From NCBI GenBank assembly GCA_022760475.1, contig JALEFZ010000066.1, forward strand, positions 1 to 64,000: 64,000 bases of DNA. The letters run 5' to 3'. The translations under genes were made by a program, and so were the position numbers. The notes under the pieces are model-generated. The model searched no databases, was not told where the DNA came from, and worked only from the letters and a program-made list of their open reading frames with translations. Source of the DNA: Bacteroidia bacterium. Lineage in GTDB: Bacteria > Bacteroidota > Bacteroidia > J057. Shown in pieces: positions 1 to 64,000 of this stretch (its first letter is position 1; every line of letters begins with the position of its first letter).

Positions 1-280
1 CTCTATTTGCGCGGATAGACTCAACAATCAGGTCTACGCCAGGACCTCTGGCATTAACTTCAAGGCTAAAGGAGTTTTGTTTGGTTAAGAAAAGGTCCTC
101 AGGAATATCCTTGATCGCGATATCATAGGATAGCTGCATCTGGTAGTCCTGATTCAATGTAGCTAAAACCCATAATAGCACAGAGAGCACCAAAGCAAGA
201 ACGAGCATGAAAATTTGCCTCTCACGCTTTGCTTCACTGTCATTTAGGATTTGCAATATCCTGCCAAAGAATTTATTCAC
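1..280 (-). CDS. YbbR/CdaR-like membrane-anchored protein (N-terminal part; runs off the window)
   Basis: Only the first 93 codons are in the window. I translated this by eye from the minus strand: a GTG start at 280 (an in-frame TAG lies seven codons upstream, and no ATG lies between), a charged N-terminus (MNKFFGRILQILNDSEAKRE), then one membrane segment (about residues 24-41) followed by what looks like the start of an extracytoplasmic beta-rich domain. One membrane anchor plus repeated YbbR domains is the CdaR layout, and the gene following yajC in many Bacteroidota is a YbbR-like gene, so context agrees. The function of these proteins in Bacteroidota is not firmly known. The domain itself lies mostly outside the window, so the family call rests on the anchor and on synteny. 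Confidence 0.6.
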   Translation of the reverse strand, partial: MNKFFGRILQILNDSEAKRERQIFMLVLALVLSVLLWVLATLNQDYQMQLSYDIAIKDIPEDLFLTKQNSFSLEVNARGPGVDLIVESIRANR

Positions 281-300
281 TCCAGGTGGATCAAAGGACT

Positions 301-342
301 AAAAAAAACGCTGGCCAGGATTTAGTTTTTTCCTGGTCAGCG
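301..342 (-). terminator. Intrinsic terminator after yajC
   Basis: A 12-bp stem (309-320 with 331-342, one G-T type mismatch) has an A8 run at 301-308, which reads as a U tract on the minus strand. It lies between yajC and the YbbR-like gene, so the latter is probably expressed by read-through or from its own promoter. Confidence 0.8.
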
Positions 343-357
343 TATGGGTAGTTGTTC

Positions 358-702
358 TTATTTTTTTGCAGGCTCCTCGCTAGGCATTGCCCTGATAGAA
401 CTCTTTTCCATTACAATTTTGGTATTGTCATCAACCTTTACAGTAATGGTATTATCGGCGATTTTGTCCACTACACCATGAATTCCACCGATAGTCATGA
501 TTTTGTCTCCTTTTGAAAGGGCTTCACGAAATTGCTTCTCTTTCTTTTGTTGTTGCTGCTGTGGCCTAATCATGAAGAAATAAAATACTGCCAGCAGGCC
601 CACCATCATGTAGGCAAAATATGGAATCCCGAAAGGTCCGGTTTGCACTTCCTGCCCTGCTCCTGTCGCGCCTTCTTGCAATAAGAAAATAAATTGGTCC
701 AT
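358..702 (-). CDS. yajC: Preprotein translocase accessory subunit YajC
   Basis: 114 residues with the YajC layout: a short N-terminus, one hydrophobic membrane segment (about residues 27-45), the motif FFMIRPQQQQQKKEKQF directly after it, and a small beta domain containing GDKIMTIGGIHGVV. YajC joins SecDF at the Sec translocon in the inner membrane and assists protein export. It is usual length for the family. The gene sits in the DUF1573-yajC-YbbR order common in Bacteroidota, each separated here by a hairpin terminator. The start ATG at 702 fits the family N-terminus. Confidence 0.93.
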   Translation of the reverse strand: MDQFIFLLQEGATGAGQEVQTGPFGIPYFAYMMVGLLAVFYFFMIRPQQQQQKKEKQFREALSKGDKIMTIGGIHGVVDKIADNTITVKVDDNTKIVMEKSSIRAMPSEEPAKK

Positions 703-774
703 CGTTAGTTTGTTATCGAATGAGTTATAGATGGCAATTTAAACAAATTTCATGGCTATAAGTAAATGAGGCAT

Positions 775-815
775 AAAAAAAGGCCACCCCAAGTGGGATG
801 GCCTTGATTTTTTTT
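775..815 (-). terminator. Terminator after the DUF1573 gene, usable in both directions
   Basis: Stem 781-790 with 795-804 (aggccacccc / gggatggcct, one mismatch), loop aagt. An A run at 775-781 gives the minus-strand U tract, and T8 at 808-815 gives one for the plus strand. It closes the DUF1573 gene ahead of yajC. Confidence 0.8.
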
Positions 816-822
816 CAAAAAA

Positions 823-1347
823 TTATTTGGAAGAAGGAGCTGCATCGGCAACGTTTCCTTCGATACGAAGTACCTTAGTGGTATTTCCTTCCATGTTGGC
901 AGTAACGGTTACAGTTTTCACCTGACGACCTTTCTTACCATTTGTGTTGAATGCTACATCAATGTATCCTTCCTCACCTGGCTTAATAGGATCTTTGGAA
1001 TAAGAAGGAGTAGTACATCCACAAGACGCCTTAACGCGAGTAAGTACCAAATCTTCAGAACCAGTGTTCTTGAAACGGAACTGGTGAGTTACGGTCTCCC
1101 CGCTGGTTACTTCAGGAAACTTGTAAATCTCCTCAGCCCAGGAAACAGCAGTAGCAGGAAGGCTAGCAGCCTTGGCTTGCCACTCAGGAAGAGTATTCTG
1201 AGTTGGTGGAAGTGCGTTTGGAGTGGTGGTAGTAGCAGTAGTATTGTTAGTGCCTTCATTGTTGGCAGTCGGCTTGGCCTTGTTGGCAGTCTGGCAAGCA
1301 GCAAATACCAAAGCAACAGCTACCAGGATTAAAGCAATTTTTTTCAT
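823..1347 (-). CDS. DUF1573 lipoprotein
   Basis: Starting from the ATG at 1347 the protein has 174 residues and a lipoprotein signal: MKKIALILVAVALVFAAC, with the lipobox Cys at residue 18. An upstream ATG at 1380 would add 11 residues before the signal peptide and is unlikely. A low-complexity Thr/Asn/Pro linker follows, then a DUF1573 domain of immunoglobulin-like fold (about residues 70-170) with the typical FRFKNTGSEDLVL and SCGCTTP segments. DUF1573 proteins are common Bacteroidota envelope proteins with no settled function. A good promoter lies just upstream (1395-1424), so the gene can be transcribed on its own. Confidence 0.88.
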   Translation of the reverse strand: MKKIALILVAVALVFAACQTANKAKPTANNEGTNNTTATTTTPNALPPTQNTLPEWQAKAASLPATAVSWAEEIYKFPEVTSGETVTHQFRFKNTGSEDLVLTRVKASCGCTTPSYSKDPIKPGEEGYIDVAFNTNGKKGRQVKTVTVTANMEGNTTKVLRIEGNVADAAPSSK

Positions 1348-1394
1348 AATAATTTGTTGTTTGACAATAAATTGTTTCAACTAAACTCTTAGTG

Positions 1395-1424
1395 CAAAGA
1401 TAAACAAAGCTTCAGTAGTTGCAA
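1395..1424 (-). promoter_or_regulatory. Bacteroidota-type promoter of the DUF1573 gene
   Basis: Read on the minus strand: TTG (1424-1422), a 19-nt spacer, then TATCTTTG (1402-1395), an exact match to TAnnTTTG with ideal spacing. Transcription should start near 1390, leaving a leader of about 43 nt before the ATG at 1347. Confidence 0.7.
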
Positions 1425-1511
1425 ACCGCCTCCGATAAATTTTGTTGTTCTGACAAAGACAATTTGCAATTTTATTAGGCTTCGTGGACTAGTATACTGA
1501 CAGTAAGCCAG

Positions 1512-2513
1512 TTACTCCATATTACTGATTACATTTGCAGCAAAAGCCATTGTATCATTGTTGCCTCCGAGGTCTTTTGTTACCTGTTCGGGATTTGAAA
1601 GGGTCTTGAACAAAGCATTCTCAACACGATCAGCGGCCTCTATCATTTTCAGATGTCTCAGCATCATAATGGCAGACTGCAACAGGGCAGATGGATTCGC
1701 AATCCCCAATCCTGCTATGTCAGGAGCAGATCCATGGACAGCTTCAAAAATAGCTATATCATCTCCAATATTTGCGCCAGGGATAACTCCAAGGCCACCA
1801 ATCAAACCAGCACAGAGGTCAGAAAGAATGTCTCCAAACAGGTTGGTTGTTACGACGACGTCGTACCTCTCAGGATACATTACCATCTGCATGCACATGT
1901 TATCGATGATCCTGTCATCTATTTCTAGGTCAGGATATTCTTCAGCTACCTCTCGGCCTACTTGCAAAAATAGACCGCTAGACTTTTTGAGGATATTGGC
2001 TTTGTGAACCACCGTAACTCTTTTTCTGCCATTTGCTTTGGCATAATCGCAGGCAGCTCTGATGATTTTTTCAGAACCTTCTCTGGATATCCTTGCCATG
2101 GCATCGGCAATCTGTCTTCTCTCATCCCAGATCTCAAAACCTGAATAAAGTCCTTCTGTATTTTCACGAAAAAGAACCAGGTCTACATTATCAAATCTGG
2201 TTTTCAAACCAGGTACAGACCTGCAAGGTCGGATGTTTTGATACAGATCAAACATCTGACGGAGGGTTACATTGATACTTTTGAAGCCCTCTCCAACCGG
2301 GGTAGTTAACGGTCCTTTAAGTGCAATTTTGTGTTCAGCGATGGAATCTACCAGTTCTTTAGGGATCAGGTCTCCCACCTCTCTAAAGGCTGTCAGGCCG
2401 GCAGCTTGTTCGTCATAATCAAGTTCAGCGCCAGAGGCTTTCAGGATCTCAAGAACGGCATCGGTAATTTCCGGACCTATGCCATCCCCGGGGATAAGAG
2501 TGATTGTTGTCAT
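1512..2513 (-). CDS. NAD-dependent isocitrate dehydrogenase (IDH3-like beta-decarboxylating dehydrogenase)
   Basis: 333 residues of the isocitrate/isopropylmalate dehydrogenase family. Visible are the N-terminal PGDGIGPEI (8-16), the substrate loop SINVTLRQ (about 79-86), FRENTEGLYSG (about 114-124), the HKANILK lysine region (about 168-175), NLFGDILSD (metal-binding Asp) and FEAVHGSAPDIAG. An Asn-Val after the phosphate-contacting Ser favours isocitrate over isopropylmalate, and length and sequence resemble the NAD-dependent mitochondrial type rather than the 416-residue NADP enzyme of E. coli. It would make 2-oxoglutarate from isocitrate in the TCA cycle. It lies alone between nusB and the DUF1573 gene. 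Homoisocitrate or tartrate dehydrogenase are less likely alternatives. Confidence 0.85.
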   Translation of the reverse strand: MTTITLIPGDGIGPEITDAVLEILKASGAELDYDEQAAGLTAFREVGDLIPKELVDSIAEHKIALKGPLTTPVGEGFKSINVTLRQMFDLYQNIRPCRSVPGLKTRFDNVDLVLFRENTEGLYSGFEIWDERRQIADAMARISREGSEKIIRAACDYAKANGRKRVTVVHKANILKKSSGLFLQVGREVAEEYPDLEIDDRIIDNMCMQMVMYPERYDVVVTTNLFGDILSDLCAGLIGGLGVIPGANIGDDIAIFEAVHGSAPDIAGLGIANPSALLQSAIMMLRHLKMIEAADRVENALFKTLSNPEQVTKDLGGNNDTMAFAANVISNME

Positions 2514-2664
2514 ATCAATTTTTAGGTGTATTCGGTCAGTTCGACTGGAAAAATATGGTCAGCGAAACAATGGCTCTTTACAATTCTAACAACTCATTAT
2601 CCTCAAAAAAGACAGCACTTCGCAATGATTTGGTCAAAATTAAAATTTCTGGGAAAAGAACCAT

Positions 2665-2691
2665 AAAAAAAGGACTGACATATGCCAGTCC
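2665..2691 (-). terminator. Terminator after nusB
   Basis: Stem GGACTG (2672-2677) with CAGTCC (2686-2691), and a self-complementary CATATG in the loop. A7 at 2665-2671 becomes a U tract on the minus strand. It ends the leucine dehydrogenase-nusB unit. Confidence 0.7.
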
Positions 2692-2722
2692 GTAATAAAA
2701 TATATCTTAATGTTTCGGAAAA

Positions 2723-3256
2723 TCATGAAGACATTTCCTGTTGGTTCTTATTGATTTGAGGTTCTTTTTTCCCTTGAGAGTGGTTGATCAAACCTCTGCC
2801 CTTCTTCACTATCAAGCCATTTTCTTTAAAATCATTGAAAAGGCTATCGAGGATACCGTTGATGAACTTACTTGATTTAGGCGTAGAATAGGTTTTGGCT
2901 AGCTCAAGGTATTCGTTGATGGTTACTTTAACCGGAATCTCCTCAAAGTTGAGCATTTCACAGATGGCCATGTGCATCAGAATGCGGTCGATCCTAGCTA
3001 TTCTATCCAGTTCCCAGTTCTCTGCTTTGCTTTTTATGAACTCATCATACTTGGTGGCATTCTTCATGGACTCATAGTAAAGCGCACTCAGAAGTTTGGT
3101 ATCTCCTGCCAAACGCTTATTCTTCTCAACCTGAGCCACTTCCTCGTGGGTTTCCTTGAGTAAAAGATCGAACACGTAATTGTCTGGTTGTCCAGAGCTG
3201 ATACAAGCATAAACTGCCTGCATAACTTTTGCCCTTATCTGCCTTCTCGTAATCAT
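2723..3256 (-). CDS. nusB: Transcription antitermination factor NusB
   Basis: From the ATG at 3256 (MITRRQIRAKVMQAVYA) the product has 177 residues. A start at 3292 would add 12 residues unlike the family. The all-helical NusB pattern is clear: an N-terminal Arg-rich helix, the IARIDRILMHMAICEM segment, and VTINEYLELAKTYSTPKSSKFINGILD near the C-terminus. NusB binds boxA RNA with NusE (S10) and supports rRNA antitermination. There is a charged, Gln/Asn-rich tail of about 30 residues beyond the usual bacterial end, which is typical of longer Bacteroidota versions. It follows the leucine dehydrogenase gene by 37 bp and is probably co-transcribed with it. Confidence 0.93.
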   Translation of the reverse strand: MITRRQIRAKVMQAVYACISSGQPDNYVFDLLLKETHEEVAQVEKNKRLAGDTKLLSALYYESMKNATKYDEFIKSKAENWELDRIARIDRILMHMAICEMLNFEEIPVKVTINEYLELAKTYSTPKSSKFINGILDSLFNDFKENGLIVKKGRGLINHSQGKKEPQINKNQQEMSS

Positions 3257-3293
3257 CTGAAATTCACTAGCTAAGTAAAAAACACATTGCAAG

Positions 3294-4397
3294 TTACCGA
3301 TACAATCTAATTTTTCCTATTTCCCTAAGTCGTTTTTCAGCCAGATTTTTAGCTGCATCCAAGGGGGACATTTTTTCTTTCTCCGACAATTCAAGGACCT
3401 TTAGGGTTGTATCATAAATGTTCTCGGTGATTCTTTTGGCAACTTCCGGATGGTAAGTTTGTAATTCCAAACTCACATTGACGATGCCTCCAGCATTCAC
3501 CATAAAGTCTGGCACAAACAAAATTCCCCTGTCCTGAAGTGCTAAGGAATCTCTATCTTCTACCAACAATTGGTTGTTGGCACCACCAACTACTGCCCTA
3601 CACTTTAGATTCGGAATGCTATGCTCATTTAGTATTCCTCCTAATGCACAAGGAGCTAGTATATCTACGTCCAATGTAAGGACTTGTTCATTTTCAACCC
3701 TTTTTACCTGAAATTCACGTTCAAGCGACTTAGCAGTTTCCAGGTCTGTATCGTAAATATATACCTCTGCCTCCTCATCAATCAAATGCTTCACGAGCTT
3801 ACTGCCCACCTTTCCAACACCTTGAACCATAACCCTCTTCCCTTGAAGTTTGTCTTGTCCTTCCATGTGTAGAATAGCAGCCTTCATTCCAAGATAAACT
3901 CCATAAGCTGTCAAAGGTGCAGAGTCGCCGCTTCCCCCCCTGAGAGGAGAAACCCCACTAACGTATGGTGTTTCCAATTTGATGGTATCCAGGTCTGCAG
4001 GTTTAATGCCCACATCAGCTGCGGCATAAAATTTTCCTCCCAAACTATCTACGAATTGCCCAAACCTGCGAAGCAAGGCTTCACTTTTATCTTTTTTAGG
4101 ATCACCAATGATGACGGCCTTTCCTCCCCCTACATTAATTCCTGCAAGCGAAGATTTGTAGGTCATGGCCCTGGACAACCTCAAAACGTCGTCAAGGGCT
4201 TGACTTTCGTTATTGTACGGATACATTCTTAAGCCCCCCATAGCTGGTCCTAGTACCGTATTATGTACACCTATTATTCCATTAAGGCCGGTTTCCCGGT
4301 CCCTACAAAATACGACCATCTCATGCTCTGACAGGTTCATCCTTTCCAAGAGATCAAATTGCTTGCTTCCTGCTTCGCCTTTTGTTGCATTACTCAT
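3294..4397 (-). CDS. Leucine dehydrogenase (Glu/Leu/Phe/Val dehydrogenase family)
   Basis: 367 residues. The N-terminal half has GPAMGGLRMYPY (substrate pocket) and the catalytic-lysine glycine loop NVGGGKAVIIGDPK. The C-terminal half has a Rossmann NAD site (VMVQGVGKVGSKLVKHL), and the segment VVGGANNQL is also typical. Length and glycine loops match leucine/valine dehydrogenases better than the longer hexameric glutamate dehydrogenases. It would reversibly deaminate branched-chain amino acids with NAD, feeding branched 2-oxo acids to fatty-acid synthesis (iso-branched lipids are common in Cytophagales). It is the upstream gene of nusB. Confidence 0.85.
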   Translation of the reverse strand: MSNATKGEAGSKQFDLLERMNLSEHEMVVFCRDRETGLNGIIGVHNTVLGPAMGGLRMYPYNNESQALDDVLRLSRAMTYKSSLAGINVGGGKAVIIGDPKKDKSEALLRRFGQFVDSLGGKFYAAADVGIKPADLDTIKLETPYVSGVSPLRGGSGDSAPLTAYGVYLGMKAAILHMEGQDKLQGKRVMVQGVGKVGSKLVKHLIDEEAEVYIYDTDLETAKSLEREFQVKRVENEQVLTLDVDILAPCALGGILNEHSIPNLKCRAVVGGANNQLLVEDRDSLALQDRGILFVPDFMVNAGGIVNVSLELQTYHPEVAKRITENIYDTTLKVLELSEKEKMSPLDAAKNLAEKRLREIGKIRLYR

Positions 4398-4554
4398 TAG
4401 ACAGACACTGGTTGATTTTCCTTAACAAATCTTTGCTTAATTACGCCAAATAGGGAATTTCTTTATTTGGGTTTTAGCTCGAAATGTATGTAATTTTACA
4501 ACAATTTGATGGATTATTATTTAATAGTCTATCACCTCAAATATAGAATTGAAT

Positions 4555-5859
4555 ATGAGCAACGAGGTTTTCCCCAGCAAGGAAAGTATCAGAGATAAAG
4601 TTAAGCCTGCCTTTTTCCCTGTCCATCAAGATGCGGTTTACAAACGACTTGAGGACAAGCATACCATGGTTGAAATAGAGGAAGATCCTTTAGGAACCAG
4701 GATGGTGCTTAACCTTGGGCCCTCACATCCAGCAACTCACGGGGTATTGCGTTGTGTGTTGGAGGTGGATGGTGAAAGGATTGTCAAGGCTGTGGTGGAT
4801 GTCGGTTACCTCCATAGGGGAATTGAAAAAATCGCAGAAAATAAGACCTTTCAGGAGTTCATGCCTTATACAGACCGCATGGATTACCTGTCTCCATATT
4901 CAAACAATGTAGCCTACTGCATGGCGGTTGAGAAATTGGTAGGCATTGAGGTACCTGAGAGGGCGCAGTACATCCGTACCATTGCCTGCGAGTTGGCAAG
5001 GATTTCGTCCCACCTTCTTTGGTTGGGTACCATGGTCATGGATGCCGGTGCTGTTTCTATGTTCTTATGGACATTTAGAGAAAGAGAATACCTATACGAT
5101 ATTTTCGACAAACTGGCAGGTGTAAGGTTCACAGTTAGCCACTCTCGTATTGGGGGGCTTCAATTCGACGTCAATGACGAGACCATAGAAGCCATTAAGT
5201 TCTGGAAGAAAAACTTCAGAAAGGAACTCAAAGATTGGAAAAAGCTCTTGGGCAACAATGGAATATGGCTCAATAGGAATATAGGTGTCGGTTACCTTTC
5301 CAAGGAAGATGCCATTGACCTGGGTGTTACTGGCCCTGTACTTCGTGGATCAGGCGTCCCTTATGACATCCGTACATTCGAACCTTACCTTGTTTACGAT
5401 CAAGTAGAGTTTGATGTAGCCATCCGTGAAGAAGGAGACTCCCTGGCTAGGTATTTGGTGAGAATGGATGAAATGGAGCAAAGCATTCGCATCCTGGATC
5501 AACTCATTGACAAAATCCCTGGAGGACCTATCAGAGCTGATAACGCGAAGCATGCCTATCCTTCTAAGGATGAAGTATATTACTCCATGGAAGGAATGAT
5601 TCACGACTTCATGATGACTGATGTCGGTGTGATGCCACCTGAAGGTGTAGAAGCCTATCATGCCATTGAAGTGCCCAAAGGCGAATTGGGATTCCACCTT
5701 AAATCTGATGGAACTGGTTCTCCATGGCGCTGCAAAATTCATGGTCCTTCCTTTGCAAACCTGCAAGCATTAGAAAAACTGCTTGAAGGCTCCATGGTAG
5801 CAGATACAGTTGTGATTATTGGCTCCCTTGATCCTGTAATGGGGGAATGTGATAAATAA
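4555..5859 (+). CDS. nuoD: NADH-quinone oxidoreductase subunit D (49-kDa subunit)
   Basis: From the ATG at 4555 the product has 434 residues (an earlier TTG at 4549 is not needed). It is full length for NuoD: MVLNLGPSHPATHGVLR near the start, the conserved HRGIEKIAENKT, PYTDRMDYLSPYSNN (quinone-site tyrosine region), RIGGLQFDV, and the C-terminal GSLDPVMGECDK that matches the family end. NuoD forms the quinone-binding cavity together with NuoB in complex I. It stands alone here: no other nuo gene is next to it, and a strong terminator follows directly. Confidence 0.93.
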   Translation: MSNEVFPSKESIRDKVKPAFFPVHQDAVYKRLEDKHTMVEIEEDPLGTRMVLNLGPSHPATHGVLRCVLEVDGERIVKAVVDVGYLHRGIEKIAENKTFQEFMPYTDRMDYLSPYSNNVAYCMAVEKLVGIEVPERAQYIRTIACELARISSHLLWLGTMVMDAGAVSMFLWTFREREYLYDIFDKLAGVRFTVSHSRIGGLQFDVNDETIEAIKFWKKNFRKELKDWKKLLGNNGIWLNRNIGVGYLSKEDAIDLGVTGPVLRGSGVPYDIRTFEPYLVYDQVEFDVAIREEGDSLARYLVRMDEMEQSIRILDQLIDKIPGGPIRADNAKHAYPSKDEVYYSMEGMIHDFMMTDVGVMPPEGVEAYHAIEVPKGELGFHLKSDGTGSPWRCKIHGPSFANLQALEKLLEGSMVADTVVIIGSLDPVMGECDK

Positions 5860-5880
5860 TCGATAAGAATTTTTCATTCG

Positions 5881-5913
5881 AAAGGCTTGTGAGGATCTCA
5901 CAAGCCTTTTTTT
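5881..5913 (+). terminator. Intrinsic terminator of nuoD
   Basis: A perfect 13-bp stem (5881-5893 with 5897-5909), loop GAT, then a T7 tract at 5907-5913. It is 21 bp after the stop codon. Confidence 0.93.
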
Positions 5914-6196
5914 ATGCTGTTTATTCTGATTAATGATTTGGAATTCCTGGCCAAATACATGTATCGATATTGTAGATAATTTGATAACCCGTAACAAAAA
6001 CTGCCTATTTCTTCCAGACTTCCAATAATTATAACAATCAATTTTTTCCCCATTTGACAGAATCAATACATCACATTCCCGTCAATTACGCAGATTTAAA
6101 CTTTCAAAGAAAATATCTTTTCATATACCTATAGTTTATAACACATGTATTGTACGAATTATTTATTTATCTGATTTTTGGACAAATGAATAATCC
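5914..6196. other. AT-rich intergenic region upstream of the PKD protein gene
   Basis: About 280 bp without a convincing ORF. I see no good TAnnTTTG box and no strong stem-loop. The promoter of the PKD gene must lie here, but I cannot place it. Confidence 0.5.
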
Positions 6197-9100
6197 ATGA
6201 GAGGCTTAGTCGCTCTTCTTGTACTAATTTTACCATACTTTACTCTCAGCCAACCTACTGCAAATTTCACAGCTGACATTACCGATGGTTGCTCACCGGT
6301 AATTGTTCGATTTACTGATCAATCACAAGGTGCTGTTCAATGGGAATGGCGTACAGGTGTAGGGTCATCAAATCAACAAAACCCAAGTATTCTTTACCTG
6401 AATTCAGGCTCTTATTCCGTCACACTCATTGTGACAGATGCCAATGGGCTAAAGGATACCCTGACTAAAAGTAATTACATTCAAATCAATGACTTTCCAA
6501 CAGCCCAATTACAAGCCAATCAGACCAACATTTGTGCGTTTGAAAGCATTACATTTTCGGATTTATCTAATCCAGGAAGTGGAGTGATCACAAGTTGGCA
6601 ATGGGACTTTGGAGATGGAAACATTTCAAGCCAGGCGAATCCCACCCACACCTATACCCAGGCGGGAACCTATCCGATCTCACTGATTGTTGAGAACCAG
6701 TTCGGATGCCAGGATGAAGTTATCCTACCGAATTATATCACCGTGCGGGCCCCCGATCCATCCTTCAATGTGGATCAAACCATAGCCTGTGGGCCTCCAT
6801 TGGATGTAAATTTTACTCCAAGCACAAATTCTGGAAGTCATTTCTGGACTTTTGGAGATGGCAACAGCAGCATCTTGCTTAATCCCATGCATAGTTACAC
6901 CCAGTTTGGAACATTTGATGTTATGCATGTGGTTGTGGACAATCAGGGGTGTAGAGATACCCTTACAAGAAACGGACTAATAAATCTTGGTGTAAATACC
7001 CTAAGTATCAGGGCACTGGATTCTTCTATTTGTGTATTTGATACGGCCTTCTTCCAGTCGAATGCTCCAAGTAATAGCCAGATTATCTGGGACTTTGGAA
7101 ATGGTGACAGTTCTACCCTTGCCAATCCATTTTATGTGTATACCAGTCCAGGTAGCTATACCGCAACTGCCTTCATTTCAGATAGTGGGGGTTGTAATAT
7201 AAATCTCCAAATTCCCATTCAGGTATTTGGAAAGCCACAGGTGAATATCGGCACAGTAGATACTGCCGTAGGCTGTGCCTTACCATTTCAGGTAGACTTC
7301 ACCAATCAATCCACTGGAGGATTGAGCTATACATGGAACTTCGGAGACGGCAGTCCGGTCTCAACCCAGACCAATCCTAGCCATAACTACATAACTGAGG
7401 ATACTTTTACAGTAAGCCTCGCAGTAAGGGGACCAGGTGGCTGCCTTTCAAGTAGGTCATTCCCAAACTATGTGCTTGTAAAAAGGCTGGAAGCTGGTTT
7501 TCAAACTGATAAAAGAGACGGCTGCGCCCCTATGAATGTCCTTTTCACGGATACGACCCTCTCCCCTTTTCCAATTACATCCTGGGACTGGGATTTTGGT
7601 AATGGGTCTGTTTCTTCTAATCAAAACTCATCTGCAAACTACAGCCAGGCAGGTACATTTGATGTGTCATTGATAGTGGAAAATAGTCAGGGGTGCAAGG
7701 ATACTGTTCAGAGAAATGGCTACATCCAGGCCGGACTTAAGCCAAACGTAGACTTTGTCATTGATACCAACAAGGCATGTGCCTATGCACCAGCGTCCTT
7801 TACGAACCTCTCTACTGGCGCCAGTGATTTTATATGGTACTTCAGTGATGGAGATACAGCCATGAGTTTTAATGCCTTGCATGGCTTTGGAGCACTGGGT
7901 ATGATGGATGTAACCCTTATAGGAAATGACAGGGGTTGTCGGGATACCATGACCAAAAATAACCTCATAGAAATCCTGGCACCACTGCCAATCATGGGAA
8001 TCAGCGATCGAAGCATTTGTGAAGTGCCCAAACAAGTAAACTTCACCGATATTTCAATTGGTGCAGATAGGACCACATGGTTCCTAAACAATGCCTTCGT
8101 TACGAATCAAAGAAACTGGTCTCAAAGTTTTACCCAGGATGGATTCTATCCCGTTGCAATGACGGTGGAGAACTTTACAACTGGTTGTGTCATCACCTCG
8201 AATAATGGCATTACCATTAAACAGGTCAAGGCTGACTTTGTGCCAGATACCAATAGATCCTGCGTGCCGTTTACTGTAAACTTCATTGACAGTTCTATTA
8301 ATGCGGTAAAGTGGAATTGGCATTTTGGATATGGTTCTGATTCTGCTCAGGTACAAAACCCGACATTTACTTACCCTGAAACCGGGGTTTTTAATCCTTA
8401 TGTAGTAGTAACCAACAGCATCAATTGCAAGGATACCTTTACATACAATGCTATACATGCATTAGGCATTGATGCTCAGTTCAGCATCATATCGGATTCG
8501 GTGGGTTGTGTGCCCCTGGATGTCCAGTTTCAGGACTTGTCAACAAGTACTGGTAACATCATTAACTGGGATTGGAACATGGGGGATACGACCTTTTATT
8601 CCAGCCCAAATCCTGGCCATACCTTTAATTATCAAAGCTTTTTTGACATCCAACTCACCGTTACGGACGAAGATGGCTGTGTGGATTCTGTAACTAAAAG
8701 CAATAAAATATATGCTACCCAGCCCATCCCTGATTTCCTGATAAATCCTCCGGTCAACTGCTCTGACAATGAAGTTGTATTCGTCAGCCTTAGTTCAGGT
8801 GCTGGTCTGACTTACAACTGGGATTTTGGGGATGGGAATAGCTCTACACTAGCCAACCCAGCTCATCCTTATGGCAATAATGGGTTATATACCGTGAGTC
8901 TGACAGTTACGGATGTCAATGGATGCGATACAAGTATCGTGAGATCCAATTCAGTCTTGATATCGGAGATTAATGCAGATTTCGTAGCTGACACTACTTT
9001 TGCCCCTTGTCCACCTTTGACGGTAAACTTTGAGGCTGATACGGCCTTTCCCCATGAAAACATTTCCTACATCTGGGATTTCGGAGATGGAGCAAGTTCA

Positions 9101-11878
9101 AGAGAGGCCATGCCTTCGCATATCTACACACTTCCAGGTGAATATACAGTTCAGCTAATTGTAGAAACAGCTTCGGGCTGCTCTGATACCATGATCATAG
9201 ATCAGTTTATCCAGATACTGGGCCCCACGGCTACAATGAATATTAACCCCGTAGAAGGCTGTCCTGGCGATAGCATACTATTCGAAGCAAATTCAGCTTT
9301 CAATGTAAGTTATGACTGGATTCTGGGTGATGGAAACACTGCCTCTGGCCAACAGGCCTATCATACCTACTCTTCTCCTGGGACTTATAAACCGGTATTG
9401 GTTATTGAAGATTCTGCAGGATGTGAGGTATTTCATGTAAGCCCACAAGACATTGTCATCCATACTCCCCCACTAGCTGATTTTCTTATTAGCGATTCAA
9501 GTTTTTGTGATAGTGGTGTGGTAAGACTCACTCCTGTTATCCAATCTCAAAGTCCGGTTTCAACTTACCTATGGACAAGCAATCATGGGAGTTCTTCCTC
9601 TCTTTCAAATCCGAGTTTTAGCTTTGATCAAGTTGGGAGCTACAATATCGAATTGCAGGTTGAAGATCAAAATGGCTGTAGAGATACGCTTAGGAAAGAT
9701 GGCCTTGTGAACGTTTTTCCTTCCCCTGAGCTTGATATCATGCTTTCTGATTCTTCCGGCTGTGTCCCATTTTCCATCCTGGCAACAATCAGTCCAAATG
9801 GACATCCATATAACTTACAAACCTACTCTTGGGAAAGCCCATTTGGAATAGGACAAAACGCTTCATTTAACCTGGGCGTTCAAATGGAAGGTATCTATGA
9901 AATTCAGCTAATCGCCATTGATGAAAATGGCTGTGTAGATTCAACTTCAATTGACTTCATTGCCAATCCAACTCCGATAGCAAGTTTTTCTGCTACAGAC
10001 TCTTTTGGATGCAGTCCTTTTCTCACGGTATTCAGGGATGAAAGTCAAGGAAATGCAAACACATGGCAATGGAATTTTGGAGATGGAGGCAACAGTACGC
10101 TTGAGCAGCCACTCTATACTTATTTTCAAGATGGAATATACTCAGTAAGCCTTAGGGTGGAGAATGAATTTGGCTGTGCAGATAGTGCAGAGAAGTTGGA
10201 ATACATCAATCTCTCACATCCTGAAGCCAGGTTTACAGTAGATCCGTCAAGCTTATGCCCCAATGAACCCCTGATTTTCACAAACTTAAGTAGTAGCGAC
10301 ACCCTACTGGCAGGGTTTAGCTGGAACTTTGGGGATGGCAATGTAAGCTCTGAAACCAACCCTACGCATATCTATGCATCTTCAGGCTCTTATGATGTGA
10401 GCTTGGTTGCGCGAGATACCTTTCAATGCAAAGATACCCTTTTACTTGAAGATTTGGTAGAGGTCTTCGAGGACATAGTTCCTGAACCAGTTGACATAGA
10501 GTTTGTTTCGGTGATCAGTGATGCCACCATTGATATTCATTTTGAAGCCTTTAGCAACCAACGCGGAGATTTTGGCAGCTACCAAATTATGCGAAAAGAT
10601 GCTGCTGGCAACTATCAAAGTATCGGAATGATAGAGAACATCAATGAAACTACCTTTACGGACAAGCTTCCAGATACAAGGCTTCTAAATGAAAGTCAAT
10701 GTTATAAGGTAATGGTTCTCAACAGATGTGGGACAGGCAATGACCTTTCAGCTGTAGAAGAGCATTGCAGCATCAATGTCGAGGCAGAAGCTGGTATCGA
10801 ACAAGTTCTGGTAAATTGGACTCCTTACATTGGATGGGACAGGATCAGATCATACCAGCTATTCAGGGTAAACAATTATGATCCGAATGACATGACATTA
10901 TTGGGAGATTTTGATCAAAATACCCATGAATACCTCGATTTGGATATGTATTGCTATGATACTTACAGTTACAGGCTAATGGCAACCGGTCCTAGACCAG
11001 GAATAAGGTCATTTTCAGATACCAGTTTTGCTGAACCAGGAAAATTAATGCCAAGCGACCCTAGTCATATTCTCAGGGTAACCGTCGAAAATGATGATTT
11101 TCTTCAGATCGACTGGGAATTACCAAACATAGAAGATGCTGAGGCTGTAATTCTAGAGAAAAATGACGGAAATGGTTTTACCCCCGTCTTCAATGAGTCT
11201 TATGCTAACTCTAATAAGAAATTTCAGGACCAAACGGTAGAGGTTCATGATCAATCCTATGCCTACCGAATCTTTACGGTAGACAGCTGTGGAGACTTAA
11301 CTCCCCAGGGATACACCGGAAACTCCATTCACCTGAGAACCTCCCAAAGTGGTGGCCAAGTTTTTCTCAAATGGAACGCCTATAATGGTTGGCCTCAGGG
11401 AGTAGATGCATATAGGATTGAAATGTATGACAATAACAGCAATTCCTACAGGGTAGTTGCAAGGGTTTCTGGTACTGACACCAGCTATACCCATAAAGAC
11501 GCTGACGAATCTGGCAATGAAAATTGCTACCATATCATTGCAGAGGCGGCTCACAGCGATGAAACCTTCAGTCTTTCCAATGAGCAGTGTCAGTGGCTTG
11601 AGCCTGTCATGAGCTATCCTAACGCTTTTACACCAAACGACGATGGAATCAATGATGTGTTCCTGCCACAGGGATATTTCCTTGAAAATTATCACTTGAC
11701 CATTTTTGATCGATGGGGCAAAATTCAATTTGAAAGTTTTGACCTTTCTCAAGGCTGGAATGGTTATTCGAAAGGAGGATCAAAGGCACCCGAAGGAGTA
11801 TATGTCTTTCAGGTAGTAGGTCTTGGCAAAAGTGGAACGAGTTTCAGCCGCACAGGGACCATAAGCCTGGTAAGATAG
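6197..11878 (+). CDS. Giant secreted PKD-repeat protein with T9SS type B sorting domain
   Basis: 1893 residues. A signal peptide (MRGLVALLVLILPYFTLS) is followed by about 17 tandem PKD-like domains (residues ~20-1420, 75-90 residues each) marked by WDFGDG-type strands and a distal G-x-Y-x-V-x-L strand. Some copies have eroded cores (for example YLWTSNHG, TTWFLNNA). Most repeats carry a Cys near the start and a second in a GC-x-D motif at the end, suggesting one disulphide per domain. Residues ~1420-1800 look like four fibronectin type III-like modules. The last ~88 residues (YPNAFTPNDDGINDVF, then FDRWGKIQF and APEGVYVFQV) are the CHU_C/gliding-motility type B sorting domain used for T9SS export. 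It is likely a surface or secreted adhesin-like protein. Ligand unknown. The repeats differ enough at DNA level that recent expansion is not obvious. Confidence 0.92.
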   Translation: MRGLVALLVLILPYFTLSQPTANFTADITDGCSPVIVRFTDQSQGAVQWEWRTGVGSSNQQNPSILYLNSGSYSVTLIVTDANGLKDTLTKSNYIQINDFPTAQLQANQTNICAFESITFSDLSNPGSGVITSWQWDFGDGNISSQANPTHTYTQAGTYPISLIVENQFGCQDEVILPNYITVRAPDPSFNVDQTIACGPPLDVNFTPSTNSGSHFWTFGDGNSSILLNPMHSYTQFGTFDVMHVVVDNQGCRDTLTRNGLINLGVNTLSIRALDSSICVFDTAFFQSNAPSNSQIIWDFGNGDSSTLANPFYVYTSPGSYTATAFISDSGGCNINLQIPIQVFGKPQVNIGTVDTAVGCALPFQVDFTNQSTGGLSYTWNFGDGSPVSTQTNPSHNYITEDTFTVSLAVRGPGGCLSSRSFPNYVLVKRLEAGFQTDKRDGCAPMNVLFTDTTLSPFPITSWDWDFGNGSVSSNQNSSANYSQAGTFDVSLIVENSQGCKDTVQRNGYIQAGLKPNVDFVIDTNKACAYAPASFTNLSTGASDFIWYFSDGDTAMSFNALHGFGALGMMDVTLIGNDRGCRDTMTKNNLIEILAPLPIMGISDRSICEVPKQVNFTDISIGADRTTWFLNNAFVTNQRNWSQSFTQDGFYPVAMTVENFTTGCVITSNNGITIKQVKADFVPDTNRSCVPFTVNFIDSSINAVKWNWHFGYGSDSAQVQNPTFTYPETGVFNPYVVVTNSINCKDTFTYNAIHALGIDAQFSIISDSVGCVPLDVQFQDLSTSTGNIINWDWNMGDTTFYSSPNPGHTFNYQSFFDIQLTVTDEDGCVDSVTKSNKIYATQPIPDFLINPPVNCSDNEVVFVSLSSGAGLTYNWDFGDGNSSTLANPAHPYGNNGLYTVSLTVTDVNGCDTSIVRSNSVLISEINADFVADTTFAPCPPLTVNFEADTAFPHENISYIWDFGDGASSREAMPSHIYTLPGEYTVQLIVETASGCSDTMIIDQFIQILGPTATMNINPVEGCPGDSILFEANSAFNVSYDWILGDGNTASGQQAYHTYSSPGTYKPVLVIEDSAGCEVFHVSPQDIVIHTPPLADFLISDSSFCDSGVVRLTPVIQSQSPVSTYLWTSNHGSSSSLSNPSFSFDQVGSYNIELQVEDQNGCRDTLRKDGLVNVFPSPELDIMLSDSSGCVPFSILATISPNGHPYNLQTYSWESPFGIGQNASFNLGVQMEGIYEIQLIAIDENGCVDSTSIDFIANPTPIASFSATDSFGCSPFLTVFRDESQGNANTWQWNFGDGGNSTLEQPLYTYFQDGIYSVSLRVENEFGCADSAEKLEYINLSHPEARFTVDPSSLCPNEPLIFTNLSSSDTLLAGFSWNFGDGNVSSETNPTHIYASSGSYDVSLVARDTFQCKDTLLLEDLVEVFEDIVPEPVDIEFVSVISDATIDIHFEAFSNQRGDFGSYQIMRKDAAGNYQSIGMIENINETTFTDKLPDTRLLNESQCYKVMVLNRCGTGNDLSAVEEHCSINVEAEAGIEQVLVNWTPYIGWDRIRSYQLFRVNNYDPNDMTLLGDFDQNTHEYLDLDMYCYDTYSYRLMATGPRPGIRSFSDTSFAEPGKLMPSDPSHILRVTVENDDFLQIDWELPNIEDAEAVILEKNDGNGFTPVFNESYANSNKKFQDQTVEVHDQSYAYRIFTVDSCGDLTPQGYTGNSIHLRTSQSGGQVFLKWNAYNGWPQGVDAYRIEMYDNNSNSYRVVARVSGTDTSYTHKDADESGNENCYHIIAEAAHSDETFSLSNEQCQWLEPVMSYPNAFTPNDDGINDVFLPQGYFLENYHLTIFDRWGKIQFESFDLSQGWNGYSKGGSKAPEGVYVFQVVGLGKSGTSFSRTGTISLVR

Positions 11879-11908
11879 AATTTTCAGTTAGGTTGGTTAT
11901 TCATTTTG

Positions 11909-11938
11909 GAATCTCCCCATTTGGGAGATTCTTTTTTT
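11909..11938 (+). terminator. Terminator of the PKD protein gene
   Basis: Perfect 9-bp stem GAATCTCCC (11909-11917) with GGGAGATTC (11923-11931), followed by T7 (11932-11938). Confidence 0.93.
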
Positions 11939-11966
11939 GAGCATAGAGACAAAGCTGTTATTTTTG
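11937..11966 (+). promoter_or_regulatory. Promoter of a leaderless lipoprotein mRNA
   Basis: TTG at 11937-11939 (formed by the last bases of the upstream terminator's T tract), a 19-nt spacer, then TATTTTTG at 11959-11966, an exact TAnnTTTG match. The ATG of the next gene is at 11972, which is where transcription should start, so the message would have no 5' leader. Confidence 0.6.
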
Positions 11967-11971
11967 AAGCC

Positions 11972-12502
11972 ATGAAAAAATGGCTTCGAATCTTCGGGAC
12001 ATTACTACTTTTCGGGCTGTTTCTCTCTGCCTGCAGCTATTTCCGAGCTGAAAAAAAGGCCTGGAATCCAGATGGGACCTTTATCATTGAGGCACCTTCA
12101 TATTTACATAAAAACTCAAAACTAAGTGAAGGAGCAGCACTGCAATTGGGAAATCTGGACAAGGACCTATTTTTTGTTTTAAGAAAAACGCCATTGGATT
12201 CTCTTGAATCAAAATTCCCTGAAGCCCAACTGTCTGATTATTTTATTCTTCATCAGGACAACCTTCTTGAAAAGCTTGAAAGTCCTTCTGTTACAGGTCC
12301 AGACTCATTAAAAACTGCATTTATGGACGGTGTATCAGGAAATATTGTGGGTGGGTATGATGGGAACCTGCTCCATCATAAGTTGATTTTGTTAAAAGAC
12401 AGCCTCTATTGCTTCCAAATTTTATACTGGATGCCTGAAAAGCTTTGGGATACTTATGAAGCAGACCTCAATGAAATGGTGAACAGCCTACACGCCCAAT
12501 AA
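11972..12502 (+). CDS. Small lipoprotein of unknown function
   Basis: From the ATG at 11972 the product has 176 residues, beginning with a lipoprotein signal (MKKWLRIFGTLLLFGLFLSAC). Starting 66 bp earlier would place translation across the PKD gene terminator and add 22 residues before the signal peptide, so I reject it. The mature part is a single small alpha/beta domain with no motif I recognise. Its pattern (an early PDGTFIIEAPSYL strand, a final amphipathic helix ending LNEMVNSLHAQ) resembles small PsbP/Mog1-like lipoproteins, but that is only an impression. It converges on the ABC permease gene with 2 bp between stop codons and no terminator. Confidence 0.75.
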   Translation: MKKWLRIFGTLLLFGLFLSACSYFRAEKKAWNPDGTFIIEAPSYLHKNSKLSEGAALQLGNLDKDLFFVLRKTPLDSLESKFPEAQLSDYFILHQDNLLEKLESPSVTGPDSLKTAFMDGVSGNIVGGYDGNLLHHKLILLKDSLYCFQILYWMPEKLWDTYEADLNEMVNSLHAQ

Positions 12503-12504
12503 GG

Positions 12505-13740
12505 TTAAACATGTCTCAGGGCCACGATAGGATCTACTTTTGCGGCCTTCCTCGCAGGATAAAGTCCCGAAATTACTCCGACCGTCAGGCAAACCATAAA
12601 GCCCCTGAAAATCCAGTCCCAGGGAACAACGAAGCCTCCTTTAAATAGAAAAGTACTGACCAGATTTCCTCCAACAATTCCTAGGAGTATCCCTAGTATT
12701 CCACCTATTTGGCAAATTACAATTGCCTCCCATAAGAACTGGGATAGAATGTTATTACGAGATGCCCCAAGAGATTTTCGCAAGCCGATTTCTCGAGTCC
12801 TCTCAGTAACGGATACCAGCATTACATTCAGCAATGCCACAGCAGCTCCCAACAATGTAATGACAGCAATAATCTGTGCAGCTATGGTAATGATCTGGAT
12901 TTGTTGAAGCAACTGCCCAATGAAGGCATCACTTTTCGAGGCTGCAAAATTATTATTATCTCTAGGCAAAAGTTTTCTCATCACCCTGAAAACAGCCTCA
13001 GCTTCTGCCATTACCCCACTAAGTAGCCGTGCATCTTCCACATAAACGTTTATAACTAAAGATCCCAGGTCAGGCTTGATATTTCTAAGGGTGGTTATAG
13101 GAATAAACACCTGGCGGTCTACACTTGAGGAACCTGTGGCTCCTACTTCTTCCAGGGTCCCTATCACCTTGTATAATTTACCTGAAATTGAGACAGTCTT
13201 ACCAATGGGATTCTCTGTAAGAAATAATTTCTCTCGAACTTCATGCCCAAGCACTACCACATTTCTGGCCAAAGCCAAATCATCAGGTGAAAGCATCCTC
13301 CCATCAGAAACGGCATATTTGGACACGGAAAGGTAGTTTTCATCCGTGCCAATCATAGCTACATTGGGATTGGTTTCATTTTTGGAAAACCTGACCTTAT
13401 TGGTACTCCCTCCTGAACCAGTCAAACTTACAGGATATTTGTCCCCAAACTCATCCTTGAATTCCTGAGCTTCCCTTAGCGTAATTTTGGGAAATTTTTG
13501 TCTGGCATTCCTTCCTCTCCTACCGAATTGAATGACTGAAGTTCTGTTCATGATCCGGAAGGTATTGCTACCCAGAGAAGAAAAACTGGCTCCCAACCCA
13601 CTTTTAATCCCATCAATGGAGGTTCTAACAAACACTAGGGCTGTGATTCCCAGGGCAATGATAAAAATAGTAATACCTGCCCTGAAGAGGTTGGCCTTAA
13701 TAGCATCAATGGATTGATTCAGATTGAGGAGAAACTTCAT
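12505..13740 (-). CDS. MacB/FtsX-type ABC transporter permease
   Basis: 411 residues. One N-terminal membrane segment (about 20-40) is followed by a periplasmic MacB core (about 45-270, with KVIGTLEEVGATGSS) and three C-terminal membrane segments (about 285-405) with the FtsX signature TERTREIGLRKSLGAS and the end LYPARKAAKVDPIVALRHV. This is the LolC/MacB-type mechanotransmission permease fold, which works with a separate ATPase and often a membrane-fusion protein. No ATPase gene is adjacent, so the partner must be encoded elsewhere. The cargo (lipoprotein, peptide or antibiotic) cannot be told. It lies 55 bp downstream of the symporter gene. Confidence 0.88.
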   Translation of the reverse strand: MKFLLNLNQSIDAIKANLFRAGITIFIIALGITALVFVRTSIDGIKSGLGASFSSLGSNTFRIMNRTSVIQFGRRGRNARQKFPKITLREAQEFKDEFGDKYPVSLTGSGGSTNKVRFSKNETNPNVAMIGTDENYLSVSKYAVSDGRMLSPDDLALARNVVVLGHEVREKLFLTENPIGKTVSISGKLYKVIGTLEEVGATGSSSVDRQVFIPITTLRNIKPDLGSLVINVYVEDARLLSGVMAEAEAVFRVMRKLLPRDNNNFAASKSDAFIGQLLQQIQIITIAAQIIAVITLLGAAVALLNVMLVSVTERTREIGLRKSLGASRNNILSQFLWEAIVICQIGGILGILLGIVGGNLVSTFLFKGGFVVPWDWIFRGFMVCLTVGVISGLYPARKAAKVDPIVALRHV

Positions 13741-13794
13741 ATGACCCTAATTTATGACAAATATTCCTTCACAGTAAATGGCTTGGCGACTTGT

Positions 13795-15507
13795 TTACAT
13801 AGTTTGTCGAGAGTTCCCTCTTCCAAATAATAAACCAATGCCCATCACAATTCCAACCCCCAGAGGATTTAACCAAAGGTATTCTACAACATATTTATAA
13901 CCCTCCTCTAAATCATTAAAGGGGAATTGCCATGCCCAATGGGTTCCTGCCTCAGTCATGACCAGTCCACCTGAAAAAATCACAACAACTAGTCCCACAA
14001 TAAATGCCCAGAAACTGGAATTAGAATCTGCTCTTTTCTGCCAAAGCAAAAGAAACACCCCCAGAATGGGCCCATACACAAAACTTCCTAATTTATTGAC
14101 AACTTCAATGATGGCTTCAGTTTCCCCAAACATCAAAGCGGCTAAAGTCGCCAAAATCCCCCACATGGCGGTGGCCCACCTTGTAGCATTTAGGTAATAC
14201 TCATCTGATCGCGCTTCAACATGCAGCCGCTTTAACCAATCAACCACACTTGTAGTGGCTAGAGAGTTCAAGACAGAGTCAATGCTTGAAAGCGCAGCAG
14301 CTAAAATCGCAGCCAAAATCAGTCCCACCAATCCTGGCGGAAGTTCCGACAAAATGAAAAAGGGGAAAACATAATTGGTATCATCGCGATCCTCCTTACT
14401 GACAAGCTCCATTTTTTTGATGGCCTTTTTTCTTAGTTTTTGAATGGCCATGTCTTTCTCCTGGAAGAGCTCGCAAGCATCCGGAATCCCATCTTTGCAA
14501 AGATTTGCCCAGGTTATTCTTTCTTTGCTTAGCTGAGCAAACTCTTCCTTATACATCAATTCAACTTGTTGATCTTTTTGATTTTCAGGCAAAAATAACA
14601 ATGGCCTTTCAGCATATATGTAAAAGACATATAACAAGACTCCCAAAAGCAAAATGAAAAACTGCATGGGAATTTTAAAAATGGCGGACATCAAAAGCGA
14701 GCTCCTTGCATCTGTTAAAGACTTAGCAGTCAACACCCGCTGAACCTGTGGTTGATCTGCTCCAAAATAGGAAAGCATAAGAAAAGTGGCTGCAATCAGT
14801 CCGCTCCAAATGTTGTATCGCTCACTGACATCAAAGTTCAAATCAATGGTATTGAGTTTCCCTAGCTTCCCAGCTAATTTGAGCCCGTCAGTCAAAGAGA
14901 CCTCCTCAGGATAAGCGTTAACGATCCAAAAAAAGCAGAATGCCAAGCCAGCCAACATCAGCACCATTTGTTTCATATCGGTTCGAATGACTCCTCCTAT
15001 CCCTCCGAACATGGTATAGACAGTAGCAGTCAATCCCATAATAATAATGGTGTAGCTGAGCTGAATACCAAAAAGAAGTGATAAGACATAAGCAGGTGCT
15101 GCAATAGAAAAGCCAACTGTGGCACCACGAGAAATAAGGAAAATCAAACTGGTAATCAGGCGCATCCTTAGCCCAAAACGGTTCTCAAGTGCTTCATAAA
15201 TGGTATAGACCTTCATTTTATAGTAAAGGGGAACCAGGGTAACGGAAAGAATAACCATGGCTATGGGCATACCCAGATAAACCTGGAGAAATTTCATATC
15301 CTCCATGAAAGAAAGCCCTGTTGTACTGATAAAGGTAACGGCGGATGCTTGCGTAGCCATGACAGAGAGTCCAGCTGCCCACCAGGGGATCGAACGTCCT
15401 GCCAGCACCATGGATTCAAGGCTATTTTGGCTGGATGCATGCCTGAGTCCATCCCAAAGGGTGTAAATAAAAAATCCAATCAGTACTATCCAATCCAGCC
15501 AGTGCAT
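13795..15507 (-). CDS. Sodium:solute symporter (SSS family)
   Basis: 570 residues and about 13 predicted membrane helices. The SSS core is clear: GRSIPWWAAGLSVMATQASAV in the unwound first core helix region, GGIGGVIRTD, YFGADQPQVQR, and LAAALSSIDSVLNSLATTSVVDW with the Na+-site serines. A charged cytosolic or periplasmic insert sits at about 285-370. The NIS/SMCT-like subgroup commonly found in Bacteroidota has this layout, and the substrate could be a sugar, sialic acid or monocarboxylate. Start ATG at 15507. A promoter box lies 32 bp upstream. The downstream MacB-like permease may be co-transcribed. Confidence 0.9.
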   Translation of the reverse strand: MHWLDWIVLIGFFIYTLWDGLRHASSQNSLESMVLAGRSIPWWAAGLSVMATQASAVTFISTTGLSFMEDMKFLQVYLGMPIAMVILSVTLVPLYYKMKVYTIYEALENRFGLRMRLITSLIFLISRGATVGFSIAAPAYVLSLLFGIQLSYTIIIMGLTATVYTMFGGIGGVIRTDMKQMVLMLAGLAFCFFWIVNAYPEEVSLTDGLKLAGKLGKLNTIDLNFDVSERYNIWSGLIAATFLMLSYFGADQPQVQRVLTAKSLTDARSSLLMSAIFKIPMQFFILLLGVLLYVFYIYAERPLLFLPENQKDQQVELMYKEEFAQLSKERITWANLCKDGIPDACELFQEKDMAIQKLRKKAIKKMELVSKEDRDDTNYVFPFFILSELPPGLVGLILAAILAAALSSIDSVLNSLATTSVVDWLKRLHVEARSDEYYLNATRWATAMWGILATLAALMFGETEAIIEVVNKLGSFVYGPILGVFLLLWQKRADSNSSFWAFIVGLVVVIFSGGLVMTEAGTHWAWQFPFNDLEEGYKYVVEYLWLNPLGVGIVMGIGLLFGRGNSRQTM

Positions 15508-15538
15508 ATCGGGTATAAGAGCATGTCAATTAGAAGTC

Positions 15539-15546
15539 CAAAGTTA
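15539..15546 (-). promoter_or_regulatory. Putative -7 box of the symporter gene
   Basis: TAACTTTG on the minus strand, an exact match to TAnnTTTG, about 32 bp before the ATG. No well-spaced TTG upstream, so only the -7 element is supported. Confidence 0.45.
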
Positions 15547-15650
15547 CAGATGAGAAGCAATTGTCCTAATCTGTCTGAGGACTTTCTGTTGATTGTCGAG
15601 AAAGATATGGGGAATACCTTTTACAAGTGCGACAATTTAAAGACAATAAC

Positions 15651-15658
15651 TAAATTTG
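15651..15658 (+). promoter_or_regulatory. Putative -7 box of the WbqC-like gene
   Basis: TAAATTTG followed by CA, an exact TAnnTTTG match 30 bp before the ATG at 15689. The -33 TTG is not clear. Confidence 0.5.
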
Positions 15659-15688
15659 CACAGTTTTATGTTTGTCTAATTCGAAGAT

Positions 15689-16303
15689 GTGAAGATTTTA
15701 CCTGTTTGTTACTTTCCTCCCGTACATTGGTTTGCAGCGATCTGCAGCGAGGAAGAGATTCTGTTAGAGGTTTGTCAGCATTACAGGAAACAACAATTGA
15801 CTTCCCGGACGCATATTCTTGTTGCAAATCGCGTTCTGCCCCTCACCATTCCTGTCAAACGAAGAGGGGCCAAAATTCCAATTAAGGATAAAAAAATAAG
15901 TTTGGAGGAGAACTGGGCACTTCAACATTGGAGGAGCCTGGAAAGTGCCTATAAGAACTCACCCTTTTTCGAGTATTATGATGAAGAAATAAAGGCTGAA
16001 ATATTTAATAGGGAGGAAAATCTATTAAACTATTTAATGTCTCATATTTCCTTGATGAATTCCTTGATGGGTATCACAACAAGGATTTCATTTACTGAAA
16101 AATATGTAGAAAGAGATAGTCCATTCCAGGACTTAAGAGGGGATTTCGATTCGGGAGCAAAAAATTTACCATCATGGTTTAACCCTCGCCCCTATCCACA
16201 AGTTTTTGGGGAGTTTCAAGCAGGATTGTCAATCCTGGATTTGCTATTTAACCTTGGTCCAGAGAGCAAGGCTTTTCTACTAGATTCAAAGTTTCCAAGT
16301 TAA
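15689..16303 (+). CDS. WbqC-like family protein
   Basis: 204 residues beginning MKILPVCYFPPVHWFAAI, followed by THILVANRVLPLTIPVKRRG, then ENWALQHWRSLESAYKNSPFFEYY and the terminal WFNPRPYPQVFGEFQAGLSI. These match the WbqC/YP_ family (PF08889), small proteins first linked to O-antigen/perosamine loci and probably GNAT-like or methyltransferase-associated enzymes of unknown chemistry. Length is normal for Bacteroidota members. It diverges from the symporter gene and shares the 181-bp intergenic region with it. Confidence 0.85.
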   Translation: MKILPVCYFPPVHWFAAICSEEEILLEVCQHYRKQQLTSRTHILVANRVLPLTIPVKRRGAKIPIKDKKISLEENWALQHWRSLESAYKNSPFFEYYDEEIKAEIFNREENLLNYLMSHISLMNSLMGITTRISFTEKYVERDSPFQDLRGDFDSGAKNLPSWFNPRPYPQVFGEFQAGLSILDLLFNLGPESKAFLLDSKFPS

Positions 16304-16322
16304 ATCCATTTTTCAATGGAGA

Positions 16323-16634
16323 TTACATGTGATCTTCGAAGGTAGTTAGTATCAGATCAATTACCTCAACCACACAAGAATGCTTCAAAAAGTAGTAAGA
16401 GTGTTTCCCCTGTCTTTTTGAATCCAATATTGCCTTGTCCTTTAGAATACTAAGATGCTGGGATGCAACCGCTTGCTCAAGACCTAGGGCCATGTAAATC
16501 TGGGTAACATTCATTCTCTTACCATCCTTCAATAAGTCAATCATTGCCAATCGTACTGGATGAGCTATCGCCTTTAGGCTTGCCGCTGTACGCTCCAATG
16601 TAACTTTGTCTAACTTCGTTTCTGTAGTTTGCAT
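16323..16634 (-). CDS. ArsR-family winged-helix regulator
   Basis: 103 residues with the ArsR HTH: LKAIAHPVRLAMIDLL, then LGLEQAVASQHLSILKDKA (recognition helix) and a wing SKRQGKHSYYFL. The metal-site motif ELCVCDL of ArsR/SmtB is absent; the only Cys is in KHSCVVEV. It may therefore sense something other than arsenic or respond to redox through a single thiol. It converges with the WbqC-like gene and faces away from ribBA across a 269-bp AT-rich gap. Confidence 0.88.
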   Translation of the reverse strand: MQTTETKLDKVTLERTAASLKAIAHPVRLAMIDLLKDGKRMNVTQIYMALGLEQAVASQHLSILKDKAILDSKRQGKHSYYFLKHSCVVEVIDLILTTFEDHM

Positions 16635-16903
16635 AATTTAGTAAAAATCTTTAATCGGAAAATCTTAAACAAAACATCATTCTAACAACATTTCTTGACT
16701 ATTTGTTTCAATAATAATCATTTTTTTTAAACAAAACACAATTTTTGTTTATATGTCATTGACTTTTCAGGTATGTAAAATACACAATATATTTAAAACA
16801 ACATATAAATATCGTTTAGGTTTTATGAATAAAAACATTTTTATCTAAGCAAGGTCTCATATATGCCTGAACTTTGTGTTATATTTCGCTCAGAAGAAAA
16901 AAC
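16635..16903. other. AT-rich divergent control region between arsR-like and ribBA
   Basis: 269 bp, very A/T rich. I found no FMN riboswitch-like conserved blocks, no strong stem-loop and only a 7/8 match to TAnnTTTG (TATATTTC close to ribBA). Promoters for both flanking genes must lie here. Confidence 0.4.
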
Positions 16904-18136
16904 ATGGATAAAATTAAAATAGATACCATCGAATCTGCCCTTGAGGACTTGAAGCAAGGAAAGATGATCATCGTTGTGGATGATCAGGACAGGGAGAATG
17001 AAGGGGATTTTGTAATGGCTGCCAGTCATGTTACTCCAAAGGCCATTAATTTTATGGCGACCCATGGAAGGGGGCTTATTTGTGCTCCACTCACGGAGGA
17101 GAGATGTGAAGAATTGGAGCTTGATCTCATGGTAGGAAAAAATACCGATCATTTTCAAACTGCATTTACCGTTTCTGTAGATTACCTGAAAGACGGAGGA
17201 ACTACAGGAATTTCGGCAGCGGATCGAGCCAGGACAGTGCTCGCCTTGGTAGATCCAGATGCCGAGGCCAAAGATTTCACCCGCCCTGGTCATATTTTTC
17301 CACTGAAGGCAAAAAAAGGTGGTGTCCTCCGAAGAGCCGGCCATACGGAAGCTGGAGTAGACATGGCAAAACTTGCTGGGCTTCCTCCTGCAGCAGTGAT
17401 TGTTGAAATCATGAACGATGATGGGTCTATGGCAAGACTTCCTCAATTAAGAGAAGTTGCTGATCGTTTTGACTTGAAACTCATTACTATTGAAGATTTA
17501 ATCAAATATAGACTCAAGCATGACTCCCTAATCGAAAAAAAGGTTACGGTCAAGATGCCAACGGAGTATGGAGAGTTTTTGATGACCGCCTACGAACAGA
17601 CCAATACAGGAGAACTTCACCTGGCTATTCATAAGGGGGAGTGGGAAGAAAAAGAACCGATCCTGGTAAGGGTACATTCATCCTGTGCAACAGGAGATAT
17701 CTTTGGTTCTTGTAGGTGTGACTGTGGACCTCAATTGGTGAAAGCCCTTCAAATGGTGGAGTCCGCAGGTAAAGGAATGGTTCTGTATATGCAGCAAGAA
17801 GGGCGTGGTATCGGACTTCTCAACAAGCTCAAAGCCTACAAACTCCAGGAAGAAGGACTCGATACAGTAGAAGCCAATCTTGAATTGGGGTTCAAGATGG
17901 ATCAACGAGATTATGGGGTTGGAGCGCAAATCCTTAGAGACATGGGGGTTCGCAAAATGAAGCTGATGACCAATAATCCAACAAAACGAGCAGGATTAAT
18001 TGGATATGGACTTGAAATTGTTGAATTAATCCCCATTGAGATTCCCCCAAACCCTCATAATGAGGCATATATGTTAACCAAAAAATTGAAAATGGGACAT
18101 ACCATCTTGAAAGATGTCGACCACGCATCCAATTGA
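16904..18136 (+). CDS. ribBA: Bifunctional 3,4-dihydroxy-2-butanone-4-phosphate synthase / GTP cyclohydrolase II
   Basis: From the ATG at 16904 the product has 410 residues (ten upstream in-frame codons are ignored). The N-terminal RibB half (1-200) shows [36 protein letters not shown] and [12 protein letters not shown]. The C-terminal RibA half (~205-400) has the zinc site [15 protein letters not shown], the GTP segment [22 protein letters not shown] and [11 protein letters not shown]. Together they make two riboflavin precursors: the four-carbon sugar phosphate from ribulose 5-phosphate and the pyrimidine from GTP. Both active sites look intact. No riboflavin neighbours are present. A terminator follows. 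Confidence 0.95.
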
Positions 18137-18178
18137 TTCAAACACCATTTCAAGGAGTTATAAATTATTTTAAATAAT

Positions 18179-18222
18179 CCCGGTTTTTTGATTAGCCAAT
18201 GCTATCGAATTGCCGGGTTTTT
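18179..18222 (+). terminator. Terminator of ribBA
   Basis: Outer stem CCCGG (18179-18183) with CCGGG (18213-18217), an inner stem GATTAGC / GCTATC around loop CAAT, then T5 (18218-18222). It overlaps the earliest possible start of the next gene. Confidence 0.6.
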
Positions 18223-19810
18223 GCTTAGCATAAATAAAATTATAAACCATATCCTGAGAAATAAACAAGACATCATCCTTTGGGTCTCAGTTCTCTTGCT
18301 CACCTTCGGTGTGATGGCAGGCCTCTCCTACCTTGCCCTGGAAAGAACTGAAAATAGCTTTGTCTTCCCACTTGATGATACCTATATCCACTTAGCCATT
18401 GCAGATCAAATCCTTGAAAGTGGGAATTGGGGCCCTTCGCCTTTTCAATTCCAATATAGCTCCTCCTCTCCTGGCTATAGCCTCTTGCTAAGTTTTGTCA
18501 GCAGCATTTTCCCAAGCAGTCCCCTACTCCCCTTATTGATCAATGCTATTTTTTTAATTCTCTTCTCATGGGTAGTGGTTAAAATTTCAGCTACACCTAA
18601 GGTAGGCCCATTTACCAGATTTCTACTGGTAATGGCAGTGATGATCTTGATTCCCATACACTTGCTGGGGCTACTGGGTATGGAACATTTGGGCCATTTA
18701 TTTTTTAGCACACTCTTCCTAAGAGAAGCAAGTAGGAAAATGGCTCAACCGAAAACCCACCCCAATGGACTTTTGATATTGGCGGGTATATTCATGTGTT
18801 TCTTTAGATATGAAGGCCTATTCATGATTGCTGGATATGGGTTGGTAGGGTTTTCAGAGAAAAAGTTTAAGATGGTCATTTTTTCCAGCCTGTTTTGCAT
18901 ACTCCCTTTGGCAGTCCTGGGAATTTATATGTTGTCTCAGGGGGGAAGTTTTTTGCCGATTTCAATTCTGGGTAAATCGCAGGGTTCAGAATTATTTGCC
19001 GGAAAATTAGTATCCTGGCTTGCTAAAGGAGCCAATAACTTTTACGAAAACCCTTTTATCATCAGTTTGATCTTGGCTCAGCTTTCACTTCTATTATTCA
19101 AATTAAAAAGGGAAGTAAGAATTTGGATTCTAATTTGGCTTATAGCCATGCTACAGCATTTACTTTTTTCTGAAATTGGAGGCTATCGGTATGAGGCATA
19201 CCTCATTGCCACTGGATTATTGAGTTTCCTACAACTCAACATCTCCAAGTTGGATATTCCTCTCTTATCCGTTTTTCAAAAGCAAGTTCTGGTTTTAATT
19301 GCTTCTATTTTACTCTTCCCTCTGCTCCTAAGGTCAGTATATTTCACTGCTAATTATCCACTTTTTTGTCAAAACATTTATCAGCAACCCATACAGGTAG
19401 CTAAATTTCTGGACCGATATTACAAGGGGGAATCTGTGGGAATGAATGACATTGGAGCAAGTAGTTATTTTGCAAAAGTTCAACTTACCGACCTCGTAGG
19501 GATTGGAGATAACGCAGTATTTAAATTTAGAAAATCAGGTAATTATAATGCAGTAGTCATTGAAAGCCTAGCCAGAAAAAGGAAAATGAGGATTGCGGTG
19601 ATCCATGAAATCTGGCTGGAAGATTGGATTCCAGAGTCCTGGACCAAAGTGGGCACCTGGACCCTTTCAGACAACTTGATTTGTGCCGACAAAAGCCTCA
19701 GTTTCTTTGCTTGTGAAGAAAAGGAAATTGAAGCACTGAGAGAAAACCTCGTACAATTTGCTCAGTCCACCCTTCCTAATGATGTAAAAACAGAACTATT
19801 CGTTGAGTAG
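18188..19810 (+). CDS. Polytopic membrane protein, GT-C glycosyltransferase-like
   Basis: Up to 540 residues with about ten membrane segments. Its first extracytoplasmic loop has LDDTYIHLAIADQI, the acidic DD motif position seen in GT-C (PMT/ArnT-like) lipid-linked sugar transferases, and GGYRYEAYL later. The C-terminal ~130 residues are soluble (…DIGASSYF, NAVVIESLARKRKMRIAV), also typical of such proteins. There is no ATG upstream of the first membrane segment; TTG at 18188 lies inside the ribBA terminator, so TTG at 18221 is a better start, but neither is certain. The 3' end overlaps the convergent response-regulator gene by 15 bp. The enzyme activity is inferred, not shown. Confidence 0.65.
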   Translation: MISQCYRIAGFLLSINKIINHILRNKQDIILWVSVLLLTFGVMAGLSYLALERTENSFVFPLDDTYIHLAIADQILESGNWGPSPFQFQYSSSSPGYSLLLSFVSSIFPSSPLLPLLINAIFLILFSWVVVKISATPKVGPFTRFLLVMAVMILIPIHLLGLLGMEHLGHLFFSTLFLREASRKMAQPKTHPNGLLILAGIFMCFFRYEGLFMIAGYGLVGFSEKKFKMVIFSSLFCILPLAVLGIYMLSQGGSFLPISILGKSQGSELFAGKLVSWLAKGANNFYENPFIISLILAQLSLLLFKLKREVRIWILIWLIAMLQHLLFSEIGGYRYEAYLIATGLLSFLQLNISKLDIPLLSVFQKQVLVLIASILLFPLLLRSVYFTANYPLFCQNIYQQPIQVAKFLDRYYKGESVGMNDIGASSYFAKVQLTDLVGIGDNAVFKFRKSGNYNAVVIESLARKRKMRIAVIHEIWLEDWIPESWTKVGTWTLSDNLICADKSLSFFACEEKEIEALRENLVQFAQSTLPNDVKTELFVE

Positions 19811-20539
19811 ATTCTGGTCATTGAGGATTTTCAGAACTTCTTGTCGATAATTCCTCCCAATGGGAATTTCTTTACCTGCTACTTCTACAATTGAGGTGTT
19901 GTAGGCGTCTATTTGATCAAGGTTTATGATAAACGAACGGTGAATCCGGGCAAACTTATCGCTAGGCAACTTTTCTTCCATGTAGCTTATCCGCTGGTAG
20001 GCAGTTACATTTTTTTCGGCTGTAAACACCCGGATGTAGTCTTTAAGGCTTTCGATATACAAGATTTCCGCAAGAGGCACCTTGACCATTTTCTTGTCAG
20101 ATTTCAAGTAAATATAAGCATCCTGATAGTTTAACGGCTCTTGTTTAGGGCCCGAGGGCTCAGGCTCTGTATCATCTGATTTACCTTGATTCTGGATAAC
20201 CTTGTTAACTGCCTTTAAAAAACGGTCAAATGAGATAGGCTTGAGCAAATAATCTACAACATTGAGTTCGTAGCCTTGCAACGCATAATCCCTGTAAGCT
20301 GTGGTAAAGATTACCTGAGGTGGGTCTGATATATTTTTGAGAAGGTCAATACCTGTCAACTTAGGCATTTGAATATCCAGGAAAAGCAAGTCCACTTCTT
20401 CTTTTTGGAGGAAATTGAAGGCTTCTACGGCATTGTCCAGCCTTGCCACCAACTCCAAATCATCGAGCCTTTCGATGTATGCCTCTAGTACGTCCAGGGC
20501 CAATGGCTCGTCATCTACAATTAAACACCTGATTCCCAT
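19796..20539 (-). CDS. LytTR-family response regulator
   Basis: 247 residues. The receiver domain (1-~120) has acidic DDEP near the start, the phosphoacceptor in LLFLDIQMPKLTG, the TTAYRDYAL threonine and the lysine of DYLLKPIS. A linker with Glu/Pro follows, then a LytTR DNA-binding domain (~145-240) with YLKSDKKMVKV, YIRVFT and FARIHRSFIINLDQI. It is encoded 12 bp after the LytS-type kinase gene and is surely its partner. Targets are unknown. Confidence 0.94.
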   Translation of the reverse strand: MGIRCLIVDDEPLALDVLEAYIERLDDLELVARLDNAVEAFNFLQKEEVDLLFLDIQMPKLTGIDLLKNISDPPQVIFTTAYRDYALQGYELNVVDYLLKPISFDRFLKAVNKVIQNQGKSDDTEPEPSGPKQEPLNYQDAYIYLKSDKKMVKVPLAEILYIESLKDYIRVFTAEKNVTAYQRISYMEEKLPSDKFARIHRSFIINLDQIDAYNTSIVEVAGKEIPIGRNYRQEVLKILNDQNLLNE

Positions 20540-20551
20540 GTACCAATCTTT

Positions 20552-21664
20552 TTACTGAATGCCTGCCTTTTCCTCCATGATACCCAAAAGCGGCAGGCGC
20601 AAATTTACTTCAAATGATCGACTTTTTTCCTCGGTATCCAAGGTATATTGCCCTTGATACAAGAGTTGAAGTCTTCTTCGAACGTTTTTCAGGCCAATTC
20701 CTCCACTGACCCTTTTAGCATCATCCTTCTTTTCTTCGGGGATTTTGCTGTTCTCCACTTTAAAGTACAAAACTCCTTCGATTACTTTGACATCTATGTG
20801 AATCCATTTCTCTTCTATGGACTCACTTACCCCATGCTTGAAACTATTTTCTACAAATGGCTGGAGCAAGAGAGGGGCAATTTTTACCTGACTGATATCT
20901 CCTTCCACCTCAAACCTGATATCCAACTCTTTCCCATACCTGATCCTCTCAAGGGAAATATAATTATGAAGGCTTTCAATCTCCTGCTCAAGCACCACAT
21001 AGGGAGCGGATGCGTCATAAAGCATGTAATCCATCATTCCTGAAAGTCTCAGTACTACCTCAGGGGCATCATCAGACTTTTTAAGGGTGAGGGCATACAA
21101 GTTGTTTAGGGTATTAAAAAGGAAATGTGGATGTATCTGTCCTTTGAGAAATTTGAGTTCTGCTTCAAGTTTTTCCTGAATCATCGAACGGGCATTCTGC
21201 TGTTCTTCGTACCAATATTTGAAAATTTTAATGATTGATGCCAGCAACAATACTCCTAGAATATCAAGTCCATATTCTATCACACGTGAAAATTTCCAGA
21301 AACTCTCCAAAGGTAAATCAGGAAACTTAATAGGATAAAACACAAACATTACCAAAACCCTATTCAATATTCCTGAGGCCATTAGGATAAAAAATACCCC
21401 AATGGCAAAGAGCCAGTACACCCCTTTGAGGAAATACCTTGGTATAAGGAAATAAAGGGTAAAGTAAACCGACAGCAGCTTTGGGGTGATGAGTAACAGC
21501 TCAACAAGTAACGCTTCGAAGGGGGTAAATAAGACCCCGTTATCGGTATAAGTAAAGAAAGCCTGAAAACCCACATAGGCCACCCAGAAGGCCAGGTGAG
21601 CAAAAATACGGTTTTGAAAAAAGGCCGTCTCAAAAAAAGGATGTTGAAACCTGTTATTCTCCAT
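20552..21664 (-). CDS. LytS-type sensor histidine kinase
   Basis: From the ATG at 21664 (MENNRFQHPFF) the product has 370 residues; an ATG at 21676 is an equal alternative, and the TTG farther up (21724) is unlikely. Four membrane segments (~20-165) have no obvious extracytoplasmic sensor domain. A coiled linker leads to the His_kinase domain with LKGQIHPHFLFNTLNNLYAL (phosphoacceptor His) and a HATPase with PFVENSFKHGVSE and GGIGLKNVRRRL. It phosphorylates the LytTR regulator encoded 12 bp downstream. Confidence 0.92.
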   Translation of the reverse strand: MENNRFQHPFFETAFFQNRIFAHLAFWVAYVGFQAFFTYTDNGVLFTPFEALLVELLLITPKLLSVYFTLYFLIPRYFLKGVYWLFAIGVFFILMASGILNRVLVMFVFYPIKFPDLPLESFWKFSRVIEYGLDILGVLLLASIIKIFKYWYEEQQNARSMIQEKLEAELKFLKGQIHPHFLFNTLNNLYALTLKKSDDAPEVVLRLSGMMDYMLYDASAPYVVLEQEIESLHNYISLERIRYGKELDIRFEVEGDISQVKIAPLLLQPFVENSFKHGVSESIEEKWIHIDVKVIEGVLYFKVENSKIPEEKKDDAKRVSGGIGLKNVRRRLQLLYQGQYTLDTEEKSRSFEVNLRLPLLGIMEEKAGIQ

Positions 21665-21913
21665 TTCCCTTAACATACAGCCTTTTTTGAAAAAATTGTC
21701 AATTTGAAAAAGATTTTTGCCCAAATCCCCCTAAGTCCCTATGAATTACCTGAATTCAGGGACATAAATTGGAGGAAAGTATCAGCATTCACCAATACAA
21801 TTAGAACGACATTCACAGATGTTAAACCGTTGTTTATGAATTCTAAAATGATCAAAAGTAGCAGGATTCCCCCTTATTTCATTCAGATCTACGGCTGAGA
21901 ACCATTTTGGACA

Positions 21914-21921
21914 TAGATTTG
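21914..21921 (+). promoter_or_regulatory. Putative -7 box of an untranslated transcript
   Basis: TAGATTTG, an exact TAnnTTTG match, about 160 nt upstream of an orphan terminator. No TTG at the expected -33 position. Confidence 0.35.
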
Positions 21922-21926
21922 AGAAA

Positions 21927-22082
21927 TCAGGTAGTTTGTATGGGAAAACCCTGCACTTGGCGAAAAAAAATGCAGGCCTTGCAATTTTATTGTTTATTGA
22001 TGTGTATTTCAATCAAACCTACAAAAATTTAAGCGTTAGAGTTGTGTGTACCTCTTTGCTGTGCGTGGCAGAGAGGTTTTTT
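21927..22082 (+). ncRNA. Candidate small RNA ahead of hemB
   Basis: Between a -7 box (21914-21921) and a terminator (22050-22082) lies a ~156-nt segment with no good ORF. It contains the hairpin CCTGCA...TGCAGG (near 21950-21976) and complementary arms GTAGTTTG / CAAACCTAC that could close a longer stem. Size and layout suit a small regulatory RNA, or a hemB leader with an attenuator. I recognise no known RNA family. Confidence 0.3.
22050..22082 (+). terminator. Orphan intrinsic terminator 110 bp before hemB
   Basis: 10-bp stem ACCTCTTTGC (22050-22059) with GCAGAGAGGT (22068-22077), one G-U pair, then T6CT6. There is no plus-strand protein gene upstream of it. Confidence 0.8.
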
Positions 22083-22191
22083 CTTTTTTATCACGGGAAG
22101 AAATACGAATTTGATATATTATCCCTCCCCGAAGTTGGAATTTTAGCCCTTGCCCTCTTTATTTGGTTTTTCATAAAAATGCCAAATAATT

Positions 22192-23175
22192 ATGATTGAA
22201 GGAATGTTGTCTCGTCCCAGGAGAAACAGAAAATCAGCAGCTATGCGTGGCCTTGTTCAGGAAAACCATCTGGGCAGCCAGGATCTAATGTATCCCCTTT
22301 TTGTGATGGATGGATCAGGAAAAAAGGAAGAGATTCCATCTATGCCTGGTATCCATCGCTTTAGCATCGATCTTATGCTAAAAGAGATGGAAAGCTGTAT
22401 GAACTTGGGACTGAAGGCTTTCATTCTTTTTCCTGCAGTCGAGGATTCACTCAAGGATAAGGTGGCTAGTTACAGCTACGACAAGGGCAATTTTTACTTA
22501 AAAGCTTTGCGGAAGGCAAAGGAAAACTTTCCTGAGGTAGTCATCGCGACGGATGTTGCCATGGACCCTTATAGCAGTGATGGCCATGATGGGGTAGTTG
22601 AAAATGGAGAAATATTGAATGACAAAAGCCTGCCAATCCTCGCAAGGATGACTCTGGCGCAGGCAGAGACTGGTGTGGACATCATCGGGCCATCAGACAT
22701 GATGGATGGCAGGGTTTCCTACATTCGAGAAGAGCTTGATGATCAGGGCTTCGAATCGGTTTCCATCATGTCTTACACAGCCAAATATGCTTCTGCATTC
22801 TACGGACCATTCAGGGATGCCCTGGAGTCCGCGCCGAAATTTGGAGATAAAAAGACCTATCAGATGAATCCCGCAAATAAACGAGAGGCTATTTTAGAAG
22901 CAGAAATGGATGAAAGTGAAGGCGCAGATATCCTGATGGTAAAACCTGCCATGGCCTATATGGATGTGATTCACTCCCTTCGAGAAGAAAGCAACCTGCC
23001 GATTGCGGCCTACAATGTAAGTGGTGAGTATGCCATGGTCAAAGCGGCTGCCGAAAAAGGCTGGATTGAGGAAAAGAAGGTTGTTCCTGAAATCCTCCTT
23101 GGATTCAAACGTGCAGGGGCAGACATCATTCTAACCTATTTTGCCAAGCAAATGGCTGAATATTGGCAAAAATAA
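22192..23175 (+). CDS. hemB: Delta-aminolevulinic acid dehydratase (porphobilinogen synthase)
   Basis: 327 residues, usual length. The two Schiff-base lysines are seen in YTAKYASAFYGPF and ILMVKPAMAYMD. The metal loop reads TDVAMDPYSSDGHDG, with Asp instead of the Cys triad of zinc enzymes, so it is the magnesium-type (non-zinc) class. It joins two 5-aminolevulinate molecules to porphobilinogen in heme synthesis. Start ATG at 22192. No other heme gene is adjacent; a terminator-like hairpin lies 110 bp upstream and could regulate it. Confidence 0.96.
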   Translation: MIEGMLSRPRRNRKSAAMRGLVQENHLGSQDLMYPLFVMDGSGKKEEIPSMPGIHRFSIDLMLKEMESCMNLGLKAFILFPAVEDSLKDKVASYSYDKGNFYLKALRKAKENFPEVVIATDVAMDPYSSDGHDGVVENGEILNDKSLPILARMTLAQAETGVDIIGPSDMMDGRVSYIREELDDQGFESVSIMSYTAKYASAFYGPFRDALESAPKFGDKKTYQMNPANKREAILEAEMDESEGADILMVKPAMAYMDVIHSLREESNLPIAAYNVSGEYAMVKAAAEKGWIEEKKVVPEILLGFKRAGADIILTYFAKQMAEYWQK

Positions 23176-23233
23176 TTCATTTTGATAGGGTTTTTTGCCC
23201 CAGACTAGACTTATAATTGATAAAAAATCAATA

Positions 23234-24031
23234 ATGAATAATATAGGGACCATATTTAGAAAAGAGGTAGGGACATTTTTCAATTCCCTGATTGCTTACG
23301 TCGTAATTTCTGTCTTCCTGATTGGTACGGGGCTATTTTTCTGGGTGTTTGAATACAACATCCTTGAAAGTGGCATCACACAAATGGACGCCCTTTTTGA
23401 CTTTGGCCCTTATATGTTTCTTTTCCTGGTCCCCGCCATTACGATGAGGGCATTTTCTGAGGAGATGAAGACAGGCACGATTGAATTCCTCTTTACCAAG
23501 CCCTTGACTGACTGGCAAATCATATTGGGTAAATACCTAGCTGGGATTTTTCTTGTTTTCTTTTCGCTCTTGCCTTCTGTCATATATTACTTGAGTACTT
23601 ATTGGCTTGGCATCCTTGAAAGTTCTCCTCAATTGGGTATCAATGCCTTTGGAGAAATCCTTGCAGCTCCCTTCCTAGGTGAGTCCAACCTTGATACAGG
23701 AGCCACCTGGGGTGCATACCTGGGGTTGTTTGCCATAGGCTGTATTTTCACAAGCCTTGGCCTACTTACATCTGCCATTACAGACAACCAAATAGTAGCC
23801 TTTATCTTGGCAGTCTTTCTATGCTTTTTCTTCTATACGGGTTTCGACTTTCTCGCTGGTATTCAAGCCCTTGATGGCATCAACGCACTTTTCCTGAACA
23901 TGAGCATCCTTCAACATTATGAAAGCATCAGCAGAGGCGTCATAGATTCACGAGATATCTTATTCTTTCTCAGCTTTATAAGCTGCATTTTGATTCTCAC
24001 CAAAATCATTTTAGCCCAACGCATGGTTTAA
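23234..24031 (+). CDS. gldF: ABC-2 type permease, GldF-like gliding-motility transporter subunit
   Basis: From the ATG at 23234 the product has 265 residues and six membrane segments. It begins IFRKEVGTFFNSLIAYVV, has ITMRAFSEEMKTGTIEFLFTKP (the coupling region shared by GldF/NosY-type permeases), and ends with a short ILAQRMV. In Flavobacterium johnsoniae GldF works with GldA (ATPase) and GldG and is needed for gliding. gldG normally follows gldF directly; here the next gene is a protease, so either gldG is elsewhere or this is a paralogous transporter. It starts 58 bp after hemB and may share its transcript. Confidence 0.8.
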   Translation: MNNIGTIFRKEVGTFFNSLIAYVVISVFLIGTGLFFWVFEYNILESGITQMDALFDFGPYMFLFLVPAITMRAFSEEMKTGTIEFLFTKPLTDWQIILGKYLAGIFLVFFSLLPSVIYYLSTYWLGILESSPQLGINAFGEILAAPFLGESNLDTGATWGAYLGLFAIGCIFTSLGLLTSAITDNQIVAFILAVFLCFFFYTGFDFLAGIQALDGINALFLNMSILQHYESISRGVIDSRDILFFLSFISCILILTKIILAQRMV

Positions 24032-24162
24032 GTCATTTTTCAATTATTCCTGACCATAAACAATTTGAGAGGCTGAAAAAATGAAAAAAATTTAGGCATT
24101 AAGGCCTAATTTTCTTAACATGGAAAATGTAAGAAACCATTATACTAACTAACCTACTCGAA

Positions 24163-25764
24163 ATGTTAAGAGCTACCCAATTCACATTACTTGGGTTTAT
24201 CTTGTTTTTGACAGCTTGTCAAACTCAGGATGCCCAAATTATTCCTTCCAAAGTTTCCAAAACCGACCTAAGTCTAAAAAATGAGATTGTTCCACTAGAT
24301 GGCAGGGAACCTTTATCCCTTATGCAACTGGAACGGGTCTTCGTTGAGTCATGGGATCAGGATGGAGAATTATCCTGGGATAAATTCGATGCCTACACTG
24401 CATGGAGTGCGGTTGTGCGAAGCGACTCTATGATTTCTGTTGGCTACCAGCCTGCCGGATATGCCAACATCAATGAGACCATTCACCTCGTAAACGTTGA
24501 CGATCCAAAATGGAAACAGGTCAAACAGGACTTGATCCAATTTGTAGTAGATGAAACCAATCGCCTAAACCCAGCTGAAACTGTGGAAGCCAAAGACATC
24601 CTTGGTTTCAGGGATTCTAAATTGCCTTTCTTCTTCATCAGGGTTTACAACTACGAAATCCTGGCCAAGTTGCAGGAAATGGAGGTTGTAAGATACGCAG
24701 AGCCTAGTGGATATAGTCCTGTAGCGTATCAAGCGAACCGTTCATCATCTGGATGTGGGGCCAGCGTGCCTACTTCTCAGCCTCCTTCCAGTTATTTTTC
24801 AACGACTACGCCATCCACTACGAAAATCTCCTGGAACCACCTGGATAACCAGTACCATCACATCCAGGGAGCCTGGAATGCTGGTGCCGATGGAGACAAT
24901 ATCACTGTTGGCGTGATTGATACTGGACTAGATCCAGATCAAGCCAAGTTAAATGGCAGCTTCTCAAGCGGACAGTCTACGGGAAGATACAGAGAGAAAT
25001 TTGGAACCTACCAGACTGGCTGGTGGTGGTGGAAAAAGTACGATGGGGTGAATGATAAGTGTGGACACGGCACTCAAATGGCAGGCGTTATCGCAGCTCC
25101 TAGAGCCGGCGGAGGCGCCCCAATGGGTACTGCCTGGAGATCCAACCTCATCTCAGTAAGGGCAACTTCAGATGTTGTGATCAATGGATCAAACGAAAAA
25201 GACGGTGTGGCAGAAGCCTTACGCCTGCTTGGAAACCGCTCGGATGTTAGAATTATATCTATGTCCATTGGAGATATTTTCTCAAGTGGAACTGTTTCTG
25301 ATGGTATCAGATATGCTTACAACCGTGGAAAATTGATTTTTGCGGCTGGTGGGACTTCGACTTCCTTTACCAACTGGGTGGGTGTCACCTTCCCTGCGAC
25401 CATGAATGAAACAGTGGCCGTAACTGGTGTAGATACTGGAACTCCATTGAGGAGATGTGATGTTTGCCACTCCGGAAACAAAATTGACTTTGTAGTTATC
25501 ATGGAAGACCGCAGCAATAGCAATAAGCATCCTTTAACTTTGGCTCCCTCAGGGAATGTACCTGACCTTGTTGGAGGGTCATCAGTTGCCACTGCAACCA
25601 TGGCAGGAATGGCAGCGCTGCTTTGGGGAGAGTATCCAAGCTGGTCAAGAACCCAGATCATGAATCGCCTGAAAGACGCCTCAGAATATTATCCTTCAAG
25701 AAGCAGCCAATTTGGTTGGGGAAGGGTTGATATCCTGGCAGCAGTTACAGGAACAAATCTTTAA
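24163..25764 (+). CDS. Subtilisin-like (S8) serine peptidase lipoprotein
   Basis: 533 residues with a lipoprotein signal (MLRATQFTLLGFILFLTAC). A ~180-residue propeptide-like region precedes the catalytic domain. Triad residues are visible: Asp in VGVIDTGLDPD, His in CGHGTQMAGVIAAP, Ser in GGSSVATATMAG. The oxyanion-hole Asn of the AAGN motif is missing: the sequence reads FAAGGTSTSF. A Cys pair RRCDVCHSG (about 425-431) is unusual. It is probably anchored in the outer membrane and acts outside or in the periplasm. Substrate unknown. A bidirectional terminator separates it from the convergent ferredoxin gene. Confidence 0.88.
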   Translation: MLRATQFTLLGFILFLTACQTQDAQIIPSKVSKTDLSLKNEIVPLDGREPLSLMQLERVFVESWDQDGELSWDKFDAYTAWSAVVRSDSMISVGYQPAGYANINETIHLVNVDDPKWKQVKQDLIQFVVDETNRLNPAETVEAKDILGFRDSKLPFFFIRVYNYEILAKLQEMEVVRYAEPSGYSPVAYQANRSSSGCGASVPTSQPPSSYFSTTTPSTTKISWNHLDNQYHHIQGAWNAGADGDNITVGVIDTGLDPDQAKLNGSFSSGQSTGRYREKFGTYQTGWWWWKKYDGVNDKCGHGTQMAGVIAAPRAGGGAPMGTAWRSNLISVRATSDVVINGSNEKDGVAEALRLLGNRSDVRIISMSIGDIFSSGTVSDGIRYAYNRGKLIFAAGGTSTSFTNWVGVTFPATMNETVAVTGVDTGTPLRRCDVCHSGNKIDFVVIMEDRSNSNKHPLTLAPSGNVPDLVGGSSVATATMAGMAALLWGEYPSWSRTQIMNRLKDASEYYPSRSSQFGWGRVDILAAVTGTNL

Positions 25765-25784
25765 TAAGTGTTAATTTCATAGAA

Positions 25785-25817
25785 AAGCCGAAGGCATGTG
25801 CCTTCGGCTATTTTTTT
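25785..25817. terminator. Bidirectional terminator between the S8 peptidase and ferredoxin genes
   Basis: 10-bp stem AGCCGAAGGC (25786-25795) with GCCTTCGGCT (25800-25809), loop ATGT, T7 at 25811-25817 and A4 on the other side. Confidence 0.92.
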
Positions 25818-25829
25818 GGAAAAGCTCAA

Positions 25830-26150
25830 TTAGAAAGAGTCATTCAAAATCTTGATTTCGGCTCCATCCAGGCTTTCATCCACCTTGCACTGACAAGAAA
25901 GTCTGCTGTGATCTACCAGGTTTGGTAGGGAGTCCAACATGAATTCTTCATTCTCCGCTTTTGCTGGAAGCTTATCAAAGCCCTTTACAAACTCAACATG
26001 GCAAGTTCCACAACTGGCCATTCCACCACAGATAGCTGGTACATCAAATTCATTTTCTACCAATACTTCCATCAAACTTGTGGATGGGCTTACTTCCAAT
26101 TCAAGCTCTTTTGAGCTTCCATCTGTATCGTTTACAGTTATTTTAAGCAT
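25830..26150 (-). CDS. [2Fe-2S] ferredoxin
   Basis: 106 residues, plant/adrenodoxin-type fold. Cluster ligands follow C-x5-C-x2-C in CGGMASCGTC and a distal Cys in RLSCQC. The pattern is closest to adrenodoxin/Fdx-like ferredoxins that serve iron-sulphur assembly or hydroxylases. It lies 32 bp after the FNR-type reductase gene on the same strand, so that enzyme is the likely electron donor. Confidence 0.93.
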   Translation of the reverse strand: MLKITVNDTDGSSKELELEVSPSTSLMEVLVENEFDVPAICGGMASCGTCHVEFVKGFDKLPAKAENEEFMLDSLPNLVDHSRLSCQCKVDESLDGAEIKILNDSF

Positions 26151-26182
26151 TTATGTTGATTTTTTTAGTTGAACAATTGAAT

Positions 26183-27190
26183 TTATCCCAAGCCTTCAAC
26201 TCCTGTAACAGTTGTGTATTTCAGGGTAGTTTTCTTGTCTGGATAAATGATTTTTGCTGCTGAATGAGCCATCAAGGCAGCTTCATGAAACCCACAAAGG
26301 ATTAACTTCAATTTACCGGGATAGGTATTGATGTCACCGATGGCATATATACCCTCAACATTGGTGCTGTAATCCCTGGTATCCACTGCCACTGCCCTTT
26401 TGTCTATGTCAAGTCCCCACTCTGCAATAGGGCCAAGTTTAGGACTCAAACCAAAAAGAGGAATGAAATAGTCTGTTTCTCTCAGAACTTCTTCACCAGC
26501 TTTATTTTTTATCTTGATAGCACTCAAGTGATCATCTCCCTCCAGAGACGATACCTGGGATTCGAGGAATAAATCCATTTTACCCGCTTCAGCCAAGTTG
26601 ATAACCTTTTGAGCTGTGTCTGGGGCACCGCGGAATTCTGTTCTTCTATGGATCAAGGCCAATTCGGAAGCAACATCGGCAAGGTATACAGCCCAATCCA
26701 ATGCAGAGTCTCCCCCACCAGCAATAACTACCTTTTTACCGCGATATTTTTCGGGATCCTTAACCATGTAATCCACTCCTTTCTTTTCAAACTCCAACAG
26801 CCTATCAAGCCCTGGTTTCCTGGGTTCGAATGATCCCAGGCCTCCTGCGATTACAACGACTTTGGCAGAGATTTCAGTTCCGTCCTCTGTTGTAAGCCTG
26901 AATGACCCATCCTCCAATTTCTCGACCTCTGTCAACTTTTCTCCAAGGGTATAGCTTGGGTTAAATGGGGCGATTTGCTCTTCGAGATTTTTAATCAAAT
27001 CACCCGCCAGAACTGAGGGGTAACCTGGAATATCGTAGATTGGTTTTTTGGGATAGATTTCGGTCAGTTGTCCGCCTACCTGTGGCAATACATCAACCAA
27101 GTGGCATTTCATCTTCAACAAACCCGCCTCAAATACAGCAAATAAACCTACAGGCCCCGCACCCACAATGCATATATCAGTTTGAATCAT
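26183..27190 (-). CDS. Ferredoxin--NADP+ reductase, thioredoxin-reductase-like type
   Basis: 335 residues. The FAD site GAGPVGLFAVFEA (10-22) and VGGQLTEIYPKKPIYDIPGYP come first, then the NADPH Rossmann site VVIAGGGDSALDWA (~155-168) with HRRTEFRG after it, and the FAD end AIGDINTYPGKLKLI. The redox CxxC of thioredoxin reductase is absent, which fits the TrxB-like ferredoxin-NADP reductases. It would pass electrons between NADPH and the ferredoxin encoded next. A -7 box sits just upstream. Confidence 0.92.
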   Translation of the reverse strand: MIQTDICIVGAGPVGLFAVFEAGLLKMKCHLVDVLPQVGGQLTEIYPKKPIYDIPGYPSVLAGDLIKNLEEQIAPFNPSYTLGEKLTEVEKLEDGSFRLTTEDGTEISAKVVVIAGGLGSFEPRKPGLDRLLEFEKKGVDYMVKDPEKYRGKKVVIAGGGDSALDWAVYLADVASELALIHRRTEFRGAPDTAQKVINLAEAGKMDLFLESQVSSLEGDDHLSAIKIKNKAGEEVLRETDYFIPLFGLSPKLGPIAEWGLDIDKRAVAVDTRDYSTNVEGIYAIGDINTYPGKLKLILCGFHEAALMAHSAAKIIYPDKKTTLKYTTVTGVEGLG

Positions 27191-27202
27191 GATCTATTTT
27201 TT

Positions 27203-27210
27203 CAAATTTA
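27203..27210 (-). promoter_or_regulatory. Putative -7 box of the ferredoxin reductase-ferredoxin operon
   Basis: TAAATTTG on the minus strand, 12 bp before the ATG at 27190, so the leader would be only a few nucleotides long. No clear -33 TTG. Confidence 0.45.
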
Positions 27211-27283
27211 GAAGCTGTGCTAAAAAAAATTTTGACGAAAATACATTTTTTACCGTATCAAAACAGGAAGAGAGGAGAAAGGT

Positions 27284-27317
27284 TTGGTTTTTTCTCTTTT
27301 CTCAATCTTTATATTTG
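27284..27317 (+). promoter_or_regulatory. Promoter of the 159-residue lipoprotein gene
   Basis: TTG (27284-27286), a 23-nt spacer, TATATTTG (27310-27317) followed by CAC. The -7 box is exact; the spacer is slightly long. Predicted start is near 27323, 15 nt before the ATG at 27338. Confidence 0.55.
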
Positions 27318-27337
27318 CACAAACATTAAACAAAAAC

Positions 27338-27817
27338 ATGAAAACTTTAAGATTATCTCTCTTTGGACTCCTACTTGCACTTTTAGTCTCTTGTGATACT
27401 GAAAACCTCGCAGTGACTCCTACAGCTGATATCACTTTCGTGGTGAAATACAATGCAAGCGGAGAGCCTGTCCCTAATGCCAGGGTTTACCTGTTTCAGA
27501 CCAGGTCAACCTATGACAATTATGTGATGGAAAACCCTGATGCAGATCCTTCTATCTCACCCAATTTAAGCCCTACCAATGTCGGAACTACCAACTCTTC
27601 AGGGATAGTTCAATTTTTAAATTACGATTTGGATGGAACCAGTTTTGCTTCGGGAAGTAGCTTTACATTTGATACTGATCCTATCTATTACAGGGTTGAA
27701 GGCACGGAGAATGGTTCAGACTACCTGACCAATGATGGAAATGATAACCGTTTTGATTTTGGAGAAATAGAATCAGGGGGAAGTGCTACGCTTAACCTAG
27801 ATGTATTTATCAAATAA
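27338..27817 (+). CDS. Small lipoprotein with a carboxypeptidase-regulatory-like domain
   Basis: From the ATG at 27338 the product has 159 residues. A lipoprotein signal (MKTLRLSLFGLLLALLVSC) is followed by one beta-sandwich: FVVKYNASGEPVPNARVYLFQT and TNSSGIVQFLNYDL resemble the transthyretin/CarboxypepD_reg-like fold, in which small insertions sit between two sheets. No catalytic residues. Probably an outer-membrane or surface lipoprotein of unknown role. Promoter and terminator both lie close by, so it is a single-gene unit. Confidence 0.8.
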   Translation: MKTLRLSLFGLLLALLVSCDTENLAVTPTADITFVVKYNASGEPVPNARVYLFQTRSTYDNYVMENPDADPSISPNLSPTNVGTTNSSGIVQFLNYDLDGTSFASGSSFTFDTDPIYYRVEGTENGSDYLTNDGNDNRFDFGEIESGGSATLNLDVFIK

Positions 27818-27828
27818 TTAACAGAAAG

Positions 27829-27869
27829 AAGCCAAATTCCAGGAAGGAATTCCTGGAATTTGGCTTTTA
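27829..27869. terminator. Bidirectional terminator between the lipoprotein and TetR genes
   Basis: Perfect 16-bp stem, 27829-27844 with 27851-27866, loop AGGAAT, then TTTT. Its right end reaches the last codon of the convergent TetR gene. Confidence 0.85.
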
Positions 27870-28505
27870 AATGTCCAGACCCCCATATTCTTCATATACA
27901 CGGATAAACGCATCAGCTCCTTTAGGAGTAAGGGAGGCACTTACCACCCGATAAATCAGGTTTAGATATTCATCTACCTTTTTCTCCTCTTCGCCTTCGT
28001 AGTAAACCTCAGCATCTACAATCCAGGCATTAATCAGAATAAGTACCCCGTGAGACAACTTATCATAATGGCCCTCGTACTTCTCTTTTTTCAAATAATC
28101 TCCGGCTTGAAGAAAGGCATAAATCTCTCTAGCAATTCTTACCCTAAACTGGTTTTGTTTTTTAGCATGTCTCGCCACTTCAGGAAACTTCCTTACGAGA
28201 TTAGGTAGGTCCAGGTAAATAAACTTGAACTTATAGAGAACCTTGAGCATTTTTCTGAGGCTTTGGACCATGAAATCGAATCGAAAAATTTCGGCCTGAA
28301 GGTTTTTGACTTCTTCGTCCAGTTCCTTTTGCATAAGGAAATAAAGTTCCAGAAGGATGTCATCCTTTTTCGCGAAGTAGTAACAAAGGTTTCCATAACT
28401 GATCCCCAAATTCTCGCTAATTGTTCTACTGGAAACCTGACTGATTCCATTTTCATTAAAAAGCTGCCTTGCTTTTTCCAGTATTTTGTCTCTTGTTTTC
28501 GCCAT
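27867..28505 (-). CDS. TetR/AcrR-family transcriptional regulator
   Basis: 212 residues. The N-terminal HTH is typical: TRDKILEKARQLFNENGISQVSSRTISENLGISYGNLCYYFAKKDDIL. The remaining ~150 helical residues form the ligand domain, with no motif pointing to a ligand. No obvious efflux or metabolic target gene is adjacent, so its regulon is unknown. It lies downstream of a terminator and has its own -7 box. Confidence 0.92.
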   Translation of the reverse strand: MAKTRDKILEKARQLFNENGISQVSSRTISENLGISYGNLCYYFAKKDDILLELYFLMQKELDEEVKNLQAEIFRFDFMVQSLRKMLKVLYKFKFIYLDLPNLVRKFPEVARHAKKQNQFRVRIAREIYAFLQAGDYLKKEKYEGHYDKLSHGVLILINAWIVDAEVYYEGEEEKKVDEYLNLIYRVVSASLTPKGADAFIRVYEEYGGLDI

Positions 28506-28513
28506 CTGAACTA

Positions 28514-28521
28514 CAAAAATA
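28514..28521 (-). promoter_or_regulatory. Putative -7 box of the TetR gene
   Basis: TATTTTTG on the minus strand, 8 bp before the ATG. It overlaps the U tract of the terminator upstream. The -33 TTG is not at the usual spacing. Confidence 0.4.
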
Positions 28522-28550
28522 AAAAAACCTCTGTCAATGTAGACAGAGGT
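28521..28550 (-). terminator. Terminator of the coiled-coil lipoprotein gene
   Basis: 9-bp stem ACCTCTGTC (28527-28535) with GACAGAGGT (28542-28550), A-rich flank on the left giving a U tract on the minus strand. Confidence 0.85.
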
Positions 28551-28731
28551 CTTAGCCTATTTCTTGATTGTTGGTAATTCCGAATTTTAAGTGAACATGT
28601 ATTGAATCCCCATTACCAATTTAAAATGCAATCGATTTGTAAGAAAAACTCCCGATATCAATTGCTTAAAGAACGAAATTCGGACAATCTGACGAATCGG
28701 CTTAGTTAAAGAACTTAGTGTTTGTTTGGAT

Positions 28732-29637
28732 TTAGTCTACACTTACTACGAGGTACTTGGAAGTTTTCCAAAATTTCGCAGGATCAGTGATCTGAATAAA
28801 ATCATATTTTTTATCCTGGTCTTCATCAGTGATGATGTAGGAACCTTCTGGATGTGGAGTCAATAGGACTACTTTTTTACCTGATACTGGGATTTCGCGG
28901 ACATTTCTGATGTCGATCTTAGTGAAAGAGGACTCGTCAACGTTTTGTACCATGCGCTTTCCTTTCCCAATTACATTAGCTGTTTTCAACTCTTTAACCT
29001 CCCCTACCACATAGAAGGCGGTGTTGAGTGAAGTGAGTTGGGCATCAATGGTTTCACCTTGAGAATTGATTTGCCCTTCCTGATTGCTTAGTTGAGATTC
29101 CTGGTCAGAAGTCAATTGTACAAGGCTCTTGTTGACCTCATCCAGTTTGGTAACTTTCCCGTTGAGTTCTTCAACTTTGAAGTCAAGTGTTGCCAGTTGC
29201 TCTTTCAACTCAACGATCTGATTTTCACGATCTTTCAATTGTTTCTTGAGGGAGCTTACCATTCTACGGTAGGTGCTGGCTTGACCTTCGAATTTTTCAG
29301 CCTTGGCATTCAATTCATCGATCATCATTCGATTCTCATCCAACAATCCGTTGATCATCTGGATATCTGAAACGATTTTGTCTTTTTGGCTGACCCTCAT
29401 TTCAGATCCATTTGAGTTCATGGAAATGAGGTTTTCTTTGGTTTTGATGGTCTCCAGATTTTTCTCAAACTCATCAAAAGTGGTCATAAAATCGTTTAGG
29501 ATAGAATCCTGAGTTATTTTTTGAGACTGTAAAGCCGCGTTTTTCTGTTCCAATTCTTTTACCTTTCCTCCATCACAGCCTTCGAACAAAAAGAAGGCAA
29601 CAAATAGAACAGGCAAAAATTTGATATAGGTTTTCAT
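28732..29637 (-). CDS. Coiled-coil lipoprotein
   Basis: 301 residues. Lipoprotein signal with Cys at residue 21 (LFVAFFLFEGCDGG), a long heptad-rich coiled coil (about 25-205; Gln/Glu/Lys/Leu rich), then a compact C-terminal domain (~210-300) with KRMVQNVDESSFTKIDIRN, VVLLTPHPEGSY and FWKTSKYLVVSVD. I recognise this as a widespread Bacteroidota envelope protein layout, sometimes annotated as an adhesin, but the sequence itself shows no binding site. Its own terminator lies 180 bp downstream. The 94-bp gap to the upstream aat terminator should hold the promoter. Confidence 0.8.
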   Translation of the reverse strand: MKTYIKFLPVLFVAFFLFEGCDGGKVKELEQKNAALQSQKITQDSILNDFMTTFDEFEKNLETIKTKENLISMNSNGSEMRVSQKDKIVSDIQMINGLLDENRMMIDELNAKAEKFEGQASTYRRMVSSLKKQLKDRENQIVELKEQLATLDFKVEELNGKVTKLDEVNKSLVQLTSDQESQLSNQEGQINSQGETIDAQLTSLNTAFYVVGEVKELKTANVIGKGKRMVQNVDESSFTKIDIRNVREIPVSGKKVVLLTPHPEGSYIITDEDQDKKYDFIQITDPAKFWKTSKYLVVSVD

Positions 29638-29754
29638 AAAAATGATTTTGAAAGTTGCTTACCACTCCTTTTCAAGACAAATGCCATTTTCATAAAAGCC
29701 TGATATTCAGCCCTAATTGTTTTTTGGTAGAGGGAAAATCGAATCAATTTGGGC

Positions 29755-29775
29755 AAAAAATTCTCATTTTGAGAA
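29755..29775 (-). terminator. Terminator of the clpS-aat operon
   Basis: Stem TTCTCA (29761-29766) with TGAGAA (29770-29775), A6 at 29755-29760 as the minus-strand U tract. It is 5 bp after the aat stop codon. Confidence 0.65.
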
Positions 29776-29779
29776 AAAT

Positions 29780-30481
29780 CTAGCGAGATACTTTATCCAT
29801 CAAATCCCCCCAGTTGCCTCGGAGGCTTTCATTCTTTTGGCTAAGATGAATGCTTTCCAGAAATAATTCTCTGGAAATAGCCTCTGCACCTAGGCTTTCT
29901 AGATGCTGAGTAGGAACCTGGCAGTCAATGATGTCAAAATTTCTTTGCTGTAGATCCTGAACAAGGGTAATAAAGCCAGCCTTGGAGGCATTGCTGGTTT
30001 TGGCGAACATGGACTCCCCAAAAAATGATTTCCCTAGAGAAACCCCATAAAGCCCCCCTACGATTGTACCCTCTTGCCAAACCTCCACAGAGTGAGCAAA
30101 TCCTAATCGGTGCAATTCGACATAGGCGTTGAGCATATCATCTGTGATCCATGTTCCGCTTTGTCCAGGTCGATACATTTGCTGGCATTCTTGAATTACA
30201 GCTTTAAAATCCTGATCATATGTAATGGTAAAAATACCCTTCCTGAAGACCTGTTTCATTGACTTAGAGACTTTCAGTTTATAAGGGTACAGGACAAAGC
30301 GGGGATCTGGACACCACCATAGAATGGGGTCGTGTTCTGAAAACCAGGGAAAAATCCCGTTTTCATACGCAAGCAACAACCTTTCGGGAGATAAGTCTCC
30401 GCCAATACCCAGCAATCCATCGGGTTCTGCGTTGCCTTGGTGAGGAAAAATAAGTTCTTGAGGTATTCGGTATATCGGCAT
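29780..30481 (-). CDS. aat: Leucyl/phenylalanyl-tRNA--protein transferase
   Basis: From the ATG at 30481 (MPIYRIPQELIFP) the product has 233 residues; two upstream ATGs would add eight residues unlike the family. Landmarks are DGLLGIGGDLSPERLLLAYENGIFPWF, WWCPDPRFVL, SGTWITDDMLNAYVELHRLG, and GGLYGVSLGKSFFGESMF. It adds Leu or Phe to proteins with N-terminal Arg or Lys, making them ClpS/ClpAP substrates. It lies 58 bp after clpS on the same strand, so both arms of the N-end-rule pathway are co-transcribed. Confidence 0.95.
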   Translation of the reverse strand: MPIYRIPQELIFPHQGNAEPDGLLGIGGDLSPERLLLAYENGIFPWFSEHDPILWWCPDPRFVLYPYKLKVSKSMKQVFRKGIFTITYDQDFKAVIQECQQMYRPGQSGTWITDDMLNAYVELHRLGFAHSVEVWQEGTIVGGLYGVSLGKSFFGESMFAKTSNASKAGFITLVQDLQQRNFDIIDCQVPTQHLESLGAEAISRELFLESIHLSQKNESLRGNWGDLMDKVSR

Positions 30482-30539
30482 ACATATAGGAAGGCACATA
30501 CCCAAGGAGATATGTGCCTGTAATTTCTATGAATTCGGT

Positions 30540-30836
30540 TTATTGTGCAAGCTCCTCAACAGTGGCTCCGATTCCTCTATCTACGAGGGCTTCACGCATT
30601 GGATTTAGCTTTTTCCTGGGGCCTTTCTTGACCGCATATTTTCCTTTGGTATGGATGATCCATGCACATTGCTCAGCTTGTTCGGAGCTGTGATCGCAGA
30701 CATCCATCAAGGATTTGATTACCCAATCGAATGTATTTACTTCATCATTCCACACAATGAGACTGACGGGTTCGTCAACAAGAACAATTTCTTCTACTTC
30801 CTCGAGTTCTAGCACTTGTACATTAAGCGGCATCAT
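30540..30836 (-). CDS. clpS: ATP-dependent Clp protease adaptor ClpS
   Basis: 98 residues. The ClpS core is visible: SLIVWNDEVNTFDWVI with the Asn-Asp pair that binds the substrate N-terminus, then CAWIIHTKGKYAV with the pocket His, and GIGATVEELAQ at the end. It hands N-degron proteins to a Clp unfoldase. The N-terminal ~20 residues are acidic and longer than usual. ATG at 30836 or the next codon 30833. A -7 box is 53 bp upstream. Confidence 0.92.
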   Translation of the reverse strand: MMPLNVQVLELEEVEEIVLVDEPVSLIVWNDEVNTFDWVIKSLMDVCDHSSEQAEQCAWIIHTKGKYAVKKGPRKKLNPMREALVDRGIGATVEELAQ

Positions 30837-30888
30837 TTCTAATCTGCAGTTTTTGATTTTAACTATAAGTCACCCTTTTAATCCAGTA

Positions 30889-30896
30889 CAAATTTA
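30889..30896 (-). promoter_or_regulatory. Putative -7 box of clpS-aat
   Basis: TAAATTTG on the minus strand, 53 bp before the clpS ATG. The nearest TTG upstream is too close for a -33 element. The same gap (30837-31109) also holds a 7-bp hairpin, ACAAGGG / CCCTTGT at 30974-30990, of unclear role. Confidence 0.45.
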
Positions 30897-31109
30897 TATT
30901 TTTCCCAAAGAAAAATAAATTATACTGTACGATCAGTCTGGATAAATTCGTAAACATTATAATGAGACAACTCACAAGGGGGTCCCTTGTTTGTTTAGAG
31001 GGGCAAAATTTATGCAAGTCTTTCTCAGTTGTAATAAAAGCACCAAATTTATTTAAAATTTGAAGGTCATAAACTGAAATAGAACCCAAACATATACTGG
31101 CGGATATTT

Positions 31110-32255
31110 ATGAAAAAGAATCACATCCTATTCCTTTCCACAATCATCATTACGTGCCTGCCTTTGACAAGTTTCGCCTGGGGCTTTTGGGCACACCAAC
31201 GGATCAACAGGCTAGCCGTGTTTACCCTGCCTCCTGAAATGCTTGGCCTGTATAAAAAAAATATTGAGTTTTTAACAGAACATGCAGTAGATCCAGATAA
31301 AAGGCGTTATGCGGTGGATGGAGAAGCAGCTCATCATTTTATAGATGTGGATCACTATGGAGAATATCCTTTTGAAAATGTACCCAGGTATTGGGAGGAT
31401 GCAGTCAAAAAATTTGGCAAAGATACCCTTGAAGCTTATGGTGTAGTACCCTATCACCTGCCGACAGTAGTCATACGGTTGAAAAAAGCATTTGAGAGAA
31501 AAGACCTCATTAGTATCCTTAAAATCTCTTCTGACCTTGGACATTATGTAGGTGACTCCCATGTTCCGCTGCACACCACAGAAAATTACAATGGACAGAT
31601 GACCGGTCAAAAAGGTATCCACGGTTTTTGGGAATCGAGGCTGCCGGAACTTTTTGGGGAGGAATATGACTTCTTTGTGGGTCAATGCTACTATGTAGAA
31701 GACCTCTATAATGAAAGTTGGAAATTTGTTTTGGAAAGTCATTCTCTATTGGACTCCGTACTGGATTTGGAGAAAAAATTGAGTCAGGAGTATCCAGCTG
31801 ATAAAAGATATAGCTATGAAAGCCGCAACAACATAGTGGTCAGAACTTATTCGAGAGAATATTCTGAAGTCTACCATCGAAAAATGGATGGCATGGTAGA
31901 GAAAAGAATGAGACAGGCCATTCTTCGTGTAGGCTCATACTGGTATACCGCATGGAGGCTTGCAGGTTCACCTGATCTTTCTGAATTACTTGAACAAAAG
32001 ATTGAAAGCAAACCCAAGCGTTATAAAAACCTCCTAAAAATCCTGGATAGAGAAGCACAGGACATAGGTTTTCTTTTTGATGGCTGTTGTGCCAAGCCCA
32101 TCCGCAAAGCCCAGGCCTTTGGCATGTACAGGACCATGAGCTGCGTTCAGGATGATCCCAGGTATGAGCTGCTGGTAGGAGAAATGGCCACAAAGAAGGG
32201 TAGCAACAAGAAAAGTCCCTGGTATAAAAAACTGTGGAATTGGTTATTTGGATAA
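31110..32255 (+). CDS. S1/P1 nuclease-phospholipase C superfamily zinc enzyme
   Basis: 381 residues. The signal peptide (to about residue 23, ...PLTSFA) is followed at once by WGFWAHQRIN, so the mature chain begins with Trp. In this superfamily the N-terminal Trp and the following His bind zinc. Further ligands are seen in AHHFIDVDHYGEYP and LGHYVGDSHVPLHTTENYNG...IHGFWE. The last ~100 residues are a basic extension that the minimal enzymes lack. Substrate (phospholipid or nucleic acid) cannot be told, though Bacteroidota members are usually annotated as zinc-dependent phospholipase C. It is exported to the periplasm or beyond. Confidence 0.85.
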   Translation: MKKNHILFLSTIIITCLPLTSFAWGFWAHQRINRLAVFTLPPEMLGLYKKNIEFLTEHAVDPDKRRYAVDGEAAHHFIDVDHYGEYPFENVPRYWEDAVKKFGKDTLEAYGVVPYHLPTVVIRLKKAFERKDLISILKISSDLGHYVGDSHVPLHTTENYNGQMTGQKGIHGFWESRLPELFGEEYDFFVGQCYYVEDLYNESWKFVLESHSLLDSVLDLEKKLSQEYPADKRYSYESRNNIVVRTYSREYSEVYHRKMDGMVEKRMRQAILRVGSYWYTAWRLAGSPDLSELLEQKIESKPKRYKNLLKILDREAQDIGFLFDGCCAKPIRKAQAFGMYRTMSCVQDDPRYELLVGEMATKKGSNKKSPWYKKLWNWLFG

Positions 32256-32336
32256 AGGATTGGTGTATCCAAAGTCACCAAAGGCTATCCTTTTCCATTT
32301 TCATGTTTAAATTGTAGCCATAAACTATTCAATCAT

Positions 32337-32558
32337 ATGCAGACGGGATTTTGGACATTAATGTTGATTTTGGTGGGATTGTTCATATTTTTCGGTTTCA
32401 AGGATGATGTGCAACAAAATCCTAAAAACTTCTTCCGCATAGTCATCAGTCTTCCATTGAGTATGTTTACAGCTGTATTGGGCTTGAAATGCTACAACAA
32501 TAAGATCAGAAACTGGGCATTGTCTACGCCTCCTGAAGAAAAAATAAAAAAAGATTAA
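32337..32558 (+). CDS. Small two-helix membrane protein
   Basis: 73 residues: FWTLMLILVGLFIFFGFKDD and an FFRIVISLPLSMFTAVLGL segment, then a charged tail ending in KIKKD. The ORF is well framed by an ATG at 32337 and lies in the same orientation as its neighbours with no overlap. I do not recognise a family. Confidence 0.55.
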   Translation: MQTGFWTLMLILVGLFIFFGFKDDVQQNPKNFFRIVISLPLSMFTAVLGLKCYNNKIRNWALSTPPEEKIKKD

Positions 32559-32624
32559 AATGAGGTGATGCTTTCCGATCGATTCCGACTATTCCCCAAA
32601 GAGTCAACCGTAAATCGATCGAAG

Positions 32625-33590
32625 ATGAAGAAAATTCCAAGATTTTTATTCCTGATATTGTTCCTTTTCTCTACTCAGCTTCTCCTGGTAAGCTGTGATC
32701 CAGCCACATTGGCTAGACTTATTGGCATTTCAATCACTGATGGACCTATTGATGACCCCCTTTATGGAGATGTATTTATCACTGTGGATGGGATCAAAAT
32801 TGATGGTAAAAAACTTGACGGTTTTCAGCGCCAAACAATCAATATATCTGAACTCCAAAATGGAATTTCGACCTCTTTGTTTAAGGACGAAGTGGCAGTT
32901 GGGACGTATGAAAGCATCAGCTTGATCCTTGATTTTGATAAGGATGATTCTGGAGAAGTTCCAGGCTGTTATGCGAATACAGTTTATGGCAGGAAAATCA
33001 CCCTGGCCAATTATCGTACTGGCAAACAAGAGGTTACCATAGAGGGAGAATTTGTAGTCGATGAAGATGAAGATTCTGAATTCGTCATTGATTTTGACCT
33101 GCGAAAAACCATCCGGGGAGATCGTCCTGGAGATGAGGGGGAGCTAAGTTTTATAGACGTAGGAGAAATGGGCAAGGCCCTAAGGATGGCTGACAGCAAG
33201 GAAACAGGAAACTTGCAATTAGAATTGACCCTTGAAGCCAGTTTACCAGAAGCAGCGTTGGGATACCTCATTTATGTTTACCCAAAAGGTGGATTTGACC
33301 GCAATGCAGAATTTCTTGACAGTGATGGTAATGGAATCAATTTTGAGAATGCCGTCGTCAGTGGAAAGATTGTTTTGGAATCTACGGGAGGTATTGGAAC
33401 TGCTACCCTGCCTTTCATCCTAGAAGGTGATTATGAACTTGTGATCGAGGCTTATGAAAGATATGAGTTTTCTCAGACCCGACTGGGCTACCTGGCCATT
33501 CAGGGACAGGAAAGTGTAGTTACTCCCTTTAGCATTAGCAAGGGAAAAAAGACCGAGCTTGGTCTGAATGGGACGAGTATCATAGAATAA
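32625..33590 (+). CDS. DUF4382 lipoprotein
   Basis: From the ATG at 32625 (MKKIPRFLFLILFLF...) the product has 321 residues and a lipoprotein signal with Cys near residue 24 (LLLVSC). Residues ~35-175 match DUF4382: ISITDGPIDDPLYGDVFITVDGI and the later AVGTYESISLILDFD. The C-terminal ~130 residues form another beta-rich domain (YLIYVYPKGGFDRNAEF, LEGDYELVIEAYERYEF). Function unknown; typical outer-membrane lipoprotein of Bacteroidota. A terminator follows, so it is separate from the sigma-factor operon. Confidence 0.85.
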   Translation: MKKIPRFLFLILFLFSTQLLLVSCDPATLARLIGISITDGPIDDPLYGDVFITVDGIKIDGKKLDGFQRQTINISELQNGISTSLFKDEVAVGTYESISLILDFDKDDSGEVPGCYANTVYGRKITLANYRTGKQEVTIEGEFVVDEDEDSEFVIDFDLRKTIRGDRPGDEGELSFIDVGEMGKALRMADSKETGNLQLELTLEASLPEAALGYLIYVYPKGGFDRNAEFLDSDGNGINFENAVVSGKIVLESTGGIGTATLPFILEGDYELVIEAYERYEFSQTRLGYLAIQGQESVVTPFSISKGKKTELGLNGTSIIE

Positions 33591-33627
33591 ATTGAAACAT
33601 GTTTATCATTTTATATATGTTTTGAGG

Positions 33628-33659
33628 GAGCAGGTCTCTATGAGGCCTGTTCTTTTTTT
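33628..33659 (+). terminator. Terminator of the DUF4382 gene
   Basis: Stem GAGCAGGTCTC with GAGGCCTGTTC (G-U pairs and one mismatch), loop TAT, T7 at 33653-33659. Confidence 0.8.
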
Positions 33660-33767
33660 AATGGCTGCGATACAGTCATATGTGAAAATATTGTTATAAA
33701 ATCTTTACCCTACACAAAGAATATTTACTAAATTGTTAGGAAAACACCTACAGCTAGCTACCACGCA

Positions 33768-34322
33768 ATGCCTAAGCCAATAGATCAAATGGATGATCAG
33801 GAGTTATGGAATTCCTTCCAGAAAGGAAGCAAAGAGGCATTTGCTGAACTCTACAAACAAAACATTCAGACCTTATACCATTTTGGGAAGAAGTTCACTA
33901 ATGACAGAGAATTGGTAAAAGATTCCATCCAGGAAATTTTTACAGATTTTTGGAGGAAGCGCGATTCTATCAAAGAGTTGCACAAGGTCAAGGTATACCT
34001 CTTGAAGTCATTAAGGTATAAATTAATTCGATCGATGAGCCAGGCTAAAAAAATCAACCAAATAAATCTGGGAGATTTACTCAAAGAGATTCCTGGGGTG
34101 GAATTGCAGGAGACTGAAAATGATTTTAAGAGAAAGCGTTTGTTAAAAGAGAACATTCAACGCTTACCCGAAAGGCAAAAGGAAATAATTCATCTCAAAT
34201 ATTTTCAAAACCTGACCAATGATGAAATAGCTGAAGTCCTGAATATCAATTACCAATCTGCCTCTAATCTTCTACATCGCGCCCTCACAAAATTGAAAGA
34301 CATCATTTTGAAGCAATCCTAA
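33768..34322 (+). CDS. ECF-family RNA polymerase sigma factor (FecI-like)
   Basis: 184 residues. Region 2 runs LWNSFQKGSKEAFAELYKQN to DSIQEIFTDFWRKRD. Region 4 has LPERQKEIIHLKYFQNLTNDEIAEVLNINYQSASNLLHRAL. It resembles the Bacteroidota FecI-like sigma factors that work with a FecR anti-sigma and a TonB receptor, both encoded next (121 bp and then 143 bp gaps). It likely drives the receptor gene after the outer-membrane signal. Confidence 0.93.
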   Translation: MPKPIDQMDDQELWNSFQKGSKEAFAELYKQNIQTLYHFGKKFTNDRELVKDSIQEIFTDFWRKRDSIKELHKVKVYLLKSLRYKLIRSMSQAKKINQINLGDLLKEIPGVELQETENDFKRKRLLKENIQRLPERQKEIIHLKYFQNLTNDEIAEVLNINYQSASNLLHRALTKLKDIILKQS

Positions 34323-34443
34323 AAAATAATAGGCTGTCTTTCAACACTTTAACAAAAAATTCCAAAAAATATACCCAATTGGTGAGTATAAAGTCAAAAT
34401 CCTCTACACTTATAGGGTAAGCAATTAAAAATTAGCTACTTCT

Positions 34444-35556
34444 ATGAATTCTTATCAGGAATTTGAGTTAGTGGATTTCGCGGGTGATGATCAATTTATC
34501 CAACACGTACTCCATCCTACGATGGAGTCCGGTGAGTTTTGGAGGAATTGGTTGTTGAGATTTCCGGAAAAGCAAGAAGTCTGGAAACAGGCATTTACGC
34601 TGGTTCAGGATATCCATCAAATTGAAAATGAAGAAAAGGAAGGTAGCTATGAGCAGGAAATTTGGGAAAGGCTCGAATCAGAATTAACCAAGGAACCTCC
34701 GGCAAAGGTACTGAGACTGGGCTCAAGGTGGTGGATAGCGATAGCTGCCGGGCTTGCCATCTTAATAGGCTCAGTCGTACTGGTCAAGAGTCTAGAGAAG
34801 CAATCTTTTGGGGGGCAAAATGGATGGATTACCCTAAAAAATGACAGTGGTATACCCAAAAGAGTAGAATTAGGAGAAAAGAGCTACATCACACTGGAAT
34901 CATTTAGCTCAGTCAAATATCAAAAATCTTATGGTGAAGGAGAAAAAGCTGTCATCATTAGTGGGGAAGCCTTCATAGATGTTGAAGAGGACAGCTTGAG
35001 TCCGTTGATCATTTATGCCCGTGGGGTCATTACCAAGGTATTCTCCAATAAACTTCGAATCAGGGCTTTTGAGGGAGAAGAATCAGTGGAAGTAGAGGTG
35101 CAAAAAGGGCGGTTATCGGTCTATGCAAAAGTAGATTCTGACTCGTCGCAGGAGATTGGGGAGGGAGAAAACCTCTTTTTTCAAGGAAATAATGGGGTTT
35201 TAATCAAAAGGCCAAATACCAAGATTGAGGTAGTCGAAAATCAAAGAATTCGTTACAACAAAGCGGATTTACACTTGGAAAAAATGTTGGCTGTTCAACC
35301 TGTGATTCTAGCTAGACCTCATGACCTTTCAAGTTTTTCCTTTTACAACAAACCAGTCATAGAAGTATTTGAGGCCTTGGAAAAGGCATATGGCATCCAC
35401 ATGGAGTACAATCCTGCAACACTTGAGGCATGTAGCATCACAACCAAGCTGGATGATGAGCCATTGTTTCAAAAGCTAAGCATCATTTGCAAGGCTCTAA
35501 ACCTTAGTTACAAAAAGCAGGGAATCAAAATAGTCATCGAAGGAGAGGGCTGTTAA
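34444..35556 (+). CDS. FecR-family anti-sigma factor
   Basis: 370 residues. A cytosolic helical N-terminus (~1-95) binds the sigma factor; one membrane helix (WWIAIAAGLAILIGSVVLV, about 98-116); a FecR periplasmic beta domain (~125-230, with KRVELGEKSYITLE and VIISGEAFIDVEED); and a C-terminal DUF4974/STN-partner domain (~295-365, SSFSFYNKPVIEVFEALEKAYG). It holds the sigma factor inactive until the TonB receptor's STN domain signals. Confidence 0.93.
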   Translation: MNSYQEFELVDFAGDDQFIQHVLHPTMESGEFWRNWLLRFPEKQEVWKQAFTLVQDIHQIENEEKEGSYEQEIWERLESELTKEPPAKVLRLGSRWWIAIAAGLAILIGSVVLVKSLEKQSFGGQNGWITLKNDSGIPKRVELGEKSYITLESFSSVKYQKSYGEGEKAVIISGEAFIDVEEDSLSPLIIYARGVITKVFSNKLRIRAFEGEESVEVEVQKGRLSVYAKVDSDSSQEIGEGENLFFQGNNGVLIKRPNTKIEVVENQRIRYNKADLHLEKMLAVQPVILARPHDLSSFSFYNKPVIEVFEALEKAYGIHMEYNPATLEACSITTKLDDEPLFQKLSIICKALNLSYKKQGIKIVIEGEGC

Positions 35557-35561
35557 AATAA

Positions 35562-35591
35562 ATGTGGAACATACGGCAATATGTTCCACAT
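35562..35591. repeat. Perfect 12-bp inverted repeat between the anti-sigma and receptor genes
   Basis: ATGTGGAACATA (35562-35573) with its exact complement TATGTTCCACAT (35580-35591), loop CGGCAA. The stem has no following T tract, so it is a hairpin without a terminator tail. It starts 6 bp after the fecR stop and lies 108 bp before the receptor gene. Confidence 0.85.
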
Positions 35592-35699
35592 ATCTTATGG
35601 CATTCTGAAAACCAGGAGTTTGGAAATGACCTGTTGGCGCAGGAGTCTCATTCCAGGAAGCTCCTAGGGATTCTATTAACCACTAATCGCAATTAAATT

Positions 35700-38600
35700 A
35701 TGAAAAAAAATGGACAACTACGCTACCAACTAATCCGAATCATGAGGATTACATCTGTACATCTACTATTTATTTTTCTTTCAGTAGCCATGCTGGAGGC
35801 AAATAATGGGTATGGCCAAAAAATTTTAAAAAAGAAATTGAGTATCAAACTTGATAAAGCGGAACTTGTTGACGCTTTGGAAGATATAGAGCAACAAACA
35901 AACATAACCTTTACTTACAGCCCCCAAAAGATCGATCTTGGGGCTAAGGTCTCGATCTATGCAAAGAAGAAAGAGTTGGGTTCAATACTGGATGAATTGT
36001 GCCCCAAACTGGGCTTGAATTATGAGGTATTCAATGAGAAAACCATTGTATTGATGGATGCTCAAAATTCAGATCCATTCTTAAAACAGATACAATTACA
36101 AATTTCTGGCAGAGTTATCAATTCAGAAGGTGTTCCAATAATTGGAGCTACTATCCTGATCAAGAATACAACTTTGGGAACCAATACAGATGAAAATGGG
36201 GAGTTTTCAATTAAATGTGATCCAAATAGCACCTTATTGGTTTCCTATATAGGATTTGAGGTCAAGGAGGTCCCTATTGGCACGGAGAACGATACCCTGG
36301 AAATTGTGTTGACTGGACAACTGAGTCTGGATGGAGTCACTGTGCTTGGGTCCAGGGGACGTCCACGCACACAGTTAGAAACTGTAGCTCCGATTGATGT
36401 TATTAACAATACAGTCCTCCAATCATCACCACAGAATGAGCTTGCGCAGGTGCTACAATATGCGGCGCCTTCCTTTCACTCTACCAAACAAAACATTGGT
36501 CATGGTTCTGACCACATTGATCCCATGACACTTCGTGGTCTGGGTGCGGACCAGACCCTTGTTTTAATCAATGGAAAGAGGAGACACGCAACTTCTCTGA
36601 TGAATGTAAATGGGACAGTTGGACGTGGGCAGGTAGGTACAGACCTGAATTCCATTCCCATGGCAGCGGTTGAAAGAATAGAGGTATTGAGAGATGGTGC
36701 AGCAGCCCAATATGGTTCAGATGCCATTGCCGGGGTAATCAACATTGTCCTCAAAAAGAACATTAACAAAGGCCAAATCAACGTAAGGACAGGTTTTTTG
36801 GCAGCTCCACCTGAGGCTCCATCCTGGTTGAATGAGTTTAACCCCTACAACGATAATCCGGATCTGACATCCGTTCAAGGCCTGGGAGGGGGAGAGAATA
36901 TCCAGGTAAGTGCAAATTATGGCTTGGCAGTGGGTAAAAAGGGAGGTTTCCTGAATATGACCCTTAATTACCTTCGCAAAAATCCTTTCAACAGGATGGA
37001 CGACTATACCATTGAGATGTTTTCTGATGAAAGAAGAGGCGATCCTATTGCAGAGTTTGCGGCATTCAATCAAAGTGATCCTGTTGCTATTGCAGCCTAC
37101 AATGAAAGATGGGGTGCAACATTTGGAACGGCAATTGTCAATCCACTCAATGATTTCCACGGAAGAAGGGTTGCCAATATGGGAGGTTCCGGTACAACCA
37201 ATGCCGGTATCATGTTCAATGGGGAGTTGCCACTGAATGAAAATTCTACCTTTTACACTTTCGGGGGTTATAATTATCGCCTGGGACAGGCGACAGGCTT
37301 TGTTCGTCGTCCCAACCAAACAGGTAGACAATCAGGTCTATGGCCATTGGGTTTCTCGCCGCACCTGGATTCTGACATCCAAGACTTCTCAGCAGCAGCA
37401 GGAGTCAGGTCTTTGTACAAAGGCTGGAAAGTAGATTTGAGCAATACCTATGGAGGCAATTCCTTTGCATGGACCATTTTCAATTCCAATAATGCATCAC
37501 TGGGGTTGGAGTCGCCAACCAGCTTCTACGCAGGTGGACTGAAGTATGCCCAAAATGTAATTGATCTGGATGTTTCCAGAAACATTGACGTTGGTTTTCC
37601 ATTGAATACGGCTTTTGGGGCAGAGTTTCGCCTGGAAAACTTCCAACAAATGGCTGGTCAGGATGAGTCGTGGCAAAACTATGATGGAGGGATAAAAGAA
37701 GCAGGAAGTCAGGTATTTCCGGGTTATCAAAGGGGAAATATCACTGATAAGTACAGGTTCAACTCCGGTGTTTATGCTGATTTTGAGGCAGAGTTTACCA
37801 AGAATTGGCTTCTGGCAGTTGCGGGTCGATTCGAAGAATACTCAGACTTTGGAAACAACTTTAGCTGGAAGGCAGCTACCCGCTACAGAATTACCCCACA
37901 GCTTACTGTGCGTGGGGCTGTCAGTACGGGTTTTAGGGCCCCATCCCTTCCACAGAAATATTTCAGCAGCTATACCCTTCAGTTTATTACAACTCCTATT
38001 GGGATTGATGGAGTAAACATCGCCCATTTGAACGACGATAGCCATGTAACCCGTCAATTTGGAATTGAAAACCTCAGGCCAGAGACTTCCCAAAACATCA
38101 GTTTTGGTATTACAGCCAAGCCACTTCCGAACCTTTCGCTAACCATTGATGCGTATCAAATTGAAATCAAGGATAGAATTGGAATCACGGGCAGATTCAA
38201 TGGAGGTCAAGACCCTCGATTTGCTGCTATACTAGATTCTTCAGGCCTTTCACAGGTTCAGTTTATGACCAATGCAGTTGACACCCGCACCAGGGGCCTT
38301 GATTTTGTCATGAATTACCTCATTCCGATAAAAAGTGGCAGCCTTACCCTAACTGCAGCAGGTAACTTTACTGAAACCATGATACCTAGGGATGCGAATG
38401 GGGATCCAGTTATCAAAACAGGCGATTTCCTTGCAGGATTTGGTACAGTTCTCTTCAACAGAGAAGAGATTTCAAGGCTTGAAGTAGCTCAGCCCAGAAG
38501 TAAAATCATCCTGGGTGCCAACCTTAAACTTGGTGGATTTACCATAAATGTAAACGCAACCCGATTTGGAGAGATTCAGTATATTCATCCTATTGCTGAT

Positions 38601-38867
38601 CCAAGAGCCAATGCCTGGAAGGACGGAGCTATCGAGACCTTGGACCAGACTTTTTCACCAAAGATTCTTACTGACGTAGACCTAAGCTATGATATTGTTG
38701 AGGGAGTCCGTATTGGAATTGGGGGGTCAAATATTTTTAACGTTTATCCTGATAGACACACACATTCCGCAAACTATGGGGGGGGCATGTTCCCATATAG
38801 TCGTCGTGTTTCCCAATTCGGTTTGTCTGGGGCCGGATTCTACGGAAGGCTAAACTTCAACTTCTAA
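35700..38867 (+). CDS. TonB-dependent outer-membrane receptor with STN signalling domain
   Basis: 1055 residues. Signal peptide (to ~41), STN domain (~45-115, KLDKAELVDALEDIEQQTNI), carboxypeptidase-regulatory-like domain (~130-215, ISGRVINSEGVPIIGATILIKN), plug (~225-355, TLRGLGADQTLVLINGKRR and RIEVLRDGAAAQYGSDAIAGVINI) and a 22-strand barrel to the terminal Phe (FYGRLNFNF). With FecI and FecR upstream it forms a regulated uptake unit. No SusD partner follows, so small ligands such as siderophores, vitamins or metals are as likely as glycans. A G8 run (38778-38785) near the 3' end is noted separately. Confidence 0.95.
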   Translation: MKKNGQLRYQLIRIMRITSVHLLFIFLSVAMLEANNGYGQKILKKKLSIKLDKAELVDALEDIEQQTNITFTYSPQKIDLGAKVSIYAKKKELGSILDELCPKLGLNYEVFNEKTIVLMDAQNSDPFLKQIQLQISGRVINSEGVPIIGATILIKNTTLGTNTDENGEFSIKCDPNSTLLVSYIGFEVKEVPIGTENDTLEIVLTGQLSLDGVTVLGSRGRPRTQLETVAPIDVINNTVLQSSPQNELAQVLQYAAPSFHSTKQNIGHGSDHIDPMTLRGLGADQTLVLINGKRRHATSLMNVNGTVGRGQVGTDLNSIPMAAVERIEVLRDGAAAQYGSDAIAGVINIVLKKNINKGQINVRTGFLAAPPEAPSWLNEFNPYNDNPDLTSVQGLGGGENIQVSANYGLAVGKKGGFLNMTLNYLRKNPFNRMDDYTIEMFSDERRGDPIAEFAAFNQSDPVAIAAYNERWGATFGTAIVNPLNDFHGRRVANMGGSGTTNAGIMFNGELPLNENSTFYTFGGYNYRLGQATGFVRRPNQTGRQSGLWPLGFSPHLDSDIQDFSAAAGVRSLYKGWKVDLSNTYGGNSFAWTIFNSNNASLGLESPTSFYAGGLKYAQNVIDLDVSRNIDVGFPLNTAFGAEFRLENFQQMAGQDESWQNYDGGIKEAGSQVFPGYQRGNITDKYRFNSGVYADFEAEFTKNWLLAVAGRFEEYSDFGNNFSWKAATRYRITPQLTVRGAVSTGFRAPSLPQKYFSSYTLQFITTPIGIDGVNIAHLNDDSHVTRQFGIENLRPETSQNISFGITAKPLPNLSLTIDAYQIEIKDRIGITGRFNGGQDPRFAAILDSSGLSQVQFMTNAVDTRTRGLDFVMNYLIPIKSGSLTLTAAGNFTETMIPRDANGDPVIKTGDFLAGFGTVLFNREEISRLEVAQPRSKIILGANLKLGGFTINVNATRFGEIQYIHPIADPRANAWKDGAIETLDQTFSPKILTDVDLSYDIVEGVRIGIGGSNIFNVYPDRHTHSANYGGGMFPYSRRVSQFGLSGAGFYGRLNFNF

Positions 38868-38903
38868 GTTTTACTGGTCTTCACTTTTTGCTTTCCTCAC
38901 TCA

Positions 38904-38971
38904 GCAGAGTTCAGGAGCGGAAGGGACTTCATAGCAATCATAGCTTCCGGTCTCCTGACTCTGCATTTTTT
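38904..38971 (+). terminator. Terminator of the receptor gene, directly before the DASS gene
   Basis: Long interrupted stem: GCAGAG (38904-38909), TCAGGAG, CGGAAG on the left with CTTCCG, CTCCTGA, CTCTGC (38944-38964) on the right, then T6 at 38966-38971. The U tract ends only 11 bp before the next ATG. Confidence 0.8.
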
Positions 38972-38981
38972 CTTCTTCCAA

Positions 38982-40430
38982 ATGAACAACACTACTTGGA
39001 TCAAAAGCATGGGATTGGTTCTTGGGCCTGTGGCCTTTAGCTGCTTCCTGTGGACGGAGTTTCCCCAGATTTCTGAAAATGCCAACCTTGTCATAGGTAT
39101 GGCCTGTTGGATGATTATCTGGTGGATCAGCGAGGCGGTTTCAATTTCGGTTACTGCCCTTCTTCCCATCACTTTATTCCCTCTTTTGGGGATCATGGAC
39201 ATAAAATCTGTAAGCGCATTTTATGCCAGCCCCATAGTTTACCTGTTTTTTGGGGGATTTGTAATGGCTCTGGCTTTGGAGAAGGTAAACCTCCACAAGC
39301 GGATCGCAATAAATATTCTCAAGTTGACGGGAACCCATGCAGACGGGATTGTATTTGGGTTCATGCTGTCTACCGCCTTGATGAGCATGTGGATTTCAAA
39401 TACGGCCAGTACAGTTGTGATGTTACCTATTGCCATTTCTGTGATAAACCTTCTTTTAACAGATCCTTCAAAAATGAGCAAGGGACAACGAGCATTTTGC
39501 CTTACGATCATGCTAGGAATCGCATTTGGAGCAAATATTGGTGGAATGGCCACACTCATAGGTACCCCTCCAAATTCAGTCATGCTTGCATTTATGGAAA
39601 ACCAATACCAAATCGAAATAGATTTCCTGCGGTGGATGTTGATGGGTGTACCATTTTCCATGATCCTTTTATTGACTACTTTTTATATTCTTGTTCGGGT
39701 ATTTTACCCTAATGGCATGGGCAAGGTGGAAGAAGCCCAATCCATTATTGAAGCAGAACTGAAGCAGCTCGGCTCTATGGGAAGGGGGGAAAAAATAGTA
39801 AGTGTCATTTTTATCCTGGCGGCATTGATGTGGATTCTTCGCTCGCAAATCAATGTTCTAATTCCCCAAGCCCATCTCACAGACACCAACATCAGCCTTA
39901 TGGCAGCCTTGCTATTGTTCATCACCCCTATAGACTGGCGAGAACATAAATTTGCATTAGCATGGAAGGACACTGAAAAACTTCCCTGGGGAATTTTAAT
40001 TCTCTTTGGAGGAGGATTGGCCCTGGCGGCGGGGCTTTCAGAGGTCGGTTTGATAGATTTTATAGGTGATTACCTTTCCTCCCAAAAAAATTGGCCAGTT
40101 ATTGCCATCACCTCCATTTTGATCTTTTTGATGCTATTCATGACGGAACTGATTGGCAATGTGGCTCTGGTTACCATTTTGGTTCCATTGGTAGCAGGTA
40201 TTTCTCAAGGAATTGGGGTTTCTATGCTTGAATTGGTTATTCCTGTTACACTGGCTTCAAGTTGTGCATTCATGCTTCCAATGGCTACTCCACCAAATGC
40301 CATTGTTTTTGCGAGTGGACATATTAAGGTTTTTGAAATGGCCAGGGTAGGTTTTTTCTTAAATCTAATTTCAGTTGTCTTCCTAATTGCCCTTTCCAGA
40401 TGGATAATCCCATTTATTTTTCAGGTATGA
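38982..40430 (+). CDS. DASS (SLC13) family anion symporter
   Basis: 482 residues with about 12 membrane segments. Both SNT-type motifs of the family are seen: MSMWISNTAST in the first half and the GNVALVTILVP region with ATPPNAIVFASG in the second. VCCs of this family move succinate, citrate, other dicarboxylates or sulfate with sodium. Which anion cannot be read here. The ATG at 38982 follows a terminator by 11 bp, and no other upstream start fits. Confidence 0.88.
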   Translation: MNNTTWIKSMGLVLGPVAFSCFLWTEFPQISENANLVIGMACWMIIWWISEAVSISVTALLPITLFPLLGIMDIKSVSAFYASPIVYLFFGGFVMALALEKVNLHKRIAINILKLTGTHADGIVFGFMLSTALMSMWISNTASTVVMLPIAISVINLLLTDPSKMSKGQRAFCLTIMLGIAFGANIGGMATLIGTPPNSVMLAFMENQYQIEIDFLRWMLMGVPFSMILLLTTFYILVRVFYPNGMGKVEEAQSIIEAELKQLGSMGRGEKIVSVIFILAALMWILRSQINVLIPQAHLTDTNISLMAALLLFITPIDWREHKFALAWKDTEKLPWGILILFGGGLALAAGLSEVGLIDFIGDYLSSQKNWPVIAITSILIFLMLFMTELIGNVALVTILVPLVAGISQGIGVSMLELVIPVTLASSCAFMLPMATPPNAIVFASGHIKVFEMARVGFFLNLISVVFLIALSRWIIPFIFQV

Positions 40431-40538
40431 ATGGGTAATAGATTCACGCAAAAAATAAAAGGTCGTAAATCAATTCAAACTTCATTAACATGCAATTCCA
40501 AAGATTTATTAACATTGCACATATGTTGCTAAATGAAT

Positions 40539-40554
40539 GTCAGTTATAACTGAC
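40539..40554. promoter_or_regulatory. Perfect palindrome upstream of arginase (operator candidate)
   Basis: GTCAGTTATAACTGAC, a perfect 16-bp palindrome 20 bp before the arginase ATG. Its size and position suit a dimeric repressor site. It is not followed by a U tract. Confidence 0.5.
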
Positions 40555-40574
40555 TTACGATCAAATACTACTAC

Positions 40575-41522
40575 ATGCTGCCCATTAAAATTATTAAAAA
40601 TCGCTCCGATATTGGAGCCGGAACCCGTGGTTCGGACATGGGAATCGATGCCATCGAAATTGCTGCCATTAATGCAGACAACAATTACTTCACCCGATAC
40701 CCTTATGTAGAACTTGATACGGACAACGAAACCGTTTATAACAAGGTAAAAACAAGTTTTGCCAAGAGGATCACCCATGTGGCTGAACAATGCCAAAGGG
40801 TCTCAGAAGCGGTAAAGGAAGCACTCGAACAAAAGTACTTTCCCGTAGTCCTTTCAGGAGACCACTCATCTGCACTAGGTACCTTGAGCGGAGTCAAGGC
40901 ACACCATTGGGACAAAAGAATGGGGGTAATTTGGATTGATGCCCATGCAGATCTCCATTCGCCTTATACTTCTCCTTCAGGAAATGTGCATGGAATGCCA
41001 CTTGCAGCAGCCCTTGGGGAAGACAATACTGAACTTCAAATCAATGAGGTAGCCGAAGACACTGAAATCCAGTGGAACAAACTCAAAAATACGGGAACAG
41101 CAGGTCCAAAAGTCTTGCCTGCTGATCTGATTTTCTTTGGGGTAAGAGATACTGAAGAACCAGAAGACAAACTGCGAGAAAGGCTGAATATCAAGAATTA
41201 TCCCGTTCATGAAATCAGGTACCGAGGACTTGAAACCTGCCTTCAAGAAGCGATTGAACAACTTTCGGAATGTGATGTGCTCTATATTTCATTTGATGTA
41301 GATAGCATGGACTGCGACCTGGTTTCAAAAGGCACAGGTACACCTGTTTCCAAGGGTTTTGACCCGGAGGAAGTAAAACAGATCATTACCAACCTGATGG
41401 ATACGGACAAGGTAGTTTGCCTCGAAGTAACAGAAGTAAACCCCTTGTTGGATCACAAGGGAAATAAAATGGCAGAAACAGCATTTGAAATACTACATGC
41501 TGTTACAGGTTCCAAAGCTTAG
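40575..41522 (+). CDS. Arginase-family ureohydrolase, probably arginase
   Basis: 315 residues. All manganese-ligand motifs are present: LSGDHSSALGT, WIDAHADLHSPYTSPSGNVHG and SFDVDSMDCDLVSKGTGTPV, followed by a conserved Glu in LEVTEVNPLLD. The loop after DAHAD with Ser-Gly-Asn is typical of true arginases. It would split arginine into ornithine and urea. It lies 900 bp upstream of the arginine biosynthesis operon, with a ceramidase-like gene convergent between them. Confidence 0.88.
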   Translation: MLPIKIIKNRSDIGAGTRGSDMGIDAIEIAAINADNNYFTRYPYVELDTDNETVYNKVKTSFAKRITHVAEQCQRVSEAVKEALEQKYFPVVLSGDHSSALGTLSGVKAHHWDKRMGVIWIDAHADLHSPYTSPSGNVHGMPLAAALGEDNTELQINEVAEDTEIQWNKLKNTGTAGPKVLPADLIFFGVRDTEEPEDKLRERLNIKNYPVHEIRYRGLETCLQEAIEQLSECDVLYISFDVDSMDCDLVSKGTGTPVSKGFDPEEVKQIITNLMDTDKVVCLEVTEVNPLLDHKGNKMAETAFEILHAVTGSKA

Positions 41523-41534
41523 AGTAAATAGGAT

Positions 41535-42272
41535 TTAGGCGATTGAGCCCTCTGCTTTTGCGAGGGCTATGCTCCTTTCTCCAATCATGTAGACATATTG
41601 AAAAATGCAAAAACAAGCTACTCCTCCCAAAAGGTGCCAAAGAAAGTGAGTCCCTATTCCATCAAGGTTTTCTCTGACCCAGGGAGAAAAATCCAAAACC
41701 CTGAATGTCAATGCTCCGGCGAAAGCTGCGATGCCCCCATAGATCCACTTGCTTTGGAAGAAATCCGTTTTTCGGAGGACCAAATAAACAGGAACAATTA
41801 CAAGGACCGCCATCATGACGTAGTTGATGTTAACCTGAATGCCTTCCCTAATAGGAGAATAAACTACAGCGAAGCTGATGGCGGTGTAGATGGCTGAGAT
41901 GATCCCAAGTTGTCTCCAACTTCCTCCTGACATGATGAAGAAGTATGCCCCCGCAGCCATGCATAGGATCATGATTGGTAACCAATCCATATGAAGGAAG
42001 ATCGGGTATTGCCTAAAAAGGTGGTAGATCGTTCCTCCGATACCACCAATCAGGAGAATTCCAAGACTTACTGTCATAAAAAGGTGCTGCTTGTATTTGC
42101 CCCTAAGTATCCATGCAAAGTAAGCGGAGATGATGATAAAGAAGATCGCTGAAATCCCATTTATAGGCTCTACGACAAAGTTATCGAAGTTAGACTCTGC
42201 ATAAAGTGGTCCCATATCTCTTTGGAGGTCTTCTCCTCCCCTGTTCTGAAGTTGTAAAAGTATCTCGATCAT
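41535..42272 (-). CDS. Ceramidase-like (CREST superfamily) membrane protein
   Basis: 245 residues and seven or so membrane helices. It keeps the histidine pair THFLWHLLGG (H-x3-H) near the C-terminus and an Asp in FLHMDWLPI, plus a His in GTIYHLFRQ, the metal-site pattern of alkaline ceramidases and haemolysin III/adiponectin-receptor relatives. The Ser that stands four residues before the first His in ceramidases is a Gly here. Sphingolipids are common in Bacteroidota, so a lipid amidase role is plausible, but activity is not shown. It converges on arginase with 12 bp between. Confidence 0.7.
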   Translation of the reverse strand: MIEILLQLQNRGGEDLQRDMGPLYAESNFDNFVVEPINGISAIFFIIISAYFAWILRGKYKQHLFMTVSLGILLIGGIGGTIYHLFRQYPIFLHMDWLPIMILCMAAGAYFFIMSGGSWRQLGIISAIYTAISFAVVYSPIREGIQVNINYVMMAVLVIVPVYLVLRKTDFFQSKWIYGGIAAFAGALTFRVLDFSPWVRENLDGIGTHFLWHLLGGVACFCIFQYVYMIGERSIALAKAEGSIA

Positions 42273-42438
42273 TATTTACAAGGATGATGGTGGTTTAAAT
42301 TTTATGGGCAATGTAGCAAAAAGCCACAAATCCCCATCATTTAATGGATTTTGACAAAATTAATGATGATTGCTAGTGAATTAATAAAATTTAAAGCATT
42401 ATTTTGCCATTCTTAAACAGATTCACTCATTGAAGGGA

Positions 42439-43122
42439 ATGGAAATAGTAGTTAAAGTGGCCTCAAAAGAGGATGAATCCTTTGCCGAGGCAATCTGTAA
42501 AATGATTGAGGAGGCTGCAAAAGCCCGTGGTACCGGTATCGCCAAGCGTAAGGCCTCCTACATTCAGAAAAAGATTCAGGCTGAAAATGCAGTCATTGCC
42601 CTTGTAGATGGCAAGTTGGCTGGCTTTTGCTACATCGAGACCTGGGAGCATGGCAGATATGTGGCCAATTCAGGATTGATCGTTAATCCCGAATTTAGGA
42701 AAATGGGACTTGCCAAAAAGATCAAAAAAAGGGCATTCGAGCTGTCAAAAGAGAAATTTCCTAACTCTAAGATGTTTGGTATCACTACCAGCCTGGCGGT
42801 TATGAAAATCAATGCCGACCTTGGTTACAAGCCCGTTACCTTCTCCGAACTCACCCAGGACGAAGTCTTCTGGAGTGGCTGTAGTTCCTGCCCCAACTAT
42901 GATATCCTGACCAGGAATGACCGTAAGCTTTGTCTTTGTACCGGAATGCTTTATAAGCCAGGAGAGGAAGACAAAAAAGAGCAAGAAAACAAGGATAAGG
43001 AGGTCGAATTGAAGCAGCGTTGGGAAAGGTATAAAGAACATCTTCGCAAGCGCAACAGCAATAAAATTCTGCAAAGGATCTGGGACAACCTTTTCAAAAA
43101 GGAATCTGCTCCAAAAAAATAA
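42439..43122 (+). CDS. GNAT-family N-acetyltransferase with Cys cluster, first gene of the arginine operon
   Basis: From the ATG at 42439 the product has 227 residues (a TTG nine bases earlier is ignored). The GNAT core runs VIALVDGKLAGFCYIETWEHG, NSGLIVNPEFRKMGLAKKI (acyl-CoA motif). A C-terminal SGCSSCPNY...LCLCTG holds four cysteines in C-x2-C and C-x-C spacing, possibly a metal site. The rest is a basic coiled tail. It stands 27 bp before argG, as in many Bacteroidota arginine clusters, which suggests it is the enzyme that acylates glutamate at the first step, replacing ArgA/ArgJ. That role is an inference from position. Confidence 0.78.
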   Translation: MEIVVKVASKEDESFAEAICKMIEEAAKARGTGIAKRKASYIQKKIQAENAVIALVDGKLAGFCYIETWEHGRYVANSGLIVNPEFRKMGLAKKIKKRAFELSKEKFPNSKMFGITTSLAVMKINADLGYKPVTFSELTQDEVFWSGCSSCPNYDILTRNDRKLCLCTGMLYKPGEEDKKEQENKDKEVELKQRWERYKEHLRKRNSNKILQRIWDNLFKKESAPKK

Positions 43123-43149
43123 TTCACATTTCCAGGAACAATATTTTAC

Positions 43150-44370
43150 ATGGAAAAGCTAGTATTGGCGTATTCGGGAGGCTTGGATACCTCCTATTGT
43201 GTGGCCTACCTCAAAGAACAAGGCTACGAAGTGCATGCTGCAACAGTTAACACTGGCAGCTTCTCCCAGGAAGAACTCAGAGGGATTGAGGAAAGAGCTT
43301 TCCAGTTGGGCGTGAGCTCTTTTGAAGTGTTGGAGGAGACCAGATCCTATTATGAAAAATGTGTCAGGTATCTCCTTTACGGGAATATCCTGAAAAATCA
43401 TACTTACCCCCTTTCTGTAAGTGCAGAAAGGATGTTCCAGGCGCTTGCCATCGCACAGTATGCGAAAAAGCTCAATGCAAATGCCATTGCACATGGTTCT
43501 ACAGGAGCAGGAAATGACCAGGTTCGCTTCGACCTTGCTTTCCAAATCCTGATGCCACAAGCCAAGATTATTACCCCGATCAGGGATCAAAAACTTTCCA
43601 GAGAAGAAGAGGTCAAATTCCTGCAGGAAAGAGGGGTTAACATCAGCATGGAAAAAGCCCAATACTCTATCAATAAGGGTCTTTGGGGGACTTCTGTAGG
43701 AGGAAAAGAGACCTTGAACTCTTGGGATTCTCTACCTGAGGAGGCCTACCCTACCCAACTGGGGACCAAGGGATATTTAGAAACCGTCCTACACTTTGAC
43801 AAGGGGGAATTCATCGGCATTGACGAGCAAAGATTTGACCATCCCGTTGCCGCTATAGAAGCTCTGGATGAACTGGCAAAACCCTATGCCATTGGCAGGG
43901 ACACCCATGTAGGCGATACGATTATTGGGATCAAGGGAAGGGTTGGATTTGAAGCTGCTGCTCCCCTTATATTAATCAAGGCTCACCAATTGATGGAGAA
44001 GCATGTACTCAGCAAGTGGCAGATGCATTGGAAAGATCAGTTGGCCAACTGGTACGGCATGCTTCTACATGAGGGTCAATTCCTAGAACCAGTAATGAGA
44101 AACATAGAAGGATTCTTGACGGATACACAAAAAACCGTTTCGGGAAAAGTGAGGGTCAGATTGAGTCCTTATCGATTTGATATCCTTGGAATTGAATCCC
44201 CCCATGACCTGATGGCTAGCAAATTTGGGACTTATGGAGAAATGAATCGTGCCTGGTCAGGGGAAGATGTAAAAGGATTCACAAAAATTCTCTCCAATTC
44301 TCACAACATTTATTATCAGGTAAATGAAGATCTGATGGATTTGAATGCCAATAAGTCTGAAAATGAATAA
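43150..44370 (+). CDS. argG: Argininosuccinate synthase
   Basis: 406 residues, usual length. The PP-loop ATP motif AYSGGLDTSYC is at 6-16, followed by HGSTGAGNDQVRFDL and GTKGYLETVLHFD. It joins citrulline and aspartate with ATP in arginine synthesis. Part of the operon GNAT-argG-argC-argF'-argB-argE; its stop overlaps the argC start by 8 bp, implying coupled translation. Confidence 0.95.
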   Translation: MEKLVLAYSGGLDTSYCVAYLKEQGYEVHAATVNTGSFSQEELRGIEERAFQLGVSSFEVLEETRSYYEKCVRYLLYGNILKNHTYPLSVSAERMFQALAIAQYAKKLNANAIAHGSTGAGNDQVRFDLAFQILMPQAKIITPIRDQKLSREEEVKFLQERGVNISMEKAQYSINKGLWGTSVGGKETLNSWDSLPEEAYPTQLGTKGYLETVLHFDKGEFIGIDEQRFDHPVAAIEALDELAKPYAIGRDTHVGDTIIGIKGRVGFEAAAPLILIKAHQLMEKHVLSKWQMHWKDQLANWYGMLLHEGQFLEPVMRNIEGFLTDTQKTVSGKVRVRLSPYRFDILGIESPHDLMASKFGTYGEMNRAWSGEDVKGFTKILSNSHNIYYQVNEDLMDLNANKSENE

Positions 44371-45334
44371 GATTAAAGTCGGAATTGTAGGTGGAGCAGG
44401 CTACACGGCAGGAGAACTAAGTAGAATCCTGATTCACCACCCACAGGCTGAAATAAGCTGGGCCCAGAGCAGCAGTCAGGCAGGTAAATACCTGCATGAA
44501 GTGCATAGCGACCTTCTTGGTGAAAGTGAATTGCGCTTTTCTACTCAAATGGAGGGGGAAGTTGATCTGATTTTTTTCTGTGGGGGCCATGGAAAGACCA
44601 AGCCCTTTCTTGAAGCTAATGAGATTTCGGATAAAGTAAAGCTGATTGACTTGAGCAATGAGTTTCGCCTTGAAAGCACAGATCACAACTTCATCTATGG
44701 ACTCCCAGAACTCAACAGAGAAAAGATTAAACATGCAAGTAAAATAGCCAACCCAGGTTGCTTTGCTACCTGTATACAATTGGGATTGTTGCCTCTGGCC
44801 CATTCAGGCAAATGGAAGTCCGAAGCCCATGTCTCAGGCATTACAGGTTCGACAGGTGCCGGTCAACAACCGAGGCCAACTACCCACTTTTCATGGCGCA
44901 GCCACAACCTTTCTACTTATAAGGCATTTACGCATCAGCATCTTGGCGAAATCCGTCAAAGCCTTGAACAGGCCAGCGGAGAGATTGGCCCCAAAATCCA
45001 TTTTGTTCCCATGAGGGGACCGTTTAGCAGGGGCATTCTGGTATCGACCCACCTGAAATCAGATTGGTCGGAGGCAGAGGCAAGGGAATATTACAGCAAT
45101 TATTATTCTGACCATCCATTTACCCATTATTCTGAAACCAACCCACACCTCAAACAAGTGGTCAATACCAATAAGGCCGTGGTATATGTTGAAAAATTCG
45201 AAGACCAGCTCCACATAGTTTCAGTCATTGACAACCTCTTAAAAGGTGCTTCGGGACAGGCAGTTCAGAACATGAATTTGATGTTTGGATTGGCAGAAGG
45301 TACGGGATTGGGATTAAAGGCAAGTGCTTTTTAA
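44363..45334 (+). CDS. argC: N-acetyl-gamma-glutamyl-phosphate reductase
   Basis: From the ATG at 44363 (MNKIKVGIVGGAGYTAGELS) the product has 323 residues. The NADP site is GIVGGAGYTAGE and the catalytic Cys lies in NPGCFATC. GSTGAGQQPRPTTHFSWRSHNL also fits ArgC. It reduces acylglutamyl phosphate to the semialdehyde. The ATG lies inside the 3' end of argG (8-bp overlap). Confidence 0.95.
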   Translation: MNKIKVGIVGGAGYTAGELSRILIHHPQAEISWAQSSSQAGKYLHEVHSDLLGESELRFSTQMEGEVDLIFFCGGHGKTKPFLEANEISDKVKLIDLSNEFRLESTDHNFIYGLPELNREKIKHASKIANPGCFATCIQLGLLPLAHSGKWKSEAHVSGITGSTGAGQQPRPTTHFSWRSHNLSTYKAFTHQHLGEIRQSLEQASGEIGPKIHFVPMRGPFSRGILVSTHLKSDWSEAEAREYYSNYYSDHPFTHYSETNPHLKQVVNTNKAVVYVEKFEDQLHIVSVIDNLLKGASGQAVQNMNLMFGLAEGTGLGLKASAF

Positions 45335-45342
45335 TTTTGACT

Positions 45343-46281
45343 ATGGATAAATTTACTTCCCTTAGCGATGTAGGCGACCCGTCAGGCCTGTTGGCCTTGG
45401 CAAAAGAGGCCCAACTAAATCCCCATGGATGGGCAAGCCTAGGAAAGGGTAAAACCCTTTGTTTGTTGTTCCTTAATCCAAGCCTCAGGACCAGGTTAAG
45501 CACTCAAAAAGCGGCTCAATTGCTTGGAATGGAGGTCATGGTCATGAACATCAACCAAGATGGGTGGAAATTGGAATTCGAAGAGGGAGTAGTCATGGAT
45601 GGTGATAAGGCAGAACACATCAAGGAAGCTGCCGCAGTAATCGCTCAGTATTGCGATCTAGTAGGGATTAGGACCTTCCCAAGTTTTAAAAGTAGAGAGG
45701 AAGATTACTCCGAAAACCTGTTAAATGCCTTCATTGAGTATTGTGGAATTCCTGTTGTAAGCCTTGAATCTGCAACCAGACACCCTTTGCAATCTCTGGC
45801 AGACTGGTTAACCATCGAAACTTTCAAAAAGTCTCAACGTCCCAAAGTTGTGCTATCCTGGGCACCACACCCAAGGCGGCTTCCGCAAGCAGTTGCCAAT
45901 TCCTTTCTGGAATGGATGAGGGTAGCTGATGTAAACCTCCATATCGCCCATCCACAGGGCTTTGAATTGAGTGATGAATTCACCAATGGAATTCCCATTC
46001 ATCATGATCAGCAAAGCGCCTTTCAGGGAGCAGATTTTGTGTATACCAAAAATTGGTCATCCTTTCACAATTATGGTGAAACCCTTTATCCCAACAAGGA
46101 CTGGGAAATCACCTTGGAGAAGTTGGGGAATGCCTCTTTCATGCATTGTCTCCCAGTGAGGAGGAATGTCGTGGTGGCTGATGAAGTGCTAAACAGTTCC
46201 CAATCTATAGTGATTCCCCAAGCAGGGAACAGGGTTCCTGCTGCTCAAGCGGCTTTGATTCAAATCCTTCAAAACTTATGA
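45343..46281 (+). CDS. argF': N-acylornithine carbamoyltransferase (ArgF' type)
   Basis: From the ATG at 45343 (MDKFTSLSDVGD) the product has 312 residues. The carbamoyl-phosphate loop SLRTRLSTQKAA, TRHPLQSLAD and the end MHCLPVRRN are present, and it is closer to the Bacteroides succinylornithine enzyme than to ordinary ArgF. So carbamoylation occurs before deacylation, and argE acts on acylcitrulline. The residue that separates succinyl- from acetylornithine enzymes is Ala (in MDGDKAEH) rather than Pro or Glu. The stop overlaps the argB start (ATGA). Confidence 0.9.
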   Translation: MDKFTSLSDVGDPSGLLALAKEAQLNPHGWASLGKGKTLCLLFLNPSLRTRLSTQKAAQLLGMEVMVMNINQDGWKLEFEEGVVMDGDKAEHIKEAAAVIAQYCDLVGIRTFPSFKSREEDYSENLLNAFIEYCGIPVVSLESATRHPLQSLADWLTIETFKKSQRPKVVLSWAPHPRRLPQAVANSFLEWMRVADVNLHIAHPQGFELSDEFTNGIPIHHDQQSAFQGADFVYTKNWSSFHNYGETLYPNKDWEITLEKLGNASFMHCLPVRRNVVVADEVLNSSQSIVIPQAGNRVPAAQAALIQILQNL

Positions 46282-47063
46282 AAGAAAGCCTGAATGTGGT
46301 TAAAGTTGGGGGAAAAATCCTTGAAACCCCTAAATTTTTGGAGGCTGCCCTGGATCAATTTGCCAATTTAAAGGGGCCTAAGGTATTGGTTCATGGAGGG
46401 GGGCGCACAGCAACCGAAATCGCAACCAAGTTGGGCATTGAAGCGCCCATGGTAAATGGCAGAAGGATAACCAGTGATGAAATGCTGGAAGTAGCCATGA
46501 TGGTCTATGGGGGCCTTTCCAATAAACGGCTCGTTGCCAAATTGCAGGCCAAATCTGTTCAGGCCCTTGGAATCACAGGTGCCGACCTGAATATGATTCA
46601 AGCCCATAAACGTGAAGTGAAAGACATAGATTACGGTTGGGCAGGGGACATTGACCAGGTAAATGAGGATGTATTGTTTAAGCTCTTGTATGGAGGGGTT
46701 TGTCCTGTAATGGCTCCATTGACTCATGACGGTCAGGGGCAAATGCTCAATACCAATGCGGATACCATTGCTTCCACGGTGGCAGTTGCCATGAGTAATA
46801 AATTTGATGTTAGCCTTACCTTCATTTTTGAAAAAAAGGGGGTATTGGTAGATCCTGATGATGACGAAAGTCTGATCGACCATATAGACCGGGCTTCATT
46901 TAAGGAATATGTCGACAAGGGGCAGGTTTCCGGGGGAATGATACCGAAATTGAGCAATGCCTTTGACGCCATTCATGCGGGTGTAAACAAGGTCTTGATC
47001 GGAAGATATGACGCCATTGCTTCATTGAAAGGTAATTTTAGCGGAACGACTATTTCCTTATAG
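46278..47063 (+). CDS. argB: N-acetylglutamate (N-acylglutamate) kinase
   Basis: 261 residues. Amino-acid-kinase fold with VVKVGGKILE, LVHGGGRTATEIA, NGRRITSDEML and LNTNADTIASTVAVAM. It phosphorylates acylglutamate before ArgC. The ATG overlaps the argF' stop by 4 bp. Feedback-inhibited hexameric versions carry an extra N-terminal helix, which this short protein lacks, so it may be arginine insensitive. Confidence 0.94.
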   Translation: MKESLNVVKVGGKILETPKFLEAALDQFANLKGPKVLVHGGGRTATEIATKLGIEAPMVNGRRITSDEMLEVAMMVYGGLSNKRLVAKLQAKSVQALGITGADLNMIQAHKREVKDIDYGWAGDIDQVNEDVLFKLLYGGVCPVMAPLTHDGQGQMLNTNADTIASTVAVAMSNKFDVSLTFIFEKKGVLVDPDDDESLIDHIDRASFKEYVDKGQVSGGMIPKLSNAFDAIHAGVNKVLIGRYDAIASLKGNFSGTTISL

Positions 47064-47093
47064 TTGAGCTTATTTTTATTGAAATACATACAG

Positions 47094-48155
47094 ATGAATG
47101 TCCTCTCCATAAAAGCCATCGAACTGTTAAAATCCTTGATTTTGACCCCCTCTCTCTCCCGGGAGGAGCAGCATACTGCGGTCATCCTCCAAAAGGCACT
47201 TGAGGACGAGGGCATTCCGACCTATAGAAAAGGGAATAACGTTTGGGCAAAGTCAAAGTATTGGGAAGAAGAAAAAGCAGTAATCCTGCTCAATTCCCAT
47301 CATGACACGGTAAAGCCCAATCCAGGATGGAAGCGTGAGCCGTTCAAACCGACTTTGGAAGGTGATACCCTTTATGGCCTAGGCAGCAACGATGCGGGAG
47401 GGCCTTTGGTATCGCTGTGGGCTACATTTCTCCATTTTTATGATAAAGAGGACCTTCCATTTAAGCTGTTGTTTGCGGCCACGGCTGAGGAAGAAATTTC
47501 CGGTCCCAATGGAGTTGCTTCTATCCTGGAGGATTTGGGTAAAATTGATTTGGGCATCATCGGAGAACCTACACAAATGCATTTGGCCATAGCAGAGAAA
47601 GGCCTGATGGTCATAGATTGCGAAACCAAAGGCAAGGCGGGCCATGCGGCCAGAAACGAAGGCGTAAACGCCATCTACAAGGCCATGGAGGACATTGAGT
47701 GGTTCCAAAACTACCGTTATGAAAAAGAATCTCCCTTGTTGGGGCCCATTAAAATGAGTGTAACTCAGATCCAGGCTGGCAGCCAACACAATGTGGTACC
47801 TGCGAGCTGTACCTTCGTGGTCGATGTCAGAACAAATGAATGTTATTCCAACAAGGAAGTAGCTGAGATCATCCAGAAGCATGTGGACTGTGAGGTCAAA
47901 GCCAGGTCCTTTCGTTTGAATTCTTCAGGTATTTCGGAGGACCACCCTGTGGTAAAGAAGGCCATTGCCATGGGACGCAAGACCTACGGTTCCCCTACCC
48001 TTTCGGATCAGGCCCTGATCCCTTATACCACGGTCAAGATTGGACCTGGAGACTCGGCCAGAAGCCATACGGCGGATGAGTATATTCATTTATATGAAAT
48101 TGAGGAAGGGATTAGGCTATACATTGAATTGTTGGATGGCTTGAAGTTGGATTGA
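47094..48155 (+). CDS. argE: M20-family acylornithine/acylcitrulline deacylase
   Basis: From the ATG at 47094 (MNVLSIKAIELLKSLILTPS) the product has 353 residues; a start at 47064 would add ten. Zinc ligands are in LLNSHHDTVKP, GSNDAGG, AEEEISG and GEPTQM, with the dimerisation domain (KAGHAARNEGVNA) between. In this operon it would release citrulline from the acylcitrulline made by ArgF'. It is the last gene; argH and argD are absent. Confidence 0.9.
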   Translation: MNVLSIKAIELLKSLILTPSLSREEQHTAVILQKALEDEGIPTYRKGNNVWAKSKYWEEEKAVILLNSHHDTVKPNPGWKREPFKPTLEGDTLYGLGSNDAGGPLVSLWATFLHFYDKEDLPFKLLFAATAEEEISGPNGVASILEDLGKIDLGIIGEPTQMHLAIAEKGLMVIDCETKGKAGHAARNEGVNAIYKAMEDIEWFQNYRYEKESPLLGPIKMSVTQIQAGSQHNVVPASCTFVVDVRTNECYSNKEVAEIIQKHVDCEVKARSFRLNSSGISEDHPVVKKAIAMGRKTYGSPTLSDQALIPYTTVKIGPGDSARSHTADEYIHLYEIEEGIRLYIELLDGLKLD

Positions 48156-48330
48156 GCGGAGGAAGTTCCCCTACATTCGTTCGGGATGACATGTTGTTCT
48201 TGGAGAGTAGGTACCAGCATCACATCTTGAATCTCCGAAGCTATCATCTTGACCAGTGAGTCTCAATGACACAAGATCTTCTCCATCAGGATTGGAAGTT
48301 CCTGCTATAGAACACTATCTTTGTTCAATC
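48156..48330. repeat. Non-coding stretch with a degenerate dispersed repeat
   Basis: 175 bp with no good ORF. It carries TTCGGGATGACATGTTGT (from about 48180) followed by CTTGGAGAG, similar to a second copy at 56728-56765 (CTCGAAATGACA...TTGTGTTGCTTGGA). Such ATGACA-type intergenic elements look like decayed dispersed repeats. I see no terminator. Confidence 0.45.
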
Positions 48331-48927
48331 ATGAAACGCCTATTCTGCATACTCATCATCTCAGCAGCGCTCATCCTCCCAGGCTTTGCCCAGCAAGCAA
48401 GGAATGCCCGAATCATGCCCGACCAAATAGGCTTCATCTCAGGATGGGGAGGACAAAACGAACTGGGGCTCAATGTCCGGTACGTCTACAGAGTGGTCTT
48501 CTATCAAGGACAGCTTTACTATCAAATTGGAAAGAAAAAGCGAACCAGCCTCGATTTACTCGTCCAACCCCAATTCAACACCACCACCTATCGCCCCTTC
48601 GACTGGGACATGCGTGAAGAAACGGGCTTCGAACTGGGCATAAACTTTGGCTTGGTCGGAAACCTCCATTTCGCCCATGACAAGGCCAAGGCCTATGCTT
48701 TCCTGAGTTTTGGGCCACATTATGTCTCGGGGGTACCCAATCGGCAATCGGTAGGATTCATCTTTTCGGATAACCTATTTGTCGGGCTCCAACTTCAATT
48801 GGTCGATCAACTCTGGCTGGACCTCCGTCCTGGCTTTCGCCACATCAGCAATGCGGGCTTGTTGCCCAAGAATGGCGGCGTGAACAACGGCGTGCTAAGC
48901 GGAGGACTGATCTGGGATCTTCCTTGA
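48331..48927 (+). CDS. PagL-like outer-membrane acyloxyacyl hydrolase / lipid A deacylase-like protein
   Basis: From the ATG at 48331 (MKRLFCILIISAALILPGFAQ) the product has 198 residues. After the signal peptide come about eight amphipathic beta strands ending in RHISNAGLLPKNGGVNNGV, which matches the PagL active-site His-x-Ser. The Glu expected about twelve residues later is an Asn. PagL removes a 3-O-acyl chain from lipid A. Here activity is uncertain because of the missing acid. The gene is GC-richer than its neighbours. Confidence 0.72.
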   Translation: MKRLFCILIISAALILPGFAQQARNARIMPDQIGFISGWGGQNELGLNVRYVYRVVFYQGQLYYQIGKKKRTSLDLLVQPQFNTTTYRPFDWDMREETGFELGINFGLVGNLHFAHDKAKAYAFLSFGPHYVSGVPNRQSVGFIFSDNLFVGLQLQLVDQLWLDLRPGFRHISNAGLLPKNGGVNNGVLSGGLIWDLP

Positions 48928-49039
48928 GGGCTGACCGCTTGTACCTAATTAAATAGATTCGTGAAAGATTTTCTGGATGTCTCCTACATCTGAGCGATAT
49001 CAAAAAGCCGTTTCCTGGGGTCGGACTCCCCTATTGGAC

Positions 49040-50713
49040 CTAAATCTTCACCATCCGCCTGCGGCTAGCCCCCAGTTCTACTACATAGATGCCTGCCTCC
49101 AGGCCGCCCAGCCACACCGCAGGCTTCGCCTCGACCTCCAAGAGCAAGCGTCCGGCCAGGTCCCTGACTTTCAGTCGGTCGCCGGGCTGAAAGCCCTTCA
49201 AAAAAATCTGGTCCTCAACAGGATTGGGGTAGATCCAGATCTGTTCTTGCCCCAACTCTTCCGACCTGGAGAGCACTCCAGGGGCGTAGACGCCATTTCC
49301 CAGATTGCCCAGGTAGGCATTCCACGCGATGTCTGTCTCTGCTACTGTGATTGGCAATTCTACCCGCTCCAGCCTGGAACCGTTGTTGCCAGCCCACTGG
49401 TCTATGTCTGGCGTGTAAGCGAATAGCACATCCAGGTTGGCGTCTCCGTCCAGATTGGTAATGTAGGGGGTTGAGAAAACATTCAAGCCGGGCCGGTCTG
49501 TTCCGAGTTGGATTGTTACCTGGTCGTTGAAGTCTACAATCTCGAATTCGTTGAAGTAGAGCCTGCCGACCTTGATGGCATCCTGGTTGTGGAGCCTCAA
49601 CACCTCATCTACTCCGTCCTGATCCCAATCCAGCGCATTGGCTTGGGAGAGTTGGTAGATGTACTCACTGGAGTCTGACCATGCGATTTCCCCTGTCTGG
49701 CCATCTACGACGATGGGTACATAGTCAGCATAAAAACTGAAAACCCCTTCGGCCAGGGTGATATAAACATCAGGCGTTGGATCTCCTACAAACTGACCAA
49801 CGGTAGGGGCTGCGTAGATCTGATAAGCAGGAAATTCTTTTTTCCATAAAACTTGATCTCCCAATAGGTCAATCGCCCACAAAATGCCATTATGTTGAGG
49901 AACAATGAGGTCGTTTTGGCCGTCCCCATTCAAATCTGCCCATGAGGGATGAGCTATAAAACCCCTTAGGCTATCGGTCAAAATCGCCCTCGCGTTGGAT
50001 AGGCCTCCTTGCAGAAAGTCTGCATAATCCACCTCCCACAAACTTCCGCCATGGGATTCCCCCCCCGAACCAAAAATGATCCTTTTGCTTCCATTTTCTT
50101 CATACAACATGGGAGCAAAGTAGGTCTCCCGACCATCAGGCATGGCTGCAATTTTAAGCAAAGCTCCATCAGCCCCGCTGATGATCACGAGGTTCCCTAT
50201 TGGGCGATTGGATGTCCCGGCTTTGTTGTCCCCGCCATTGGAACACAATAAGTCCGGAACCTGATCTCCATTGATGTCCTCCACAAATTGAGCTTGATAA
50301 AAGTTGTACCATCCAAAATCCCTCGCTTTACCCATAGAATCCGACCAGAATTCCCACAGGATTTCACCATTTTTCCCATTTATAGACATCAAGACCGCCC
50401 CTCTTCCACAAATGAATACATCCTGGGTGCCATCCTTATTCAAATCATAAAACAAGGCACTCCCATATACCTGATCCCTGACAAAAACTTTCCAAAGGAG
50501 CTTGCCAGAGTCTCCATCTATTGCCAAAATACCATTCTCCATGGGCTGATCCTCTCCCCCTCCACCAATCACCACATCCCTTATTCCATCCTGGTTCAAA
50601 TCAGCCAATCTTGGTGAGGACAATACCCATGCAGAAGGTATTTCTAGCCGCCACTCAAAATCCTGGGCATAAGCCATTCCTGTCATTAACAATAAAACCC
50701 AAAAAGTGCGCAT
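49040..50713 (-). CDS. FG-GAP/VCBS-repeat secreted protein with T9SS type A sorting domain
   Basis: 557 residues. Signal peptide (MRTFWVLLLMTGMAYAQ), then about six calcium-type repeats with the DLNQDGIRD pattern (DLNKDGTQD, DINGDQVPD, DLNGDGQND, DWDQDGVDE, NLDGDANLD) forming a beta-propeller-like domain. The C-terminal ~75 residues (YPNPVEDQIFLKG, GLEAGIYVVEL) are a T9SS type A sorting signal. It is exported and anchored on the surface or released. The 3' third is markedly GC-rich. Confidence 0.9.
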   Translation of the reverse strand: MRTFWVLLLMTGMAYAQDFEWRLEIPSAWVLSSPRLADLNQDGIRDVVIGGGGEDQPMENGILAIDGDSGKLLWKVFVRDQVYGSALFYDLNKDGTQDVFICGRGAVLMSINGKNGEILWEFWSDSMGKARDFGWYNFYQAQFVEDINGDQVPDLLCSNGGDNKAGTSNRPIGNLVIISGADGALLKIAAMPDGRETYFAPMLYEENGSKRIIFGSGGESHGGSLWEVDYADFLQGGLSNARAILTDSLRGFIAHPSWADLNGDGQNDLIVPQHNGILWAIDLLGDQVLWKKEFPAYQIYAAPTVGQFVGDPTPDVYITLAEGVFSFYADYVPIVVDGQTGEIAWSDSSEYIYQLSQANALDWDQDGVDEVLRLHNQDAIKVGRLYFNEFEIVDFNDQVTIQLGTDRPGLNVFSTPYITNLDGDANLDVLFAYTPDIDQWAGNNGSRLERVELPITVAETDIAWNAYLGNLGNGVYAPGVLSRSEELGQEQIWIYPNPVEDQIFLKGFQPGDRLKVRDLAGRLLLEVEAKPAVWLGGLEAGIYVVELGASRRRMVKI

Positions 50714-50829
50714 ATCTCACATTATTCAAAAACAAAGATATAGGAGACTTCTAATTTAATAATGAGGAAGTAAATTGTAAGCCTAATAAAAGAGCAATGG
50801 GATATGTTCTTCAATTGGTTCGACCTTTA

Positions 50830-51867
50830 CTATTCAACAGGAAAGCTGATTTCCAGCCTGAAGTTTTCTCCCAATTCTTTTTGGTCAAAAGCATGTTTGT
50901 TACCAAATAGCAGATCAAGGCGTTTTTTCACATTCTCCAATCCTATGCCCGATCCCTCGCCCTCGTAGTTTGGCATGCTGGAAATGGGATTTTGGGCATG
51001 GAAATGTAGCTCATGCTCTGTCAAATGAATGTGTAACTCCCAGCCTTCCGCTTTTTCCGGATCTCCATGTTTGAACATATTCTCAATGACAGGAAGGAAA
51101 ATGAGTGGCGGAACAGCCACATCCCTTTCAGCCGATAGCTTCCCTACAGGCATGGGCATATATTTCAGGGAGTATAAATCCAGGAAATTATTGATTAGTT
51201 CTATTTCCTTAAAAAGGCTGATACGCTCCTTGTCAGACTGGTAGAGAGAGGTTCTCAACATGCTGGACAACTTCATCAGCATGGGCGCAGTCTGATTATC
51301 CTTGACCAGGGCGAGGGTATAGATGTTGTTGAGGGTATTGAATAAAAAATGAGGGTTAATTTGATGCTGAAGCTGTTTGAGTTCGGTTTCATACTGCAAG
51401 GCAAGCAGCTCATTTTTTCTGTTTTGCCTTATGATTTCCCGATACACCAGCTTATAGAAGAAACCCAATAGGAAAAAGGTAATTGAGGTGTAAGTCACCC
51501 TGAGCCACGGGATGGTACTTAGAAATTTTACTCCTTCACCCATTTCATCAAGCCTGGATTTCCCGATCATATTCAACAACCAGACCTCCTCCAGAAAATA
51601 CCTGATTAGGACAATGGGTATCAGCATAAGAAGAACTGAAAGGGCGAATAGTCCATACTTCTGTTTCTCAAAATACCTGGGAACCAAAAACTCTGAGGTT
51701 CCATAAAAGATGGTCAAGAGGAAGGTCATGGCAAAAAAATTCTTCCACAAGACAAATTTGAAAGGGAAAGAAAGCAACACTATTCCCCAAAAACCACCCA
51801 TCATCAATATCCACCACAAGGCGTGGGCAATGGGAAACAAATACTTATTCCTTTTCTTCACAATCAT
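50830..51867 (-). CDS. Orphan LytS-type sensor histidine kinase
   Basis: 345 residues. Four membrane segments (~10-145), then a coiled linker and LKQLQHQINPHFLFNTLNNIYTLAL (phosphoacceptor His), and an HATPase with LPVIENMFKHGD and GSGIGLENVKKRL. The fold matches the 20552 kinase, but no LytTR regulator is adjacent on either side, so its partner is elsewhere in the genome. Confidence 0.9.
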   Translation of the reverse strand: MIVKKRNKYLFPIAHALWWILMMGGFWGIVLLSFPFKFVLWKNFFAMTFLLTIFYGTSEFLVPRYFEKQKYGLFALSVLLMLIPIVLIRYFLEEVWLLNMIGKSRLDEMGEGVKFLSTIPWLRVTYTSITFFLLGFFYKLVYREIIRQNRKNELLALQYETELKQLQHQINPHFLFNTLNNIYTLALVKDNQTAPMLMKLSSMLRTSLYQSDKERISLFKEIELINNFLDLYSLKYMPMPVGKLSAERDVAVPPLIFLPVIENMFKHGDPEKAEGWELHIHLTEHELHFHAQNPISSMPNYEGEGSGIGLENVKKRLDLLFGNKHAFDQKELGENFRLEISFPVE

Positions 51868-52045
51868 TCCTTTTCATAAAGAAAATAAAATTTTTACAGT
51901 CAGATTTACCGTTGGTTGAAGGATTCATGGAGTTGGTTGAAAGTATGGATTTCGGCAATAAACCCCAAGGCAAAACATGGGTCATATGCTCAGAATGCAG
52001 AAAAAATAGAATTCTGCTCATGTTAAAACCCTTTATTTTATTGTT

Positions 52046-52720
52046 ATGATGAACAAACTAATCGTATTCCTTTTTGCTTTCAGCACCCTGCTTTATTCAT
52101 GTGGAGATGTGGAAGTAGAGTCCCTAACCGACGATGACATCCAGGATTTGGTAGAAGCTGAGGTAGTCGCCATCGCAGAAGCTGTAGTAGAATCAGGTGC
52201 TTTGGCTGAAAGTGTAAGTCAATTTTGCGGAAACAATGGAGACAGCACCATTAACTACAGTTCTCCAAACGGAAATTTCGAAAGTGCCACCAGCTGGGCT
52301 TATGAAATTCTCTGTATCAACAACATCCCGACCCAAATTGATTATGGATTGACTTCTACCAACAGCTACGACGGAAGCAATGTCGATGTTTCCTGCAATG
52401 GAATAGGAGATTTCCTTTTAGAAAACCTGATCTCAAATCTGGACTACAAACTTGGAGGAACTTACACCTCATCAGCAAGTGCAAGCACCATCGGTAGACG
52501 AAACAGCCTCAGCTATACCTCGACCTCGGTCTACACACTTCAGTCCCTTGAGTTTGACCGAACCACTTTTGAAATCCAGGGAGGAACGGCAACTTTCAAA
52601 GTTAATGGAACAGTCAATAATGGTGCTCCGATAGATCGCGGCGGAACACTGGAATTCAATGGAGACGATACAGCAACCCTGACCCTTGACAATGGAGCGG
52701 TTTACCTGATCTCCTTCTAA
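52046..52720 (+). CDS. Lipoprotein of unknown function
   Basis: 224 residues. Lipoprotein signal (LIVFLFAFSTLLYSC), an acidic helical stretch (SLTDDDIQDLVEAEVVAIAEAVVESG), then a beta-rich domain with two or more Cys (VSQFCGN, EILCINN, VDVSCNG). The end is rich in Thr/Asn/Gly strands. No family recognised. Two adjacent ATGs (52046 and 52049) are possible starts. Confidence 0.7.
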   Translation: MMNKLIVFLFAFSTLLYSCGDVEVESLTDDDIQDLVEAEVVAIAEAVVESGALAESVSQFCGNNGDSTINYSSPNGNFESATSWAYEILCINNIPTQIDYGLTSTNSYDGSNVDVSCNGIGDFLLENLISNLDYKLGGTYTSSASASTIGRRNSLSYTSTSVYTLQSLEFDRTTFEIQGGTATFKVNGTVNNGAPIDRGGTLEFNGDDTATLTLDNGAVYLISF

Positions 52721-52791
52721 AAGCTCAGTCTGCATTTTTTATTCCAGGGACCTCGGCGACCTCGGCTTGCAATGGGCTGGGGTCTATTCAT

Positions 52792-53412
52792 TTAAAACCT
52801 CAAAAGAAGGCCTACACCATCCTGGTCTACGCTTACCCCCTCGAGTAGCTTTTGAAGTTTGGGTGCGGCTTGCTGGTGGTGCAGCAAAAATTGAGTTAAA
52901 TCAAAGACCAAAAGGAAACTCCCCTGCACGATCAATGAGTTTCCGTAGCCTTTGAACCTATCTTGCTTGACTTGGTCGTTTACAAAGGAATTTGACCTTT
53001 CTCTCATCCAAGCCCCTGCGGTGATATAGGTTCCGTTTAAGGCAAGGTTAAAAAGGAGTATTTTTTCGATTTGCTGCTGCTGGTGGTAAGTGTCATAGAG
53101 GGAATATTCCGCAGGATTTTCATTGAAGGCTCCGTATAATCCCCCAGCCGCCAAACCCAGGTTTACGACATTCCAGAACACATTCATTTCATGAAAATAT
53201 CGTTGGGTCCCCGTAGTCTGACCACGGCGAACACCGCTGATCACCATGTTGCCTATGGCCCAGGTTCCCAAGACCGTCATGTTGACCTTGTTCAATCGGA
53301 TTCTCCGTGAATTGACTTCGTCAAGGAGTTCAGACTGTGCAAACAAAGAATTGCCAAGCAGAAAGAAGGCAACAAATAGCAATACCTTGAGTAAATTTTT
53401 CATGGACATCAT
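52792..53412 (-). CDS. Exported membrane protein of unknown function
   Basis: 206 residues. Signal peptide (MKNLLKVLLFVAFFLLGNSLFAQ), then about four membrane segments (TVLGTWAIGNMVISG, VFWNVVNLGLAAGGLYGAF, LLFNLALNGTYITAGAWM, SLIVQGSFLLVFDLTQFLL). A charged tail follows. I know similar hypothetical proteins from Bacteroidota but no function. The ATG overlaps the stop of the CPXCG gene (ATGA), so translation is coupled. Confidence 0.75.
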   Translation of the reverse strand: MMSMKNLLKVLLFVAFFLLGNSLFAQSELLDEVNSRRIRLNKVNMTVLGTWAIGNMVISGVRRGQTTGTQRYFHEMNVFWNVVNLGLAAGGLYGAFNENPAEYSLYDTYHQQQQIEKILLFNLALNGTYITAGAWMRERSNSFVNDQVKQDRFKGYGNSLIVQGSFLLVFDLTQFLLHHQQAAPKLQKLLEGVSVDQDGVGLLLRF

Positions 53413-53594
53413 TGTTCAATGGATCTGGCTTCAAAATATACAATTTCTCCTTCCTCTACCTTCACTTCTACCTCTATGGGATTGCAACATACTTCACAAT
53501 CCTCAATATAAACCTGTTCGCTGATGCTGGGGTCAAGGATAAATGAAATCTGTTGCCAGCAATATGGACAGGTAAAAAAGTATTCTTCAGTCAT
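53409..53594 (-). CDS. CPXCG-motif Cys-rich small protein
   Basis: From the ATG at 53594 (MTEEYFFTCPYCWQQ) the product has 61 residues; an ATG at 53618 is less like the family. Four Cys in CPYC and DCEVCC form a zinc-ribbon-like site. The protein family is small and of unknown role. It is encoded just before the membrane protein above, with ATGA overlap. Confidence 0.85.
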   Translation of the reverse strand: MTEEYFFTCPYCWQQISFILDPSISEQVYIEDCEVCCNPIEVEVKVEEGEIVYFEARSIEQ

Positions 53595-53633
53595 TTGGGA
53601 AATCTTCTTGATATCCAAACAACCGGATTCAAA

Positions 53634-54611
53634 CTATAAGGTTTTTGAATCCAACAATGCCTTAGCTGTTTCTTCCAGCACCTTCTTGATAGGAGTATAC
53701 TCAAAACCCAAAGTGGTAATTTTACTTCCGTCGTAGGTATCCAACTTATTGCTGGACCTCATGGATTCGACGGTAACTCCCGGTTCCACCCCTCTGATAT
53801 TCCCGATGGTTTCATTGAACCATGCTCCCAATACCGCCACAGCTCTGGGAATTCGGATCGAAGGGGCTTTTTTGCCTAATAGCCTTGCAACTTCTGACAA
53901 AAACTCGTAGTAAGTCCAGTTGTCCTCCACAAGGATGTACCTCTCTCCAGCCTTTACATCTTGCTCTACCAAAGTTCTGCAAGCCCTGGCGACATCTTTG
54001 ACTCCCACCATTCCGACAGCCCCTTTTTTGTAAACCGGAAGTCCTTTATAAACCTGGGAAAATATTTTTCCAGTACCTTGTTCCCAGTCATGGGTAGGTC
54101 CCAGGATCAGGCCTGGATTTACCATACAAGCGTCAAGCCCTTCGGCGATTCCCCTGTGAATTTGGTATTCGGCTTCTCTTTTGCTCCTTGCATAGGTAGA
54201 AGCAGCATCAGCCAATACCCAGGCTGTATTCTCAGTGCTTTTCCCCTCCTTGGTCCTGCCAATGGCTGCAATTGAGCTTACATGAACGATCTTTGGAGGA
54301 TGTTCCATTTCCAGGGCTACATCAACGATGTTTGCTGTGCCTTGAACATTTATTTCCTTTACACGATCCTTATATTTCTTCCAAAATGATACATAAGCAG
54401 CTGCATGCACCACTGCTTCTACTCCCTCCATGGCTTTTTCCAGCGACATGATATCCATGATATCTCCATCAACCACTTCAACAGCAGCTCGCCAGGGCAA
54501 ATCTCTTTCAGAAGCATTTCGAACCAGAACCCTTAATTCGTGTCCCGTCCCGAGTAATTCGTCTACCAAATGTCTGCCCAAAAATCCAGTCGATCCAGTA
54601 AGGAGTATCAT
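53634..54611 (-). CDS. NAD-dependent epimerase/dehydratase (extended SDR, dihydroflavonol reductase-like)
   Basis: From the ATG at 54611 (MILLTGSTGFLGRHLVDELL) the product has 325 residues. Rossmann motif TGSTGFLG, VVHAAAYVSFW, and the catalytic YARSKREAEY (Tyr-x3-Lys) are present. Substrate unclear; Bacteroidota members are usually annotated as DFR-like. A -7 box lies 36 bp upstream. It may be co-transcribed with the CPXCG and membrane-protein genes downstream. Confidence 0.88.
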   Translation of the reverse strand: MILLTGSTGFLGRHLVDELLGTGHELRVLVRNASERDLPWRAAVEVVDGDIMDIMSLEKAMEGVEAVVHAAAYVSFWKKYKDRVKEINVQGTANIVDVALEMEHPPKIVHVSSIAAIGRTKEGKSTENTAWVLADAASTYARSKREAEYQIHRGIAEGLDACMVNPGLILGPTHDWEQGTGKIFSQVYKGLPVYKKGAVGMVGVKDVARACRTLVEQDVKAGERYILVEDNWTYYEFLSEVARLLGKKAPSIRIPRAVAVLGAWFNETIGNIRGVEPGVTVESMRSSNKLDTYDGSKITTLGFEYTPIKKVLEETAKALLDSKTL

Positions 54612-54646
54612 AGCAATTTTGTGTAATTTCGGCATAATGCCCTGGA

Positions 54647-54654
54647 CAAATCTA
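54647..54654 (-). promoter_or_regulatory. Putative -7 box of the SDR gene
   Basis: TAGATTTG on the minus strand, an exact TAnnTTTG match 36 bp before the ATG at 54611. Confidence 0.45.
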
Positions 54655-54694
54655 GAAAAGTTCAGGCAAATGAGTTTACTGATTTATATTCTAA

Positions 54695-55852
54695 ATGGAT
54701 CTTTCAGTTTTTTTTGAAAAACTACCCCCCAAGCTCGGTGAAATTCTCAGCCTTTCCCCTGAGGGAAGTATAGGCAAACATACCCATGCATTTCATGGCA
54801 TTTTTCCAGACTGGAAGGATGCAGACCTGATTTTGATAGGAGGACGGAACAATGGGAATACCGAAGCCCATGAAGCAAATGCCATCAGGGAGGAGTTTTA
54901 TTCGCTCTCTTCCCATCAGCAGCAACAAAGGATCGTAGACCTGGGCAACCTCAAAGCCAAGGAGTCTTATGAAGATTACCTCAATGTCTTGGGTTATGTA
55001 CTTGCATTTCTTCTCGAAGAAGGCGTTCCTGTGGCTGTAATCGGAGGCAAACAAAGCCAAAGCTGGGGCATGATTCAGTCCTTCAAGAATGTTTCTCTAC
55101 CAGCAAACTATGTTCATTTAGATAAAAGTTTTGATATAGAATTCGGACCTGAAGTTCCTGATTCCTATTCATACAATCGACTCATTTTTGAAGAGGATGG
55201 CGATATACTGGACAACTTCACCAACCTGGCTTTTCAGCGTTTCGAAGTCAAGGAACAGCACAGAGACTTTCTTGCAGAAAGGCATTATTCTGCCCTTCGG
55301 CTAGGAGATTTGAATGCCAGGATACAGGAAGCCGAGCCGGAACTTCGTCTCGCTGATTTATTGAGCATAGACCACTCAGTCATGAGGCATGCAGAGTCTC
55401 CAGGCTCAAGCCATCCTTCACCCGCTGGTCTTGATGCCATTCAGGCCTGTACATTGGCACGATATGCAGGCTTGGGCTACAGGCTGAAACAGGTCCTTAT
55501 TTCGGAGTATAATGCCCTGGATGATTTGAGAAACCAAAGTGCTAAAATGTCAGCACTTATCCTTTGGTACATACTGGACGGGAAGTACAATCAGTGGGAT
55601 GATTTTCCTGCTCCAGACAGGAGCAACCTTCGCAAATATGCCGTCCAGTTGAATGCTACGATCGAAGAAATTCCATTCTATAAGCACCTCCACTCTGACA
55701 GGTGGTGGATGGAAGTCCCCTACCCCGAAAGCCTTGGAAAGGCATTTCCTGAATCCAGGCTTATCCCCTGCTCCGAAAACGATTATGAAATTGCCAAGAC
55801 TGACAACATACCTGAGCGATGGTGGTTTGCTTACAACAGGATGATGAAATGA
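54695..55852 (+). CDS. Arginase-fold protein lacking metal ligands (pseudo-formimidoylglutamase)
   Basis: 385 residues of the arginase/formimidoylglutamase fold. The places that should hold manganese ligands have changed: IGGKQSQSWG in place of GG-D/H-H-S, HLDKSFDIEF in place of DAHxD, and LSIDHSVMRHAESP in place of DxDxxD. SSHPSPAGLDAIQ and DRWWMEVPYPESLGKAFP are kept. Such proteins are annotated as formimidoylglutamase across Bacteroidota, yet the site cannot hold the two-metal centre, so hydrolysis is doubtful. Its stop overlaps the ATG of an MlaF-like ATPase gene (ATGA). Confidence 0.85.
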   Translation: MDLSVFFEKLPPKLGEILSLSPEGSIGKHTHAFHGIFPDWKDADLILIGGRNNGNTEAHEANAIREEFYSLSSHQQQQRIVDLGNLKAKESYEDYLNVLGYVLAFLLEEGVPVAVIGGKQSQSWGMIQSFKNVSLPANYVHLDKSFDIEFGPEVPDSYSYNRLIFEEDGDILDNFTNLAFQRFEVKEQHRDFLAERHYSALRLGDLNARIQEAEPELRLADLLSIDHSVMRHAESPGSSHPSPAGLDAIQACTLARYAGLGYRLKQVLISEYNALDDLRNQSAKMSALILWYILDGKYNQWDDFPAPDRSNLRKYAVQLNATIEEIPFYKHLHSDRWWMEVPYPESLGKAFPESRLIPCSENDYEIAKTDNIPERWWFAYNRMMK

Positions 55853-56580
55853 TTGAAATCCAGCAAGTAAGCAAGGCATTCGGAGGTAAAACCATCCATC
55901 AGGGGCTTTCTATGGAGATCCCGGCCGGGCAAAGGCTGTGCATCGTAGGTGGCAGTGGGATCGGAAAATCTGTACTCATGAAGTTAATCCTTGGACTGGA
56001 ACCCCTGGATGAAGGAGAAATATTCTTTGAAGGCAAGGCTGTTTCTCTTCTTGATGAGACTGGACTCTTTGAACTAATGTCTGACTGTGGGGTGGTTTTT
56101 CAGCATGCAGCACTTTTTGACTCACTTACCATAGGTGAGAATATAGGGCTAAGGCTGCTTGAAAATGAGGAACTTCCATTCACAGAGATTGAAATACTTG
56201 TAAAAGAGGCACTTTCAAAGGTCCAGTTATCAGCGGATGTAATTGAAATGTTGCCCAGCCAACTTTCTGGCGGAATGCAAAAAAGAGCTGCCATAGCCAG
56301 AGCCATTATCCATAAGCCTAAATATTTGTTTTACGATGAACCAACGACAGGTCTTGACCCAGAAAACGCAGCCTACATTGATGAGTTGATTTTAGATTTG
56401 TCCAAAGAAGAGGAAACAACCAGCTTGATCATCACCCATGACCTGGATACCATCAAACGGGTTGCCAGTCATGTTGCCATGTTTGGGCCTGATGGGCTGA
56501 TATATCACGGATTGGCAGAAGAATTTTGGAGTTCAACTCTTCCTGAGATTGAGGCATTCCTTAGAAGAAAAAAGAACTGA
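55849..56580 (+). CDS. MlaF-like ABC transporter ATPase
   Basis: From the ATG at 55849 the product has 243 residues. Walker A VGGSGIGKSVLMK, the Q-loop VFQHAALFDSLTIGENIG, the signature LSGGMQKRAAIARAI, Walker B LFYDEPTTGLDP, and the switch His in IITHDLDTIKR are intact. The Q-loop and MKR signature point to the MlaF/Ttg2A class that moves phospholipids or solvents between membranes. No MlaE permease or MlaD protein is encoded nearby; the partner upstream is the dead arginase-like protein, with ATGA overlap. Confidence 0.9.
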   Translation: MIEIQQVSKAFGGKTIHQGLSMEIPAGQRLCIVGGSGIGKSVLMKLILGLEPLDEGEIFFEGKAVSLLDETGLFELMSDCGVVFQHAALFDSLTIGENIGLRLLENEELPFTEIEILVKEALSKVQLSADVIEMLPSQLSGGMQKRAAIARAIIHKPKYLFYDEPTTGLDPENAAYIDELILDLSKEEETTSLIITHDLDTIKRVASHVAMFGPDGLIYHGLAEEFWSSTLPEIEAFLRRKKN

Positions 56581-56895
56581 GCCTGGAATTAATTAGCTCA
56601 AGTTGCTTTTTTAACGCGCTTAAAGGGTAAATGCCATTTTGATTTAAGCCCAGTTGTTGTTTCGAATAGAACATCTCATCTCGAACTTTAATGAGAGAGC
56701 TATGCAGCAGGGTGAATAGATTTCTCACTTAAGCTCGAAATGACAACTTGTGTTGCTTGGATTGGCAGCTTGTGTTACTCGGACTAACACCTTAAACTTG
56801 TCTTTCAGCAAATAAAAGGATGTAGCACAAATGGCAACTTGAGGGAATTGAGTTTATTTGCAATTAATTCACTTAATCAATTCCGTTTCATGCTG
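56581..56895. repeat. Non-coding gap with a second copy of the degenerate repeat
   Basis: 315 bp between the ATPase and GNAT-like genes. At about 56728-56765 is CTCGAAATGACAACTTGTG then TTGCTTGGA, similar to the element at ~48180. The internal phrase GGCAACTTG / GGCAGCTTGTGTT also recurs (56764-56840). Nothing else recognisable. Confidence 0.4.
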
Positions 56896-57846
56896 TCAGT
56901 CCAGTGGGTTATATTCCAACAACTCATTGCTCAAGGCTAGGAAAAAAGGTTTCCTGAATGAATTCCCTTCTTTTAGGAAGGCAATGAATTTGAATTCATT
57001 GTCAACGAATGATCGCTTAATGGCGCCTGTATCATTGACAGGAACCAGCAGGTAATCCTCTCCTTCAACTTTATCCTTCAGATAGGCAGGAACTTTTGCA
57101 GCATCAACGCAATTTGAAACCAGGCTATAGGGGTTTAATGGAAGGGCAATGTGAAAGAAATTTCCAAGGCCGTTTATGCCCATTTCGAGCCGATCACAGA
57201 TCCAACCTACCTGGTTCATGTTGATGTAAAGACTTCGGTGGTTGATACACTGGATGATTCCGCGTTTTACCTGAGATCCCTTCTCCATAGCCAATAGGCA
57301 AGAATAAAGCATCAACTGATAACCAAGCCCATTTCCAGACCACTTTTGAGAGACTGCCAACCTGATCGTAAATGAAGTTTTTTCAGCAGTATCGTACCCA
57401 TTTTCGAAGACCGTACCCTGGATATTTTGATCTTTGTCTACCAAAACCACTCCATGGCCAAAACTTCTCCAACGAAATAAATCAAAGGCGCACACTTCTT
57501 TTCGGTGGAAAGGGGGATACCTTTCTTCCATAAACTTGAGGATACCGGGCGTATCCACATCACACATCATACGAATCTCTAGCCCCATGCTTTTGATTCG
57601 ATCTTCGATTTTCTTTCTCCAGGCCTGGCAAAACTCCATGGTCTTTTGCTTGTCCCATGCATCAAGCATGGCAGAACCTACGGCATTACATATTTCAGAG
57701 GGTTTTTGGTACAAAGGCTTCATGGCCTCTGCTTCCGGCAGCATGCTGTCCTTATTTTGATTGAACAATCTAAGGGAGTTCGCTTGCAAACTCAGGAAAG
57801 GCATGTCATTGCCATTCCATGAGGGGGACGATTTGTAAGCTTTCAT
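56896..57846 (-). CDS. GNAT-like protein of unknown function
   Basis: 316 residues. A GNAT-like core is suggested by LVDKDQNIQGTVFENGYDT and RLAVSQKWSGNGLGYQLMLYS (acyl-CoA-like loop Q-x-W-x-G-x-G). The N-terminal ~85 residues are helical, and the C-terminal ~90 have no recognisable motif. No neighbours hint at a substrate. It is flanked by long AT-rich gaps, and the ATG at 57846 is the only good start. Confidence 0.65.
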   Translation of the reverse strand: MKAYKSSPSWNGNDMPFLSLQANSLRLFNQNKDSMLPEAEAMKPLYQKPSEICNAVGSAMLDAWDKQKTMEFCQAWRKKIEDRIKSMGLEIRMMCDVDTPGILKFMEERYPPFHRKEVCAFDLFRWRSFGHGVVLVDKDQNIQGTVFENGYDTAEKTSFTIRLAVSQKWSGNGLGYQLMLYSCLLAMEKGSQVKRGIIQCINHRSLYINMNQVGWICDRLEMGINGLGNFFHIALPLNPYSLVSNCVDAAKVPAYLKDKVEGEDYLLVPVNDTGAIKRSFVDNEFKFIAFLKEGNSFRKPFFLALSNELLEYNPLD

Positions 57847-58410
57847 GTAGATGTATCCTTTAACTGATCTTTTATGGGCTTATTCAAAGGTACATAGAGA
57901 TAATCTTAGTTAATTTTTAAAAGGTAAGGTATTCTTTCAGGAACTATTCGAAATAGATACTGTCTCGTACGTAAAGTTTATAAAGATTACATCGTTTATC
58001 AATAAAATACCTATCTGTGCAGATAGATTAAATTTTTTACCAAAAATGTATTATTGAACCATGATTATTTCAAAAGTTGGTCTATTTAAAGTGCTATTTT
58101 AAAATTTCGAAATCGTTTTCGCTTTTTTATAAACATTGATTGGACAGCAAAATCTTACATCCTTTTTTGTTCATATAATACAAATTAAATATAAACAAGA
58201 CTGAAATTAAACCTCTCTATAATTATGCTAGACCAAGCTATGATTAAGATTCAGAAGCATTTATCTATTCCCAGACAATTTAAAAGTAGAAATCTTTGTT
58301 TGTTAAATTAATAACAATATGCCCATTAAGGGGTACATACATTACATACTTGGTAAAAGCCAGTGTGATTGCTTAAATTTGTCATCTCATTAAACAAATC
58401 AAAGAAATTC
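57847..58410. other. 564-bp AT-rich gap upstream of ahcY
   Basis: Very A/T rich, no gene. I looked for a SAM or SAH riboswitch before ahcY and saw none of the GC-rich paired blocks. A promoter lies at 58350-58381. Confidence 0.5.
58350..58381 (+). promoter_or_regulatory. Promoter of ahcY
   Basis: TTG (58350-58352), a 21-nt spacer, TAAATTTG (58374-58381). Transcription should start near 58387, 24 nt before the ATG. Confidence 0.65.
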
Positions 58411-59727
58411 ATGTCTGAAGCAACTGCTAAATTCCTTCCATATAAGGTAAAAGACATTAACCTTGCTGCCTGGGGGCGCAAGGAAATCGAGTTGGCTGAA
58501 GCCGAAATGCCTGGCCTGATGGCCCTGCGTGATGAGTTTGGAGATTCCAAACCATTAAAGGGTGCCAGAATTGCCGGCTGTCTTCATATGACCATCCAAA
58601 CAGCTGTTTTGATCGAAACGCTGATTGAGTTGGGAGCTGAGGTTACCTGGTCAAGCTGTAACATCTTCTCCACACAAGACCATGCTGCTGCTGCAATCGC
58701 AGAAAAAGGCATTCAGGTATATGCCTGGAAAGGCATGAGTGAAGAAGAATTCTTCTGGGCCATCGAACAGACCCTGTTCTTTGGTGAAGATCGTCAACCG
58801 CTCAATATGATCCTTGACGATGGAGGAGACTTGACCAACATGGTGCTGGACAACTACCCTGAGTTGGTAAAAGATATCAGAGGTATCTCAGAAGAAACTA
58901 CCACAGGTGTACACCGCCTGTATGAGCGTGAAAGAAATGGTACACTTCCATTGCCTGCCATCAATGTCAACGATTCTGTAACCAAGTCAAAATTTGACAA
59001 CAAATACGGTTGTAAAGAATCCCTTGTTGACGCAATCAGACGCGCAACGGATGTAATGATGGCTGGAAAGGTTGCCGTAGTTGCAGGATACGGAGACGTT
59101 GGGAAAGGATCTGCCGCATCTCTTCGTGGTGCAGGTGCAAGGGTTATCGTTACTGAGATTGACCCAATCTGTGCGCTTCAGGCCGCCATGGATGGATTCG
59201 AGGTGAAGAAAATGTCCAGCGCGATCCCAAGGGCACAAGTAGTGGTAACTGCTACAGGTAACAAGGACATTGTAAAAGGTGAGCACTTTAAAATGATGAA
59301 CGACAAAACCATCGTCTGTAACATTGGCCACTTTGACAATGAAATTGATGTAGCCTGGCTAAAGCAGAACTATGGTGATAGCCATATCAATGTGAAGCCT
59401 CAGGTGGACATCTACAATGTAGATGGAAAAGACATCATCCTACTGGCTGAAGGAAGGTTGGTTAACCTTGGATGTGCTACCGGACACCCATCATTTGTGA
59501 TGTCCAATTCATTCACCAACCAAACCTTGGCCCAAATTGAGCTATGGGAGAATCACGGTAAATACAACAATGAGGTATTTGTATTGCCTAAGCATCTGGA
59601 TGAAAAAGTGGCTGCTTTGCACCTGGCAAAAATTGGTGCTGAACTGGAAGAACTTTCAGAAGATCAGGCTGACTATATCGGTGTCAAAAAAGACGGACCT
59701 TTCAAGCCAGAGCACTACAGATATTAA
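58411..59727 (+). CDS. ahcY: Adenosylhomocysteinase
   Basis: From the ATG at 58411 ([20 protein letters not shown]) the product has 438 residues, the usual length. Substrate-site motifs [15 protein letters not shown] and [27 protein letters not shown], the NAD motif [27 protein letters not shown] and the terminal KPEHYRY are all seen. It hydrolyses S-adenosylhomocysteine and so keeps methylation going. Single-gene unit with clear promoter and terminator. Confidence 0.97.
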
Positions 59728-59750
59728 TAAAATCTTTTTATACTTTTTAT

Positions 59751-59781
59751 AAACACCTCCTTTTGGGAGGTGTTTTTTTTT
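59751..59781 (+). terminator. Terminator of ahcY
   Basis: Stem AAACACCTCC (59751-59760) with GGAGGTGTTT (59766-59775), loop TTTTG, then a T run to 59781. Confidence 0.92.
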
Positions 59782-60002
59782 GATCTTTTCCGCAATATTT
59801 ACTATTTCAAAAATTGAAAAAAAATTGAACTAATCAGTTAAAAAACAAGCAATTACAAACAGCTTATTAGTAAAATTTAGATATTTAAATTTTTTCATAT
59901 TACCAAATAAAAACATTACTGCAATAAAAATTATTTGTGCATATAAAATAATATATACTATATTTAAGAATCCCCAACGCATGACATATTTTGAATACAA
60001 TC

Positions 60003-60019
60003 CCAGTATTTGATACTGG
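60003..60019. promoter_or_regulatory. Perfect inverted repeat upstream of the AraC-type regulator
   Basis: CCAGTATTTGATACTGG: 7-bp arms around TTG, 36 bp before the ATG at 60055. It may be an operator or an mRNA hairpin. Confidence 0.4.
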
Positions 60020-60054
60020 AAGAAAAATATTAAGGACAATAAATTCTACGAGAC

Positions 60055-61680
60055 ATGAATGATAATAAGTCAATACTTTCTGTAAGACAACATTCTTCTC
60101 CTAGAAAGGGGGGCTTGAATCAAAATTTCCAAACTGACCAAGAGGTCATTGCGACCATTATTGATCAGCTTGATACAGGAGATAGCGAACTATTGTCCCA
60201 GGACATATTTGTTGAAATAGTATCTTCCCTTTCTTCCATTGTAAACCTCAATAAGGCAATTATGCTGAATAGGCTTGGCAAGGCCAACCAGAATATTGCC
60301 AGGGCATCGAAATTGTCTTCAGAAAATGGAGAAAGGTTGATACGAATGTTCAGGGAATTTTCAGAGTTATTAAAAACTGACAAATCGTCTCCAAAAGCTG
60401 AGTTTAAGTCAATCAAAATAAATCAACTTCTTGATGAGGTTTATAACAAGCATTTAGATACACTGAAGGATAAGGAAATCGCCTTGCAGCTTTTCTTGAA
60501 TTTACCCAATGAATACGAAGTTGAGAGTGATCCCAAAATTTTACATACCATATTTCAGAAGTTAATCAATGAGCTTTGCCAGGCCTTTCCGAATGGCGGA
60601 AAACTGGAAATCAAACTAGAGCCAAGTAGCAATATTCAAAACTACATCCTCAGCATGACCTTTGAAGGATCAGAGCTTTCCAGGAAGAAGACTCATAGCA
60701 AGAATGAGAAGGGCATTCTGAGTGAATTGGTTATTTTCCCTTTGCTTTTGAAAAAATACACCCAATTGTTGAAGGGGAAATCCAGAATCTACGTTGAAGC
60801 AGAAAATAGAATCCGTTTTAACATGCTTCTACCTCATTCGCCTATCTCTTCTGAATCCCCAAAGCCAGTAGCGGTACATCACAAAGCATTTACAGATCAA
60901 GAGATTCAGAAAAAAAATAAACCTAGAGGAATCCTGGTTGCCAATGATGAATACATACTGGAACCACTTTACAATCATCTTAAGGAAAGCTATAAAAATT
61001 TCTTTGCCCAGAACACGCAAAAGGCATTCGAAATCATAGAGAGATATCCAGCCGAGATTTCATTTATCATTTGTGCCGGGCAAGTACCGTTCGAAAATGA
61101 ATTGGAATTCATAAAGAGAGTAAAGGCAAATCCATCAACCAAAAACCTGCCGCTATTGGTCGTATCTGATGAGGTGAGGTGTTCCTTGAAGATGAAGGCC
61201 ATGCAATTCAAACTTTCCGCTTATATCACTGAACCATTTTGTTTCAAAGAGCTGTCTCAGATTCTTCAGAAAGAATTGGACTTGCACTCAGATTTCAATT
61301 CGGCACAATATTACTGCAATTCTGCCAAGTCTAAATGCCTAAGTACACCTGCTGATCTTGAGTGGTTGGAAGAATTGGAGGAGGAAATTTTAAAAGAAAT
61401 GGGCAACAGACATTTTAACCTTTCAGAGTTGGCTTACAGAATGGCAGTCAGTGAACGTCAATTATTCAGAAAGGTAAAGGAACTGACCCAGAAAACACCG
61501 AATAAATACCTCAGGGATTTGAGAATATATGCAGCCAAACGCCTACTTGAATCTTATACTTACGGAACTGTGGCAGAGATCTCATATGCGGTAGGGTTTC
61601 AAGACCCACACTATTTCTCAAAAATTTATTATGGTACATTCAAGAAATGGCCTTCGGAATACCTGACACGATTGTATTGA
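60055..61680 (+). CDS. AraC-type regulator fused to degenerate kinase and receiver domains
   Basis: 541 residues, cytosolic, no signal or membrane segment. Residues ~50-135 resemble a HisKA helical pair without a phosphoacceptor His. Residues ~135-275 look like an HATPase core (ILHTIFQKLINELCQAFPNGGKL) but without the DxGxG ATP box. Residues ~300-420 resemble a receiver: VANDEYILEPLYNHL first, then the phospho-Asp position reads SFIICAGQVPFEN (no Asp) and the KP motif is TEPF. Residues ~430-541 form an AraC HTH (LSELAYRMAVSERQLFRKVKEL and VAEISYAVGFQDPHYFSKIY). It is like the cytosolic half of a hybrid two-component regulator that has lost all phosphotransfer chemistry. Likely a protein- or ligand-switched transcription factor. 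A terminator separates it from the downstream cNMP/TolC genes. Confidence 0.8.
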   Translation: MNDNKSILSVRQHSSPRKGGLNQNFQTDQEVIATIIDQLDTGDSELLSQDIFVEIVSSLSSIVNLNKAIMLNRLGKANQNIARASKLSSENGERLIRMFREFSELLKTDKSSPKAEFKSIKINQLLDEVYNKHLDTLKDKEIALQLFLNLPNEYEVESDPKILHTIFQKLINELCQAFPNGGKLEIKLEPSSNIQNYILSMTFEGSELSRKKTHSKNEKGILSELVIFPLLLKKYTQLLKGKSRIYVEAENRIRFNMLLPHSPISSESPKPVAVHHKAFTDQEIQKKNKPRGILVANDEYILEPLYNHLKESYKNFFAQNTQKAFEIIERYPAEISFIICAGQVPFENELEFIKRVKANPSTKNLPLLVVSDEVRCSLKMKAMQFKLSAYITEPFCFKELSQILQKELDLHSDFNSAQYYCNSAKSKCLSTPADLEWLEELEEEILKEMGNRHFNLSELAYRMAVSERQLFRKVKELTQKTPNKYLRDLRIYAAKRLLESYTYGTVAEISYAVGFQDPHYFSKIYYGTFKKWPSEYLTRLY

Positions 61681-61700
61681 TCAGTGGTCTAAAGAATTAA

Positions 61701-61731
61701 AAACCAGCTTTTAAAAAAGCTGGTTTTTTTA
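61701..61731 (+). terminator. Terminator of the AraC-type regulator gene
   Basis: AAACCAGCTT (61701-61710) with AAGCTGGTTT (61717-61726), loop TTAAAA, followed by T7 (61724-61730). Confidence 0.9.
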
Positions 61732-61841
61732 TTTCCAAGCCCATGCGCGTCAACTTTATCAGCATTTAAGGCAGGATTGTAGGGTGAGGTATTTGGATAT
61801 TGGGTAATAATCATTTCACAAGGAAGACAAGCATATCCCAT

Positions 61842-62366
61842 ATGAAACGAGTACTATATGTATTGGGGCAACTCAATGACCTGGACATCGAATGGATGAT
61901 TCAGAACGGCGCCAAAGAAGAACTTCAGGCCGGCAAATGGCTAATTTCCCAGGGCAATGAAGTTGACAATCTTTACATTGTCCTCTCGGGTGAATTCTCG
62001 GTTTTGAATAAAAATCGACAAGATGTGGAAATAGCAACTGTAGGTCCGGGAGAGATCCTCGGGGAAATGTCATTTATAGATGCTCGTCCTCCTGAAGCTT
62101 CGGTCATGGCCAAAGAAAACTCCATTGTCTATTATATACCGAGATACAAAGTCAAAAAGAAAATGGAACTGGACCCAGGTTTTGCTTCCCGATTCTATTT
62201 AGCTATTTCCATGTTTTTGTCAAGTCGTCTTAGAACTACCATGAATACCCTGGGTTTCAGCATTTCTTCGGATGACGCAGACGAAATTGACATGAATGTA
62301 CTCAATCAGGTCGGACAAGCAGGCGCTCGATTTGGCCAGATCCTTTACAAATTTTCAGAAGTATAA
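61842..62366 (+). CDS. Stand-alone cyclic-nucleotide-binding domain protein
   Basis: From the ATG at 61842 (MKRVLYVLGQLNDLDIEWMI) the product has 174 residues. A single cNMP-binding domain (~15-135): AGKWLISQGNEVDNLYIVLSG, GPGEILGEMSFIDARPPEASV, the latter being the phosphate cassette with Glu-Met-Ser and Arg. A C-terminal helical tail follows; no HTH is present, so it is not a CRP-type regulator. It lies 19 bp before a TolC-family gene and is probably co-transcribed. Confidence 0.85.
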   Translation: MKRVLYVLGQLNDLDIEWMIQNGAKEELQAGKWLISQGNEVDNLYIVLSGEFSVLNKNRQDVEIATVGPGEILGEMSFIDARPPEASVMAKENSIVYYIPRYKVKKKMELDPGFASRFYLAISMFLSSRLRTTMNTLGFSISSDDADEIDMNVLNQVGQAGARFGQILYKFSEV

Positions 62367-62385
62367 CCTCAAATAGCAAGGAAGT

Positions 62386-63957
62386 ATGTCATTAAGAGCC
62401 AGTGGAATTCTTCTCTTACTATTGTTGGTCTCGCTATCTGGCGTAGGTCAGGTGGGGCAGGAAGACATTCGATCCGACCTCAGAAGTTTGGTTGAATTGA
62501 TGATCCAGCGAAGCCCGATTCTTGTCAGGCAGGGATATGTGGTACAGCAATCCAAAGCTGAGCGAAGGCTTGCGAAGGGTTTATTTGACTTCAACCTGAC
62601 TTCAGGAGTCAGCTTGATTCAGGCCAACGACAACCTCTTCCAAAAGGATCCCCGTTTCGAATCCATTGGTGGAGACCTCCTAACCCATACATCAAACTTC
62701 AGGCTAGGCCTTGACCGAACTTTTCGTACCGGCCTTCAAAGTAGCCTGTCATTTAATTATTCCAGAGTAGCAAGTAACCTTCCGTTAGATCAATTCGGAG
62801 AAACAACGCCACCTTTTCTGGCAGACAACATCAGTAGCCTGAGTGTCTCATTGAGCCAACCCTTACTTAGAGGCAGGGGAAAGAAAAACACTGCTGCAAC
62901 GGAGCGATTCACCATAAAAATGGTAGAAAGCGAGTCTTATGGTCAAGACTTTGTGCTAGCAAGTGAAGTTTACAGGTTGGTGGTCACTTACTGGAGTTAT
63001 CTTGCCAGTTATCAAAGGCTCCAGATATTCAAACAAAACGAAGAAAGGATCAAAAGGGTATTTACCATCACTCAAGAACTGGTAAATGCGGAAAAACGAT
63101 CACAAAATACCTTGACACAGATCAAAGCGGACCTTGCCAACCAGCAGCGTCAGACAGTTTTGGCTGAACAAGCCTACTTCCAGTCAAAATTGAGTTTGGG
63201 AAGAATAATTGGTCTAAGTGAGAAGGAAAGTAAGATGATTGTAGATCCTGTACAGGACTTTCCTGATATCATTGATACGGATTACTCCAATGAACTGCCC
63301 TTGGAAAAGTACCTGGATTTAGCGAAAAATCTTCGAACCGATATCAAGTCATTGCGTTCTGCGCGAGAGGCACTTGAACAGAATCTGGTCAGATCCATGA
63401 ACGACCTTAAACCCCAAGTTGACCTGATAGGCAGAGCAAGTATTGGTGGTATAGACCAGAGACTGGGTTCACCCAGAATAATCAGCCCATTTTCCCAAAC
63501 CCAAGGAAGATCAAGCCAATTTGAAGTGGGTTTGAATTTTAGTTTTCCTGTAAACAACAACGTGGCTCAAGCCAGTTACCTGAGTAGTAAAACAGCAGTG
63601 GATGATCAGAATGTCAATATTGACAACCAAATCAGGAACTTGAATATTAACATTGACATTGCCCTGAATAACCTGCACTTCAATGCTACAAAGCTAGAGC
63701 GGGCCAGGGAAAACCTAAATTATAGTCAGCAAGTCTATGATGCCGAACAGATTAAGTTCAAAAACGGCTTGACCACCCTGCTCAACCTAATCCTTTTTCA
63801 AGATAGGTTGACCATTGCACAATTGGACTACCTGAACGCTAAACAGGAATTTACCAGTTCTATTGCTGACCTCAGGAATGAGACAGGAACCCTTGTTCCC
63901 TTTGGAGAGCAAGGCCAGTACACCATTGATTCAGATTACTTTTTTAAGGTTCCCTAA
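62386..63957 (+). CDS. TolC-family outer-membrane channel
   Basis: 523 residues. Signal peptide (SGILLLLLLVSLSGVGQ), then two TolC halves with long helices (VLASEVYRLVVTYWSYLASYQRL, TITQELVNAEKRSQNTLTQIKADLANQQ; QQVYDAEQIKFKNGLTTLLNLI) and strands with SVSLSQPLLRGRG and FEVGLNFSFPVNN. It forms the outer-membrane duct of a type I or RND-type exporter. The inner-membrane and adaptor genes are not seen and probably lie beyond the window; an ATG at 63996 or 63985 may begin the next gene. Confidence 0.93.
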   Translation: MSLRASGILLLLLLVSLSGVGQVGQEDIRSDLRSLVELMIQRSPILVRQGYVVQQSKAERRLAKGLFDFNLTSGVSLIQANDNLFQKDPRFESIGGDLLTHTSNFRLGLDRTFRTGLQSSLSFNYSRVASNLPLDQFGETTPPFLADNISSLSVSLSQPLLRGRGKKNTAATERFTIKMVESESYGQDFVLASEVYRLVVTYWSYLASYQRLQIFKQNEERIKRVFTITQELVNAEKRSQNTLTQIKADLANQQRQTVLAEQAYFQSKLSLGRIIGLSEKESKMIVDPVQDFPDIIDTDYSNELPLEKYLDLAKNLRTDIKSLRSAREALEQNLVRSMNDLKPQVDLIGRASIGGIDQRLGSPRIISPFSQTQGRSSQFEVGLNFSFPVNNNVAQASYLSSKTAVDDQNVNIDNQIRNLNINIDIALNNLHFNATKLERARENLNYSQQVYDAEQIKFKNGLTTLLNLILFQDRLTIAQLDYLNAKQEFTSSIADLRNETGTLVPFGEQGQYTIDSDYFFKVP

Positions 63958-64000
63958 AGAACCCCCATTTGAACTAGGCAACTAATGCTACTAATATGTC

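Follow-up and report, generated by a model that had tools for sequence, protein, structure and literature searches.

Gene context of the regulator

The DNA analysed, a 64,000-nucleotide stretch referred to here as the window, carries towards its end a regulator gene that precedes an NHLP-type RiPP export and maturation cluster, most of which lies past the window end. The following features were assigned in this region:

59751-59775, + strand: intrinsic terminator-like hairpin, 5′ of the regulator and 3′ of ahcY
60003-60019, no strand: 7-3-7 palindrome, real, its exact copy unique
60055-61680, + strand: regulator gene, 541 aa, with pseudo-DHp, pseudo-CA, pseudo-receiver and AraC-type DNA-binding domain (DBD); from the intact frame, Pfam/NCBIfam, alignment and fold model
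60184-60390, + strand: DHp-like hairpin, aa 44-112, without His; from profile, alignment and model
60391-60840, + strand: aa 113-262, a degenerate HATPase (CA) domain lacking N-box and DxGxG; from NCBIfam, alignment and Foldseek
60925-61284, + strand: pseudo-receiver, aa 291-410; from a sub-threshold Pfam match and alignment
61348-61677, + strand: AraC-type DBD, aa 432-541; from Pfam, alignment and tree
61699-61728, + strand: intrinsic terminator-like hairpin 3′ of the regulator
61749-61783, + strand: putative operator, direct half-sites GTCAACTTTATCAG and GGCAGGATTGTAGG with a 21-bp period, about 93 bp 5′ of the cNMP ATG
61842-62366, + strand: first gene of the export operon, encoding an NHLP exporter-type cyclic-nucleotide-binding (cNMP) protein
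62386-63957, + strand: TolC-type outer-membrane factor of the exporter

Given the hairpin at 61699-61728, the regulator is probably transcribed alone. The cNMP gene is listed with a TTG start at 61800, yet the ATG at 61842 (MKRVLYVLGQL) agrees with the start in relatives; its product matches TIGR03896 strongly, yet under the curated cut-off. The order 3′ of the regulator is cNMP, TolC, HlyD (TIGR03794), C39-peptidase ABC1 (TIGR03796), ABC2 (TIGR03797) and DUF7005, with the part of the export operon from HlyD onwards past the window end. There follow a radical SAM/SPASM protein, a TPR protein, an NHLP precursor (TIGR03793), an S41 peptidase and a second NHLP precursor, and the cluster also encodes a 1691-aa protein with propeller, HisKA, HATPase, receiver and class III cyclase modules. 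TIGR03793, 03794, 03796 and 03797 are all above cut-off, which makes this an NHLP RiPP cluster.

Domain architecture of the regulator

The sequence-only reading of this locus had described the layout of the cytosolic half of a hybrid two-component system (HTCS), and domain calls, NCBIfam kinase models and fold matches support it: the order HisKA-HATPase-receiver-AraC DBD, as in a functional HTCS, is found on one chain. The DNA-binding domain, which had been called intact, gave a clear HTH_18 match at aa 459-538 (E 4.6e-17; 62.5 bits vs. a Pfam cut-off of 33.6), with two HTH motifs above the curated cut-off, as in AraC/XylS-type DBDs. For the remaining segments the proposed HMM searches bore out the layout in part. 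NCBIfam kinase models match aa 87-206 (PnpS, 3.7e-7; WalK, 4.9e-7) and Response_reg remained sub-threshold (24.7 bits with the receiver scanned alone; Pfam gathering score 30.2), but Pfam HisKA and HATPase_c gave no match in the regulator protein. HisKA and HATPase were recognised via the orthologues, the NCBIfam models and the fold, not via Pfam on the regulator itself; one orthologue (G001, see below) passes the HATPase_c cut-off with 30.6 bits.

An AlphaFold model built on a 12-sequence alignment (mean pLDDT 68.5, pTM 0.38) shows DHp, CA, (beta-alpha)5 and HTH elements; because of the low pTM its domain placement is unreliable. In Foldseek, the PDB entries that match the model best are cores of histidine kinases, including DivL and RetS (E 1e-11 to 1e-9). 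As the model alignment included ordinary kinases, we regard the AlphaFold and Foldseek results as supporting and not fully independent evidence.

Loss of the phosphotransfer residues

Residue columns were set in an alignment of the regulator and 31 ordinary HTCS that had been selected as having H-box and receiver motif intact. The phospho-His column is occupied by V53; as aa 40-118 contain no His at all, the phospho-His is lost and not shifted. The N-box Asn pair is replaced by K169/E173 and DxGxG by F203-x-G205-x-E207. In the receiver, the acidic pair reads A296/N297, the phospho-Asp column A341, and the Thr and Lys columns S371 and E393, respectively. We looked for displaced catalytic residues and found none: there is no Asp near the end of beta3, D298 is offset from the acidic pair by one residue, and K397 stands four residues after the Lys column, within alpha5. 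The earlier claims that phospho-His, DxGxG, receiver Asp and receiver Lys are gone, and that they are lost rather than moved by a few positions, are thus upheld for the window protein. Phospho-His, N-box, DxGxG and the receiver Asp and Lys of a functional HTCS are all missing, and the receiver domain, a receiver fold without its active-site residues, is a pseudo-receiver. The absence of a membrane sensor was likewise confirmed, as the window regulator has no hydrophobic segment that could anchor a periplasmic sensor. The frame, open over 541 codons, and the well conserved DBD speak against a pseudogene.

In HTCS, a receiver contact termed S/CHIP-DK holds the DBDs inactive, and its substitution gives phosphorylation-independent DNA binding (Gao, Wu and Stock 2024, PMC11253607). 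This inhibitory contact is absent from the regulator: the receiver loop reads KNLP in the window protein and ARLP and KKIP in its two long orthologues, with S/C and H gone. The D and K of the motif are kept in the DBD as D434 and K473, 39 residues apart, as are D1344 and K1383 in BT4124.

Long orthologues and short forms

Two long orthologues were found in Bacteroidota, 35% (G001; L011, J057 MAG) and 29% (G003; L012) identical to the regulator. Aligned with it, they lack the same catalytic essentials: at the His column G001 has A and G003 has Q, at the receiver Asp column R and Q, and at the Lys column I and L, respectively. The statement that all sites are dead holds for the window protein but not for every member, as G001 retains D-x-G-x-G; it also has an N-terminal hydrophobic membrane hairpin. 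In G001 the gene order is identical to the end of its contig. In G003 the same operon is located about 15 kb from the regulator, and beside it are NHLP precursors, a LanM-like DUF4135 protein and a hybrid kinase-cyclase.

A three-row profile, built from the same long-form sequences that it scores, gives the long orthologues 916-936 bits, and the next proteins in the family, the order and the samples taken from class and phylum 235 bits or less; no further long orthologue was present among the class and phylum samples. Of two scans of genome contigs, the first gave no match and the second, with the three-row alignment, one close orthologue, which was G001 again. No orthologue was found in viral contigs, and plasmid matches were distant HTCS-like proteins.

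Conservation among the three long forms is uneven. The DBDs are 56-70% identical and the DHp-like regions 36-39%, rising to 57-65% within a 23-residue motif, N-x-AIM-xx-RLG-x-AN-x-NI-xx-AS, common to all three. Identity is 19-31% in CA (19-22% for the window protein vs. the two orthologues) and 21-39% in the receiver, and the linkers are unalignable. The persistence of pseudo-CA and pseudo-receiver at full length in all three, with the receiver conserved to this degree, argues for some retained role.

A regulator homologue accompanies each of the 11 complete cNMP-TolC-HlyD-ABC1-ABC2-DUF7005 clusters found in the Bacteroidota samples, and none of four partial ones (G019, G138, G250 and G926, the last on an 8.7-kb contig and poorly scorable). 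ABC2 is above cut-off in four genomes of the order, three with the regulator and G019 with ABC2 alone. Outside the order (class sample and two further samples) it occurs in G084, G284, G902, five congeners of G284, G138, G250 and G926. In the DNA examined, the NHLM ABC2 of the four partial clusters is not accompanied by a cNMP gene, by DUF7005 or by a regulator. Counting scorable clusters only, 11/11 vs. 0/3 has an exact probability of 1 in 364, to be read with the related genomes not being independent and 'complete cluster' having been defined after looking.

Eight of the 11 homologues (G084, G284, G902 and the five G284 congeners) are short, 210-230 aa, and consist of a DHp-like hairpin and an AraC DBD without HATPase or receiver; they all belong to one family, and six share a genus. 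Their genes lie directly 5′ of the precursor or cNMP gene, and their DBDs are 38-51% identical to those of the long forms in the matched stretch. In a tree the DBDs of the three long and eight short forms make up one clade (support 98/91), nested among a wider HTCS group. As the comparison set was assembled from proteins resembling the window protein and the underlying alignment has 117 columns, the tree does not fix the exact sister group.

The phospho-His is absent in 11/11 homologues, and receiver Asp and Lys in all three that have a receiver. The DHp-like hairpin is kept throughout (11/11), with the H-box Pro in ten; in the short forms the His column is K, R or Q. Against a profile of 44 HTCS DHp domains, and compared with 1000 shuffles, the long orthologues score 21.0 (G001) and 19.0 bits (G003), with no shuffle as high, and the window DHp weakly, 10.6 bits, with one shuffle as good. 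Two short forms reach 16.9 and 12.1 bits (0/1000 shuffles as high) and a third 8.3 bits (5/1000). A profile of the eight short forms matches the DHp profile with an hhalign E of 9e-5 and 59% probability. From these comparisons the short-form hairpin is likely homologous to DHp, though short of proof.

A direct repeat as candidate operator

The palindrome at 60003-60019 had been put forward as the operator, a proposal that found no support. Sites with two or fewer mismatches number 33 vs. 24 for the reversed control, which is little excess, and as the palindrome is absent 5′ of the relatives we do not take it as an operator. The shared site is instead a direct repeat before neighbouring transcription units. 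The pattern G[TG]CA-N17-G[AGT]CA was first suggested by the DNA 5′ of the short-form clusters, and an intergenic scan of all clusters placed it 5′ of cNMP, precursor, maturase and LanM-like genes, while some matches had no gene behind them. The half-site reads GGCAnnATnnTMAG in the three genomes with a long form, again with a 21-bp period.

A matrix trained solely on five G001 and G003 sites was used to scan both strands of the window contig stretch (70,144 positions). It ranked 61749, 76815 and 74498, which lie before the cNMP operon, precursor 2 and precursor 1, as first, second and fifth, and for these three tested sites not one of 500 matrices with permuted columns equalled this result. 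Site 71624, before the radical SAM gene, was third among + strand positions; it was not among the sites chosen in advance but surfaced in the scan. With a matrix from short forms only, 61749 ranked third, 76815 tenth and 74498 864th. A nine-site matrix finds two unused candidates in G003 (L113:2437 and 12429), one before the cNMP operon and one after DUF7005. Genome-wide, 15 matches were counted in 6.86 Mb, three of them in the 15-kb cluster stretch; as this pattern was refined on window sites, the matrix test and not the genome-wide count is the fair test. Repeats of 21-bp period, the tandem arrangement looked for with an AraC/XylS-type protein, are in this way seen in the sequence 5′ of the presumed target genes. 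The DNA 5′ of the regulator's own gene and of the hybrid kinase-cyclase gene yielded no such repeat.

One exact match to the repeat pattern lies in the window outside the cluster (33171-33195); with a matrix score of 11.2 vs. 34.3 for 61749, it probably arose by chance. Near the far cluster end there is a second, ordinary AraC-type gene (L041:13820-14629; C25:83819-84628). The repeats could be bound by another regulator, and the product of this gene could also read them.

Proposed mode of action

We consider it probable that the regulator is a phosphorylation-independent, cluster-specific activator of the AraC type that derives from an HTCS, is dimerised by its DHp and binds the direct repeats. 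By this reading, descent from an HTCS would have led to a transcription factor specific to the NHLP-type RiPP cluster. The DHp remnant would most likely hold the protein as a dimer, placing two AraC domains side by side on the tandem repeat, an arrangement that, from what is known of the family, would need no phosphate. Tethering of AraC DBDs to a dimeric kinase could itself promote activation, as argued in PMC11253607. With repeats before the exporter operon, maturase and precursor genes, the regulator most likely activates these. Pseudo-CA and pseudo-receiver would be tolerated remnants or secondary interaction surfaces and not the switch. The regulator would receive no phospho-input; there may be no input at all, with control by protein amount, or a partner may dock on the DHp. 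That relatives do without HATPase and receiver lends weight to phosphorylation-free action, which we infer here as the sequence-only reading had. The cyclase and cNMP-binding protein may act on export rather than on transcription.

A more specific history is possible, though we hold it only tentatively: an HTCS stripped stepwise would have given a lineage of RiPP-cluster regulators in which the DHp hairpin is now the signal input, perhaps docking the cNMP-binding protein, the cyclase or the long folded NHLP leader peptide. The order of loss would have been phosphotransfer residues first, HATPase and receiver later.

The DHp is the usual docking surface for receivers. The kinase-dead core might bind the phosphorylated receiver of the cluster's own propeller-kinase-receiver-cyclase, so that a phosphate signal reaches the promoter by protein contact. 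That hybrid kinase keeps its phosphotransfer motifs (SHELRTPL, NLIGNA, DTGIG, DVMMP, KPF) and its versions in the window genome and in G003, the two long-form clusters for which this DNA was available, share 42% identity; DivL offers a precedent (PMC4211667). We nevertheless judge this unlikely: in the eight clusters with a short form we saw no protein with a receiver, and the cyclases there have GAF/PAS-like or TPR-like modules instead.

It is less probable still that pseudo-CA or pseudo-receiver binds a small molecule that controls DNA binding, such as a cyclic nucleotide made by the class III cyclase. Such a cyclase is encoded in every cluster with downstream DNA to inspect, a cNMP-binding protein in 11/11, and ligand-binding pseudo-receivers are known, c-di-GMP exerting control via that of ShkA (PMC12632262). 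Against this, both domains are absent from eight of 11 members, and the cNMP-binding protein, a separate product of the export operon, is the more natural nucleotide target. That kinase and receiver are drifting, roleless remnants on a working DBD, leaving a plain one-component AraC factor, would fit the low CA identity, the unalignable linkers and short forms that work without either domain, but is very unlikely given the conserved 23-residue DHp motif, the open frame and a hairpin retained in every homologue.

Relation to known systems

The regulator shares with HTCS such as BT4124 and BT4236 the order kinase core-receiver-AraC DBD, a DBD that nests among theirs, and the D and K of S/CHIP-DK. 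It differs in the loss of the phosphotransfer residues and S/CH, in having no periplasmic sensor, and in being tied to a RiPP cluster and not to polysaccharide use; most of its relatives, moreover, have neither HATPase nor receiver. BT4236, in which Gln replaces the phospho-His, is among the HTCS whose REC-DBD contacts depart from the consensus and which have been described as probably phosphorylation-independent (PMC11253607). Pseudo-receivers and aspartate-less receivers (ChxR, HP1043, ShkA, CikA; PMC12632262, PMC4395418) have the same receiver fold without phospho-Asp and are expected to act free of phosphorylation, but that of the regulator is joined to an equally dead kinase core and an AraC DBD, and most of the family does without it. 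Histidine pseudokinases such as DivL (PMC4211667) have the histidine-kinase fold without phospho-His; DivL, with Tyr at the phospho site, signals to another kinase, whereas the regulator carries its own DBD. In view of these precedents (BT4236, pseudo-receivers, DivL), the suggestion of a switch of a type not described before was too strong. Judged by its residues, the regulator is an HTCS variant and no longer a functional HTCS. The literature searched yielded no report of the combination of dead kinase, receiver and DBD, of a tie to NHLP clusters, of the operator candidate or of reduced DHp-AraC forms.

The cluster has the full set of exporter and precursor families, above cut-offs, of the NHLP/NHLM RiPP export clusters of Haft et al. 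2010 (PMC2887384), to which we add a dedicated regulator and a shared candidate operator; the word 'regulator' has no match in the text of that paper. In laboratory culture, RiPP clusters of the proteusin type reportedly often stay silent (PMC10734526), and a literature search covering few subscription journals found no study of how they are regulated in Bacteroidota. With a named regulator and a defined candidate operator to work from, activation of such clusters can be tested directly. A route from a two-component system to a one-component regulator is suggested by the gradation of forms, which leads from a working HTCS via a dead one to a bare DHp-AraC protein, and the family bears on how pseudo-receivers work.

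Further observations on the cluster

The gene of the hybrid kinase-cyclase lies beyond the window (L041:7378-12450; contig C25:77377-82449). Both metal-binding Asp of its cyclase are present, but Gln takes the place of the usual purine-selecting Lys. The presence in one cluster of a cNMP-binding protein and of a hybrid kinase whose output is a cyclase suggests second-messenger control of peptide export.

In G138 (L126) and G250 (L129, L130), an NHLM-type HlyD-ABC1-ABC2 set adjoins the operon for ribosomal proteins, and neither a precursor nor a cNMP gene nor a regulator was seen near it; this exporter may transport something else. DUF7005 (PF22541) or a homologue (L040:18454-19617 and relatives) was not seen in the partial clusters examined, but is found 3′ of ABC2 in 11/11 complete clusters, making it a candidate core component of the NHLP-type cluster.
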